A stretch of DNA of 64,000 nt, from assembly GCA_030248295.1 (NCBI GenBank), contig JASANH010001081.1, positions 62,001-126,000 on the forward strand, given 5' to 3'. Below the pieces are notes generated by a model. That model did no database searches, was not told where the DNA came from, and saw nothing but the letters and a program-made list of their open reading frames with translations. This stretch comes from Mesodorylaimus sp. YZB2_4 (Eukaryota; Nematoda; Enoplea; Dorylaimida; Dorylaimidae). Below are positions 1-64,000 of the stretch, piece by piece; within the stretch, counting starts at the first letter, position 1; the number at the start of each line of letters is the position of its first letter. The position numbers were made by a program, and so were the translations under genes.

Positions 1-572
1 TACTTCCAAAGAAGTTTGGTACCTATTCAAAAATCAGTGCGTCGTTTGTCTCGAGGTTGTTCTCGAAACTCTCACGAGGGAGCATCACCGACCATCAAGT
101 CGAACTTTGCAAAACCAAAAATTGTGGAGGGCGTTTTGTACAGGGGTATATTTTCTATTGTGGTATCTAACAATTGCACCCCAAAAGTGCCAGGGATAAC
201 TACTTTTTCATCCGCATAAGCTCAGCATCTATGGCCAGAACATTTCATCATGACCTCCCATATTGACGCTCAAATGCACCCCATCTTTAATTATGTCGTA
301 CAGCCCATGCAGTTCAAAAAAGATCTTTTAAAAGCGAAGCAAGAAAATTTGCTTCCAAACCCCTTATCAGTCTGCAAGCAAGTACAGTATGTAGGCTTTT
401 TCGAAACTTCAGACAAGGGGTTACTCTACTCGTACTTAACACTGCCACAGGCGAATCTTGGCACCCGTTTACTCACAAAAAATAAAGAACCCTGCTCCGA
501 CCCTCCTTCGACAGAAGAGAATACCAGTGAAACAAGAAAATCATTGTACAGTGGCAAGCTGCAGTATGTAGG
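1..572. other. Leading noncoding stretch
   Basis: No convincing coding exon is seen before the lectin-like gene. Bases 72-125 resemble, with several mismatches, one terminal arm of the foldback element found whole at 38273-38720 (shared run TCAAGTCGAACTTTG). No matching second arm was found nearby, so it looks like a solo, decayed arm. Open frames of about 70-150 codons here show no recognisable domain. Confidence 0.4.
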
Positions 573-1916
573 ATGGCTGCGCTGCGCCAGTGCCGTTTCC
601 TCGCACTGTCGTTTCTCTCGTTTTCGATCACCTGCACCGAATCTCGGCTGTGTATTGGCGAAAACGTGTTCGATTTCTCGCATGATTCGTGCATTCAATT
701 CAAGCCGTTGACCAACGCTCATCGTGCTCATATGAGTACGATTTACGTGCCACTATCTATATGCGGTGGCTCCAAAGCGGCCGGCTTGATATGGACGTTG
801 CCAGTGTTGGATACGATGGAGAAACACAAAAAACTATGGGAAATTATCGAGGAAAAACATGGTGCGAAAGATTGGTATATGTGGTTATCTCTGATCCGGA
901 AAGCGGCCAGTGACATTGACGAGGCTTTTGATCACGAAAAATGGAGCGACGCGGGGAAGTGGCGATGGAATCTCTCAAACGCACCGCTGTCCAAAACATT
1001 CAAAGATACGTTGCCACCATGGGCTAGAAACACGACAGGACACGATGAACTCGAGCCAGACAATGGCGAATTCGTCAAAATTCCGAATATTACGTCGCTG
1101 CATGATGCAGCTACCGAGCGCTGCGTAATAGCAAGAATGATCACATCGAATGAAATTCCTTGGTTCGAGTGGTTCGATTCCTTATGCGTGCTCTCGAATG
1201 CACACAGTATGTATCACCAAATCACCACTTCGTCCTTGTTGGTTTGTCAAGGATGGAAACCCAATTCATCGACTGTGGTGTCCATGAAAAACGGTTCTAG
1301 TCAAATTGCTGAAAAACAGTTTAAATGGCAATGGTTATTACTTGCTTTGTGCGCAACAGCTGGTCTGCTGTTCACGATTGCCGTTGCTGCTGTGATCTGC
1401 TTGAAACGAAATATTGACAAAATTCGATTGTTTAAAACGAAATCACTCAATCGAAGTCCACGCCGAGCTCGACATCACGCCGAGGATGATCCCAGCAACA
1501 GTTCGAGCTGCAGCAGCGACATGTCCGGGTTTCTGGACTTTGAGACAGGGCGCGGACACGGCAGACGATCGAGACGCAGAGGATTTCACATTGTTCCAAA
1601 AGAAGACGTCATTCCAAAGCAGTCATCGTCGGCGAGTACTAAACATCGAGATGTGGCGCCAAACTCAACATCGAAGCAGTCAGTTTCGAAAGACGACAGC
1701 CAGAGCAGTTTGAAACAAGGGAGGAGAAGTTTGAACATGTCGACCAAATCAGCCAGTCATCTATCCCGGTCATCGATACGATCAAGTACGAGTACGCAAG
1801 TGGTAGCATCGCCTGCGTTCGCATCGACCAGCTGCATAGCCGAGTTGACCGACAAGCAAATGAGTTTGGGATTAGCAGCAGACGCAACTAATGATAAGAA
1901 TGAAACCAAGCAATGA
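573..1916 (+). CDS. Single-pass membrane protein with C-type-lectin-like ectodomain
   Basis: An uninterrupted 447-codon frame. Residues 1-24 form a signal peptide (hydrophobic FLALSFLSFSITC). The ectodomain (about 27-235) has spaced Cys (27, 40, 64, 184, 205, 225) and Trp residues in C-type-lectin order: WLSL near 104, KWRWN near 129, PPW at 148-150, ERCVIA at 182-187, FDSLC and LLVC at the end. A transmembrane helix follows (about 253-275), stopped by KRNIDK, then a 170-residue Ser/Arg-rich basic tail. The canonical EPN/QPD and WND sugar/calcium motifs are not evident (it has EPDN), so carbohydrate binding is unlikely or divergent. The start was chosen as the first ATG giving a signal peptide. 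Lack of introns is unusual beside its multi-exon neighbours. The lectin-fold call is an inference from pattern; membrane topology is firm. Confidence 0.72.
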   Translation: MAALRQCRFLALSFLSFSITCTESRLCIGENVFDFSHDSCIQFKPLTNAHRAHMSTIYVPLSICGGSKAAGLIWTLPVLDTMEKHKKLWEIIEEKHGAKDWYMWLSLIRKAASDIDEAFDHEKWSDAGKWRWNLSNAPLSKTFKDTLPPWARNTTGHDELEPDNGEFVKIPNITSLHDAATERCVIARMITSNEIPWFEWFDSLCVLSNAHSMYHQITTSSLLVCQGWKPNSSTVVSMKNGSSQIAEKQFKWQWLLLALCATAGLLFTIAVAAVICLKRNIDKIRLFKTKSLNRSPRRARHHAEDDPSNSSSCSSDMSGFLDFETGRGHGRRSRRRGFHIVPKEDVIPKQSSSASTKHRDVAPNSTSKQSVSKDDSQSSLKQGRRSLNMSTKSASHLSRSSIRSSTSTQVVASPAFASTSCIAELTDKQMSLGLAADATNDKNETKQ

Positions 1917-2644
1917 GGTGCGTGACTGGGAGTACAGAGATGCATGTTTGAACAACTATGTTATGCCTGATGCAGTGCTATGATGTCTTGCGCTACAAAT
2001 AATTAGTGTGCGTCAACTATCGAGGTCCATGCTGTGCACCCAGACTCAGTTTGAGAACTGTGAAATTCTAAAACCAGTCCTTCGCAGAAAGCCAATTTTT
2101 AGTGCTCATGCAGGTGATGATCTGGAATAATTTGCAAGGATTTCCACGATAATTTGGTGGATTGAAGTTTGAGGGGCACCACGCAGGACCTGGATGCAAA
2201 TTCTGCGTGAGAAACCCCTTTGGTTTAGCTTAAGATGTGTTACTTGCTGTGGTGTTCTTCATGAGGCACTCCATGATAGGTCACGACACTCATAAGTCCT
2301 GCTGGTATCTCCACAGCCTTGACAAAGCAGAACATTACCCTGACGTATAATAGTTGAGTCAGACCGGTGTCTTCCAGTTTAAAACCGACCAAATACTGAA
2401 AAAACAATTCGCTGAGTCAGACCATAAGACTAGCAATCAAATGACGTCCTTCGTCTTATGACCGTAATCAGCTAGTTTGACGAGTGCTTAGCAGTCACTA
2501 GTGTGAGTTGGCAGTATACATATGTAGACTATTACCTACCTGGATCCGTTGGGTTTGGGCACACTATAGAGTGGTCAGAAAACAGGTACGCGTATGTGCA
2601 GTACGGTAAATTATATAGCCGATTATTTGCCGCGCTTCAGCTAA

Positions 2645-2694
2645 CAAGGGAACGGGGCAGCGTGGGGCAGCCAACAAGGGGCGATGTTCCCTTG
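2645..2694. mobile_element. 50-bp deletion derivative of the CAAGGGAAC foldback family
   Basis: The ends are CAAGGGAAC and its inverse GTTCCCTTG, flanked on both sides by TAA (2642-2644 and 2695-2697), a 3-bp target duplication. The same ends and a 3-bp duplication (TGA) bound the 448-bp element at 38273-38720. This copy retains only the tips plus a GGGGCAGC-type interior. Confidence 0.6.
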
Positions 2695-3315
2695 TAAGTC
2701 CCCTAGACTTGTGGTGCTCTATGTAGATATGTACAGTATTATGTCTTGGAATAATGTTGTCATGGTTTTTTGTAATGCCAATGGTGGCTGCTGTCAGTGG
2801 TCAAAACTATACAAACTATACAGCATGCCTCGAGGCATGCTATACAGTGCTGGTAAAAATATTGAAAGGTACAACGTACATTATGTAGAGCGTGAAAGGC
2901 GTAAATTGCAAACTTACAGGGTTTTACTGGATGGATAGCTAGGTATGATTGAAGGGTCATCGTAACAGGTCGTCATTTCAGGCCTTTTGCGAAAATACGG
3001 TAGAAGTAAATGTCATACGGTGCGGCGTGGTCGATGAGCAATGATCGGTGGCCAGTGCCCGCTCTTTTGAGCCAGTTGCACATGCCATTCGAATGATTAT
3101 ACATACCTTGAATCCTCGCTGTGGCTTGTTTCCCTCGCCTCACTTACTGTATACACTCCGTGTCGGACCCTTTGAATTCCAAGTCATCATGGGATAACAA
3201 GTAGGATTTACGGTACGCATCGTCTTAGAGATCTTTGTTAGTGCTATGCCTACTGCAGGTATGCTATTCATGATCAGGCCATACCTGTGCCTTTCTACTC
3301 GTAGCTTCCCAGGCA

Positions 3316-3520
3316 GCCTCGCGTTCGAACAAATGCAGCACCTGTCTCCAATGCTGCTCTACGATCGGTGCACCCCGGACTTCTCTATTCGATCGTTCTA
3401 CGCTCACAATCGGTTAGACTACTGTGCCAGCTGCTTGCGATACTCGAACACGGCCTTCAGTTGCCTACCGAACTCCAGTCGTCGCGCAAACCCAATCCTC
3501 CGTCTGGCGATGAGCCCGTA
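3316..3520 (+). other. Possible isolated coding exon
   Basis: The stretch is preceded by CTTCCCAG and followed by GTAAGA, and two + frames stay open throughout. The frame reading LLCQLLAILEHGLQLP looks most protein-like. No domain was recognised and no partner exons were found, so this may be chance. Confidence 0.22.
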
Positions 3521-3721
3521 AGAACCAGCCGACTGCATCGCCTCGCGTCAGGCATATGCAGATCTAGCAAAGTACAAAGGGCGATGTCGGCTGCTTCTGT
3601 TTCATGGCCTATATTTTCTACAGCAGATTATGATGGGCTTTCGTGCATTTGGCGGATGTGTGATCTGCTTTGTTTTGGATGAATATACGTTTATTTTAGG
3701 TGATCAGACACTAATTGTAAA

Positions 3722-7219
<3,498 letters not shown>

Positions 7220-9726
7220 AAGTCATTGGGGAACAAAGTTGAATAGAAAACAATTTAGATTTTAGCGTTTAATCGAAGGTTTTTTGGTGGTGTGTAGTGA
7301 TTTGTACAAGAGATGTCATTTTGACAGTTATGACAGTTTCCTCTCTTCTCACAAGGGGATGTCGCGAGGTGGCAATGCGGACTTCATATTGCGATTGGTC
7401 GCAAAATGCTGCTTGATACAACAACACATTTTTTAGAATATCAGCTGACAGCCAGGTGGTCAGTTGTGGCGAGGTAATGCTGTACAAGGCCCAAGTATCC
7501 GCCGGACATTCGAGATTTTGTTTTCTTTAACGGATAAACGCCCCCTGGGTATAAAGTTTGATGACTTTGATTGCTCGCCACGGCTGACCACCCAGGTATT
7601 AGCCGTCAAGATTTTTAAGGATATGTTCCATGGTACCAAGGAACATTTCGCGGCGTGAAGCCCGTATTGCCACTCCACGACCTCCCTCTGTTCTCTTCGA
7701 AAACAGCGTGCAATGTGCTCTTGCACTCACTCAAGTATCGATCATGGGCGCTGGTGATCATCCAGCCGCATAGCTAACGGTAAGCTAGTCCTACCACTGG
7801 TCGTTACAGCTCTGACGATGTGTAGATCTGCCCCAGTCTCGCAGGTTAAACCTGCTGTAGGCATCGCCAGATGTACTCTGGACTTCTGTGACACTGACAA
7901 GAATGAGGCTACAGCGAGCGGCTCCATGTAAGGTGTCCTCGGCTAACCCGCGTGGGGCCTAAATCAGAAGATCTGTTGCTTGCGGGTGAAATCCTTGGCT
8001 CGACCCTGACTTAGGAGAGGCTGACCAGTTCCCTGAACCAGTGCACTCATAACTAGGCCGGAGGGCATAGTACACGCCCAGTCCAAGCCTATTACACGGG
8101 CTACCCATCAGGATAATTCCCAGTGTACGAGTCCACAGGCCTTCAAGCTTCAGACTGTTCCATTAGCTCGATTGACATTGCCAAAGCCAGGCTCGTGCCA
8201 CGCTTCTCTGCATTGGTACTCGCTGTAGTTCAACAAAGTAGCGTGCTTTTACGTCATGTGACTCGACCTTGTGCCGTCAGCTCTCTTTTTCGGAAATCAC
8301 TGAGCATAAAGGAATAACAGTTGCGCCATAAAATGCTTGCACATAGAATTCTTCCTGGACCGAGGACTAATTTGGAGGAATCATCCCAAGTGTAGTGATC
8401 AGGATGATGTTAGTTCCATATATACCGCGCATTGCTATTTTAAAATGATTGCCTTCGTTTTTATTTGGCACTAGCTCATTCGTTATGTCTAATCATGAAT
8501 CATGCTATCTTTGCGTTTTCTACGAAACCTACATAAGCTCGTCTTTTCGTGTCTTTAGAGCGCTTTAGTCTGTTCGTGAATTTCGGTAAGCCAATAAAGA
8601 GTTGCTTTCACTCGTGTAGAGTCCCCTTTGTAGGAACCCACCCAAGCGCTACGCAATCTCACGCCGATGCTTGGTGCCTATGCAACTCTGACTCTGTAAC
8701 AGTCTGAATAGCCATACACTGAAGAAGATACCGCGGAAGAAAGGACCACACACTGCTCAGTGTCGCTCCAAACTGCCAGTAAGCAAAACACATGCAGTCT
8801 CCTATGGGGACGAACACTATCGATACTTTGCGATTATCTGTCTCACTGATCGTGAGCCACATCCTTTTTGGCCACCCATTCATGTTCATGATCATTATTT
8901 ACCATATCACTAAGCACAGGTATGATGGCCTGGGCTTGCGTCCACAATCAGTCTAGCCCATCAGTCCACTTTATACTCAAGTCCACTGACTTAGGGCATC
9001 CATGCTGGCAGCTGGCTGCATCACCCGTCAAGGCGATGTTTCAACCATGGGCTAGGTTGGAAGACTGTGCTGCCCTGGGTTCTTGGCATAGCAAAAGCTC
9101 CCTTCAGCTCCCTACGGACCTAGACCTATTACGTACATGATGAATAACAGCATTGGTTTTTAACCTGCCTGTCTTAAGCTAATCCTAACTTCTAGACTGT
9201 GGCGCACTGACATAATGCTTGATATCTTTTATTTTCTGGAGTGTTCTGTTGTTGACACCCTTTTTCCATAGGTACTGCCGCCAGATGGCGTGCAGAAAAC
9301 CAAATCGGGTATTTCCGTCCCGCATTCTCTGCCAGCAGCGATGTTTTGCAATCAATGCGGCATTGCACAAAACACCATTGCTGCATCTGGCTCGCATCCA
9401 GCCGCTAGTCCAGGCGACCAACAAGAATGATGTTGTGCTCTGTCGAAGGCAAACAGAGCGAGATTTAGCTGGCCCAGAGTCGGTTAAACATCCATTGCAG
9501 CCAGCTGGCACTAACCAGCAGAAGCGCCTGTACTAGACGAGACAGCTTTGCGACTGGTGCGAAGCATAAAACGAATCTGGTTCGATATCGATTGTTTATG
9601 TGGATTGTGCTCGTAATCTAAATCATAGTCGTCTGATTTGGACAAAGTAAGTTGGACCATAGCAGTGGGGCAGTATTATTGTGTGCACCCGTGTCATATG
9701 CCACCCTTGTTTACGCGCAGATAAAC
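7220..9726. other. Intergenic region between hpd and the MDH-like gene
   Basis: No gene is recognised. The notable content is an imperfect foldback at about 7350-7700. Frames up to 108 codons on both strands near 9185-9536 overlap each other and match no family seen. Confidence 0.4.
7350..7700. repeat. Imperfect foldback (inverted repeat, arms about 125 bp)
   Basis: The left arm (about 7350-7475) and the inverse of the right arm (about 7575-7700) are colinear: GAGGTGGCAATGCGGACTTC pairs with GAGTGGCAATACGGGCTTC, CGCAAAATG with CGCGAAATG, and GGTGGTCAGTTGTGGCGAG with GGTGGTCAGCCGTGGCGAG. The loop is about 100 bp. It looks like an aged foldback MITE. Target duplications were not identified. 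Confidence 0.55.
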
Positions 9727-11228
9727 ATGCCTCTATTGCAAAACGCCGTACTCCCCTTGATGCGCCAAACAGCGCGTTTTCGTCACGTTGGTACCAAAGT
9801 GACCATCTTGGGAGGCAGTGGAGCCATTGCGCAGCCACTGGCCTTGCTGTTGAAAAGCAATCCAAGGATCACACATTTGGCTTTGTACGATGTGGTGCCA
9901 ACTGGAGGCGTGTCGGCTGATCTGTCCCATATCAACACACATGCCCAGGTGAGTCACTGCTTGGTATTGATGTCTGGTCCTGAAGTCTGCAGTGCTCAAG
10001 AGTGACAGCCCTCCCAACATACGCCAATGCATATTGCGCAGGGGTTAGGTGAAGGTGCCTTGCGCAGTTCAGGGTGCTCAGGGGCTGTCAGTAGACGAGC
10101 TCGTGTTACGGGATAAGAATTGACGTTCAGTGATACTAGATAAGTGATGAGATGAGATTCAGCAATGATGAGATAAGAAGTAACGTTCACTTATGTATTC
10201 TGGGGCCTGCTGAAGGAGCTGTTTGTCACAGAAAAAGACCCAGCGTTTTGGTCCTTTGTGTCTGTAAATAAAAACTAATCTCTAGACCACAGCTACCTCA
10301 TTAAGCTGGCGTCACGAAGTGTCAGTCGTGTCTAATCTTAGGTGTCGGCACATGCGAAACCAGAAGAAATTAAAATGGCGTTAGAAGGATCCGAAATCGT
10401 GCTGATCGCTGCCGGTTCCCCTCGTCGTGGTGCCATCACATCCCAGGATGCACTATTCAAGACGAATGCACCGGTTATCAAGGCACTGAGTGAGGCAATC
10501 TCCTTCCACAGTCCAGACGCCTTCGTCGGTGTCATCACACAGCCCATCAACATGCTTATGCCGCTCGTGTCCGAAGCACTGTATCGTCGCAACGTCTACA
10601 ACCCAAATCGAGTCTTCGGCATCACTACCTTGAACTCGGTTCGTGCTCGGGCTTTCGTGAGTGCACTGAAGGGCTTGGACGTGGATGAGAGTTGCGTACC
10701 AGTCTATGGAGGCAGCACTGACGTTACCATCGTACCTATATTTTCCCAAACAACACCAGCAGTGGATGTTTCGGAGAATGATATAAAAGCATTGGTATGA
10801 CTTTATCAATTTCAAATTTGGGCGGGAATTTTAAATTGAAAGCTTTGATGTTCAATTACACTCTACGGATCGGGCGTATATTTGCATTATAGACCCAGCG
10901 CGTACAACAGGCTGACGACGAAGTATTCAAGGCCAAGGGAGGCACAGGCTCTCCTTCCTTATCCATGGCCTATGCAGCTTATCTTTTCACCAACAGCCTC
11001 GTGGAAGCATTGGAAGGCAAGTCAGACGTGGTTCGTTCGGTCATGGTTCGCTCAAACCTGATCCCGGGTGTTGAATATTTTGCCAGCAAAGTATTGCTGG
11101 GCAAGCAAGGTGTCGAGAAGGTTTTGCCACTGGGCGACCTGTCACACTTCGAGAAAGTGACTTTGGACAATGCTGTGCCAAAGTTAAAACAGGATATCGC
11201 CCAAGGAGTTGAGTTTATTCGCGCTTGA
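9727..11228 (+). CDS. Mitochondrial malate dehydrogenase-like protein, probably catalytically inactive
   Basis: Exons 9727-9948, 10342-10794 and 10893-11228, all phase 0, encode 336 residues. Residues 1-20 (Arg-rich, no acid) resemble a mitochondrial targeting peptide; an in-frame ATG at 9652 would add 25 residues that spoil it. The fold is clear over the full length: DVVPTGGVSADLSHI, VYNPNRVFGITTL, GSPSLSMAYAA. Key residues differ from active MDH: the Rossmann loop is GGSGAIA (third Gly lost, 29-35); the loop PRKPGMTR is PRRGAITSQ, so the second substrate Arg is gone; the Asn of ANPVN is Gln141; the Asp of TTLDIVR is Asn172; the catalytic His of GGHAG is Ser199. Arg102 and Arg175 remain. The frame is intact with good splice sites, so it is not an ordinary pseudogene. 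Whether it binds NAD or a partner enzyme cannot be told. Confidence 0.9.
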
Positions 11229-11730
11229 ACTGAATCAGTTTGAAATGAATGGCTTTCGACTAATTTGTTCCTATGCTGCCAGTGTGTGGTGTAAAGTAGT
11301 ACTTCGCGAGGGATCCATTACTTGGACATGGTACCATACTATATTATAGTAGCGGCGGTCATTGCTTTCTTCTTTTATGTATGTATGGTGCTGTCGCTGA
11401 TAAGAAGGATATCTACTAGTGCAAATTACATAATGAGGCGAAAGATTGCGTGCAGCTCTTTTTTTCTGTATGTGCAAAATAAAACACAAAGTTATTATGT
11501 ACTCTGGACATCGCTGTTTCATTATTTGAATATCGCGCGTAAATTGGAGAGAAACAAAAATTGTCTGCTAGTGGCGGTAACTAGTTTCACCTTCCGCGCA
11601 CTTTCAATGGATTTCTCCCAAGAATTTTGCCGGGTAGCAAGTATAGATATCTACCTCTATCCGGTCCTTGTTCTGTATAACTTGCTGGTAGATACCGTGC
11701 AGCAGTATTGTGCGTTTTTATTGTTAGTGA
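11229..11730 (+). other. 3' flank of the MDH-like gene and 5' flank of the NRAMP gene
   Basis: A canonical AATAAA lies at 11478-11483, 250 bp past the MDH-like stop and 248 bp before the NRAMP start, a plausible poly(A) signal. No other feature was recognised in this 500-bp head-to-tail spacer. Confidence 0.4.
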
Positions 11731-14700
11731 ATGGAAATGGCTGATAGCAACAGCCCCAGCGAATCAGCTGCTGTCGTATCGGTCCCGACTGAGAGGCCCA
11801 GGACCGAGGTGAGTAAAGTGTCCCTTGATTCTGTACCAAACTGTCTCCAGGAAAGGAGCAAGAGTTTTTTCGATGCGATTTTGTTCAGAGTACGCTGTTT
11901 TGAAATGTGGCTTTACAGTTCTGTTTGCATCCTGGTTTGAAACTAGCCCATACGTAGGCTATGGGTTTCAGTTCTGTTTTTCCCTACGGTAAGCCATTCT
12001 ATTCTTTCAGGACACCAAATCGGAGAAATTTCGATTCAGTTTTCGGAGGCTAGCAGCATTTCTCGGTCCTGGTTTTCTTATGAGCATTGCCTATTTAGAT
12101 CCTGGTAACATTGAATCCGACTTGCGATCAGGAACATTGGCCGGTTTGAATGTAAGTTTCTTAAATTTTATTTAGCTTTTTCTCAACCGTACACAAAATC
12201 ATTCGTTTAGCTGTTATGGGTTCTTCTGCTCGCTCACGTTCTCGGTTTGTTGTTGCAAAGGCTGTCCGCGCGATTGGGCGTTGTGGCAGGCAAACATATG
12301 GCGGAAGTAGCTTACGTTTATTATCCTCGGGTTCCCCGGCTTATTTTATGGATTATGATCGAAATTGCGATTATCGGCGCCGATATGCAAGAAGTGATTG
12401 GAACTGCGATTGCCTGGAATTTGTTATCGAACGGATAGTAAGACGCTGATGTTTCTTCGAGCAAGTGATTCACGGGGAAGGCAGGCTGTGTTGATGCTGT
12501 GTAAGCTGGAAAGTTATGGCTCTTACAACTATAGTTCACGAGCCGTTCTGATGAATGTGTTCTGGTTTTAGTTTGCCGTTATGGGCCGGCGTCTTGATAA
12601 CCATTGTCGACACTATGACGTTCCTTCTGTTGGATCGATACGGCCTTAGGAAACTGGAAGTTTTCTTTTGCTTTCTTATAGCAGTAATGGGTCTGACGTT
12701 CGGAATCGAGGTAAGGAATAGTTTACTTTGTCACACCTCTGCTTTTTCATTTCTTCAACTCTTTTATAGTATGTATTTTCTGCTCCTAGTCAGTTGGAAG
12801 TACTGAGCGGAGTTTTTATTCCGAAATGTCCAAATTGTGATACAACCATTTTTCTGCAAGCAGTGGGAATAATCGGTGCCGTCATCATGCCTCACAATTT
12901 GTATCTTCATAGCGCCTTGGTGTCCAAGGTATGTGCTTCTTGTGAGGTGCTGGTAATGGTTTTTCTTTCTGTGCTAAATAGATTTTTTTAGTCAGGAAAT
13001 GTTGATCGCACGAAACGCACAGCTGTTAGCGAAGCGAATGTCTACAATGTTATCGAATCGGGCTTGGCCTTGGGATGCTCATTTGTTATCAATTTATTCG
13101 TCGTTGCTGTATTCGCCGTGGGCTTGCACGGAAAGAGTAACGCGGAAGTGGTAAGTTAAAGCTGATGCTTCTGATAACAGGTATCGTTAGGTATTTTACA
13201 CCACCTAACCTTGGTCCTTGGGTCACATTGGTCTGATCGTGAAAGGGTGAACGCGGTGTGTTTAGGAATTCATGGCCAGGCTTTGGCGAAGTCCGTTGAA
13301 GGGCCACATTGATCTGGCTGAGAGAGGGAAAAGGTTTGTCAAGGGGATCCTTGAAGGCGCAGCAGGGCAGACCTGGCACGGCTTATCGTCAGTGAAGGTT
13401 TCTAGTCAGATGCGAATATTTATGTGTTTGGATAGTCTTAAGGAAATCTGGCTTGTTAGGCCTAGCGAGCCATCACTAGGATGGATGCACAGCTGTTGAT
13501 AAGAGAGGTAGTTGGATTTAATTCAGGCTTGGCTAATGATTAGTTCTATGGCGAGCTTCAGCTTCGACGTCCTACCTGGCACCTGAGTGCGTAAGGGGCT
13601 GGTCACCCTTGAGAGTGGGCTGCGAGCCCTAGCATTATTAGGCCCACGACCCTGCCGCCCACAGTAAATTACTGAAGAAGTGGGCAATCTTTTAATGCGC
13701 ATCCTTGGTGAAGGACAGACTCCTTACCCCGCAATGCCACCCACGACCCATCTTTTACATGCAGAGCACGTGCGTGCCCAGTTTATAGTACATCGAGTCC
13801 ATAAGGCTATGATTCTCGGTTTGCTTGTTTCAGCACGCTGTTTGCGAGGCCAGACATGATCCACACTCGTCCGTATTCCCCAACAACAATGACACCGTCT
13901 CTGTAGACATTTACCGCGGAGGTCTGTTTCTCGGATGTCAGTACGGTCCAACCGCTTTGTATGTCTGGGGCATCGGTGTCCTGGCAGCTGGTCAAAGTTC
14001 CACGATGGCGGGCTGTTACGCTGGCCAGTTTGTGATGGAGGTAAGTAGCGATCTGGTCGTTGAGGGTCATTCTACGTGTGGTCATTCTAGGGTTTTGTCA
14101 ACTTATCCTGGTCCCGGTGGAAACGTGTGTTTTTCAGTCGAAGCATCGCCATTGTGCCTACTTTGATCGTGGCCGTGTTCCGTGATGTGCGCCAGCTGAC
14201 GGGCATGAACGACTTGCTTAATGCCTTGCAAATGCTCCAGCTACCGTTCGCCTTACTTCCTATTTTGACATTTACGTCATCGAAGGCTGTCATGAGCGAT
14301 TTTAGGATCAGTGTGTAAGTGTCGGCTGGGGCGAGGGGCATAGGTGTTGTGCAGACGGGCCTTGCACCGAACCGAGCTGATGACTCTGGAAAACTCGTTG
14401 TCAGTCTTGTCTCGTATCCCGTGACAGCGAAGGACTTCCGTTTTAGGCTTTCTCGAGTATTGCTCGGCTTTGTCGCGTGCCTGGCCATTGGTATCAATTT
14501 GTACTTTATATTCGATTTCATCAATTCGATCACTGCTCATTCGCCTGGCGCCTATGTCGGCATTGGGTTACTGATGGCGGTCTATTTTTTGATGGTGTTC
14601 TATTTCGTAGGTTTGAGTTCATCGTCAGGAGGCCGGGTTATTCTTCTATTGAGACTCATTCATTATAGGCTGTCTATTGCCTTATTGCAATGGGAGCGGA

Positions 14701-15289
14701 AGCTTGTTATAATTTGCGGGTAAGTGAGTGAGAGAAGCGTGCTGCTTGTGCGGATGGAGAGGGTCCACTCGTTTCTGACTCCATGATGGGATCATGGAAA
14801 TTGCCCAGACATGAGTGGAAACCTCCCTTGAGTGGCGTCTCTCTGACTGGTCAGTTGCGGTGAGCGATCAAAGTGAGCGCATTTTATGTGTTAATTCGTG
14901 GTGTCAGTTTGTCCGATGGATATACAGTATTGGTTTCTGTGTGGTAGTGCCTTTGTGTCGATCCCCTCGGATGGATGAAGGTTTTGGGGCCAGACGAAAC
15001 CACCGGTGTCTGTCTAATGATAGTGGGGTGGATTGGTACTTACCTGGTATCAAACGTAAAAAGCAGTGGGGAATCTATGGGGATTTCTATACATAGATAA
15101 AACCAGCTTCTCGCTATTTTTCAGTGCGCTAACCGCTTTTTCCCTGAACCAGTGGAAACCAATATCGATGCCCCGTGGTTGAATACAATGAAGCCTGCGG
15201 GATATGGGTCGATCAACAGCCCTGATGAGCCTGTAGTCGACGATGCGACCGTGGTTACGAACGATAGAGAAGCAATATTGGCATTTTGA
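11731..15289 (+). CDS. NRAMP/SLC11 divalent metal transporter (11 exons)
   Basis: A proton-coupled Fe2+/Mn2+ transporter of plasma or endosomal membrane. Exons: 11731-11808, 12011-12151, 12211-12437, 12572-12710, 12770-12928, 12992-13150, 13834-14040, 14091-14314, 14447-14606, 14669-14719, 15125-15289; phases all join, giving 569 residues (family about 550-570). TM1 carries the metal-binding DPGN motif (Asp56, Asn59) in [13 protein letters not shown]6 carries Met235 in [16 protein letters not shown]. Other family blocks are [42 protein letters not shown] and [21 protein letters not shown]. All metal ligands expected from structures are present, so it should be functional. The C-tail ends NDREAILAF. 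The 683-bp intron before exon 7 holds nothing recognised. Placement of the tiny 51-bp exon 10 is the least certain point. Confidence 0.94.
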
Positions 15290-15569
15290 TATTCCTAGCC
15301 TGCTAGTCGTCCGACTTTAAGTCTCGCATTGTGATAAATGATAGGTCTGGAGCGCACGCTTATTGTGATAGTGTCGCAAGTTTTTATTGCTGCTCAATTA
15401 TTTGTGGTTTGTAAAGGCATGATTCAGAGCGGTTGGTGGCGTACAGTGTTCCAAATCCGTCATTTTATCGGACTGACGAGCTTTCTGCTGATGCGGTCTG
15501 CTAGTTATTTGGGCCATTGGGTAGGTATTTGGGCCTGTTTTAGTTACTTTAGGGGCTTTACTATTTGCA

Positions 15570-18500
15570 ATGTCGGAGGAAGACACGGAGGAAGAGCGAT
15601 TCAATGTCGACTTGAAAAGTTGGATTCAGAATGGCCTCATCGAACCGAAGGTCAATGCACTGAAGTACAAGGATGTAGAGGTAAGGAGAAGGCGATTGAA
15701 GTGTTGCAGGACAGGGAAATAAGGTGGGATTATCCTCTGGCTGAGGGGAACAGTATGATGAGAATGGGGGCGGCAGACGAGTTAGCATATGCTCTCCAGG
15801 TGTAAACATGCCCTGTGGATCAGGAGCCATTTTCGCAGTCAACCAAGACTCGTCCTGCAAATCTTAAGACATGTGTCCTATCCTCATCGTAGTGATTGGG
15901 CTGCCTAAGTCTGGGACTGTGTACTGGGGAGGGGGGGTATCTGTGGGCAGATGACCAGTTAGCATCTGCATCTGGCCGATGTTCTCTACAGTAGTTATAA
16001 ACATGTCCTGTGTGCAACAAGCTGAATGGCCGTACATTGGAGAAGGCACCACGGGGAGCGGATAGTCTCAAAAACAATCCAAGCAAGCCTCCTAATACAC
16101 TGCTCCATGTGTAAGGCGGCCAGTCAAGGCAACCAAATACACAACCTTCCCTACAGGCCAAACACGCCCAGTGGATCAGGGCCCACTTTCACGGTCTGCC
16201 AAGACGCATCCTAAATCTTAGGACATCCTACAGTACGGCCTATCCTCATTGTGGTGATATGGGCTGCCTAAATCTTGGACATGTCCTTCATGATTGTGGA
16301 AATGGCCCCATCTCCTTGTTTCATAGTTCCAGTGAAGAGATGACGACCTATGCTAATGCTATGCTATGCTAATTTATCTCTGCCCAAACACTTATCAGTG
16401 CACTGAACGGCGAGTACATAAGGAAAACAAGAAACATTAAAACCGTCGAAAGAACTAAAACTCTGTTGCCAAAATGTGGCTTTTGAACACGTTATAAGAT
16501 CCAATGGCTACCTCATATGGCATCACTTTTTTATCACGATTCCAGAAGTTCTTTATCACCGAATATTCAAAACTTTGACCAAAAGTTTCTTTGATGAGAC
16601 GAGGTAACTTAAAGAAGTGTGCTTGAGTCGTGCGCTCATTATATCTTTGACCCGAATCCACAATGTGAATGAATCTGCTATTTGTTGGATACGCAGCGTG
16701 ACCATGGTAAAGTTTGTAAAAATGGAGCATCTTCAGATGATTTCGTCTTGTTGATAAAGTATACCAGCCAAGTTCCCTAATCGCTTCCTCGTATGGTTTT
16801 ATCCAGTCATTGAGAATAGCCCTTGCCGCGTATTTTTTGTGCCCGTTCAAGATCATCAATTAAATATTGTAATGTAGGTGCCCAAGCACAACATCCGTAC
16901 TCCAGGCAAGGTAGTATACATTGCAAATAAACTGTCTTCAACACGTTTGATGCAAATTTTCCAAATTTCTGTCGAAATGCTCCGATCATTCGACGAGCCT
17001 TGTTCGCCGTTTCCTGACAGTGATCCACAAATTGCATCCTTTCGGATAGCAGGATTCCCAAATATTTAACAGTGTCTGCAAAAACGATTCGATTGCCATT
17101 AAGCGAAACAGTTGGTTGAATTTTCAGTGGCTTAGGGCTTAGACGAAAAATGCATCCTTGCGTCTTGCTCTCATTGAAGGCCAGCTCTAAATCCAAAATC
17201 TCACGACTGATAAAGTCAATAGCCGGTTGTAAGTTGGTAGCCACATCATCCAATGAGCAAGCCGGTGAAATTAGAACTAAGTCATCGGCGTAGGCTTGCA
17301 ATAAATAGCCAGATTCAATTGGAAAGGCAGCTTGGAAATTTTCGAGAACTGGATTTATAAACGCAATGAATAGTGTGGGTGCCAGCACCGATCCTTGAGG
17401 CACCCCCGATTCCACTGGTGTCGATTCCGATGCACAGTTATCGACACATGTAAACTGTGAACGGTCTTGCAAATACGATGCTAGCCATTGCAATAGTCGA
17501 GGAGATAGGTGATGATAATGTTCTAAGATTTCCAATAGCCCTTTGTGAGACACTCTGTCAAAGGCTTTCTTCAGATCAAAGAAAACTGCTGCAACAGCAC
17601 GAGAGGCTCGAACATTAAGGCCATCATGAATCGATTGCGTCAATCTAATCAGTGCTCCAGTCGTTGAGAACCGCGGTCGAAATCCGTGTTGATTTGGCGA
17701 CAATCGTAGACATGGACGCAATATTTGTTGAACATGGCGCTCAAGAATCTTCGATTGTATTGGAAGCAACGAGATTGGTCGATAGTTCTTGGCTTGATGA
17801 CGGTCGCCCGGTTTCGGTATTGGGATTACCTTCGCCACCTTCCATGCTTTCGGAAAAACTCGCTCAACTAGCGAGCGGTTACACAATGCCGTAAGAGCTG
17901 GAGCAATGGACGAGGCCATGTTTCTGAGAATAGGCGCAGACAGTCCATCAATGCCAGGAGCACTTTGAATACGGAGTGTTGCTAGTTGTCGATGCACGAA
18001 ACTAAATGAGACGTCACAATCGTAATAATCTCCATTATCAAGAGGAGGTGGAGAATATGGGCTGCCCATGGTTTGGTTGAAATTTCCTTGAAATGACGTC
18101 TGCAACAATGTAGCTTTCTCGGCCGATGAAAAATGTGATTTGTTGAAATCGTCAATCAAGGGAGGAATTGATCGATCATCTGGACTAAAACGTCGATAGG
18201 CTGCCCAGAAGTCAGCAGGCGATTTAGCCTCCGAGAATAATCGATCAATGTACTGACGTTTCGCTTTACGAACATCCTTCTTCACTTGCCTACGTAGCCG
18301 ACTGAACCAACCAAAATCTTTGATGTCGTTTGACTTCTTCCATTTCCAGTAGGCATGATTCTTCTCACGAATTAGGCGAAGCAATTCTGAGGCAATCCAC
18401 GGATGCTGCTGGCTTCTTTGGACAGAACGGCGTGGAATAATTTCTGTGATTACCTTGGTGATCCTGTCCATAAGCCGATTACAAGCTTCATCCACATCTG

Positions 18501-19924
18501 ACGCTGAGTTGACCAGGTGTAGGCTCTCTTCAGCTGATATCCTACGATTCACTTCCTTCCAATCAACACGTCGTATACACCAAGCGAGACGTTGATCAGG
18601 AAAGTTCGCTTTTGGTCGATTCCCCAAGCTAATCGATAATACATCGTGATCAGAAGAATCAATAGGTGACAATACTTTTGTTTCACGATGCCTTTGACCA
18701 TCCCCAATAATCGCCAGATCCAATAAAGTACGATTTTTCCTTGTGGGCACAGTGACGGTTTGCGTGGCGTCCAGGCTACTAATGAGATCAAAAACTGCTG
18801 TTCGGGCAGGTGAATGAAGTAATAAATCGGCGTTAAAATCTCCCACAATGACCAATCGATGAAATTGGTGTCTAAACGCACGTTGACAATAATGCAAAAG
18901 CGCGTGAATTGCCGCTGGACATTGCTTTGGAATGTACACTGTCAACAGAACAACTGACTCTTTACCAGTTCCAATTCGAAGGGCTAGAATTTCCAAATCA
19001 TCTCGGCCGATCCCTAAATCATTTGCAGACTTCAATTGAATAACTGGAAGCGTTGACTTAATGAAAGTCGCAATGCCACCACCACCAGATTTCCTGTCCC
19101 GCCGATAGACATTGTAATCACGTAAATTTTGCAAGAGGAAATCATCCGATACAGAATAGTCGATTTTTGTTTCAGCAATACTAAGAATATCAAATGACTG
19201 CTCGATAATTACTGGATGGATGTTATCAATTTTCCCTTTTATACCATTAACATTAGAAAAACCGATTCGAAGAGAAGACGTTGCTGGTGTCATATAAAAC
19301 CAGTTTCACCCAGAGCAAAGTCGCCAACCGACCGATCAGGCCAGAAGAACAAAAAACTACGACCTTTCTCTTGGCAAGTCAGGCTGGCCTTGGAATGACC
19401 AGCTGCTCAACGACTGATGGTGAGAGCGAGGCAACCAACTCACACTCGCTTACAGCCAGCAGACGAGCCAGTTGGTGGCCAATGAATGGGCCCAGACTCA
19501 AGCGCACGGTCACTAGAGGTCACTACTGCTCAGTCGTTGGCATATTGGCGACAGTGGACTAGGTCGCAAAGCGGTCATCTGCTGTTGATGTGGCTCATTT
19601 ACAGGTTAGCCTCCCATATATCTCGGGTGCCTGTCGTTTTTCACCACCTCGTGTGCTCCCTCCACCAGAACCCTTCTTTCTCTACCCTAACCTTTTCAGG
19701 GACGCGTGCATCGTGGTTCAATTCTTCCCAATGGTTCGATTCAGGCCAATGAGCCCGGTGGCAAGGTGTATCGCACACTTCGATCCTGGATGGCGTCTTT
19801 CGTTGATTTGGGTCCTGGCCAAACGAAAAGTTGGGAGTACGAGATGAAACGAGTTCGATATAGGAACACACGAATGTGGCAGTTATATCGTATGGCAAAA
19901 TTGAACGACGAATCGATCGACTGA
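15570..19924 (+). CDS. Small RAMA-like domain protein, domain split by a 4-kb intron
   Basis: Exon 1 (15570-15680) and exon 2 (19700-19924) join in phase 0 to give 111 residues, starting MSEEDTEEERFNVDLKSW. The product reads as one domain: LKSWIQNGLIEP, NALKYKDVEGRVHRGSILPNGSI, GKVYRTLRSWMASF, KSWEYEMKRVRY, MWQLYRM. This order (LI..GLI.P, a strand pair ending DG or NG plus I, then SW or SP at a helix start, then W) matches the RAMA-type domain of MPN-domain-containing proteins such as MPND, which lies next to a JAMM deubiquitinase domain there. No JAMM domain is seen here. The donor GAG/GTAAGG and acceptor CCTTTTCAG are strong. The intron contains a diverged direct repeat and a complete LINE on the other strand. 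Additional exons cannot be excluded. RAMA assignment is from pattern and needs a profile search. Confidence 0.62.
15809..16292. repeat. Two diverged direct repeats of about 115-125 bp
   Basis: Bases 15809-15920 and 16167-16292 share, in the same order, GTGGATCAG, TTTTCGCAGTC/TTTCACGGTC, CCAAGAC, AATCTTA, CCTATCCTCAT and GGGCTGCCTAA. Divergence is considerable. They lie in the intron of the RAMA-like gene just downstream of its first exon; probably an old tandem or transposon-derived repeat. Confidence 0.55.
16350..19300 (-). mobile_element. Non-LTR retrotransposon (LINE), nearly full ORF2
   Basis: The element is oriented opposite to the host gene. The coding part is bounded on its 3' side by about 100 bp of UTR and a short repeat (TAGCATAGCATAGCATTAGC read on the minus strand, near 16352-16375) of the kind that ends CR1/L2/Jockey-group elements in place of poly(A). 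No ORF1 or clear 5' end was found beyond 19293, so it is probably 5' truncated or its ORF1 is unrecognised. Target-site duplications were not found. Confidence 0.8.
16455..19293 (-). pseudogene. LINE ORF2: AP-endonuclease plus reverse transcriptase, one frameshift
   Basis: The main frame is 19293-16807 (828 codons). The N-terminal 220 residues are an EEP endonuclease: IGFSNVNGIKGK, IAETK, YRRDRKSGGGG, VIVGDFNAD and SPIDSSDHDVL supply the Asn, Glu, Asp-x-Asn and Asp-His catalytic positions. The reverse transcriptase follows with YRPISLLPIQSKILE, HGFRPRFSTTGAL, FFDLKKAFDRVSH, GVPQGSVLAPTLF and the active-site YADD. The C-terminal end (LEYGCCAWAP) passes into a second frame (about 16850-16455) carrying the conserved tail. 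The break is one missing A in a run (T6 at 16833-16838 on +), after which the frame stops at 16807. The rest is intact, so the copy is recent or the missing base is an assembly error. CR1/Jockey-like by motif style; the clade is not certain. Confidence 0.85.
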
Positions 19925-21081
19925 ATGCAAGTCTATACTGTAAATCTGATTTGGTCATTATTGGTATCCATTTTGTATCAGGCATTCCATTTGAGGATAC
20001 GCAGCTTTTTTTGAACGTAAGACTCTAAAAAATGTTTTCTTAGCTTGTATGTGACTTATGTCGAAACGGAGAAATGTGTTTGTTAGGTGTGCATTGAAGA
20101 TTTGTTTGAAATGGTGGCTTTTTGTCACCGCTCCTAAATCAACTGGCAGCATATTTGAGCCATGCCTGAGGAAATGAGGAGTCTTTGATTAATGCCGCTA
20201 GACTGTGTCGAGGCTTTCATCTCGTCCATCACGTCGAGTACCAGTACAGAATGGCACAGAAATTGAGTAACTGTGGCCTCGGGGCGCGGTGAATATGCTA
20301 GATCGCCAGGACACACAGCGAAATGATGCCTCGAAAATCGTCGCCCAAGGCGCCAGCAATGAAAATGCCCGTTAAAAGTGTCATTTGACGTTGGCAATAG
20401 CTTGTGTAACGGGAGCAAGAAAAACGACTGAAAGCCAGTGTTGACTCGTTGGCATGTGCGATCCAGACGATCAAAATGGGTTCGGAAGTTGAAAAAAGTG
20501 GCTACATTAGGAATGTATATAGTTATAGTGGGCTATGGCTGGTCAGAGTATTCCGACGGAGCCAGGCAGTGATGATCGCATGTCCGAGCTGCCTGGGGCT
20601 AAGTTTAGATTCGAATGACCAGAGGTGTTGTAATAGTAAAGTGACCACAGCTGGAATGGCTGGTCATCAAACAGTCTGGCTGCTCGTCTGGCGCCCGAGT
20701 CGAGACGAGGAGTCAACTCGATATCTGGCATTTGGTATCAGCGAGACCAAAACGCGCCACGCATTTTCCTCGTGTTTGGATGGCTCGGTTATCGTTGGCG
20801 GTCATTTTGAGAGCGAGTGTCGACTGGGATTTTTAGCGGGCTGATAAGACACATCAGCTCTTTTGGGCAAACAATACAAAAGAGCTACTTAGCTAGGCGA
20901 CTATCAGGCCTGGATGCGCCAGTCAGCGGAAGGCTGACTATATGTTCGCTCTTGACCTTCGGGTCCTTTTTGTGAGTCAAATTTGGCCAGGTGATAGCAT
21001 CTCTTGGATTTCAGCGCCTTGCGGTTGATGCGTGGTCTCGATCGATTCCTCCTTTGCTGTTGGTAATTGGGAAGAAGCAGA
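19925..21081. other. Intergenic region upstream of the giant matrix gene
   Basis: No recognised gene; presumably holds the promoter of the giant gene, but no clear TATA box or element was seen. Frames up to 131 codons here lack domain signal. Confidence 0.35.
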
Positions 21082-21208
21082 ATGGGACGAATTTTTTGGC
21101 ACCCAGGACCAACGATTTTGGTCCTGCTCATTATTTGCATGGCAAAAATCGAGGCGAGAGGAACTCGTCAAGCGGACGCTATAAGAGCGTTGAGAGCGAG
21201 ACGCCAAA
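21082..21208 (+). CDS. Giant gene exon 1: signal peptide
   Basis: ATG at 21082 opens 42 codons: a basic start, a hydrophobic core (TILVLLIICM) and a small-residue cleavage zone near AKIEARG, then a basic stretch IRALRARRQ. The donor AAA/GTGAGT is strong, phase 1. The next phase-matching acceptor with an open frame is 25729. The alternative is that this exon begins a different short secreted protein. Confidence 0.65.
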
Positions 21209-24200
21209 GTGAGTGCTTCTTTGTAATATGGGGTAGTCAGGGCTGCAGACCATCGATAGTGGCTGACAGATATTCAGGCGACTGTAGTTAGCTTCGGCGA
21301 GTTCAGGTCTTGACTGACTGTCATGCCTAACGATAAGCTAGTGGTGGCTGAGCTGAGGTTTTCCGTGCGGTAGAATTCAGCTAGTGGTGTTGTTACCAGC
21401 GCACCCAGGCGGCGGGAGATAGTCGAGACCGAAGTCTCTAAGCAAAAAACTCCGACTGGAGGTCGGCAAGTCTCGCGACTATACCTGCTCTAGAAACATC
21501 AACCGAAGAGGTTGACGTCCAAGCCAGGGGGAGCGTATCGATTACTCCCGACCGCCAGGCGTGCTGGTCACATTGTGGGAGATTTGTCTAGATCTCGTTT
21601 TCCAGCTGTGGTGATCTCTACAGGTTGCATAGTTGTCACTACTCATGTTCACTCGGAGGTTTTATGCACCTGGTAAGACCTGTGTGGCTCCTCCTCCATT
21701 GTTTAGACCACAGACTAGTTTGTCCTTTGGCAGCAAGTAATGCTTATTGCTAACGATGACTCCTATCTTAGCTGTTTGCTAATTTCTGGCTGGATCATTA
21801 CGAAAAGCTGTGTATGGAATTTTCAGCCAATGTGACTATGTGACTTGTACTTCGTAAAGCACCCTTGCGACTGATTAGGTTTTTATGACCTAAAAGCCTG
21901 TCTTTTAAGCTCTGATTCCATCCTAGGAATGTGTTGGCTGTTTCGCAAGTACTGTACGGCACTCCGTAATTCTTCAAAAAACTTGGGTGGGGCGGACATT
22001 ACAGTCGTTTTTACATGCAATTTGAGTGCGGGCGGCAACAGCTTTAGAAGTCTGTTTTGCTATCTCCTTTGCCGACTCGGCAGGTTCTTACGTAAACAGG
22101 CTAAGAGCTAAGTCGAAGTGATAACAGCGACTTAACGTATAAGAAATGATAAATATGTACACACGTTAGGTACACGCTCCGCAAGGAAACAGAAGCTTCT
22201 AAAATGTAGCATAAGTGACGCCTGGACCCGTTTAATACACCTCTGTTCAAGGGCACACATTCAAGTTTATCTGCCTTTTTTGCGGAAAACTAACTGCGCC
22301 ACGCGAAGATTGACTTGACTGTTTTTTGGCCATGAAGGCATTGATAATAGAGGACGAGCAGACACACCTAGTCTACCCTACTCATCCACATTGTCTGCCT
22401 TTGCTCAATGAAGTATGCTCGAGGCAGTCCAGAAACAGGGGCCGTAGAATTAGCAGTCTTTTTACTGCCCGAAGACAGGCCTGTCAAATCAGTGAAATGT
22501 CACGAAATCCAAGCCTTTTCAGGGATGTTTAAAGGTGCCTAAAGTAGCGAACATGCTGTATTTATTAAAGCCAAATCCGCCTGCAAAACTAAAGAAATTC
22601 GCTACTACTCTTTGCGCATGCGACTTTATGGTCAAGCTCACGAAATGACTCTTCTACCTCATCCGGGGTGCATTCGCGGACTGATGCTGATTGCTTGCAA
22701 CCAGCGAAACAGAGGCACCAACTGAGTAAAGGTACGCCCGCCCTATGATGCAATACTTGGCACGCGGGACAATAGCTAACGAAGAATTTGCAGTAGACCT
22801 GAAAATACGAGTTGTTACCACTTGACGATTTTACAGTAGATAACTCTGTGTAATAAGACTGTAAGGACTGACACAGACAAAGGTTTCTTCGGCACACGCG
22901 ATTTGTGCCACTGAATACGATGGCACTCAAGATATAATGTCGAAAAAAGTATTTTTCTTCTGCCACCTCTTCGGGACATGCCTTTTTATGGTGCCTGAGC
23001 GATATGAGCCCGCTTTTTATTCCAGGGATTTTTTAGACCAAATACGCCGTTGCTTAGAAATGAGTGAGCTATCGAGTGTTTTTCTTCTTATCTAATCTCA
23101 ATAGCGTTAAACGTCAAAAAATTCTTGTGCAATCGACGCAAGAAGTGTTACTGTTTGCGCGCTGGGTAATTTTTTCGTTTTACTTACGCCTAACCCCATC
23201 CCCTTTTTTTCTATACTTTCATTTTATTGGGGTCAAATTTGAAAAAACACCTTCACTAACTGAATTCACGCAGATATGGGGCCATCCATAACGGTCGACC
23301 GCACCAAGTCTCGATTTTTTGGCCCCCTCCCCCTGACCGCATGCCGACCACTTCTCAAGAAGCCCCTTAAAAAATGGTCGACCACTTTTTTGATTCATGG
23401 AGCGGATTTATATTTTGTAAAAGCCTCCACAAACTTTTCCCACAACTTTTCCTCATATTTTTTTAAAGTTTTGCGGGGGGCCGCGCCGGCCCAGTTCTCC
23501 ATGGGACTTCCAATCAACTTATCGTTAGCTGGCCAGCAGTCATGGATAAGCGAGGCTAGGGATAGGTCGGGATCCCGATCCCGATCCTGACATTGAGGCA
23601 TCGGGATTCTGCTAATAATTATGATATGCATAAGCATGGCCATCATACAGTATCTGCGATGAAAGCAGTAGCGATGAAGAGACAACAGCAACATGGGCTC
23701 AAATCGATAATGATAGCAACACTGATTTTACTTAGCGTAGGCTGACCTTGCTGGACGCGTATCGAAACTGCGAATGTACTCAGCAATTTCAGCTTATTTA
23801 TAATGACTGAAACTCGACCTGATAAAAAGCTTAAAAAACCTGGATGACTAAAGTGTGCTTTAGTAAGGAAAATAGACTCGTCTCCTTCGTGTGTGCAAAC
23901 AATGTACGACCTCAAACAAAAATCCGGGTCTCGATCGGGCTTGCCCTGGTCCCGATCCCGGAGAAAGGTGATCCAGACAAGTCCCCAGAGGTGACCCGCT
24001 CTCACGGCAGGTTCCCTGTGTCTGGACTGGGAGCACCTCCACACAGGGGCATACTGGGTGAGAGGGGGCTCAGGCTTAGCTTAGTGACCTCCCCGACTGG
24101 TGCTCGTTCGAGGACAGTTTCCCATTCTCTACTCCTTGGGTGGGCGTCCGCCATTTGGGTGTCGCCTAGAGCCAGGTGTTTAAAGCCAGCGACAAGCTAC

Positions 24201-27200
24201 TAAACTACCGTCATCCGTCGGAATAGAACCTCGGTCTTCCAGCCGTAGTTGTTGGCCAGTAAGGCGGATCAACGCCTGAACCAGCTGAGCCATCGCCTCC
24301 CAACTTTCCCCTTTCGGATCAGATGCTATTCCAGTTGGGAATAAGATTCCTAATGAACCCGAAATCGCATTATCGAGAATGAACGACCAAGGAGAAGAGA
24401 AGACAAAAGGTTTTGAAGGTTTGAGCGCACTATTAGTGAAGATAAAAGGTGTTTTTTGTCATCAAAAATTAAAATTTGCTGCGGTCGACCATTGACCGCT
24501 ACCCCTCCCCTGACCGCACCTGGCCACTTTTTTGCTAACCCCCCCCCCCCCCCCCCCCGCACTATGCAGCGGTCGACCTTTATGGATGGCCCCTATCGCA
24601 CACATTTATCACTTTGATCAAGTGGTAAAGTTCATCATCGCAGAAAGCCTAAAACTGGCATGGACCTTCGACGTCAATTTTTGTTTTTTGTTTCCGGAAA
24701 TTGCTGCCTTTGATTGGTCCTGCTTTATCGCGACATAAAATGTGAAAATTCGTTGGCAAGAAGGGCGCATCACAAAAGAGCGCAAGAGGATATACGTGAT
24801 TTTTTCCTTCCGGAAAGCAAATAAAGACAAGAATTCAGTTTTGGCCCTGACCGATAGGGAAACGGCTGACCAGCCAGCGTTTGTTGATATTCATGAGGGG
24901 TGTCCAGCTCTTCGAGGGGATGAGGGCTTGGTGGAGCAACAAGAATGCCTGCGAGAGTGTTGAGCAGCTTTTTAATAGGGGACTGCACAGGCTGGGGACC
25001 CTGAACATCGGCTGACAACCTGACTGTGGAGGCAGCAATGACTTGGATGAGTCTCATCTTGCGCGGCAGCTTCTCGATATTTGATTGCTGATAGTTCTTT
25101 TCACGACTTGTTGAGCTGGACCTGGTGTTTTGTGATCGCATCTTGATTGTTTGTATTCGTTCAAAACAGCGGCCTTTGTTTTGCTGTGTGTACATACCGT
25201 ACTTGTAGATACATATGCATAGATATTACATTTCCTCTCAATTTCTTCTCTCTTCGTTAGAATGTTCTTTTCGATAGATTTTCGGTAGATTTACAGTATC
25301 CGCGGTGCAAGATCTATGAATTATTTGGCTTTGAGTTCGAAAGTCGATACCGGACAATCGAGGTGGATATAATAGTAATCAGTGCACAAATATCTCACTT
25401 GCGCCTATGTTTGCTTGCTTGCGCCCTTTTTCCTGTGCGTCCTAATTACTGAAGCGACCTTTTTTTGGATACGCTCGTTGCACCCTGTTGGCGTCCAATT
25501 CTTGACAATAAGAGGCTTCTGAAAAAGAGGATAACTTTACTCAATGCTGTTTAGCTGGCTGACAGTATAAAAAAATTTTAGTGGGAAGTTTGAGGAAAAG
25601 TGTATACGGAGAGTTTGGTCTGTAAGTCTTTGCCTCAGAAAAAGTATTTTTCAATTACGTTTTTTTCAGTTGCTAGTACAGTAGGTGCTTTCGAATCAGG
25701 ATCCCCTTTTCGGGCCGGATATTATTAGGTATGGCAGCTCAAGTTCGCATATCTGCGCTTGGTGATGTGATAGAGTTTGAATATGAATTGACGGACCCTG
25801 GTCACTCTCAAGCGACAAAATCGATTTATGATAAGCATAAAGAAATTACGAAATGGCCAACAATACACTTCTTAAAAATTTTTCTCATACATTAATTTAT
25901 GTTATTTTGTAGGAGACCCACTTTTCCCATCAGAACTGGCCGGAAAGTGCCTAACATCGCCCGTGTCTTTTCGTGAGATTTGCTATCCCGATTTGTCCAT
26001 ACTCGATTATTCATGCGTGAAGAAGAATGGCGATAAAAGACGAACGGTACCGCCTCCATTGATTCGACACGGACAGTAAGCTGATTATTTATTCTTTTCC
26101 CCTAGAGGCGCGCGTCCCACCTCTCCATTCTCCCTCTGTCGCACTTTTCGCTGTATCATACAAATATTGGTGGCGGGCAGGTACAATGCTTTGCTTGCTT
26201 ATGGTACGCGTGTCGCTGTTGTCTACTGTACGATATTGAGTGCAAGGAGGGAAATAAAGGGCTTTCGTACATCCTTGGAACTCCGGCGGGAAAGTACCAG
26301 GGTACTCGACACGTGATAACGTTTGATAGGGATGACGTGATAACGTGATTTGTTATCATACAAGACAGAAAACGGCTACTGGTGACGGCAGCATGGCCCC
26401 CCAAAGAAGGAAGCAAAACCGACATTCTACGTGTGTAAATTTTGATGGCTCTGTGGAGCTGCGAGTACAGGTATATCAATGCCGGAGGTGTTATTTCATC
26501 ACTGGAGGAATGGTGGATAGAAAAGACTTCTGTACTTTCTTGTCATGTAGGATTGGTAGCCCAATGAACCATCACGCATGACGCAGATTGATCGTGAGTG
26601 AAGTGCACGAACTGCTCATGTCGCATGAGAGTCATCCGCTTCAGTGAATGCATGCGTGTGAGACCCCACCTTCTGTTATGATTGTGGTGCCTTGTTCGCT
26701 TTGCTTGGTTTCTAGTGGTCTCTCTCCGCTCTCCTCCGCGGCCTCTCTATTTCGTTTACAGCGTTCGATCGATGATCTATGTGCCTGCGTCACTTGCCTG
26801 CAGATACAAAGCACTTATCACCAAGTTCCGACCGGGGGAAACTCGACACGACAATATGACCGGCTCCACGGCCAAACCATTCTTGGTCGTGCAATACCAG
26901 TGCAATCCGGGGTACGAGTTGTTGGACGAAGCTGAATTCTTGTTTTGCCGAGATCATCAGTGGATTCAAACGATTCCAGTTTGCGTACCTTCGCGTAAGA
27001 GGTGCATTCTTGAGTGTCTTATAACCAGCTCCAGGTTCTGTCTTTCCAGACCTGGCTCACGTTATTCGACAAAAGAATAACCCTTGTCAATTGGACAATG
27101 GCGGGTGCACTCATTTTTGCCACGATCTGGGAGGAGGCGTAATCCGATGCGAATGTCCGGTTGGCATGGTTTTGGATCCAGCCGACTATAAGACTTGCAA

Positions 27201-30200
27201 AGGTTTGTTTTCTTTTGGTGAATTTAAAAAACTTTCTTTGAAAAATAAAGATTTTAGAGGATGATCCATGTCTAATTGGGAATGGAGGTTGCAGCCATAT
27301 TTGCCAAGCACCGTCTGCGCCAGGCTTACCTCCCATTTGTTCTTGTCCTAAAAATTTCATTTTGGATTCGGATAAAATGACGTGTCTAGGTAAGATAGGA
27401 GTTTCGAAATTGAGAGCACTGGTAAGAGAATTTCGGTTGCAGAAGCGAAAGAATGGATCGTAAAACCAATGGACTGCCCTCAAGTCCCCTATGGACACCC
27501 AACTTGTGTTAGTGAATGCGTGCATGACGATAATTGCGACGGGGACAAGAAGTGCTGCAGCAACGGATGCGCGTACGTCTGCTTGAGTCCAGACTTAGGT
27601 AAGGCGGCAGCTCTCTTGCTGTGTGCGGCTGGTGAAACCCACTGTATTTCATACCGTAGTGGAAAGATCCTTGCCGGATGTGTCCATCAATCCACCCGGA
27701 CCCTTGGAAGTGCGTCCTGGTGGCCAGGTGAACTTGACTTGCACCGGCACTGGATTGCCATTGCCTTCCCTGACTTGGTATCAGAACGAAAGACGCATGG
27801 TTCAGAAGGAAGGTGGACTAGGTCGTGGGGATCCATCGCTGACTGCTTCGAAGACAATATTCATCAAAGAATTGTTCACGACTTCGACGTTTCGATGCGA
27901 GGGTGTCAACGATTTCGGGTGGAAGTCGGTCGAGACAAAGGTCACCGTCCTAGGTGAGCATGGTCTCTAGGTTAGATGGTGAGACAGTTGGGAGGAGATA
28001 TTTTTGAATAGACCTCTACTGTGATAGCAAATACAGTCACCCTGCTTTACCGTTGCTCCTCCATTTTAGGGCCAGGGTCGATGCCGCATACCATTCGACA
28101 TCGAGTTCGCGGTGCTAATATTACTTTGACTTGGAAACCACCAATATTCCCCAATGGACAGATAACCGTAAGTTGCCCGGCAATTGCTATTTTAGCGATA
28201 TTTACTCTTATCGTAGGGATGCGTAAGGTCTCTAGAATGACCTGTGCGTGTCGCCTTTCGTGACCCTTGCGACTGATAAGAGGAGGCTCAAGCCGCAGAA
28301 ACCACCCCACTCTCCACGGACAAAGCAGTATTTGTTGGGGTACCCAGCCCGCGCCGTGTGAGGAGACCCGCATTCCAACGCCTCCCGCCCCATAAGGATT
28401 CTCCTCGTTCATCGGGAAGATGGGTGAGTCTGCACAGGCGCAGAGAGGTCACCGCGTTGAATGCAGGCCAGCCAGTTTCCAGCTCTGCCAAGCAAGCCAG
28501 CTCACAGGCCGGGGCAGGTGCAGTTTTCGGCAAGAGGAAAGGGTCTATGGCACAACCGCTTCAAGAAGCAACTCTTGACTGGAAGAAAAATACTCCAACA
28601 GCCAATTCGTGAAGTCAGGGTTCAGCCACTCGACCTCGACCTGTCTTGTCTCGACCGCGACCAGGGAGAGTGTGGACAAGTTTTAGACACTGCACTTAAG
28701 GACATCCACGCCAATCTCACAATATTCTGGGTCTGGTAATATCACCCTCCACTCTCTTTCTACGTAGGGCTACAAAATCTATTATACCAGCGGCGATCCA
28801 AGAAGACCATTGGCCAGCTGGCAATATGTGGACGTGGGCAACGTGGAGAAAACGGTCATCACGGGCCTGGACCCACTGACTCGTTACTATTTCCGAATGC
28901 AGGCGATCAACGACCGAGCGCCTGGTGTGCTCTCGCTTATCTTCCATATAAGGACGCAAGAAAGAGGTATGGTCTTTTGTATAGATGTGATTTTCCATAA
29001 TAGCAGTTTCTTAAAGTTTAGAAGTGGCCCCATCTGTGATCATCGAGGGTTTCAACGCTCCATATGGCCGTGTACAAATAGAGCCTTTGGCCAATGTCAA
29101 CCTGACGTGCAGGGCGACCAGTGGATGGCCACAACCGGCCATCGCTTGGTACCGCGACGGGGTACCCATAAGTGAGCCAAGTGATAAGGCACCGGCTGTG
29201 GATTTGAAGCTGACTGCTGTCATGGAGTCGACGAGGTTCGAATGTATCGCCACCAACAAAGTGGGATCGGCCAATGGAAGCGTGGACGTTGTTGTGACCG
29301 GGCCGGGTACTCCTCCACAACAAATACAATACCGGGTGGTGGACGGCACGAACATTGATTTGTCCTGGGGTGCACCATCCATTACCAATGGCCCCATTAT
29401 TGGCTACGTTGTATTCTACACTGCTGACGACCCCGATGCGCCCTTGAGCGAATGGGAAGCCGAAATTGTTGAGAAAGCGCAGTCAATAGTTCTTCGAGAT
29501 CTGCGTCCCAACTCCAAATATCACGTTCGTATACAAGCATTCAACGAGTTTGGACACGGGCCAGCCAGTCCAGCTCTCCCCATCGATATCGGTGCACCTT
29601 GGGCGTTGCCCCACGTAACAATCGATCCGCGCCCGACCGATCTTGTAGAACCAGGATCAAAGTTCAACATTACGTGCCGAGCAACTGGAGTCCCATTGCC
29701 GAGTGTTACCTGGAAGAAGGGCGGTGAGGAAATTATCAGTGCTCCCGCCTTCTATGGACCTGGAGAAGGTGTGGGCAAGCTGCTAGTAATTGAAAGAATC
29801 TTCGAAACCACTCAGTTCACGTGCGAGGCCACCAATAGCGCGGGCACGATGGTGTCGGACCTGGAAATAGTGGTGAGAGGACCCGGCTCACCTCCTGAAA
29901 GCGTTCATGCAACGGCCGACCGTCAGACCATCGCTGTGACTTGGGAAGAGCCCGAGTATCCAAATGGAGAGATTCAAGGGTACAATCTGTATTTCATAGA
30001 ATCTGCTAACGATACGCTGCCATTGGACAATTGGAAACGAGTGACCATCGAGGATGGACAGCGGTTTGATTGGACATTGATCAACTTGAATTACCACACT
30101 CCATACACAGTTCGCATGTCAGCGTTCACTCGTGATCAGGAGGGCCAGCCATTGGAGGGACCAATATCGGAGAGGGCGTATGCCACAACGTCGAGGGATG

Positions 30201-33200
30201 GCGAGCCCCCGAGAATCGTCATGAACCCATCAATCCCCAGCATTAAGATTCTACCGGGCGGCCGGGTCAATGTAACCTGTACGGGAGTGGGAATACCAGA
30301 GCCGCACGTGAAATGGTGTGTCAGCACTGGCCAAGCTTTAGCCTCTGGAAACAGAATGCGTTTTGTTTCAGGTACAAAAATGGCAAGCTGATGGGCCCTG
30401 AAGTAAACCCAGAGTTGCCCCCGGGCTCTGCTGTCTCTTCATTGGCTCTCGTCATCGATGAATATTACGAGACCTCGTCGTTCGAATGTAGAGCAATCAA
30501 CCCGCTGGGCACAGCCAATGCTGGAGTTAGAGTGGATGTGTTAGGGCCTGGGTCGCCTCCTCGGGATATCTACCCCATCGTTTACAGTAACACGATCGAC
30601 ATTCAATGGCAGGAGCCGATGTTGAAGAATGGAAACATTACGGTGAGTGCAGAGTGCAGCCTATGACCCGTGAGTGGCGACTAAAGCGCCTTCTTGCCGG
30701 TGGCCGGATAAGATTCATGCTAAAGGATTCCCTAGTCAAAATACGACCATCCTGGAGCGGCTGGGACTAGTAAATAAGGACTGCCTCTGACCGGCGGGGG
30801 TTTTATTGCAGGGTTACGAAATCTGCTTCACCTCCGACCCAACCCAAGACGTCAAACATTGGGCGACAGTTTTTGTTCCTGGGGCAGCTGACCATCACAA
30901 ATTGATTGATTTATTGCCCAATACCAACTACACTTACATGGTCCGCGCCTTCAATCAACACGGCCCTGGACCATGGTCGCATCGACATACAGTTGCCACT
31001 GGGTCACTTGGTAATGCGAGATCGCCGTGCTTTGCTACGAGTATTGTTGCTGTTTCTTCTAGAAAGCATACCCCGACTGACCATCTATCCTCCTGGGGAT
31101 GTGTATCGGATCAAAGTGGGCGACACAGTAAACCTGACTTGCATAGCCGATGGATTTCCTCCCCCCACAGTCACCTGGCACATGGAAACTGTAGCGCAGG
31201 ACCCACGATTTGTGCCCGAAGCGCAGGAAGTGACATTGAGTCTGGACAATGTCCGAGAGTCGTTCAGTATCGATTGCATCGGAATGAACCCGTTGGGCGA
31301 GGACAGAAAGACTGTTCGGGTAGAGGTGTCAGGTTGGTGAACAGGAGGGTTGGCTTTACAAGCAAAGTCCATCGTATGGGATGTTTAGGACTCGGTGGCG
31401 CCCCAGTCAACCTTGAGGGAACCTCCAAAGGAACAACTGCGCACCTACGATGGGAAGCACCAGATGTTATCGAGGCAGACATCAGAGTAAGAATTGTCGC
31501 TTGTCTTTGTGTTACAGCCCATACAGGTCCGCTGAAAGACGACAAAATTTTAGTATTACCTGCTCTATTTTACAAACACGCCAGAGATTGCTGACGAGCG
31601 ATGGCAAATCGCCTCCGTCCCACTACGGCTTCCAGGAGAACCTCTGCACTATTTCTGGGAAGTCCAAGATTTGAAACCATCAACGCAGTACACATTCAAA
31701 GTGAGAGCGTACACGGACGAAGGACCCGGACCATTTTCGAATTCAATTGTATTGAACACGACTGACAGTAAGGACCAGAGTGTTCGTATCTCCCAGGGAA
31801 CAAAAGTTTGCGTGGTGCATCAAAGAGGCCATCAAGCGCAAGTCGCCATCCCCAAAGCTAGGCTCGAACTGTTTCTGCCTTAGAGTGGTTCATCCACATG
31901 GAAGTACATCCTGACACTACAACCGAGGTACCCGCTGGTGGTGGTATCGATCTGCTGTGCAAAGCCAAGGGTGATCCGCCCCCGCTGGTCTCATGGCGTC
32001 TTAACGGCAAAGTGATCGCTACTCCACGCCCCTACGTGTCCATCTTGAAACTGGATCCAGTGACCGAATTGACGGCGGTGACTTGCGTAGCTGAAAATGA
32101 TCTCGACACGTTGGATAAGACAGTGCAACTAGTGCCGTCAGGTATCTGAAGTTTTTGAGATGTGTAGAGGGATTTAGAGAATGGATCACATAGAACTGCT
32201 TTTGATAGGACCCTAACCTCTTGTCGAGGTCGATATACGGTGCACTTGTCTTTTCAGATCGGTGGCAAACAAGCGCTATACCGACCACTTGGCCGGACGA
32301 AACCGATGGAGGCACAGTACTCGATTGGACAGACCTGTTGGTGGGCGCTGATGAAGGAACGGTAAGAGCCGTAGGAGAGGATATTTAAGAGTGAAAAAAT
32401 CAGTCCTACTCCTCAGATGTACACCATTTACTACACGGAGAACCCTGCTCTGCCCTTGGATGAATGGTCCCAAGTTCGAACCGGATTCCCGCTGAACATG
32501 CGGCTACCAAACATTACCGAAGATCAAGTCTACTCTGTGCGTGTGCGGGTCTTGCCTCCGGACAGGGAATGGTCAATCATAACAGCACCGACTCAGGTCA
32601 TTACGCCGAGTAAGTACGATTATGGAATGTAGTTAGCCGTTGTGTAGATTTTGAACTGATGGCCTTGACATTTCAGAGTTCCCATCCAACGTGAGCATGG
32701 TTGTGGAAGATGAAACTACGAAGCTGGCATGGGATGAGGTGAAGATACCAGACTCTGATGTAACGGGCTATACAATCTATTACACCGATGATCAACGACG
32801 TCCACTGAAGGAATGGCATAGTGAGGAGATCCCAGCAGGTGTCGTCAATTCGGCTCCTTTGCCTAACATTCGCCCTGACACACCCTACTATGTGAAAATG
32901 ATGGTTCAAACAGACAAACGGGAGCGGCTTCCTACTGCAGTCTACAAAGTGCGAAGTCCAAAATTCAATCGTTGCGAGTGGGCGAAATGCGAGCACTTTT
33001 GCACCGTGATAGAAGAGGAGTTCGATACTGAGTGCTCGTGCAGGCAGGGCTACCAGTTGAACGAGGATGGCCGCACATGTTCTGTGGCTGGCACTGGTCT
33101 ACCACCAGCCGAGGTATGGACCATGTTACCAGCAGCTGATGAGATCTGCTTGGACGAACCTGATCCCGGATCCTGCGAACAAACGTCGGAGACAGTATGG

Positions 33201-36200
33201 TACTATAATAGCAAGCTGGGCAAGTGCTTATCCTTCGTTTATGGCGGATGCGACGGAAACGATAACAGGTTCATTGATCGCCAAGATTGCATGGAAAGAT
33301 GCAGCACCAAACCGTGCATGGAACAGCGAAGACAAACTGTGCATTTGCCAGAGACGCAACGTCTTAAATGCGATGCCAGTGGAGATTTCGAACCGAGACA
33401 GCTCGATCATAAAACCAAGGAATACTACTGTGTACATCCAATCACCGGAAAGGAAGTAGCGAACAGCCGTGTAGATGAAAGCGCCGTAGCTGGTCAGCCA
33501 TACTGCAAAAGTAAGCACCTTGCTGTTTAGAGAGCACACCCTGTTTCCATCTGCGCATTTTGCAGGCTGTGAGCTAAAACGCGAGCATCACTCATTCAGT
33601 CCATCAGGACAACCACCACCTGACTGCGATTCGAAAGGCCATTACGAATCGACACAATGCGATTTAGAGAGTGGCAAGTGCTGGTGCGTGGATCCGATGA
33701 CTGGCGAGGAAGTGGAAGGCAGTCGAGTGCCTAAAGGTCAGAAACCCAAATGTGGGGGAGCAATACCAGGTACAAAACCAGAGAAGTGGAGAGTGCATAG
33801 TGATGGGGAGTGGCACTACGGATCGTGGAAGTCAGTTGGAAACAAGACAGCAAAGGAGTACACCGTCTATTTCACCGTGGATCCAAAAGAGCCACTGAAT
33901 AAGTGGTATCAGATCACCTTGAGAGAACCAGTGCAGCCCGCCAAGTTAGCGGTGCACAAATTCCTACCACCAAAGGCCACGACGACCTGGGTTTTGCAAC
34001 CAAGATACGATGATGGGCTTGGCGAGCTGTCGGACGAATATGTGCTGATACCAGATGGTAAGGCTTGCCATAGACATTACCTACACAGTATTCTGTTAAT
34101 GCTAATGCTTTCAGCTCCTCTGCAACCACTGGACTTTCGAGTGGAGGACGTCCAACCACGATCAGCTAGGCTGAAATGGTTTCGTGATAGGAAGCTGGAG
34201 CCGCCGGGCCTTGTTTATACCTTCTATATCACTGATAAGGGCACTGGCGATACGCATCTTCTCAGGTCATCTGAAGTGTGGGATCAGTTCTTGCTGCCTG
34301 TCGAGCCAGATCAAGAATACGAAGTCTATGCGACAGCCACGGATGCGAGCGGGCGGGAAGGGCCACCGTCGGCGAAAGCTTATTTTAGAACTCCAGCGGA
34401 TGCTGTTGAAGTGTCAGTGATGCCAGGAGTGGGAACACAAAAGCCGGAACAACCTACAGAGGCGGGTACTGCAGGTGACACGGCATTGACTGCGTCTACT
34501 GTATTTTGAAAAATGGTTGCCTTTAATTTATTGTAGGCTTAGAAACAGAGTTGCCAGGTCTTCCAGAAGTGACTGGTCGCATGGTCACGGTGACAGCCGC
34601 GCATGGTATTACGTTCATAGGGGGCACTAAAATCGAAGGCAGCACCCCGTCTGGTGCATCAGTAGAGGCAATTTCAGGTAGTCATTGTTTGTTATGGGTT
34701 GCAAGGCATTTTGCTTGATTCGCCACTTCTAGGCGTACCTGCATTGCCAGAAGGACTTGAACATGTTTTATCCACCGAAGCATCTGAAGTCAAGTCTATT
34801 CCAACGGGTGTCACTGAGTTCGCAGCAGCAAGTTCGATCAGTCCAGAAATCGGATGGGTATCAACAGCGGTGGTGCCAGGAGAGATTTCATCAGATATCC
34901 CGATCGGGGATGCTTTCACACAAGAAGGCAAACTTACCACAGCTCGTCCAGAAGTATCTGCTGGCTTCATCACTCCTGCTGTCGGATGGCCTCCACTCGC
35001 AACTGGTTCAAGTCTTGAAACAAAGAAAATGACACCTGAAGCGGAAGTGCTTCCAGCAAGGCCAGGAATGGACGTCAAGAAAGAAACGGTATCGCCTGAG
35101 GGGGTCGTCAGGGTCACAGATGGATTTACGGCAGCATTTAATGCTACCTTGCCATTAGACATTTTTGGAGCGACAACAATAGACCTGGAAACAAAGACTC
35201 CACTAGGTGTATCAAAGGAAGCCGCAACCCCGGGCCCTGGACTACCATGGGTGTCGGGACCAATTACTGAAAGGCTACTTGCTGAACCATTTGATATGAC
35301 TCCTTCTGCGACCGGCTCGCCATTGATGGAAGCGGTTACATTATTCCCTCACGTGACGGGATATGAACCAGAAATCGCGGGCGGACCGGAAAGCACCTCG
35401 CCGCAGGAAGCCATTATACCAGAAGGCTCAACGGCTCTTGTAAAGGTGGCGACTGCTGCTGCATCAGGAGTGACATATGCTGGGTTGCCTAGAGGGGAAA
35501 TCACGATTCCAACTGAACCAACGGAGGCGGGGTTGACTGGAGAGCCCTCCATGCCTGGTCGCGTGACTATTAGTGCAGAGGATGCGAGTACACCAAAAGC
35601 CACTTTTGCTTCTTACGTCACCGGAAAAGTCGTGAGGCCAACGGCTGGAGTCAGTCCAAAGACACCCATCAAAGAATTAGGATTATCGACACGTGTCCTA
35701 GAAATCACTCCGTCAATTGGAAAAGCTACGGAAGAGACCGTGGAAGGAATATCACAGCCCCCAGCTGGCACTGCCGCAGGTGCAGCAGCATCACTAATGG
35801 CAACATCATCAACACCAGTCATGACAGAGGCTAAAACTGGAGTGATCGCTCCGATTACTGACGAACCAGGGGGAAGCAAGGTGCCGATCGATACTGGAAA
35901 ATACTTTCCTGACGCTACAGCAGGTCCCAAGCCAGAGGAGGCAGAGACCATTGCTCCAGGCGTGACTAAAGAAGCTTCTACAGCATTGCCAGCCACGGCA
36001 TACCGCCATGCGGTCACCGAGGATACAACAAAGATACCAGGGGCCCCATATGTAACGGCCAGAGTGACTGCTGCATCACCTGATAAAATGCCCAAGAAGC
36101 TTCACCCGGAAATAAAGTCCGAGGATACTAAACGACCAGCAGCGGCAATACCAACATCAGTGATATTAGTAGAAGGCGCAACTATGGAGTCGCTGGAAGT

Positions 36201-39200
36201 GGCAACAGAAGATGTGGGAGAAGAAGGCACGTCTACAGTTCCCGCGATGCCGTATGTTACTGCCAGAGCAGTTGCACCACCAGCCCCAACTGGCGAGGAT
36301 TTGAGTGTTACTAGACAAGATAGTAAGATTCCTGGCCTAGAGACAGTAACAACGGAGACGATTGGGAAAGCTGAAGGATCGCTAGCATCGCCAAGTGTGC
36401 CGGTACGTCCGAAAGAGACGACATTTGCTACTGCGACACCGCTGTTCGAAGGACCTAAGCAAACAGGAGAAACAGTCGAAGCTGAAGCTGAGATTACAGA
36501 CACAGAAGAAGAAGTGACCGTGCCATCAGGAAAACCAGAAACCCCATCTCCAGGGGCGCGTGGATTAAAAACCACTCCACGAGGCCCATTCTTTGTTGAA
36601 ACGACAACCGCTCTAGAACTACCAGAAGAGGAGAAAACAAGAATGTGTGAAGAAATCAATGTCCCCTTGGACTTGGTTATCGTCTTGGACGCATCAAATT
36701 CGAAAGATGACCATCCTGTTATCAAGGGGTCACTGGTGGACATGTTGGACAGTTACTTCGTTGTTGATGAAGACAATGTCAAGGTGGCCTTGATTCAATA
36801 CAGTCATCTGATGGCTGTGGAGTTCGCCCTGGGGCAGTACGCTAACAAAGATGATATGTTGGACCACGTGCTACAGGTCCCTTTTATGGGTGGTGACAGC
36901 CACACAGAAATCGGTTTGGCAGCCGCAGTAAATCTGTTTCAAATCGGCGGTCGATCAGATGACGTTCCCAAGGTGGTGTTGCTTATCTCGGATGGTTCCT
37001 GGGTCGGTGATGCCGCATTGGTGGCATGGCAATTGCAAGAATCTGCAGTTTACGTATTAGCTGTGGGTGTCGGCTCTGAGATCACCCAAGAAGAGCTGCT
37101 CTCTGTTGTGGGTGATGACGAAGATCGCACGATTTCCTACCCAAACTGGGCTGTTGCAAAATCCAAATTGTCCCACGATGTCCTCAGCAAAATATGTTCT
37201 TTCTTGGAGCTGGTGGGCGAAGGAGAAATGCCGGAACCAACCGAGGAGCCTGAAAGTATGTCGACATGGGCCGCTATGGATAATACATCTAATACATCTA
37301 TTTTTTATCTAGCTGGCTTCTCGCCCAACCTCCGTGTCATCAACATAACGTCCAATTCGGCAGTGATCGTCTGGGATCAGGATGAAACTTGGCAAGGGCC
37401 AGATATTCGATACGAAGTTGGACTGATCGATCGAGCCAGGGGTACTATTCGGCGCAGCAACGTCTCGAGCTTAGATAATCACTACGTCTTGTCCTTACGA
37501 CCCAGAAAGGAGTACACTGTTCACTTGACTGCAGTCGGCGATAAGATAGGACGAACACCACCATCGAGGTCGGTCACTTTCATGACACTTCCTGGGACCC
37601 CTAGGCCGACGAAAGTGACTCCGAAAGCCACAATCAGGCCAACACCATTCAGGGTTATCACAACTACTGGTAGCAATTCTAGGTACATAGCATGCTTCTA
37701 TTGGGTCTAGCACATCCTTTTTAGATTCATCGGCACCTGGTGAAGTAAGCATCACGGATGTGAGGCTCGGAGACAAGATCGTGTGGGAAGTCGAGGATCG
37801 CACGAAGGACACATCTGACTGGGTGCGTACTTTATGCGACACACCCGCTCATTGTGCGTTGGCAGTGGCTTTTATTTTACTTCAGGAATACATAATATAC
37901 GGCGCCGAGGGCATTTACTGGGACTCGAATATACCACCAGGGTCACAAAAAATCGTCATCACCGACGGCCAATTGCGTAGTCACCCCCTCTCGGATCTGG
38001 ATTTCCCAAGTGATAACTACACATTCTGGATTCGCGCAAGGAATGAGTTTGGAGACGGTCCACTGTCCACTGCAGTCATAGCAACACGACCTCGGTCGAC
38101 GACAGGTGACACGAGTTAGATCTCAATTTGAGAAAAAAACCAGGCCTCGGCTCCTGATGGTTTTGCTCTGGCTCTGCATTAGGCGTGGATTCACTATACG
38201 AATCCACACCTATCAGTATACTGGTTAAGGGAGCCGCCCTTATCTCCTAAGTCAGGGCCAGGCGGAGACTGACAAGGGAACATCGCCAACCGTCAAGTCA
38301 AACTTTAGAGAACGAAGAATTGTAGTGTTCCTAGGTCCAAAAGATAGCTCTGTGCAAAATATTAGAGGCCTCTGGCTAACTGGTCAGCAGTGGTCAGCGT
38401 CTAAAGTCCTGAAGTTTTGTGTGGTAAGGAAGCCGAGCGTTGAGGAGAACATGCAGAGTTCTTTCCAAACTCGGTGTTTGGGTTCGGAGTTTCGAGTTTA
38501 AGCTTCCAACACTCTAGTTCGGGGTTTTTTCCTGAAAAACACCCCAAAAATCTACTGTAGTAGAATCCAAAAATTTTACTGCACTTCTAAGCACTGAACA
38601 CTGCTGACCAGTTTGCCAGACGCCTCTAATATTTGGCAAAGAGCTTTCTCTTGCACCCATGAATATGTTACAATTTTTCGTTTTCCAAAGTTCGACTTAA
38701 CGGTTGGCGATGTTCCCTTGTGAGTGCGAGATAAAGGTCAAATGACCGGCTTGGTTTGCAGGCATCGATAGAGGGCTGGCTTTCAGTTACTGCATTGAAC
38801 TAATGTGACTGTGAGTCACGGCTGGATCAGATGGGGGCTTGTAGGATCTGATGGGATCTGATGGGATGGGATCGGATCAGATGAACATCGGATTGGATCA
38901 TGTGAAACTTTTCTTGACCGACCGCGCACGCATCATCATGTTTCAAAAGGCTGCCCCCGTCATGATATTTTTTACAAGCAGCGTGTAACCCTAAGCCAGG
39001 CAGGTAGATGGAGGAGGTATCACAAGCGCCCCTTTCAAAGCTTGACCACACTGCTCATCATGGATCTGCATCACAAGCTGCTACAGTAAGGTACCTATAG
39101 ATCAATGCTACTCATAAATGACCATACTATAATAATTTTTTCATAAGAACTGATATACCTTCGCACTCTGCACTAATAAGCGTGACACGTCAAAAGATCG

Positions 39201-42200
39201 CGGGAAAAAGGTCGCACGACAAAAGGTCGCAACAAAAAGATCGCAAAGGCAAGAAGGTCGCACGACAAAAGATCGCAACAAAAAGATCGCAAAGGCAAGA
39301 AGGTCGCACGACAAAAGATCGCAACAAAAAGATCGCAAAGGCAAGAAGGTCGCACGACAAAAGGTCGCAACAAAAAGATCGCAAAGGCAAGAAGGTCGCA
39401 CGACAAAAGATCGCAACAAAAAGATCGCAAAGGCAAGAAGGTCGCACGACAAAAGATCGCAACTAAAAAGATCGCATATATAAATTTTTAAGCAAATTAG
39501 AGCACTGCGTTAAAAAAATTTATTTTCACTCTCATAACATGTCGAAAATGGCCAGAAATACCATAATTTTACATTTTACACCCACTGTCATGAAACGTGG
39601 AACATAATACGAGTAGGTTGCATTAAAAACATATTTTAGAAGTTGTAATTATGAGCGACACCGCGCAAATAATCCATGATATCTCTGTTATCATAATCAT
39701 TTACGATTCTTTCGATTCTTTCCGCGCAATCCCGATACTTTCGTCGGCCTTGAGGCGGTTGCTGGCCAGCGACATACTGTTCGATCTTGGTTTCATTCAG
39801 ACTTTGCTCTTTCTTCAACGAATCGATGAATTTGAAAATCGATGGATGATGGGCGCCAACTAGCTCAGAAAAACCTCGATGCCACCCCTCCACCGAATTA
39901 TTAGTCTTCGCAATTCCATTAATCACCGATTCACGACAGTTCCAAAGTGGTATTGGAAACAATGGGCCACGTCTTATACCTCTGCGGTTTGGTCTGCCGA
40001 TCCAAGTGTCCTCGAAATAATCGACGACTGGTTGTGCCTCTGCTGGCAACAATTCGGCCAATTGCTCAAACGAATCCACCACCGCAGGAATCGGTACGAA
40101 AGATAATGCGGGCAGCATCCTCATTTGCAATCCAAAGTCCGGATCATTCTCATACCGATGTTGTAGGCCAGCAGCTTGGATTTTGCGCCAAATGCTTTGC
40201 GAAAAATGAAAAAAGCATCCACGCCTCTCCGTCTGAGGAAATTCAGAAGCGAATGCATTGATCGCCGCTTGCTCGAAATCAGTCATAATGGAAGTTGGAT
40301 TCAGATTTGCATTCAGCTCCTTCAACTCGGCCAATAACTTGGTGTACGTAACTTCGGTCTTGTTTGGCAAGAGAGCGAAGACTGATGGAATGACATTGTT
40401 GTAATGAACGCCATGAATGGTATACAACTGTTCGAAAAGCGGTGGTGCTGTCTTGAAAGTACCATCTGCGTACCAATGAGGGCTGCGCGATAGCAATTGC
40501 AAATTCCTCTCCGCAGAAAAAATCAAAATTCGATTTGGACCTTCGCCGCTGTCACGCAATAAAAACTGTTGGCCACCTTCGGTTTGTTGAAATTCGGGAG
40601 GAATGATCAAATCTTCCAGCGATCGAGGATTTGGAAGCACACCGCCGAGTACTCCCCGTCGTGTTCTCTGCACTGTACGTTTCATACATTGAACTGGCGG
40701 AAGTTGGCCTTGTACAGCAGCTGACAACCCAGCTGTCACTGCAGCAATAATTTGATGGGTCGATTCCTGGGCTCCTGAGGCTCGATCTTTAATGTTGTTC
40801 ACGACGTTTTTCACAGCTATCTTAGCTGGATCGGGGGCATGATTATGCTCGCCTGGCTCCTTCGACACCTGTCCGTTCTCAGTTTGCATTCGGGATCGGC
40901 AGTTTCCCCTGTTGTTTTTGAAATTCACGCACTTCCAATCGATTTTGTTTCCGCTTTCCCGCTCCTTTCCGAATAAGTGCCCGCGATAACAAAGCTGATC
41001 TTTCCCTTTCTGACTTTTTGCGAATTCTAAAGGCATCTTGCAGCAAAAAGAGAATCGCAAACTAACTCTAAGAAACAGCTGAAATGGCTAAAACCTTCAT
41101 CGACAGCTAAATTTATAGGGGGACATAAATGAGCTGTCATCACCTTCATTGTTTTTCATGGTTTTGTTTCTTGCGACCTTTTATACCATGCGACCCTTTT
41201 GTCCTTGCGATCTTTTTAGTTGCGATCTTTTGTCGTGCGATCTTTATGCCCTTGCGATCTTTTTGTTGCGACCTTTTGTCGTGCGACCTTTTTACTGCGA
41301 TATTTTGACATGGAATCATTCTCAGAGTGCATAGCGACATATTTGTTGGGTAAGTAAAGCTGCCAAAGATAAGGCCACAGTCAGAAGAGCACATTTGTTG
41401 CAGATATACCATCCCCTGTAACCACACCAGGTCTTGTAACACCCGATACCCGACTTTCTACAGTACTGCCAAGAACTGTGAAGACTATTAAACCGACGAC
41501 GAGACGACCACCAGGAGTCACCCAGAAAAAGACGACTGCAAGAGGCAAGACGACTAAAAAAGTAACGAGCCCAGCTGGAGCTACGCGAAGGCCACCATCG
41601 AGCATTACGACTAAAATGGGAAGACGGCCAACAACAGCCAAGCCAGTGACAGCCATCCCAGATTTTACGGCGCCAGAAGTATTGACGATCAACATAACAA
41701 CAAGGCCAGGCCTACCTGGCACAGTGCAGCCAGAAGGTGCATCCGCTAAACCAGCAGTTACATTGATGGGCGGTGTCTCCACAACAGCTTCAGTTCCGCA
41801 GCCCCTTGTAGGAGCACCTGAGATGAAAACTACAAAGTCGGCTGTGCCAGAGACAGGGCCCACAGCAGCGCCTGAAGGTGCACCAGGTGAAGGCCTAACA
41901 CCTAAGACTCCTGCCAAACCAGGAGTAACAGCGGGAGGAGCAGCAGTGCCAGGTTTAACATCGTCAGTGACGACGACGACAAAGCCTGAAGCGACAGAAA
42001 TCGCACCTGGAGCGACAAGTGGGAAAGTGAGCTCGAAAAAAGCTCCAGGCATATCCCCAGTGGCGATAGCAGTGACACCCGAAGGAGCTACGACACCCGA
42101 GTTGCCAGGAGTGACGGCGATCGGCATACCAGTACCAACTACACCCAGGCCTGTTAGCACTGCAACTTACAAGAAGGGTGAGATTACCAACATCGTCTTT

Positions 42201-45200
42201 TGAAATCACACACCTCGCAGTGGTTACTTTTCAGCTCCGCACGCCTTCATTTTGGAACTGCTTGAAATATCTCCAACCACTGTGACTACGCGCTGGGAAC
42301 GAGATGACGAGTGGCAGCCGCCAGATGCGTCCTACACTTTTGTACTAACAGAGTTGACAACCGGAAAAACACGACGCATAAAGGTGTCACCGACCGAGGA
42401 CCGGCATACTTTATCAGTGAATCCTGACAAGACTTATCAACTTTTTGCAATCAGCGAAAGCGAGGCCGAAGGCGTCACACAAACATCAAATTCCATCACT
42501 TTCGATACGCCTGCGCTTCCCGAAGGGGTAACACAAGTCCTGCCGGCCTCGTGGCCTGGTGGGTTAGGCGTCTGCCTCTCACGCCAGGTGCGCAGTTACG
42601 GGCGAGTGTTCGACTCGCGGGCCGGTAAATCATTTCGTGTAAAATGTGTCCCTTCACCCTCGAGTGCGCATAAGCGTTTGGTGATGTGGTAAAACATGAA
42701 CATGAACATGCCACCATCTGAAAAGGAGACAGTTTCAGGTACGAATACGAATACCTCTTTACAGTAGATGCATTTTTCTCGCAACGAAGGCAGCATGGAC
42801 CTACTTTACCATGGGTATTCTGCGGAGGGAAAACTTGATCTGCAAAGCAGATCCGCGGGAGAGAGCCTTCCAGGGTTACAAAGTAAAAGAGTAATCTTTG
42901 TGATCTTTTTATTAGTCCCAACCGAATATCATCCCATCATCACGGAAGTCGATCAGATATCGCCAACAGAAGTCAATGTTCGATGGGCTGTCGAGAACAT
43001 GGATGAGCTGCCTGCCGATTGGGTATGCCGTTTTCATATCGCTCTGACTTACTGTATTATTTTTCCAGCTGCCTTTTTCCAGTATATTGTCATTTACGAC
43101 TCACCTGATCCGTCATTGCCGAAGGATCAATGGCAGGCAACCCCAACCGCAGTCGACGATGCAAAAAGTGGGAAACGCATCGACGGCCTCAATCCTGATC
43201 AGGACCATCACATCTGCATCCAGTTAAGAAATGCGAGTTCAGCCGGGTCAATATCGGACTGCGTTACAGTTCGATTGACTTGTAAGAGACGTCAAAGCGT
43301 GAACCGGCTTTTTAAAATCCTGTTACCATTTTAGCGCGAGTGCAACCACCGAAACTGCCCGAAAGAACTAAACAAGTCGCTGCTGCACCCAGTGCAGGTC
43401 CCACCGTCGTCACAGTAATCGTCGAACAACCATTCGAGAAAACGGCTTCACCGTACGTGCCAGAAACTAAAAGGCCACCTGTTTTTGACAAAGAATTGAC
43501 AGCTACTCCGGGGCATACACAGAAGCCGTTGGTACCGGGAGAAGCGGTAACGGACGAAACGATAACTGGACAGCCAGAGGGCACATTCGCTCCTGGTAAG
43601 ACGCCTAAACCAACTGGAAAGCCTAGGACCTTAGAGCCTAAAGGCAGTGAAGCTACAGGCGCCCCTGGCGCAACTGTACAGCCCATCGGCGCAGAAGCGG
43701 CAGGTGGGCCTGAAGTGCCAGGAATCACTGTGCTTGGACTAACAACGGTTGGATGGACACTTACTTCGCGAAAACCAAAGCCAACGGCGTCCACTGTCTT
43801 TAAAAAAGGTAATTTGAAGCAGAGGGCTCATGCGGTCTAAAGCCGGAAAAGCTCTTGCGGCCTCAGTTGTTTCGAAGATGCGAGCTGTCTCTTAATTTTC
43901 TAGTAATTGGACAGAGCGTTTTATTTAAAATCAGTCGAAAATCTCATTTGGAAGGATAAAGCTGGACTGGAGGAAAATTAGGGCTTCCATTTTATCTTGA
44001 CTAGACATCTGCTAGGTAGCCTTTCGCTGACCCTGCGGTATACTATCTTGAACGGAATGCAGAAGGCGTTGATAAAGGGAAAGAACACCCTAAAGGGGGC
44101 AGCAGAAGCTTTCCTTGCCACGGGCCTGTACCACTTATTGTATTTTTATGCCAGCATCAATTGTCTTTTATTCCAGCTCCACAAAAGTTCAACCTGGCTG
44201 TGGATGAAGTCACTCCTAGCACGGTCACCCTCCACTGGGATCGTGATCCCGAGTGGCAGCCATTGGACGCCAAGTACACATTCGTCCTCACCGACAACAC
44301 CACTGGGCAAACAGTGCGTATCAAGGTGCCAGCAGCTGAGGATGAGCACACACTGTCGGTGAAACCCGGCAGGACCTACACGCTGCACGTTATCAGTGAA
44401 AGTGACAGGGATGGCGTAATGCAATCCTCATTTCCAGTAACGTTTGATACACCAGTTGAGCCACAAGTGTTCCCTGGATTGCCTAAAGTAACGACACCTA
44501 AAGAAGGGGTAGTACCACCGGGTAAGCCAGCTTAGTTTGTGCTATTCTCCATGCAAGGGTTTAATATTTAAGCATCGATACAGTTTCATCCATTTATAAC
44601 TGAGATTGATCAAATTTCTCCCACAGCAATTAATGTTCGCTGGATCGTGGAGAACATCGATGCTTTGCCGACGGACTGGGTAAGCTTACTGGTTTCAATT
44701 AGCGCACCAGACCAATTATTCTTGCTTTCAGTACTCTACGCTTTATTACTCCTCCGACCCGACATTGCCCAAAGACAAGTGGGAATCAGAGAAGGCCACC
44801 CCAGAAGATGCTGAGCCTGGCAAGGTTATCAGCGGCTTGAAACCAGGAGAGAATTACGAGGTTTGCGTTCAAATGAGGAACACCAGCTCACTCGGCCCCA
44901 TGTCAGAATGCGTTCCTGTACAATTGACTTGTAAGCTAATGTTTCCTCCGCTGCATGGCTGTCAAATACGATTTCGTCGTCTTTTAGCTCGTGTGCCGCC
45001 GCCTTTAGTGACGCCAAAAGCGACAAGAGTGTCGGACTCAACAAAGCCTGGGGCAACGAGAGTTCCTGAATTTCCGACAAGATCAATCGCCGCAGTAACT
45101 GCTTCAGCAGTGCGAGTGCCTTACGTCACAGCAGAGGCGCCCATGGACACAAAACCTGGTACAACAACATTAGAACTGCCTGCAGTGACGCTTGGAGCAG

Positions 45201-48200
45201 CATCAGAGGTTACGAGACGGGTACCATCAACTGGAGGGCCGAAAGCCACTCCTACCGGTCATGCACGTCCAACAGTTGTAACAGTTATTGTGAAAACACC
45301 TGAAGCACACACTGCGCGACCACACATCCTCGAGACTGAAAAGCCGAAAGATATAACTCCAGTTGCCCCAGCTGTTACTCGGTTGAGACCAACAGAGGAT
45401 GGCCTTCCCACTGTTGCTGTAGAACCAGACGCCACAGAAGAGTCCGAAGAAAATTCAACACCGGCAGTGCCCGGTACTTTGTTCTAATATCGCAGTGATC
45501 AATCATTGTCCTAATTCTGGACTTTTTTAGCAGTGCCTGCTTTCGAAGTCGAAATCGAGCAGTTAACTCCGCATACGGTAACCATACATTGGGATAGGGA
45601 CAAGGACCTTCTGCCTCCTGGCTCCTCGTACACGTTTATTTTATCGGACAACTTCACTGGCGCGTCCGTGCAACTGAAGTCAACGTCCGCTTGGGATCGA
45701 TATGTGTTCGCTGTTCGACCAGACACAGCTTACACTTTGTCAGCGATCGCGCAGAGTGACGAGACTGGGATCATACAGACGTCAAGCAAACTCAAGTTCC
45801 ACAGCCTAACTGACCCCATCACAACAGGGTTTCCACTACAACCCATCACGCCAGCGCCTGTTATGCCGTATGGTAGGAAGAGCAAGTAAAAGTAAGCATG
45901 GGAAATAAAATAAACTTTATGCTTTAGTGCCCATTGATCTGAGGCCACTTATTAGTGAAATTGAGCAGATTTCTGACACATCAATGAAAGTTCGATGGAC
46001 AGTTGCAAAACCGGAAACTTTGCCAACGGATTGGGTAAGTTTGCAGGTGGTGAGTACAGTAGAGGGGAACGTGCCTTCATTTGTGTGGGGAATGTGTGAA
46101 TACTTCGAGACATTTGCATTCATTTATCAGAGGGACCAAAGTGACTCGGCATTCAGTTAGCTGATTTTCATTGACCAGTAGTGTGCGGCTGGGCTCCTTT
46201 TGGGTTTAATCTCTTGCAACGGCGGTTGAATGACTCCAGGAAACACCGGGCGGGCATGAAGCCCGTAAACCAAAACTTAAAAAAAATTAGTCACTGACTG
46301 TTGGAGTCAGTCATCACCGCGCTGACCAGTTGGAGTCAATAATCACTGCGCTGCTTACTTGCGGCACTCTTTTACGTAGAGCGTGAAACCAAATCACCAA
46401 TGCAATTCACATTACTCAAATTATAGAAGCCAGCGCATAAAAATTCTGCCGAAAATTCGCATATCAATAGGATGCAGTGCAGCGCACTCTCATGATGCGC
46501 TCAGACATGCACAGATACGAGAAACACAAATCGTTACAAGAAGACATAGCATAACTGCATCCGCCGCGCTGTCGAATTTTGCGGTCGTGCGATCTGATCT
46601 AGTGCAATAAATTTTTACAGGAACATCCATAAACATTGTAAGCGTGTCTGTCTTCATCCGTGGACGCAATACAGGGAACATATAAATGAATGAATTAACA
46701 AATCTAAGCTTCTATTTACAAAAATTTGAATTTAGGTTTTTTTTAAGGCAATTCAAGTTCTTCGTATTCCTTAATAAGTAGTCCTTTCTTCGGTTCCAGC
46801 TCTCTCATTTCGGTCGGAATCAGGAACGCAAATGCAGGGTGGTCCCACCGACTAAAGCGGTCATTTTTCTTGGAGTTTGAAACCGTATAAGTAAAGTCGC
46901 TGGATGTCGAGTATGGTTTCCACATCCATTTGCCATCTCCTGGGTTTTTATTAGCTGGGTCGTAAACAATCGCTCCTTCTTCCTTTGGTAAAACATCAAA
47001 GAAGAAAGCTTCTTTCTTGTTTTTCTCGCTCGAACCAATCCTGGAAGTGGAGCATTTATTCAAAAACTTGATATCGTCCTTTGCGAGATATTTTTCTTCG
47101 GGATGAATGATTATCGCATTCAACACTTCAGCTTTGTAAGTCTCAGTGCCGTAACAAGTAGCTTTCAGCTTCATGTTATCATCTCCGAGTGAAGAGCAAT
47201 ACCTAGCCAAAAGATGATCCAACTTGACTACTATTCCCTTGTCCGCCTCTATTCCATGTTGGATGCCTGTAAATGGTTTCGTCTTTCCGTAGTAATCACC
47301 TGCTTCACTCAATGGCTTCGGGCTCTCAGGGTATTCGTCCCGGAAATATCTGTTGATCTCTTCTTTTCTTTGATTAATAAACGCCACGTATTCGTCTCGT
47401 GCACTCTTTCCAACATATACAGTGAACCAAACTAGCGCTGCTTTCGCGCAGTCAGGCTGGTATTTAGACTCAATCATTTTCGCGTTATTTTCTTTCTTGA
47501 AATTAAAGAATTTTGGCGCCGCCTTGAAATGTATGCCGTCATCTTTCTTCATTTTTTTAAAATTATTATTGGTTGTCGAATGGATCACCGTATCAACACT
47601 AAATTCGAAGCGAGTTTCGCCAAACTGATCAGAGTACCGTTGAATGAAGGTTTTGTTTTCCTCAACTTCCTCTTGCCTTCTTGAGACTTCCTCTGCTTTG
47701 CGAGAGGAAAAATTCTCGAAGTGCTTTAGTTCATCTGGGACATACTGATAACGATTTTCACCGCGTAGGCGTTCTTCAACCGTATTAAAATGCTCGCTGG
47801 CGCAATCCAACAATATTCCAGGGCGCAACTTACCAACTCCTTTATTCGCATGTTGGTAAAGCCAGCCTTCTTGATCCTTGACGTTGTTCGTAGCCGCCGT
47901 CGCCATTATTCCTAGTTAAAATCCTATACGCTTAATAAACTTGTTTAGCAATGCAAGGGATTTTGTCGAGCAGCCAAAGGCGCCTGGGTTGAAAGCATGT
48001 AAAATGTGGGTATAAAATTTAAACAATTTGCCAAAAACTACGTATATAAGACTCGCGACCAGGATGCGACAGTAGAACGTCTCTGTGATAGGCCCTGCTT
48101 ATACGGCTTACGCCGTGGGCGCCACTGTAAATATTATGTCCCGCATCCCGGACTTCTCTTGTTGTCTGATAAGACAGGATCATCACACTGAGAAAACCTG

Positions 48201-51200
48201 CAAGCATAATTACTTCATTTCTGTTTTTAAAAGTCGTCGTGGCCGCACTCACAAAATTTGTGCACTTGTCATGCTGATCATGAAAAATTAGAAGTTGGAA
48301 TATAACTAGTGGAAGGCAGTGGATACTCATACAGTAAGTAATCAATGAAGTACATGGCATTCGGAGGAGTTTAATAAAGTTTGTAGCCTGAGTAGCTTTT
48401 TTATGAGCTGCAGCAGTGAAGTTTGTATTCAATTCCTCATACCCTCCGCGTTTTTTTAAAGGTGCGAGTAATTCTTCTTTTAAAGTGGGATTCACGCGTT
48501 AAACACATGATTAAACAAAAGAATCGGTCTCAGGGGATGCTATGTCGAAAAAGAATGAGCATGGCATTGTAGAGTTTCAATTAAAATGTGGTCAGGTTAC
48601 GAACTTTTTGAATTCCCCCTCGTAGAAGCATCACAGACGCGGGCATAGTTACATCAGCAGAGCTCACGCGAATAGCTACAGTGAGCGTAGAAATGGGGGT
48701 CTAGCTCATAAAATTTTGAGGAATACCCGCAATAGATATCTAGTTATATGTGGGGTAACACAAGTCTGATCCACTCGAGCTCGAACCGGCACGTTCTCAC
48801 TGTCCTCCCATCCCAAAAACTAAGCTTAGGCGCAAAGCGACGAGCCTAAAAACCCAGTTTGAAAGAAAAAATCGAAAAAAACCGCACACACAAGCTCCTT
48901 GAAAAACTAAATTTTCTCAAAAATGCTGGGTAGAACTACTTTAAATGCATATTGAGCAAGCCAGAAGCGAAGCGCAGCAGAAGCACAGAGCTGTCGACCA
49001 ATCTACTTGTGACCAAAGCAGCTCTGAAAAAGATTTTTCTCACACAAAGCTCTACAAAAGTGCATGATGTGCTAGGGCAGCTATCGCTTGCTTTTAAACG
49101 TTTCCTAACAGTGGCTCATTCCGAGTGACTCAGTCGCAACTAGCTTTACGTGACTTATCGAAAGATGAAAAAACGTAATAATCCGATGATGCTTGAGTGT
49201 GCTTCGGGGGATGAATAACGTGATGATGCGGCAATGTATGATGGAATAACGTGGATGATAACTCATGGTACAATACACACCATTATGCCATCCTGACTCC
49301 ATCTTATCGCTCGATCAGGTAGGATGACGGGGAAAATTTAGATGACTGACGATAAGTCAAATTAGCGGATTATTCGTGACCACACTTTTACTGGATCTCT
49401 ATTGCCTAGCACTAGACCAGAAAGCGCACGCGTAAAGTAGAGTGAATTAGGCCAGGCTTTACTCACTTTTCATTCTTGAAACGCGTTTATTTACAGTATA
49501 TTTACTTTCGGTATTTGCTAAGAAATCTTGCTCAGATTGAAAGTGTGATCAAATTGGCCTCTTGGGACTGGTTCTGAAATACGCGATAAAACTGCATTTG
49601 TTGGTCTACTAAAAACAGAAAAGCAGTGTGTGGAAGCAGTGATAGGAAGCGTTAGAAAAAAAATCGATTAGTTGAATAAAAGTGAGCTGAAACTGAGCCA
49701 ATTCACGTCAATCCTTGACCACGTGTAACCACTGTATCTTTGAAACACAGTGGAAAGCAACAGAAGCTCCCCGAAAAAAACACTGCTCTAAATCACCGTG
49801 TTCTATCTTCAATCACCCGTTCTGTAAATATGCTTCTCCCACTACCAAACAGCCCTCTTCACCGCCTGAATTGCTAAAATTACTAGTAGCATCGCTAACA
49901 ACTGCTTCTGCAGCTTTGCGAGTTTAAAGTACACGGACTTTGGTCGTTTTAGTATTTCGCACTCTCCTATTCTCCGGACTCCTCAAAGCCAAAAGAGGAT
50001 TGGGACAAAGTGGTCGCTGGTGTTGAAGATCTAATACAAGGGAAGATCATTGACGGTCTCAAACCAGAGCAGCTCTACGAAGTATGCATTCGGCTGCAAA
50101 ACGACACTTTTATCGGCCCGATGTCATCTTGCGTCCCTGTTTATCTGATCAGTGAGTTTCCTGTTTTTTCGCTTATCACACTTGGTGGCCTTGCAAAAGT
50201 ACATAAATACCTTTTTAGGCTTCTCCCCTCCTCCGGTGTATCCTATGGCACCTATCAAACCTACGCAACGGGCGAAATTCACAGGTCCTACTAAAGCGCG
50301 ATCTCGTATACTTACGACTGCCGCAGTCCCAGTTTCGCCAGACCAAGCAGGACCAACAGGGATGCTTGCAACCCCAGGCGTGACCCCTGAGACAACTAGA
50401 GCAGAACCTCCCGCGATCCCTGACGTCGATAAGACGAAGACAACAACTGCAAGCCGGCCTGCTAAGACTACCCCGACGCCGCCAGCTAAACCTAAAATGA
50501 CCCCGAAGAAAGCAGCTTCAACTGCGAAGCCAAAATCCACTGCAAAACCTACGCCGAAGAAATTGCCTGCAACAAAGGGAACGGCAAAACCGACTCCTCG
50601 AATCAAACCGACACAAACAACCATAAAATCTGTGAAGACAACTCCGAAGCCCAAAGTGATCACAAGTGTGGGATCTAAGGCGACCGTGAAGCTCGCGCCT
50701 GGTGTAAGGCCGACCAAAGAGCCAACACGAACCGCAGCAACCTTGAAGCCGGAAGTACCCTACAAAGTTCCTTTAGGGACCGCAGTTCCTGCTCAGATTA
50801 GAGTTACAGCTCCTCGTGCAGAGGCATCAGAAGTCGTAGCTACGACAATCGAAGCACCAGTCTCTCGTGGACTCTGGCCAACCAAAATTGCTCTCGTGGC
50901 TACAGGTGTAACAGCGCCTCCTATACGTCCTGGTTCATTCGAAACTCTACTCCCGGAGAAAAGGCCTTCCACATTAAACCTTGAGTTGAAGCTCAGTGCA
51001 ACAACAAAAGCTGCGGCGACAATTCCAGTGGTTTCGCAGACAGTGGCAGCTAGAGAGCCTGTTTCTGAAGTTATTCCGCCAAGTCAACTTGAATTACTAA
51101 CCCCTGTTTCTGGAGAAACTATACCGAAGACTGAACAGCCAGGTAAAATATCGTTTTTTTAATTTTTAAGATTGACGCAAAGAACATTGTTTTCAGGCGA

Positions 51201-52464
51201 GCCGAAAGAAACTGTTGTGACAGGCAAACCTCTTGTCCCCGCAAGGCCAACTGTTAGCGGACCCGAATCAACCAGAGCCCATGGTGTGCCGCAGGCCCCT
51301 GAGCTGACAGTACAACCAGGTATAACAGAGAGCTGACTGACCAGGTATAACTGAGCTGACAGTACAACCAGGTATAACAGAGAAAGCCTTTTGTAGTCTT
51401 AATTGCCTCAGATCACCTTCTGACATGCCGAACCTTCTTACCTTTGCGTATTCTCTCAGTTCCACTGATCAGTCCCTTTCACACAGTCACTTTGCCAGAA
51501 AAGTCCGTACAATGCGACAACTTTGCAGGAGTGACTCCCACTCCAGCCTCCTGGAATTCACCAGTCACAGCGGCAACCACGACACCCGCCTATCAGGAAT
51601 TCACGCTGAGCATCCCTTCAGAACGCGCAACCTTAGTGCCAGGCTGCAACTGCACTTGCGTTATCTACGTCGAAGATCATCGCCGTCGTTGTTTCTTTGA
51701 TAACGATACAACCAAACCAGAACCGGCTGTTTCAGTGCATCGTAGACCCGACGGACAGCTGGTGGTCAAAGTGGGCGATAAAGAGTATGAACCTGGCAAA
51801 GCCAAGAATTGCGATGAGGACAAAGAATTGCCTCCAGGTTCAGCCAAAGAGCAAGATTCGTCATTTATTTTGACCACACCTGTGCCACCCGAATTGGATG
51901 CTGATTGCCCGTGCGTGAAGCCCTTGCGTGGAGATCAGTGTCCTCCTGGGTATCAATTGGCTAAGGGAAGATGCCGAGGTGAGTATTGAAAATGCACAGA
52001 GAGGGTGCCAGTGGATTGGTACAGCAAGTGCAAAATAAGAAGAAAATTTGAGATTTAATTACGCCTTGCTTATTTTTCCAGATATCAATGAGTGCGAGTA
52101 CAAAAACGGCGGTTGCTCCCATGGCTGCGTCAATACACCTGGTGGTTTCTACTGCGCCTGCCCTCCAGGCTTGCTTCGGGACCCGAACGACCCATTCAAA
52201 TGCGTGTCCCAAGAGCTCATGTTCAAGCGCATGGCGCAGATGATGTATCTCCACATGTGGCAAACTGGGGCACGTCGACCAGGGGTCGCCGCGAAACCAG
52301 TCGACAGCTTCGACACAGCTGTGCAAGAGTATAAGCAGAAGGGCACACCAGCAGCTTTGCCCGGGAAAGGATATGCAAGAGCCGTAGTAGGAAATGGCAC
52401 AAACGCTTTTTCACTCGAATGGCAGTGGTCGGAGTTTTTGAGGAAGCTGAGATTGAGACGATAA
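21082..52464 (+). CDS. Giant secreted modular matrix/adhesion protein (43 exons, about 5,040 residues)
   Basis: Exon 1 (21082-21208) encodes a signal peptide, MGRIFWHPGPTILVLLIICM, and exits in phase 1; exon 2 (25729-25800) enters in the matching phase. From there to TAA at 52464 every junction is phase-compatible and the summed length is an exact multiple of three. Domain order: Sushi, two EGF, WAP, alternating Ig and FN3, EGF, Kunitz, two thyroglobulin type-1, FN3-like, a 2.5-kb Thr/Pro/Ala-rich exon ending in VWA, four FN3-FN3-mucin modules, a Cys-rich segment and a calcium-binding EGF. Almost all domain borders are phase 1, the classic shuffled-module signature. There is no transmembrane segment, so it should be secreted into basement membrane or cuticle matrix. 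The mixture recalls nematode DIG-1, a giant matrix protein; orthology is not shown. The link from exon 1 to exon 2 across 4.5 kb of transposons is the weakest join. Confidence 0.87.
21395..21568. ncRNA. Possible structured RNA or foldback, strand unknown
   Basis: Two 24-base arms (21395-21418 and 21545-21568) pair imperfectly, closing ACCAGC with GCTGGT and CGGGAG with CTCCCG. Inside is a second helix ATAGTCG/CGACTAT enclosing the hairpins AGAC-CGAA-GTCT and CCGAC-TGGAG-GTCGG, then a hairpin around CAACC-GAAGA-GGTTG and another GGGAG/CTCCC. So many nested helices in 174 bases is more than a simple MITE shows. No match to snRNA, SRP, RNase P or hammerhead signatures was recognised. It lies in the first intron of the giant gene. 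Confidence 0.35.
23278..24593. mobile_element. Non-autonomous DNA transposon copy A (1.3 kb), 3-bp TSD TAT
   Basis: Terminal inverted repeats GGGGCCATCCATAACGGTCG and its inverse (ending GTCGACC..TTTATGGATGGCCCC) bound the element, flanked by TAT on both sides. Subterminal zones carry repeated GGTCGACC and CTCCCCCTGACCGC motifs and an 18-base C run near 24541. The interior contains a tRNA-derived SINE-like block on the minus strand (about 24306-23985, box A-like TGGCTCAGCTGGTTCAGGCG, box B-like GAGGTTCTATTCCGA). There is no transposase. The same element in inverted orientation is at 61504-63093. It lies inside intron 1 of the giant gene. Confidence 0.85.
24840..25195 (-). pseudogene. Relic of a FLYWCH-MULE transposase
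   Basis: The minus-strand frame NKGRCFERIQT ... RLSADVQGPQPVQS ... AGILVAPPSPHPLEEL ... YQQTLAGQPF aligns in order with the intact MULE protein at 41060-39636 (NRGNCRSRMQT, GLSAAVQGQLPPVQC, GGVLPNPRSLEDL, FQQTEGGQQF). Only the end of the FLYWCH finger and the linker survive; the catalytic domain is missing or shifted out of frame. It is clearly older than the 39-41 kb copy. Confidence 0.65.
25729..27598 (+). CDS. Giant gene exons 2-7: Sushi, two EGF, WAP
   Basis: Exons 25729-25800, 25913-26075, 26804-26994, 27050-27202, 27258-27389 and 27443-27598. A Cys-bearing N-terminal segment (AGKCLTSPVSFREICYPDL) leads into a Sushi/CCP domain (YQCNPGYELLDEAEFLFC, WIQTIPVCVPS). Two EGFs of the LDL-receptor type follow (NPCQLDNGGCTHFC; DPCLIGNGGCSHIC). 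A WAP four-disulphide core is next (NCDGDKKCCSNGCAYVC). Donor 25800/25801 (GTCACT) is weak, but phase 1 fits both sides. WAP cores are often protease inhibitors; here it may be structural. Confidence 0.82.
27660..32609 (+). CDS. Giant gene exons 8-19: alternating Ig and FN3 array
   Basis: Exons 27660-27953, 28070-28167, 28768-28966, 29022-30315, 30372-30642, 30812-31010, 31063-31332, 31389-31486, 31554-31767, 31884-32141, 32258-32361 and 32417-32609. Ig domains show the C..W..C pattern (VNLTCTGTGLPLPSLTW; NVNLTCRATSGWPQPAIAW; VNVTCTGVGIPEP). FN3 domains start with GPGSPP or similar and end with Y.FRMQAIN or Y.VRIQAFN. Most FN3s are split at the same place, just before the GY(x)IYYT strand, by a phase 0 intron, while Ig exons are phase 1-1. 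The 28168-28767 intron is long and GC-rich but shows nothing identifiable. Confidence 0.88.
32677..34057 (+). CDS. Giant gene exons 20-21: FN3, EGF, Kunitz, two thyroglobulin type-1
   Basis: Exons 32677-33510 and 33566-34057. After the FN3 end (GYTIYYTDDQRRPLKEW) comes an EGF (CEWAKCEHFCTVIEEE, CSCRQGYQLNEDGRTC), then a BPTI/Kunitz domain (CLDEPDPGSCEQT, WYYNSKLGKCLSFVYGGCDG, FIDRQDCMERC) with six Cys; the reactive-site P1 position, right after the second Cys (GSC), is Glu, not the Lys/Arg expected of a trypsin inhibitor. Two thyroglobulin type-1 repeats follow, with YYCVHPITGKE and CWCVDPMTGEEVEGSRVP; the first has YYC where CWC is usual. An FN3-like segment ends the block. Confidence 0.88.
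34115..37255 (+). CDS. Giant gene exons 22-24: FN3, mucin-like Thr/Pro region, VWA domain
   Basis: Exons 34115-34474, 34537-34677 and 34733-37255. Exon 24 is 2,523 bp: about 640 residues rich in Thr, Pro, Ala, Val and Glu, predicted disordered and O-glycosylated, then a von Willebrand A domain (about residues 2743-2925). The VWA keeps a full metal-ion-dependent adhesion site: DASNS (DxSxS), Thr in DSHTEIG and Asp in LLISDGS. That predicts divalent-cation-dependent ligand binding. Long open frames on the minus strand here are by-products of the Thr/Pro codon bias. Confidence 0.9.
37313..51142 (+). CDS. Giant gene exons 25-40: four tandem FN3-FN3-mucin modules
   Basis: Module 0: 37313-37669, 37725-37822, 37886-38105, 41404-42177. 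Module 1: 42235-42558, 42916-43022, 43083-43281, 43335-43808. Module 2: 44177-44521, 44573-44679, 44732-44930, 44988-45473. Module 3: 45531-45872, 45928-46034, 49953-50151, 50219-51142. Each has an FN3 exon (motif HWDRD or WERDD, YTFVLTD, DTPxxP), an FN3 split over two exons (QISPT..V.W..EN.D.LP.DW, then PKD.W, GLKP, C.QLRN, C..V.L), and a Thr/Pro/Lys-rich mucin exon. Exon lengths 107 and 199 bp are identical in modules 1-3. The intervening big introns hold a MULE, a MITE and the orphan gene. Confidence 0.87.
38273..38720. mobile_element. Foldback MITE, 448 bp, TSD TGA
   Basis: Ends CAAGGGAACATCGCCAACCG and the inverse are the tips of inverted repeats that run well over 50 bp and continue imperfectly inward (GTCAAGTCAAACTTT, AGAATTGTA, AGCTCT, TATTAGAGGC, CTGGTCAGCAGTG). 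TGA flanks both ends (38270-38272, 38721-38723). No coding capacity. Related tips occur at 2645-2694 and a solo arm near 72-125. It lies in the giant-gene intron between exons 27 and 28. Confidence 0.85.
39210..39474. repeat. 46-bp tandem repeat, about 5.8 copies
   Basis: Units start near 39210, 39256, 39302, 39348, 39394 and 39440. Each contains GGTCGCACGAC, AAAAGGTCGCAAC or AAAAGATCGCAAC, and AAAAAGATCGCAAAGGCAAG. The alternating G/A variant suggests unequal exchange. It forms the left terminal region of the MULE. There are no unique spacers, so it is not a CRISPR array. Confidence 0.9.
39636..41060 (-). CDS. MULE transposase with FLYWCH zinc finger, intact frame
   Basis: A 474-residue intronless product. 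The FLYWCH-type finger occupies about residues 10-80 (YRGHLFGKERESGNKIDWKC ... NRGNCRSRM ... GEHNHAPDP), giving the C2H2 ligands. The MULE catalytic domain has WYADGTFKTAPPLFEQLYTI (first Asp), IMTDFEQAAINAF (second Asp) and GCFFHFSQSIWRKIQ; the third acidic residue should lie near NNSVEGWHRGF. There is no internal stop, so the copy could still supply transposase. An alternative start at the second Met (41036) would remove eight residues. Expression in a host intron on the opposite strand is not shown. Confidence 0.88.
   Translation of the reverse strand: MRFSFCCKMPLEFAKSQKGKDQLCYRGHLFGKERESGNKIDWKCVNFKNNRGNCRSRMQTENGQVSKEPGEHNHAPDPAKIAVKNVVNNIKDRASGAQESTHQIIAAVTAGLSAAVQGQLPPVQCMKRTVQRTRRGVLGGVLPNPRSLEDLIIPPEFQQTEGGQQFLLRDSGEGPNRILIFSAERNLQLLSRSPHWYADGTFKTAPPLFEQLYTIHGVHYNNVIPSVFALLPNKTEVTYTKLLAELKELNANLNPTSIMTDFEQAAINAFASEFPQTERRGCFFHFSQSIWRKIQAAGLQHRYENDPDFGLQMRMLPALSFVPIPAVVDSFEQLAELLPAEAQPVVDYFEDTWIGRPNRRGIRRGPLFPIPLWNCRESVINGIAKTNNSVEGWHRGFSELVGAHHPSIFKFIDSLKKEQSLNETKIEQYVAGQQPPQGRRKYRDCAERIERIVNDYDNRDIMDYLRGVAHNYNF
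42542..42730 (+). mobile_element. SINE with near-intact tRNA-like head, at a splice donor
   Basis: Bases 42542-42626 fold like a tRNA: acceptor GCCGGCC/GGCCGGT, D-arm box A GTGGCCTGGTGGGTTAGGCG, loop CTCTCACG reminiscent of tRNA-Glu, and a perfect T-arm GCGAG-TGTTCGA-CTCGC. A tRNA-unrelated tail follows with a GAACAT repeat near 42700. The only phase-correct donor found for exon 29 (TGGCCTG/GTGGGT, at 42558) lies inside this head. Confidence 0.6.
46743..47906 (-). CDS. Intronless orphan gene nested in a giant-gene intron
   Basis: A 387-residue open frame starting MATAATNNVKDQEGWLYQHA and ending YEELELP. It is soluble-looking, charged (many Lys/Glu), with no signal peptide, no transmembrane segment, a helical stretch rich in Glu/Arg near residues 60-90, and a W/F-rich second half (ALVWFTVYVG, WMWKPYSTSSDFTYTV, FSRWDHPAFAFLIPTEM). 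I do not recognise a family. It lies inside the 3.9-kb intron between exons 38 and 39, on the other strand. Lack of introns suggests a retrocopy, transposon-borne gene or transfer from an intron-poor source. No terminal repeats were found around it. A TATA-like sequence lies about 105 bp upstream. Confidence 0.7.
   Translation of the reverse strand: MATAATNNVKDQEGWLYQHANKGVGKLRPGILLDCASEHFNTVEERLRGENRYQYVPDELKHFENFSSRKAEEVSRRQEEVEENKTFIQRYSDQFGETRFEFSVDTVIHSTTNNNFKKMKKDDGIHFKAAPKFFNFKKENNAKMIESKYQPDCAKAALVWFTVYVGKSARDEYVAFINQRKEEINRYFRDEYPESPKPLSEAGDYYGKTKPFTGIQHGIEADKGIVVKLDHLLARYCSSLGDDNMKLKATCYGTETYKAEVLNAIIIHPEEKYLAKDDIKFLNKCSTSRIGSSEKNKKEAFFFDVLPKEEGAIVYDPANKNPGDGKWMWKPYSTSSDFTYTVSNSKKNDRFSRWDHPAFAFLIPTEMRELEPKKGLLIKEYEELELP
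48010..48017 (-). promoter_or_regulatory. TATA-like box upstream of the orphan gene
   Basis: Minus-strand TTTTATAC lies about 105 bp before the orphan ATG. A second AT-rich motif (TTATATACG) lies about 30 bp further upstream. Position is compatible with a core promoter plus short 5' UTR, but AT-rich introns produce such motifs by chance. Confidence 0.25.
49160..49270. repeat. Short degenerate tandem repeat
   Basis: Three spaced variants of GATGAATAACGTGATGATG occur between 49163 and 49265 in the last large intron of the giant gene. No function is apparent. Confidence 0.4.
51197..52464 (+). CDS. Giant gene exons 41-43: Cys-rich linker, calcium-binding EGF, C-terminus
   Basis: Exons 51197-51319, 51460-51978 and 52082-52464. 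Exon 42 holds a Cys-rich segment (PGCNCTCVIYVEDHRRRCFF, then DADCPCVKPLRGDQCPPGYQ) that leads into an EGF with calcium-binding start DINECEYKNGGCSHGCVNTP and GFYCACPPG. The last 80 residues are basic and end FLRKLRLRR before TAA. The 51197-51319 exon ends at a donor that lies within a tandem duplication (see finding). Confidence 0.87.
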
Positions 52465-53481
52465 TGTGAGCAAGTGGCACCGGCAATACAGATTCTATCA
52501 GCTATTAGTGTAAACGACTTTAAAGAAATGTAAAGTGGTTTATGCAGACATCTGTACTGTATTCGTATGTGTGGTAATGTTACAGTCAGCGGATATCGAT
52601 GGTACGTTCATAGAACAAATACATTAGCGGCTGCAAATACAAAGTGGCGGAGACAACACTGCAGTAGGCATTCCAGTCTGAAAAAGAACCAGAAACGAAA
52701 TAGTCCCCTTTGGATGCCTGAACAATTCGTTCGTCAGAGCTCCCAAATGCCAATCACTTTTCCACCAGGTTCCCAGGCATTTAGAGCAGGAAGTCAACAA
52801 AATGCCTGTGCACTGTCAGCTGCAGTTGGCTTCTGCTTACGCGCTGACTGGTGTTGCGGAGCTTTCTGTGCTGGCCCAAGCCATCAATAGGAATTGTAGC
52901 AACCCAAATGTTTTCCTCCTACGACTTCTGTAAGCCATCCATGTGAGAAGCGTTACATTCGAAAAAATGGCCCGAAATTAAAAACCCACCTTATATCGTA
53001 CACCACGCATGGTACATTGCACAATGCAATGTCGATCGAGATTCATGATTTCTTCAGCTTTGGATGCTTGAGGCGCTACTGTCTGTTACAGTTAACGTCA
53101 CGCGTAAAGTCCATTTGATCGCATCGCTTCTCTTGTCCACAACGCTGTCAGGTTCTTTATCTAGTCGCGTCAAAAGCCATAGTTAAAGCCTATGGACTAC
53201 GGAGGCGACACCGTGACTTTTTGGATCTCCAGCACATGCCCTCTTTGAGAGCTTTTGATACACTGTAGTCATTTGTGGAAGGCTCCATACCCAGATCAGG
53301 GGTGTCAGGCTTACAGTCTTGTAGGTACAGTTGGGTAAAGTATCTCTCCCAACATGGACTAATCCCTTTCTGAACACGCCTCGTTCAACAAGCATTCAAG
53401 TTTATTCCATTTCAATTCTCATACCATTGTACCCGAACATGACACCTCGGTGACATACGCTGCAACTCGCGTGAGAACAGC
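52465..53481. other. Convergent intergenic spacer
   Basis: This 1-kb stretch separates the tails of the giant gene (+) and the GABA-receptor gene (-). No exon or repeat was recognised. The receptor's poly(A) signal lies at its right end. Confidence 0.4.
53401..53406 (-). terminator. Poly(A) signal AATAAA of the receptor gene
   Basis: Minus-strand AATAAA lies 76 bp past the TAG that ends the GABA-receptor-like frame (53482), a normal 3' UTR length in compact invertebrate genes. Confidence 0.55.
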
Positions 53482-56400
53482 TCAACCTAGCGTACCACTA
53501 TGGCCACTAGCATCGGTCGTATAAAGGTAGACAGTCCAATATATGACGTGGAAAACGACGAAGGAAAGTGGAAAGAAGATTCGCGAATATTTGTCAATAC
53601 TACTCGGTCGGAATCCCCTTTCGCGGGTCATATTACGCCGACGCCCGCGCAGACGTCGACTACCTCCAAGATCTCTACTCGAAACGCCCGGCGGCGGATC
53701 ATCTCCTGTTTGAAGGCCGGTTATTACATCCATGTCGCAATCGCAAGCCAAAGCGGCTTCAGCACTGGGTGGTGGGTTTTGCTCCATATAGGATTTCCCA
53801 GACATTTGATGAAGAGAAGAGGAAAAAGCTTGCATTTCGTAAGGCTGCAAAAGAGAGGTTTCCTAGCACCAAGAGGCTTCTACTCGCATTAGACTCACCG
53901 ATCCAATCGATTGATATCCCTGTGGTCTTCGATTCCACAAAAGACCCAGACCAGCGTGGTTGTCGCACGGGCGCTGACATTGATCGTGACCGCAAGGATG
54001 CGGTGATGTCGTCTGCGGAGATTGGACGTTGTTACCTGGTAAGGCTGCAGGTCTAGCGAAAAAGGGAATGGGAGGGCCGCTAAACGAACCACTGACTGCT
54101 GCAGCAGCCGCGGCCGAAGCATTGCCGAACATCATAGCTGGCAGTGCTTTGATCGCACTTAATTGTTGCTCCGCTTTCTCCCTCTTCATTTTGACCCTTT
54201 TCAATAAGTAACCAACAGCCGCATATTCGAGTAGTGAGGCGAACACTAGGATGCACAGACCGTTGCAGTCACTTCGACATGCCACACAGACCATGCTTAC
54301 CGATGACGAAACACGTTCCTAAATATATATCGATCGATTTCACGTAAGACACTTTGGGCATGGACGCGTTCGTAGAAGTCATCAGTGTCGTCATTGTCAG
54401 AACGGTAGTCACACCTGAAACAAGGAATGATCACAATATTTCTGCTGAAACTTGAAAATATACCACAAGCTCACCAATGGCAACACGAGCTTGCGTAGCT
54501 TCACGATTCAGCCAAAATGAGACCCAGCTGATGATTACGATGAGAGACGAAGGTAAGTAAATTTGAATTAGATAAAATCCCAAGTTACGACGAAATGTGA
54601 AATGAGCTGAGAGTCGGGAATAATTTCCTAAAATAAGGTAAGCTACGGCATACAAGGCCACAGTCATAATTGGTCAGGTAAAAGCCATCTTGCCTACATT
54701 CTTTTTCCGTCATTACTCGCATGGGCAAGGCCCCAATGAAAGTGGGCAGGGGTAAATGGCATTATTGTCAATTTTTTTAGCCGATCAAGCACAGGGTTTG
54801 GCTTGCCCCTATCCCTATGCCCTAACGCTCGACCAGGGGTGGGTAAGTTTTTACGGGGACGAGGGCAGGGACGGGGTAAAAGTCTTTCCTCATCCCTGCC
54901 CTCGTCTGGATGGTGGACGGTGTACCGAGAGAGTTTGTGCTTGAACTGATGAATGAATTGAATTAGTTGGATGATTGACGCAGAAGGCGGATGGCTTATG
55001 TCATTTCTTGTTTCGATTCTTGTGTCGATGAGGTTTGGAACTGTTCATTAAGTCACAGTGTACAAAAAAGCCCATATACTCCTTTTTTTATAAAAATTGC
55101 TGCTGATTTTAAATTTGGCGCCCACAACAAAATAGACAATGGACTTCTGGATAGTGACCGACTGACTGATCACAAACTAAATTTTAAGCTAAACTTTATG
55201 CTTTTACTACACTGGTTTCCTGTCAAATTTGCATAATTTTGCGTGAAATGTGTATGAAGAAAACTTCAGGGTTTTAAGAAATTGGTCTAACTGTTCTGCA
55301 ATATTTGTGAGGCAATGGCGCCAAATTAAAAAATGGATGGTGGCCTATGAAAAAAGCTAGTCAGACAGGGGGATTACTGTAGACAGATTTGACTAACGAA
55401 TGTTGCCAAAATAAGCGCAATGCGCGAGTTCTTTTGCAAAAATAGTGTAACAGACACCAGAAACAGTTGGGAAAACGAATTGAGAAGGCAACTGCAGTTT
55501 TCGTATCTGAATTTCGTCTTGGTGTTTGCCACTGTGCACGTTACCAATCATAAAAAATCTTGAGCAGTAAAAACTGACGGGGAGAAAGCAGACAGGGAAA
55601 TGATGAAAATACAAATTCTTCCTTACCGGTACTCAAACTGATTTGTCGCTCATAATTTTCATGACCAGTCACGCTAAACTGAGCCAAGTTGATGTCTGGA
55701 GCAATGTCAACAGCGCCTGTTCCTCCTCTCCAAGTGTACGTTATGTCCCGAGTAGAATAACCATCTAGAAAAATGCAGCATAATTATCTACAGCACAGTA
55801 AACCAATCGACGGGGAAGGCGACCTACAGCTTTCAATTTCCAGGGAGCAATTTTGCTTATCCATCGGAAAATATTCTAAATTCATTGGACAGTTGGCCGT
55901 GACGGTCAATCTGGAAGAATTTTGCATTGCAAATAGTTTAAGTCAGGGTGATAATAATAAAAAATACCTTATGCTTCGAAGCATTTGTCCGTCGGGATTA
56001 ATTCGTAAAAATCCATTATGTGTCGTAGAATCATGGAAAAACGACTTTTTCTCGTTCGGAAAAAAGGTATCGGGCACCCAAATATTTTTCACCATATCGA
56101 TACCAATTGTCAAACTCTCGTTGATCCCAGAAAATGCTAATCGGGCGTCGTACCAATATTGACGCAGATACATGTCGATTGTGTAATCCTGAAAATGTGC
56201 GTGTGGCGGCATACACAGACTCAGGAGACAAATTTTGTGCACATTTGATCGAGCTCTCAATTTTCAAAACTTGTTTTCAGTTTTTAATAGGGAACCAAAA
56301 AATTTTTAGGCGGAACGCTATTTGTCTGGAAAAACTGGTCAAATGCAAGTGCATACCATTTCCACTTCTGATACAGCACTGATTGTTGATACGTAGATTG

Positions 56401-58750
56401 TTACTGAGACCACGACTGGTGGACCTAAAAATAGAGGAGACCCAAGCTTTCGAACCAATACGCATCATTTTAGAGTGTCGTCTGGTGTGAGCGACTCATT
56501 GTCAGTTTTGCAAGTCACGGAGAAAAAGAAATTTGGTGCAGGGGTTCGAACCCAGGGCCTCACAATTGGCAGGCTGACGCCTTACTATCATGGAAGCCAC
56601 TTGTGGCTATTTTTTGCGTCAATGTTCGATAGCAAACCACCTACTAGTACCCCTAAAAATTCCCTTAGAACATCGATTCGATTTTTTGCTTCTGCCGGGT
56701 CTTAAAAAAACTGATTTTTCTATGGTATATGATGATGGATGAAGTCACAGTACTTGCCAACAGGGGAAGATTTTAAATGTTTTAAAATCTTGCAAATCTG
56801 ATTTTTATACAGTATTTTTCGCGCGCACACGTACTGTATATGCTGATGAAGTGTCACAGTTCACTGCCAACTGGGAAAGACTAACAATAAGACAAATTCT
56901 TGAAAAAGTTTTAGTTTATCTTATCAATTTTTTTCTGACATTTTGTCCAAAAAACTATCTAGGCTTTTCCGTTCGTTTTCCCAAAATTCTGAATGTAGTT
57001 GCGCAATGGGAATAATCTGTCAAGTTCTTGTCTCCGATTTCATTTCAGAAGCTAACAGTTTTGATAAAGAGGATTTTCCTTTGGATACTTTATTTCACGG
57101 CCACTGTGTCTTTTGGACTTTTTTTTGAAAGATCGCCTGCATAGAGCTGTCCAGAAAAAATTTTATGAGGTGAGACTGGTTATTTTCAACGAAAATAGTA
57201 CCTATAAAAAGTGTAAAAACAAGTTGAGACCAAGAGCATTTCGCCTTTTTCATCTTTATCTTCTGACATTCGTCAAGCGCTTAGGATACTGCCTCAAAGC
57301 ACGACTCCGCCCTAAGAAATCTTTCTACAAGACATCTTGGGACCCGTCTTTGCCGGAGACGGGCAGTAGACTTGGTTCATGAGAACTAGAACTTCCCTCA
57401 GGGTGTCTTCCTATCGCCGAGCGCCACCAATAACGACGGTTAAGCGGTCAATAAAATGACATTTACGCAGTGCATGAATAGGCGTAGGCACAAAACAAAA
57501 ACCTATTCAATCAAAGATGCAAAGGCCTCGTATCCGTCTTCAACGTAAATAACAGCGTCCATGCTAAACTGAAATCCCGGTCATTCGTCAAGGCAGCTAG
57601 TTTTGGTGCCAGAAGCCTTAGCTATCTCAATGACTGAGTAAAATGCCTAAGAAGCCATTTTAGGTAATCTTTGTCTGACGTCAGGAGACCACAGATGGTT
57701 TTCTCTAATACCCTTTACTTACCTCCATAATTTGGCCTGAGTCGTTTGTCATAATTTTGAAGTAAAGTATTCAAAATAGTGGTGATATTTTGCGAAACCA
57801 CTTCAGGCTTCGGTGTTGAACCTGATTCGCTAAAAAGCGCAAACAACGATTTTATGAAAGCCTATTATAGAAAACTCAGGAGGGCTGATTGACTTCTACA
57901 CACACTGCAATGGTCGATTTTGCCCCTTTTCACATCTTTGTTTCAGCAATGAGCGCGACGTCGAAGAACGACAGCAAGGGAGTTCTCCCTTTAAGACTAT
58001 TTTGTTAAAAGGGGGAAGAACAATGAGATAAGTTCTCAAAAAGATTTTCACATGCTGGCAGCGTGAGACTTCTCACGCTGCGCCAGAAATGCCTACTCTC
58101 GCTGAAGTCAAGATAACGTTAAGACCACCAGCGTACGCAATGTCAGAATTCGCTAAGGCGGAAGTTAACTTCCAGAAAAAACTGCATAATTACATTATGA
58201 TACAAAAGATTAGTGGCAATTCATAAGTGCTACCAAATATGTAGCAAGGACGCAGGCCGTTTTGATCGGAACCTAGATATTATGCTCGCTGTTTACGAGC
58301 TCAAGAAAAACCTCAAGTCTGTCCCAAGATTCCTAAAGGAGCAACGCCAAAATTGATCCCCAGCCACCTGAAAAATACCTGTAATGTGCGAACTTGAGCA
58401 AGATATCTAAAAGTGTGAATATCTAAAACCCCAATAGCCCACGCTCCTTACTCATTTTCAGGAGCGAATTGCGTGTTCAAAGTAGTGTTGTTTATGATGT
58501 CATCCATGTTGTCGAAAGTATTCAGTCCACTATCGCTATTCTGCTCCCGCTCTTCAGTCCCATCCACTTCGATGTTTTCGCCGTAATTGGCAAAGCGAGA
58601 GCCCTCTTGCGAGACTGCCGAGCCATTGGACTCGTTATCAGGAGTGCCCACGACGTGGTTGAAGAACACCAGGCAAAATCCCAAGTAAGTCCAGTAGAGT
58701 AAACGAAAATAGAGTCTAGTGTCCAAATTTGACTCGTTGTGACGACACAT
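53482..58750 (-). CDS. Cys-loop ligand-gated channel, GABA-receptor beta/LCCH3-like subunit (10 exons)
   Basis: Exons from 5': 58750-58452, 57829-57723, 56424-56357, 56188-55968, 55910-55828, 55764-55627, 54627-54475, 54414-54301, 54245-53899, 53844-53482; phases join to give 630 residues. A signal-anchor-like hydrophobic stretch ([14 protein letters not shown]) precedes an acidic N-terminal extension. The ligand domain has [59 protein letters not shown] and the Cys-loop (Cys239-Cys253, 13 residues between). TM1-TM3 read [36 protein letters not shown] and [19 protein letters not shown]4 is [17 protein letters not shown]. The loop before TM2 is TQAR where anion channels have PAR. The long TM3-TM4 loop is Ala/Pro-rich and basic. 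It should act at synapses as a subunit of a pentamer. Confidence 0.92.
56533..56610 (-). mobile_element. tRNA-like SINE fragment
   Basis: The minus strand contains a D-arm-like segment (GTGGCTTCCATGATAGTAAGGC) and a box B GGGTTCGAACCCC T-arm in correct order and spacing. The 5' half is too degenerate for a working tRNA. It lies in the receptor intron between exons 2 and 3. Confidence 0.45.
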
Positions 58751-61029
58751 AATTTGGGTGCCAGACTCAAAAACGGGACAAAGTTACAGTAGCCGGAACC
58801 GATTCAAATCCGGCATGGCATGCGTGGCAATCGTACTGTGCAATGTGCTGGTGTCAGTCTGGTGGTCGCTATGGGTGGCCGTGAATGGGGTATGGTTGGC
58901 ACGCAACACTGGCGGCAATACGCTTGTAGACTCTCGCCATTTCGAGGAAGCTACCAAGTAAAAGATGTAGTCTCGATAGCCGTATCCGTCTTCTGTCGAT
59001 AGTGGCCGTCCTTTTTTCCGACTCGCTAAACTTCGACGCGTACGAGCAGAATGTAGTTACATTAAAACGAGGCAGCTTTTTGTCTTCCGACCGCTCAGTG
59101 TCGGTTCCAGGACGACGACGATTTTTTACCAGATCGTAAACTTTTTGAAAACTGCTCTAGAGGATGCGTTTGAGCAGGGAGTAAAGAAAGTTTGGCCACG
59201 CTGGCTTTGCTCCATGCGAAGCGGAGGATCGACCGAATATGGCACGCTCATTCATCAGTATCTGAATTGCCAAATAGCACAAATCTAAAGCATTGCACAG
59301 CGGAAATAAAAGGCGAAAAAACGAGGCCCGCAGGCGTAAAAACCAGAAAAAGTAACGGAAGGCAGGTTATGCCAGTTTATCGCTAGTCCCTAACCTCCGC
59401 TAGGAACTGTTCGATTAAGCGACGCGATTGCACAAAGATCGTTGAAGTGTTTCCGGTTAGATGCGGGTTAGCAATTCCGCTCGTCTTCGTGTCCAAGGCG
59501 TCCATTGGCGCGTATAAGTAAAACATTGCATTCCTTTTTCGCGCTTTGATAACTCGAGAGTCCAGTGTTCGAAGAGGAAAGGGGGACGAAGATGATTGCG
59601 CGCGAAGGGTTGGCGCGGGGAGGAGGAGATGAGCAGGGCTCGATCGCGTGAGGACTCAACAAAAGCGCTTAAACGGGCGCAATGTCTCGGGCCCTAATGA
59701 TCGTCATTGGGCGGGCCATTATTGGCTATAAGCACGGCCAACGTTGAGTAGCTGAAAACTCGACATGTCCTTATTATTCGCAGAACACTAGTCGATTGCT
59801 GGCTGAAAAAAGATTCTATTGAGCCAGGGATTGTAAAACGGTGTGATAAGGTACAGCCCATCACAACCTAGGCGTAGTGACTGGCCATATTGATTCTCTT
59901 CTTAGGATGATATAGCTGCTCGAGCGGCGATGAGAAGAGACTCAGAGCGAAACCCAACGATTGCCTCAGTCAACTGCCGCTACTAAACTGCGTTTTTTTC
60001 GACTCTACTCAGTTGTGCTCAAGACTCCGATTATTCGATAAGTGCATGCTCGACTACAGTAGAACCTATTTCGAGCCCGACTATCGAACAGAAAATTCAA
60101 TTTTGTACTCCTAAATCACTCGCAATTCAAATGCATGCGCCACGCGCGCCTGATGGTTTCGAATTAGCAGCATAGATTTATCGAGCTGCTTGATTCAATT
60201 TCTCACTTGAGGATGTGCGCTGATGGGATATGCGTGGTTACGAGAAGAACATCTCAGACTCTGATAACATTTTATGCGCCTCCGTAATCGGTGCTTTGGC
60301 TTTAGCGTTCCGCTCAAAGGAGGTCGACCGGTAAATGGACAAAGGAATTGGCTGTATGAAGCAAAAACGATAATGGTGCATTGGCGGCCATCACTTACAA
60401 TCGTAGGCATCAGGCAAGAAAAAGAAAAATGAGCGGAAAATGTGCATGCGACAATGCGAGTCGAGAGGAAAGAAGGTTTCGGCAATTTGTTCATTGAAGT
60501 CAAAGTCTTGAAAATGAGGAAATGAATTCCTTCCGTGGGCGTCACTCCTAGAAAAAAAATGTCCAAGAAAAGTCATTTACGCCCTTCAAGGATACAGTTG
60601 ACGAAGAAATCAATTCGTGACGATTGCGCAAATGTAAGCCCTTGGCTGACTCTAGAAAAAATGATTGATGGGTTGCGCTGAATGTGTCAGAACACGAATT
60701 TTTATGAATGACCCACTTCTCTGTGCTACTAGGGCGGTTCGGTGCATTTTGTTCAGCATGCGAGGACTGTGTAAAATTATGGCTTCTTTTAGGCCTTATT
60801 GAGGAAATTTTTCAAGAAATCTTGCGCTTATTGAGTGTGGTGAAGCAAAATATGGAGCTTGGTAAAGTGGTCATTTTGACATGGTAGCTTGGACACAGAA
60901 AGCCCACTGTCTGATGTAAAATTATTTGTGAAATTAAACACTCAAAACCACTAACAGCTTACGATTAGTAGGCACTGCCACATTTAAAATCCATTGCATA
61001 TCTGACTGAGATCTTATTTCGTCCAAAGT
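58751..61029. other. Upstream region of the receptor gene, no gene recognised
   Basis: Presumed promoter side of the receptor gene. A short GC-rich, CpG-containing patch near 59590-59640 is the only compositional feature noted. Frames of 60-120 codons on both strands lack domain signal. Confidence 0.35.
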
Positions 61030-61043
61030 CAAGTTACCTAATA

Positions 61044-61489
61044 CAAGCGGCCGCGGTGGTGCAGCGGTTCGGCATTCGTCTCTCCGTATTGATTGAGAGC
61101 GAGTGGCGGGACTCGTCCCGGGTTCGAACCCCGGTGATGGAGGTCGGTTTGCGAACCACAGAACCTCGCTGGCCTTGCAGCCAGACCATGGGTGACTCAA
61201 CTGGTACCGTTGGGGTGCTCAAAAAGGAGAGAAGGAAGCCAAACGAGTAGACAGTCTTAGAGTTTAACGGGTTCAAAGCCCACCCGCCATCGTCCGAGAA
61301 AGTCGGTGTCCAGTCCACGATGCCCTCGCGTGGAGGTGTTGCTAGTGGAGACGCGCAGAGGGACGCTGCCGTGAGAGTTGGTCACCTCACGGCCTTGCTT
61401 ATCATATCAAGACTGCTGGCAGGCTATAGGCAAAACGGGTTGGAAGTCCCGTGGCGACCTGGGGCGGCGCGGGGCCCAACCCACAAAAA
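61044..61489 (+). mobile_element. Full-length tRNA-derived SINE with 14-bp target duplication
   Basis: Direct repeats CAAGTTACCTAATA (61030-61043) and CAAGTTACCCAATA (61490-61503) flank the element with one mismatch. The head has box A-like GGTGGTGCAGCGGTTCGGC, a class-II (Leu/Ser-like) variable arm CGAGT..ACTCG and a perfect T-arm CCGGG-TTCGAAC-CCCGG. The body shares ATGCCCTCGTGTTGAGGTGC-type sequence and CTGCCATGAGAGCTGGTCAC with SINE-like blocks inside DNA transposon copies A and B. It ends in a short A-run. Mobilisation would depend on LINE machinery. Confidence 0.8.
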
Positions 61490-61503
61490 CAAGTTACCCA
61501 ATA

Positions 61504-63093
61504 GGGGCCATCCATAAAGGTCGACCGCAGCCTAGGGGGGGGAGGGGGTTGGCAAAAAGTGGTCAGCTGCGGTCGGGGGAGGGGGAGGGGTAGCGGCCAA
61601 TGGTCGACCGCAGCAAATTTTTAGACTTTTGATGCCAAAAAACACCTTTTATCTTCACCAGTAGTGCGCATTCAAACCTTAAAAACTTTTTTGTCTTCTC
61701 TTCTCCTTGGTCGTTCATTCTCGATAATGCAATTCCGGGTTCATCAGGACTCTTATTTCCAACTGGAATGGCATCTGATCCGAAAGGCAAAAGTTCGGAG
61801 GCGATGGCTAAGCTGATTAAGGCGTTGATCCGCCTTTCTGGCCGGCAACCGTGACTGGGAGGCCGAGGTTCTATTCCGACGGAGGACGGCAGTTTAGTAG
61901 CTTGTCGTTGGCTTTGGACACCTGGCTCCGGGCGACACCACGTTACTGTCAAACGGCGGACGCCCACCCAAGGAGTAGAGAATTGGGAAACTGTCCTCAA
62001 ACACCAGTCGAGATGGTCCCTAAGCTAACGATAAGCCCAAGCCCCTTCTCACCCAGCATGCCCTCGTGTTGAGGTGCTCCCAGTGAAAAAACATGGAGCC
62101 TGCCATGAGAGCTGGTCACCTCTAAGGATAGGTCGGTATCACCTTTTTCCAGGATCGAGATCAGGCTAAGCCCGATCGGGATCGGGATTTTTTGTTTGAG
62201 GTCGAACAGTTTGCACGCACGAAGAAGATGAGTCTATTTTCCAGACCAAAGCACACTTTAGTCATCCAGGTTTTTTATCAGGTCGAGTTTCAGTCATTAT
62301 AAATAAGCTGAAATTGATGAGTACCGTATTTCCTCGAAATTCTCCCCGCGGGAGAAATTTTTTCAAATGGGTCCCAGACGGGGGAGAATTGCCGGATGGG
62401 GGAGGATTTCCAGAGGGGGGAGAATAAAGTTCAATCGGGGTCTAGACAGGGGAGAATAACCAGAGGGGGGAGAATTTCGAGGAAATACGGTACATTCGCA
62501 GTCTCGATACGCGTCCAGCAAGGTCAGCCTAGGCTAAGTAAAATTAGTGTTGCTATCATTGTCGATTTGAGCCGATGTTGCTCTTGTCTCTTGTCTCTTC
62601 ATCGCTACTGCTTCATGGCAGATATGATGGATCAGCAGAGTGTACCTGCCATGCTTATGCATATCATAATTATTAGCAGAATCCCGATGCCTCAATGTCA
62701 GGATCGGGATCCCAACCTATCCAGCACAGCCGCGCTTATCATCTCATGACTGGTTGCCAGCTAGTATGATTGGAAGTCTCGTTGAGAACTGGGCTGGCGG
62801 GGCCCAACCCGCAAAACTTTAGAAAAATATGGGGAAAAGTTGTGGGAAAAGTTTGTGGAGGCTTTTACAAAATAGAAATCCGCTCCATCAATCAAAAACG
62901 ACTTGTCTTCGAAGGAGATGGCATCTTGTGGAGCTCGAGAAAGCATAAGACGAAACATTTCACAAAACTGCGTTTGGGAGGGGGGGTATGGCTGAAGTGG
63001 TCGACCATTTTTGAGGGGGCTTTGCGATAAGTGGTCGGCATGCGGTCAGGGGGGAGGGGGGGTCAAAAGCGGTCGACCTTTATGGATGGCCCC
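61504..63093. mobile_element. Non-autonomous DNA transposon copy B (1.6 kb), 3-bp TSD ATA
   Basis: Ends GGGGCCATCCATAAAGGTCG and the inverse match copy A at 23278-24593, and ATA flanks both sides (61501-61503, 63094-63096). The interior is the reverse of copy A over long stretches (for example AAGCACACTTTAGTCATCCA, ACGCGTCCAGCAAGGTCAGC), including a SINE-like block at about 61795-62130. Copy B is longer mainly because of the nested MITE at 62324-62490. No transposase is present. Confidence 0.85.
62324..62490. mobile_element. Nested 167-bp MITE, TA target duplication
   Basis: Perfect 24-bp inverted ends (CCGTATTTCCTCGAAATTCT plus CCCC and the inverse), flanked by TA on both sides, the Tc1/mariner-type target. 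The interior is built of GGGGGAGAAT-like units. Copy A of the host transposon reads straight through the equivalent point, giving the empty site. Confidence 0.9.
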
Positions 63094-63096
63094 ATA

Positions 63097-64000
63097 CAGC
63101 ACTAACTATTCCAAGAAAAAAAACCTGGATGAGATTTTGTCTCCTCTTCTGTCAGACCACACAAACCGTCCGCAGATCCTAAATATAAATCCTCCAACAG
63201 CCACAGTACCTCACGACTGTATCTCTCACAAATGGTCTTGGAATGCGGAACGGCAGTTCAAGATGAACAGATTGCCCTGCAGTTCGGGTGGCATGTGACG
63301 GGGATACGCCGGCTCATACAGTGCACGAAAATGCACCAGTACTTCCCTAGCTCGCCAAAATCTATAAATGTCTGTTGCGGCCGTCAACCACCCAGCGTCT
63401 GATTTTTTGACCGTCAGGAGGGGAAGGTTGGCCGGTCTTTTTTCAGACTGTCCGTCGCCAATCGGCTTGTGTGGAATAACAGAATTCCAGGAATTATTTG
63501 GATGAAATAAGGCACCAGTCGACTCTTTCAAGACATGGTGCAGCAGTACGTCTCGCTAATCTGCTATCACAAGTCTCTGGCACAGAGCAATCTCCTTTAT
63601 TGACTTGGGTAAAAGCCATTTGAATCAATTCCCAGCTTCCTTTTTTGAACTTTAAATGCCATCAGTCATGGACCAGTTAGGCATGACATTCATCGGAGCG
63701 TCTATCCCTCTCCTGTATGCTGTGCGACCACCGATCTTTTCCAGCGAGGTTCGGTTTGGTCGTCTAGGCATTCTGTGATACCTTACTGCAGCGAATTCGA
63801 TTGCAACACCACAGACGTGGTTGGGTTCCGTCCGGGTCCGTTTTAAATTAAGTAAAAAAAAACATATTGTATTTTTTGTCTTTTTCTGGCTGATTTCTTG
63901 GTCCAGTGTCAAATTCATATTCAGGATCAAACTGAAAACATCTATCTAAGAGTAGACAGTGCAGACAGCCCTTTCAATTTTCAGCGGTAAAATTATGTGC
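63097..64000. other. Right-end noncoding stretch
   Basis: No feature is supported. Minus-strand frames at 63531-63226 and 63930-63652 look somewhat protein-like but were not assigned to any family; they could be transposon debris cut by the window end. Confidence 0.35.

Follow-up and report, generated by a model that had tools for sequence, protein, structure and literature searches.

The window analyzed here is a stretch of 64,000 nt from the nematode Mesodorylaimus sp. YZB2_4 (assembly GCA_030248295.1, contig JASANH010001081.1, positions 62,001 to 126,000 of the forward strand). The genome was searched as a 145-Mb assembly of 1067 contigs in which the window's own contig is labelled C87, and all coordinates below are window positions. 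Two protein families that mark nematodes are well represented in this assembly, with 133 matches for the cuticle-collagen N-terminal family and 27 for TTR-52, whereas 14 control prokaryotes gave none. At 9727 to 11228 on the forward strand, splice sites and translation define an MDH2-like gene of three exons and 336 codons with a 336-residue product, no internal stops and two GT-AG introns that are both in phase 0 (Table 1), in agreement with the three clean exons described in the first-pass annotation. Among signs of a pseudogene, no stop, frameshift or broken splice site was found in the gene. Directly upstream, the stretch 9715 to 9726 (+) contains a CAG that ends six bases 5' of the ATG and is a candidate trans-splice acceptor or end of a 5' UTR intron.

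Table 1. Features of the MDH2-like gene, in window positions
Feature	Position	Strand	Remarks	Basis
Exon 1	9727..9948	+	Codons 1-74; N-terminus resembling a presequence, then the first part of the Rossmann fold	Translation, GT donor, alignments to PDB entries and TIGR01772
Dinucleotide loop GGSGAIA, residues 29-35	9811..9831	+	Replaces GASGGIG	Alignment
Intron 1, GT-AG, phase 0	9949..10341	+	Coincides with no intron of the C13 MDH2	
Exon 2	10342..10794	+	Codons 75-225; all six catalytic and substrate positions discussed	
Mobile loop R102-S108, RRGAITS	10423..10443	+	First substrate Arg kept, second lost; adjoining one-residue insertion	Alignments
Q141	10540..10542	+	Replaces first Asn of ANPVN	Alignment
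N172	10633..10635	+	Replaces catalytic Asp (LDH D168)	Alignment; role according to an excerpt of PMC9486893
R175	10642..10644	+	Substrate-binding Arg kept (LDH R171)	Alignment
S199	10714..10716	+	Replaces catalytic His (LDH H195)	Alignment
Intron 2, GT-AG, phase 0	10795..10892	+	Coincides with no intron of the C13 MDH2	
Exon 3	10893..11228	+	Codons 226-336, then TGA stop (included)	
AATAAA	11478..11483	+	Possible polyadenylation signal	Motif only

The MDH2-like protein matches positions 1 to 312 of the 313 positions of TIGR01772, the equivalog model for MDH2, at 330 bits against a cut-off of 273 (the MDH2 encoded on contig C13 of the same genome reaches 456 bits), as well as positions 1 to 141 of 141 of Pfam Ldh_1_N and 1 to 173 of 174 of Ldh_1_C. 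Among solved structures, the protein is closest to the mitochondrial MDHs of pig (1mld) and human (2dfd/4wle), and its identity amounts to 49% with the C13 MDH2, 46% with human MDH2 and 42% with the glyoxysomal MDH of Citrullus. Judging from these matches, the enzyme fold is retained while the catalytic residues are lost. The first 22 residues include three Arg and neither Asp nor Glu, and a helical moment as high as that of the N-terminus is reached by 398 of 2000 shuffles (268 of 2000 for the C13 MDH2), so that a targeting peptide is plausible but its moment is not exceptional. The full fold with a targeting peptide that the first-pass annotation had proposed therefore stands at the level of sequence for the fold, and as a plausible element for the targeting peptide.

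Directly downstream of the gene lies a frame that looks like an exon of an NRAMP-type metal transporter (12211 to 12438, +; Pfam Nramp, 8e-23). Further along the window, we find an open frame that resembles a non-LTR retrotransposon and has domains of an endonuclease and a reverse transcriptase (16807 to 19305, -; 831 residues scanned, no stop) and a run of exon-like frames from about 27000 to 52400 (+) that is a candidate for one very large modular extracellular gene, with Ig, fibronectin III, Kunitz, EGF-like, thyroglobulin and VWA domains in three scanned frames and with Thr/Pro-rich stretches. Inside its span, the opposite strand carries a MULE transposase with a FLYWCH zinc finger (39636 to 41087, -; 482 residues scanned), and a single long open frame at 46743 to 47915 (-; 389 residues scanned) has no Pfam match at E 0.001. 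Elsewhere in the assembly, 15 COX1 sequences are among the matches listed (L033; C73, C273, C741, C47 and other contigs), all with in-frame stops under the standard code and perhaps representing many nuclear copies of mitochondrial DNA, and the best COX1-like stretch among the contigs translates as COX1 under the invertebrate mitochondrial code.

Active site and normal paralogues

For the LDH/MalDH family, the residues involved in catalysis are given in LDH numbering as H195, D168, R109 and R171 together with residue 102, the discriminating one, with the His-Asp pair as the catalytic core (excerpt of PMC9486893), and the three substrate Args of MDH are named in an excerpt of PMC5054688. We mapped these residues by alignments including LDH, MDH1, MDH2 and one bacterial MDH, in which the five LDH positions correspond to S199, N172, S108 (or the adjoining Q109), R175 and R102 of the MDH2-like protein. 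Two of the three substrate Args (R81, R87 and R153 in E. coli) are present as R102 and R175, and the mobile-loop Arg (E. coli R87, LDH R109) is S108, next to an insertion of one residue. The first Asn of ANPVN, which we take to be equivalent to LDH N138 and E. coli MDH N119, is replaced by Q141. As features of the NAD site we assumed the Gly-rich loop GxxGxxG and a ribose-binding Asp, of which G29, G32 and D55 are kept in the alignment and the third Gly is A35. M250 is kept as well, and new acidic residues appear at three invariant columns (G201D, G233D and T234D). The DLSH His is aligned to LDH H68, a residue that in LDH-type enzymes sits at the interface of monomers A and B and acts on R171 (excerpt of PMC9486893), and both this His and the equivalent of R171 are kept. 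The alignments thus bear out the residues called in the first-pass annotation (S199, N172, Q141 and GGSGAIA at 29-35) as well as its missing substrate Arg, and from its residues the MDH2-like protein is very probably unable to do MDH chemistry.

How unusual these replacements are was judged against 83 other MDHs, comprising the C13, human and Citrullus proteins and 80 bacterial loci, the best 80 of 523 relatives confirmed among 593 pattern matches and a narrow set of gammaproteobacteria according to their records. Because the bacterial loci had been picked by two peptide patterns, the columns around 108-117 and 228-236 are partly fixed by construction and their invariance is partly built in. 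In this set with the best 80 of 523 bacterial relatives, the columns of the catalytic His and Asp, the mobile-loop Arg and the ANPVN Asn are invariant in 83 of 83 proteins, and all four are replaced in the MDH2-like protein. Altogether it departs from 23 of the 92 columns that are invariant across the set (best 80 of 523 bacterial relatives included), which include four of the six positions for catalysis or substrate binding (hypergeometric P 0.03). With the same best 80 of 523, invariant columns no more than three residues away from one of the six key positions are changed more often than those elsewhere (10/20 versus 13/72, P 0.007), a contrast that is weaker at a margin of five (11/29 versus 12/63, P 0.07) or eight residues (12/33 versus 11/59, P 0.08). 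Six active-site segments, picked after the alignment had been seen, hold 21 changes in 57 columns versus 2 in 35 outside (P 0.0009; best 80 of 523), and among columns conserved at 97% in the set with the best 80 of 523, the MDH2-like protein differs at 43 of 131 and the C13 MDH2 at 14 of 131. The changes in the MDH2-like protein thus seem to concentrate at the active site, though wider margins weaken the contrast.

The first-pass annotation had suggested searching the whole genome for a normal paralogue, and this is found on contig C13 (L027) as an MDH2 that we read as seven exons and that carries GMTRDD, ANPVN, TTLDIVRA and GGHSG. Family searches gave four further LDH/MDH places, two of MDH1 (C27 and C4) and two of LDH (C157 and C82); the gene models and names of the C13, MDH1 and LDH genes are our reading of frames and motifs. 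Among the six LDH/MDH genes found, the MDH2-like gene alone has neither the catalytic Asp nor the catalytic His, and the other five keep the Asp..Arg and His motifs. We rejected a local duplicate or second haplotype of the MDH2-like gene, as the protein search (six candidates scored) matched the C13 gene and the MDH2-like gene itself only. An alternative exon with GGHAG, which the first-pass annotation had named as an observation that would speak against its reading, was sought together with GGHSG on both strands within 8001-14000 and not found, because the only two GGH matches of this region read GGHST and GGHCF.

Constraint on the MDH2-like gene and its origin

We compared the MDH2-like gene with the C13 MDH2 over 335 codons using NG86, which gave dN 0.48 and dS 2.6, a pairwise value that averages both lineages at a near-saturated dS; with this qualification, the dN/dS near 1 that would have counted against the first-pass reading is not seen. 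Synonymous sites are indeed near saturation: of 91 fourfold sites, 29 are identical. The two genes differ at codon positions 1, 2 and 3 with frequencies of 0.43, 0.26 and 0.65. In simulations of neutral drift that allowed substitutions only, started from the C13 coding sequence and placed all change on one lineage, the frame stayed open in 0 of 300 runs to 49% identity and in 2 of 300 to 70%, where the mean number of stops was already 4.7. Given such stops under neutral drift, the branch of the MDH2-like gene cannot have been neutral as a whole. The GC3 of the gene (0.55) lies above the GC content of its introns (0.47 and 0.34) and close to that of the C13 gene (0.53).

Constraint is also apparent in the distribution of amino-acid changes. 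Of the columns at which the C13 and human proteins agree, the MDH2-like protein is changed at 30 of the 112 that are highly conserved, at 17 of the 38 of intermediate conservation and at 35 of the 59 that are variable (P 6e-5 for the 112 versus the 59), so that change is half as frequent at highly conserved as at variable columns. For columns on which human and Citrullus agree, the counts for the MDH2-like protein are 31 of 106 where conservation is high and 23 of 38 where it is variable, compared to 5 of 106 and 14 of 38 for the C13 MDH2; in a comparable control on other columns, the human protein is changed at 3 of 104 and 13 of 37. From these counts, constraint on the MDH2-like protein persists in a form weaker than in active MDHs. 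End branches of 3.92 for the MDH2-like gene and 0.22 for the C13 MDH2 mark the former as fast and the latter as slow, and most amino-acid change therefore falls on the MDH2-like branch. We consider it very likely from these comparisons that the gene is maintained by selection, though the long branch and a constraint weaker than in active MDHs also fit relaxed selection. The selection on a non-MDH role that the first-pass annotation had argued for gains support from the open frame at near-saturated dS, the slower conserved columns and the normal MDH2 elsewhere in the genome.

In a tree that took in 20 of the 84 rows and places long rows unsurely, the MDH2-like gene groups with the C13 MDH2 at 94/76, which is below the mark of 95/80 and comes with a long-branch warning. 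With the C13, human and Citrullus sequences, it stands apart from bacteria at 100/99 in the same 20 of 84 rows, and a horizontal origin was rejected on the basis of this grouping, with the placement of long rows being unsure. An extra residue in SNxxPGVxYF is common to the MDH2-like protein and the C13 MDH2 and absent from human, Citrullus and L039. Neither of the two introns of the MDH2-like gene, which fall at residues 76 and 226 of the C13 protein, coincides with one of the six introns of the C13 gene, a pattern that would fit a retrocopy with later intron gain or heavy intron turnover.

Candidate function and rival explanations

The explanation that we favor as probable, based on homology and residue patterns, is that the MDH2-like gene is a duplicate of this nematode's mitochondrial MDH2 that turned into a pseudoenzyme. 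Its product would be imported into the matrix, still fold and dimerize, and act without catalyzing a reaction: it may be a dead subunit that pairs with active MDH2 and alters its activity or its docking to partners of the TCA cycle, or a homodimer that serves as a scaffold or holds a ligand. An MDH-like dimer in the matrix is suggested by the presequence-like N-terminus and by the kept DLSH His and R171 equivalent, with the caveat that their interface is known from LDH-type tetramers. The pseudoenzyme subunit or regulator proposed in the first-pass annotation is still our best guess; as a matrix protein with a dead place in a dimer or a regulatory part, it is a possible role, and the sequence fits a dead homodimer and a heterodimer with MDH2 alike. 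Mitochondrial MDH is usually regarded as a simple homodimer, and the non-catalytic subunits of NAD-isocitrate dehydrogenase offer an analogy for a dead MDH2 partner. By such analogy, one nematode lineage might have a two-subunit mitochondrial MDH in which active MDH2 binds a dedicated dead partner via the kept interface and the partner holds a ligand with its two Args, so that the step would be tuned or localized; as a specific proposal, we consider this rather doubtful.

A different origin of the same features would be a sperm- or testis-specific mitochondrial protein turned structural and possibly born as a retrocopy, which we consider unlikely. The fast evolution of the MDH2-like gene agrees with it, as do the introns (two versus six in the C13 gene, none in common), which are what one would expect of a retrocopy gaining introns later; yet two introns exist now, nematodes often gain and lose introns without any retroposition and, to our knowledge, nematode sperm have no nebenkern. 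Precedents are found in Drosophila with S-LAP cluster I (excerpt of PMC3078892) and with CG10748 and CG10749 (excerpts of PMC1839131 and PMC6154878). The first-pass annotation had also considered a different substrate, and action of an enzyme with a new reaction on another acid is conceivable because the pocket is rebuilt (S199, N172, Q141 and others) around two kept carboxylate-binding Args. The retention of R102, R175 and M250 and the new acidic residues 201D, 233D and 234D at invariant columns would suit this scenario. It is nevertheless improbable, because the lost His-Asp pair is the catalytic core of the family (excerpt of PMC9486893); no substitute pair is seen, and the dinucleotide loop has another residue in place of its third Gly as well.

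That the gene is on its way out, having recently lost its function after long constraint and gained no stop yet, would account for its long branch and for the changes at 23 of 92 otherwise invariant columns (best 80 of 523 bacterial relatives). We regard this as highly improbable: the simulated drift rules out a neutral course for the divergence as a whole (on average 4.7 stops at 70% identity, with 2 of 300 frames open), highly conserved columns are protected, the splice sites are intact and a poly(A) motif is present. An artefact of the gene model or assembly, for which we found no supporting point, is scarcely credible in view of the exact intron fit, the lack of a nearby exon with GGHAG or GGHSG, homology that spans all three exons, a protein search that matches only the MDH2-like gene and the C13 MDH2, and the ordinary NRAMP-type exon downstream.

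Relation to known systems

MDH2 is a central and very conserved enzyme, and if the MDH2-like protein pairs with it, this step of the TCA cycle would have a regulatory subunit in some animals. The case also carries a warning for annotation, as the equivalog match persists despite the lost catalytic residues: with the TIGR01772 cut-off passed, a pipeline that relies on this model would annotate malate dehydrogenase here, and the genome would be credited with a second active isozyme. Pseudoenzymes as a kind are well known; searches of open-access papers, at the level of record listings and abstract openings, showed no description of a catalytically dead MDH2, a dead MDH2 subunit or a nematode case.

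The MDH2-like protein shares with animal MDH2 (pig 1mld, human 2dfd/4wle; TIGR01772) homology over the full length, a presequence-like N-terminus, two substrate Args and the Asp of LYD, but differs by the replaced His, Asp, mobile-loop Arg and ANPVN Asn, the altered dinucleotide loop and one loop insertion. The closest sequence that we found is the C13 MDH2 (49% identity, the 94/76 grouping and the extra residue in SNxxPGVxYF), which unlike the MDH2-like gene has normal catalytic residues, slow evolution and seven exons, with no intron in common.

Outside of nematodes, the sperm leucyl aminopeptidases of S-LAP cluster I in Drosophila, whose catalysis is inferred to be lost and which are nonetheless conserved, resemble the MDH2-like protein as paralogues of a metabolic enzyme without its active-site residues (excerpt of PMC3078892), though the enzyme is unrelated and expression in sperm is established for the S-LAPs. 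CG10748 and CG10749, listed among retrogenes with mitochondrial functions (excerpt of PMC1839131) and described as testis-specific MDHs in spermatid mitochondria (excerpt of PMC6154878), are likewise extra mitochondrial MDH paralogues, of retroposed origin, but are called malate dehydrogenases and are compared here by description, not by catalytic residues. Finally, a dimer of MDH1A and MDH1B in radial spoke 3 contacts a regulatory subunit of PKA (excerpt of PMC11779644) and is thus an example of an MDH dimer built into a larger complex, though this assembly is ciliary and of MDH1-named proteins whereas the MDH2-like protein is of the MDH2 type.
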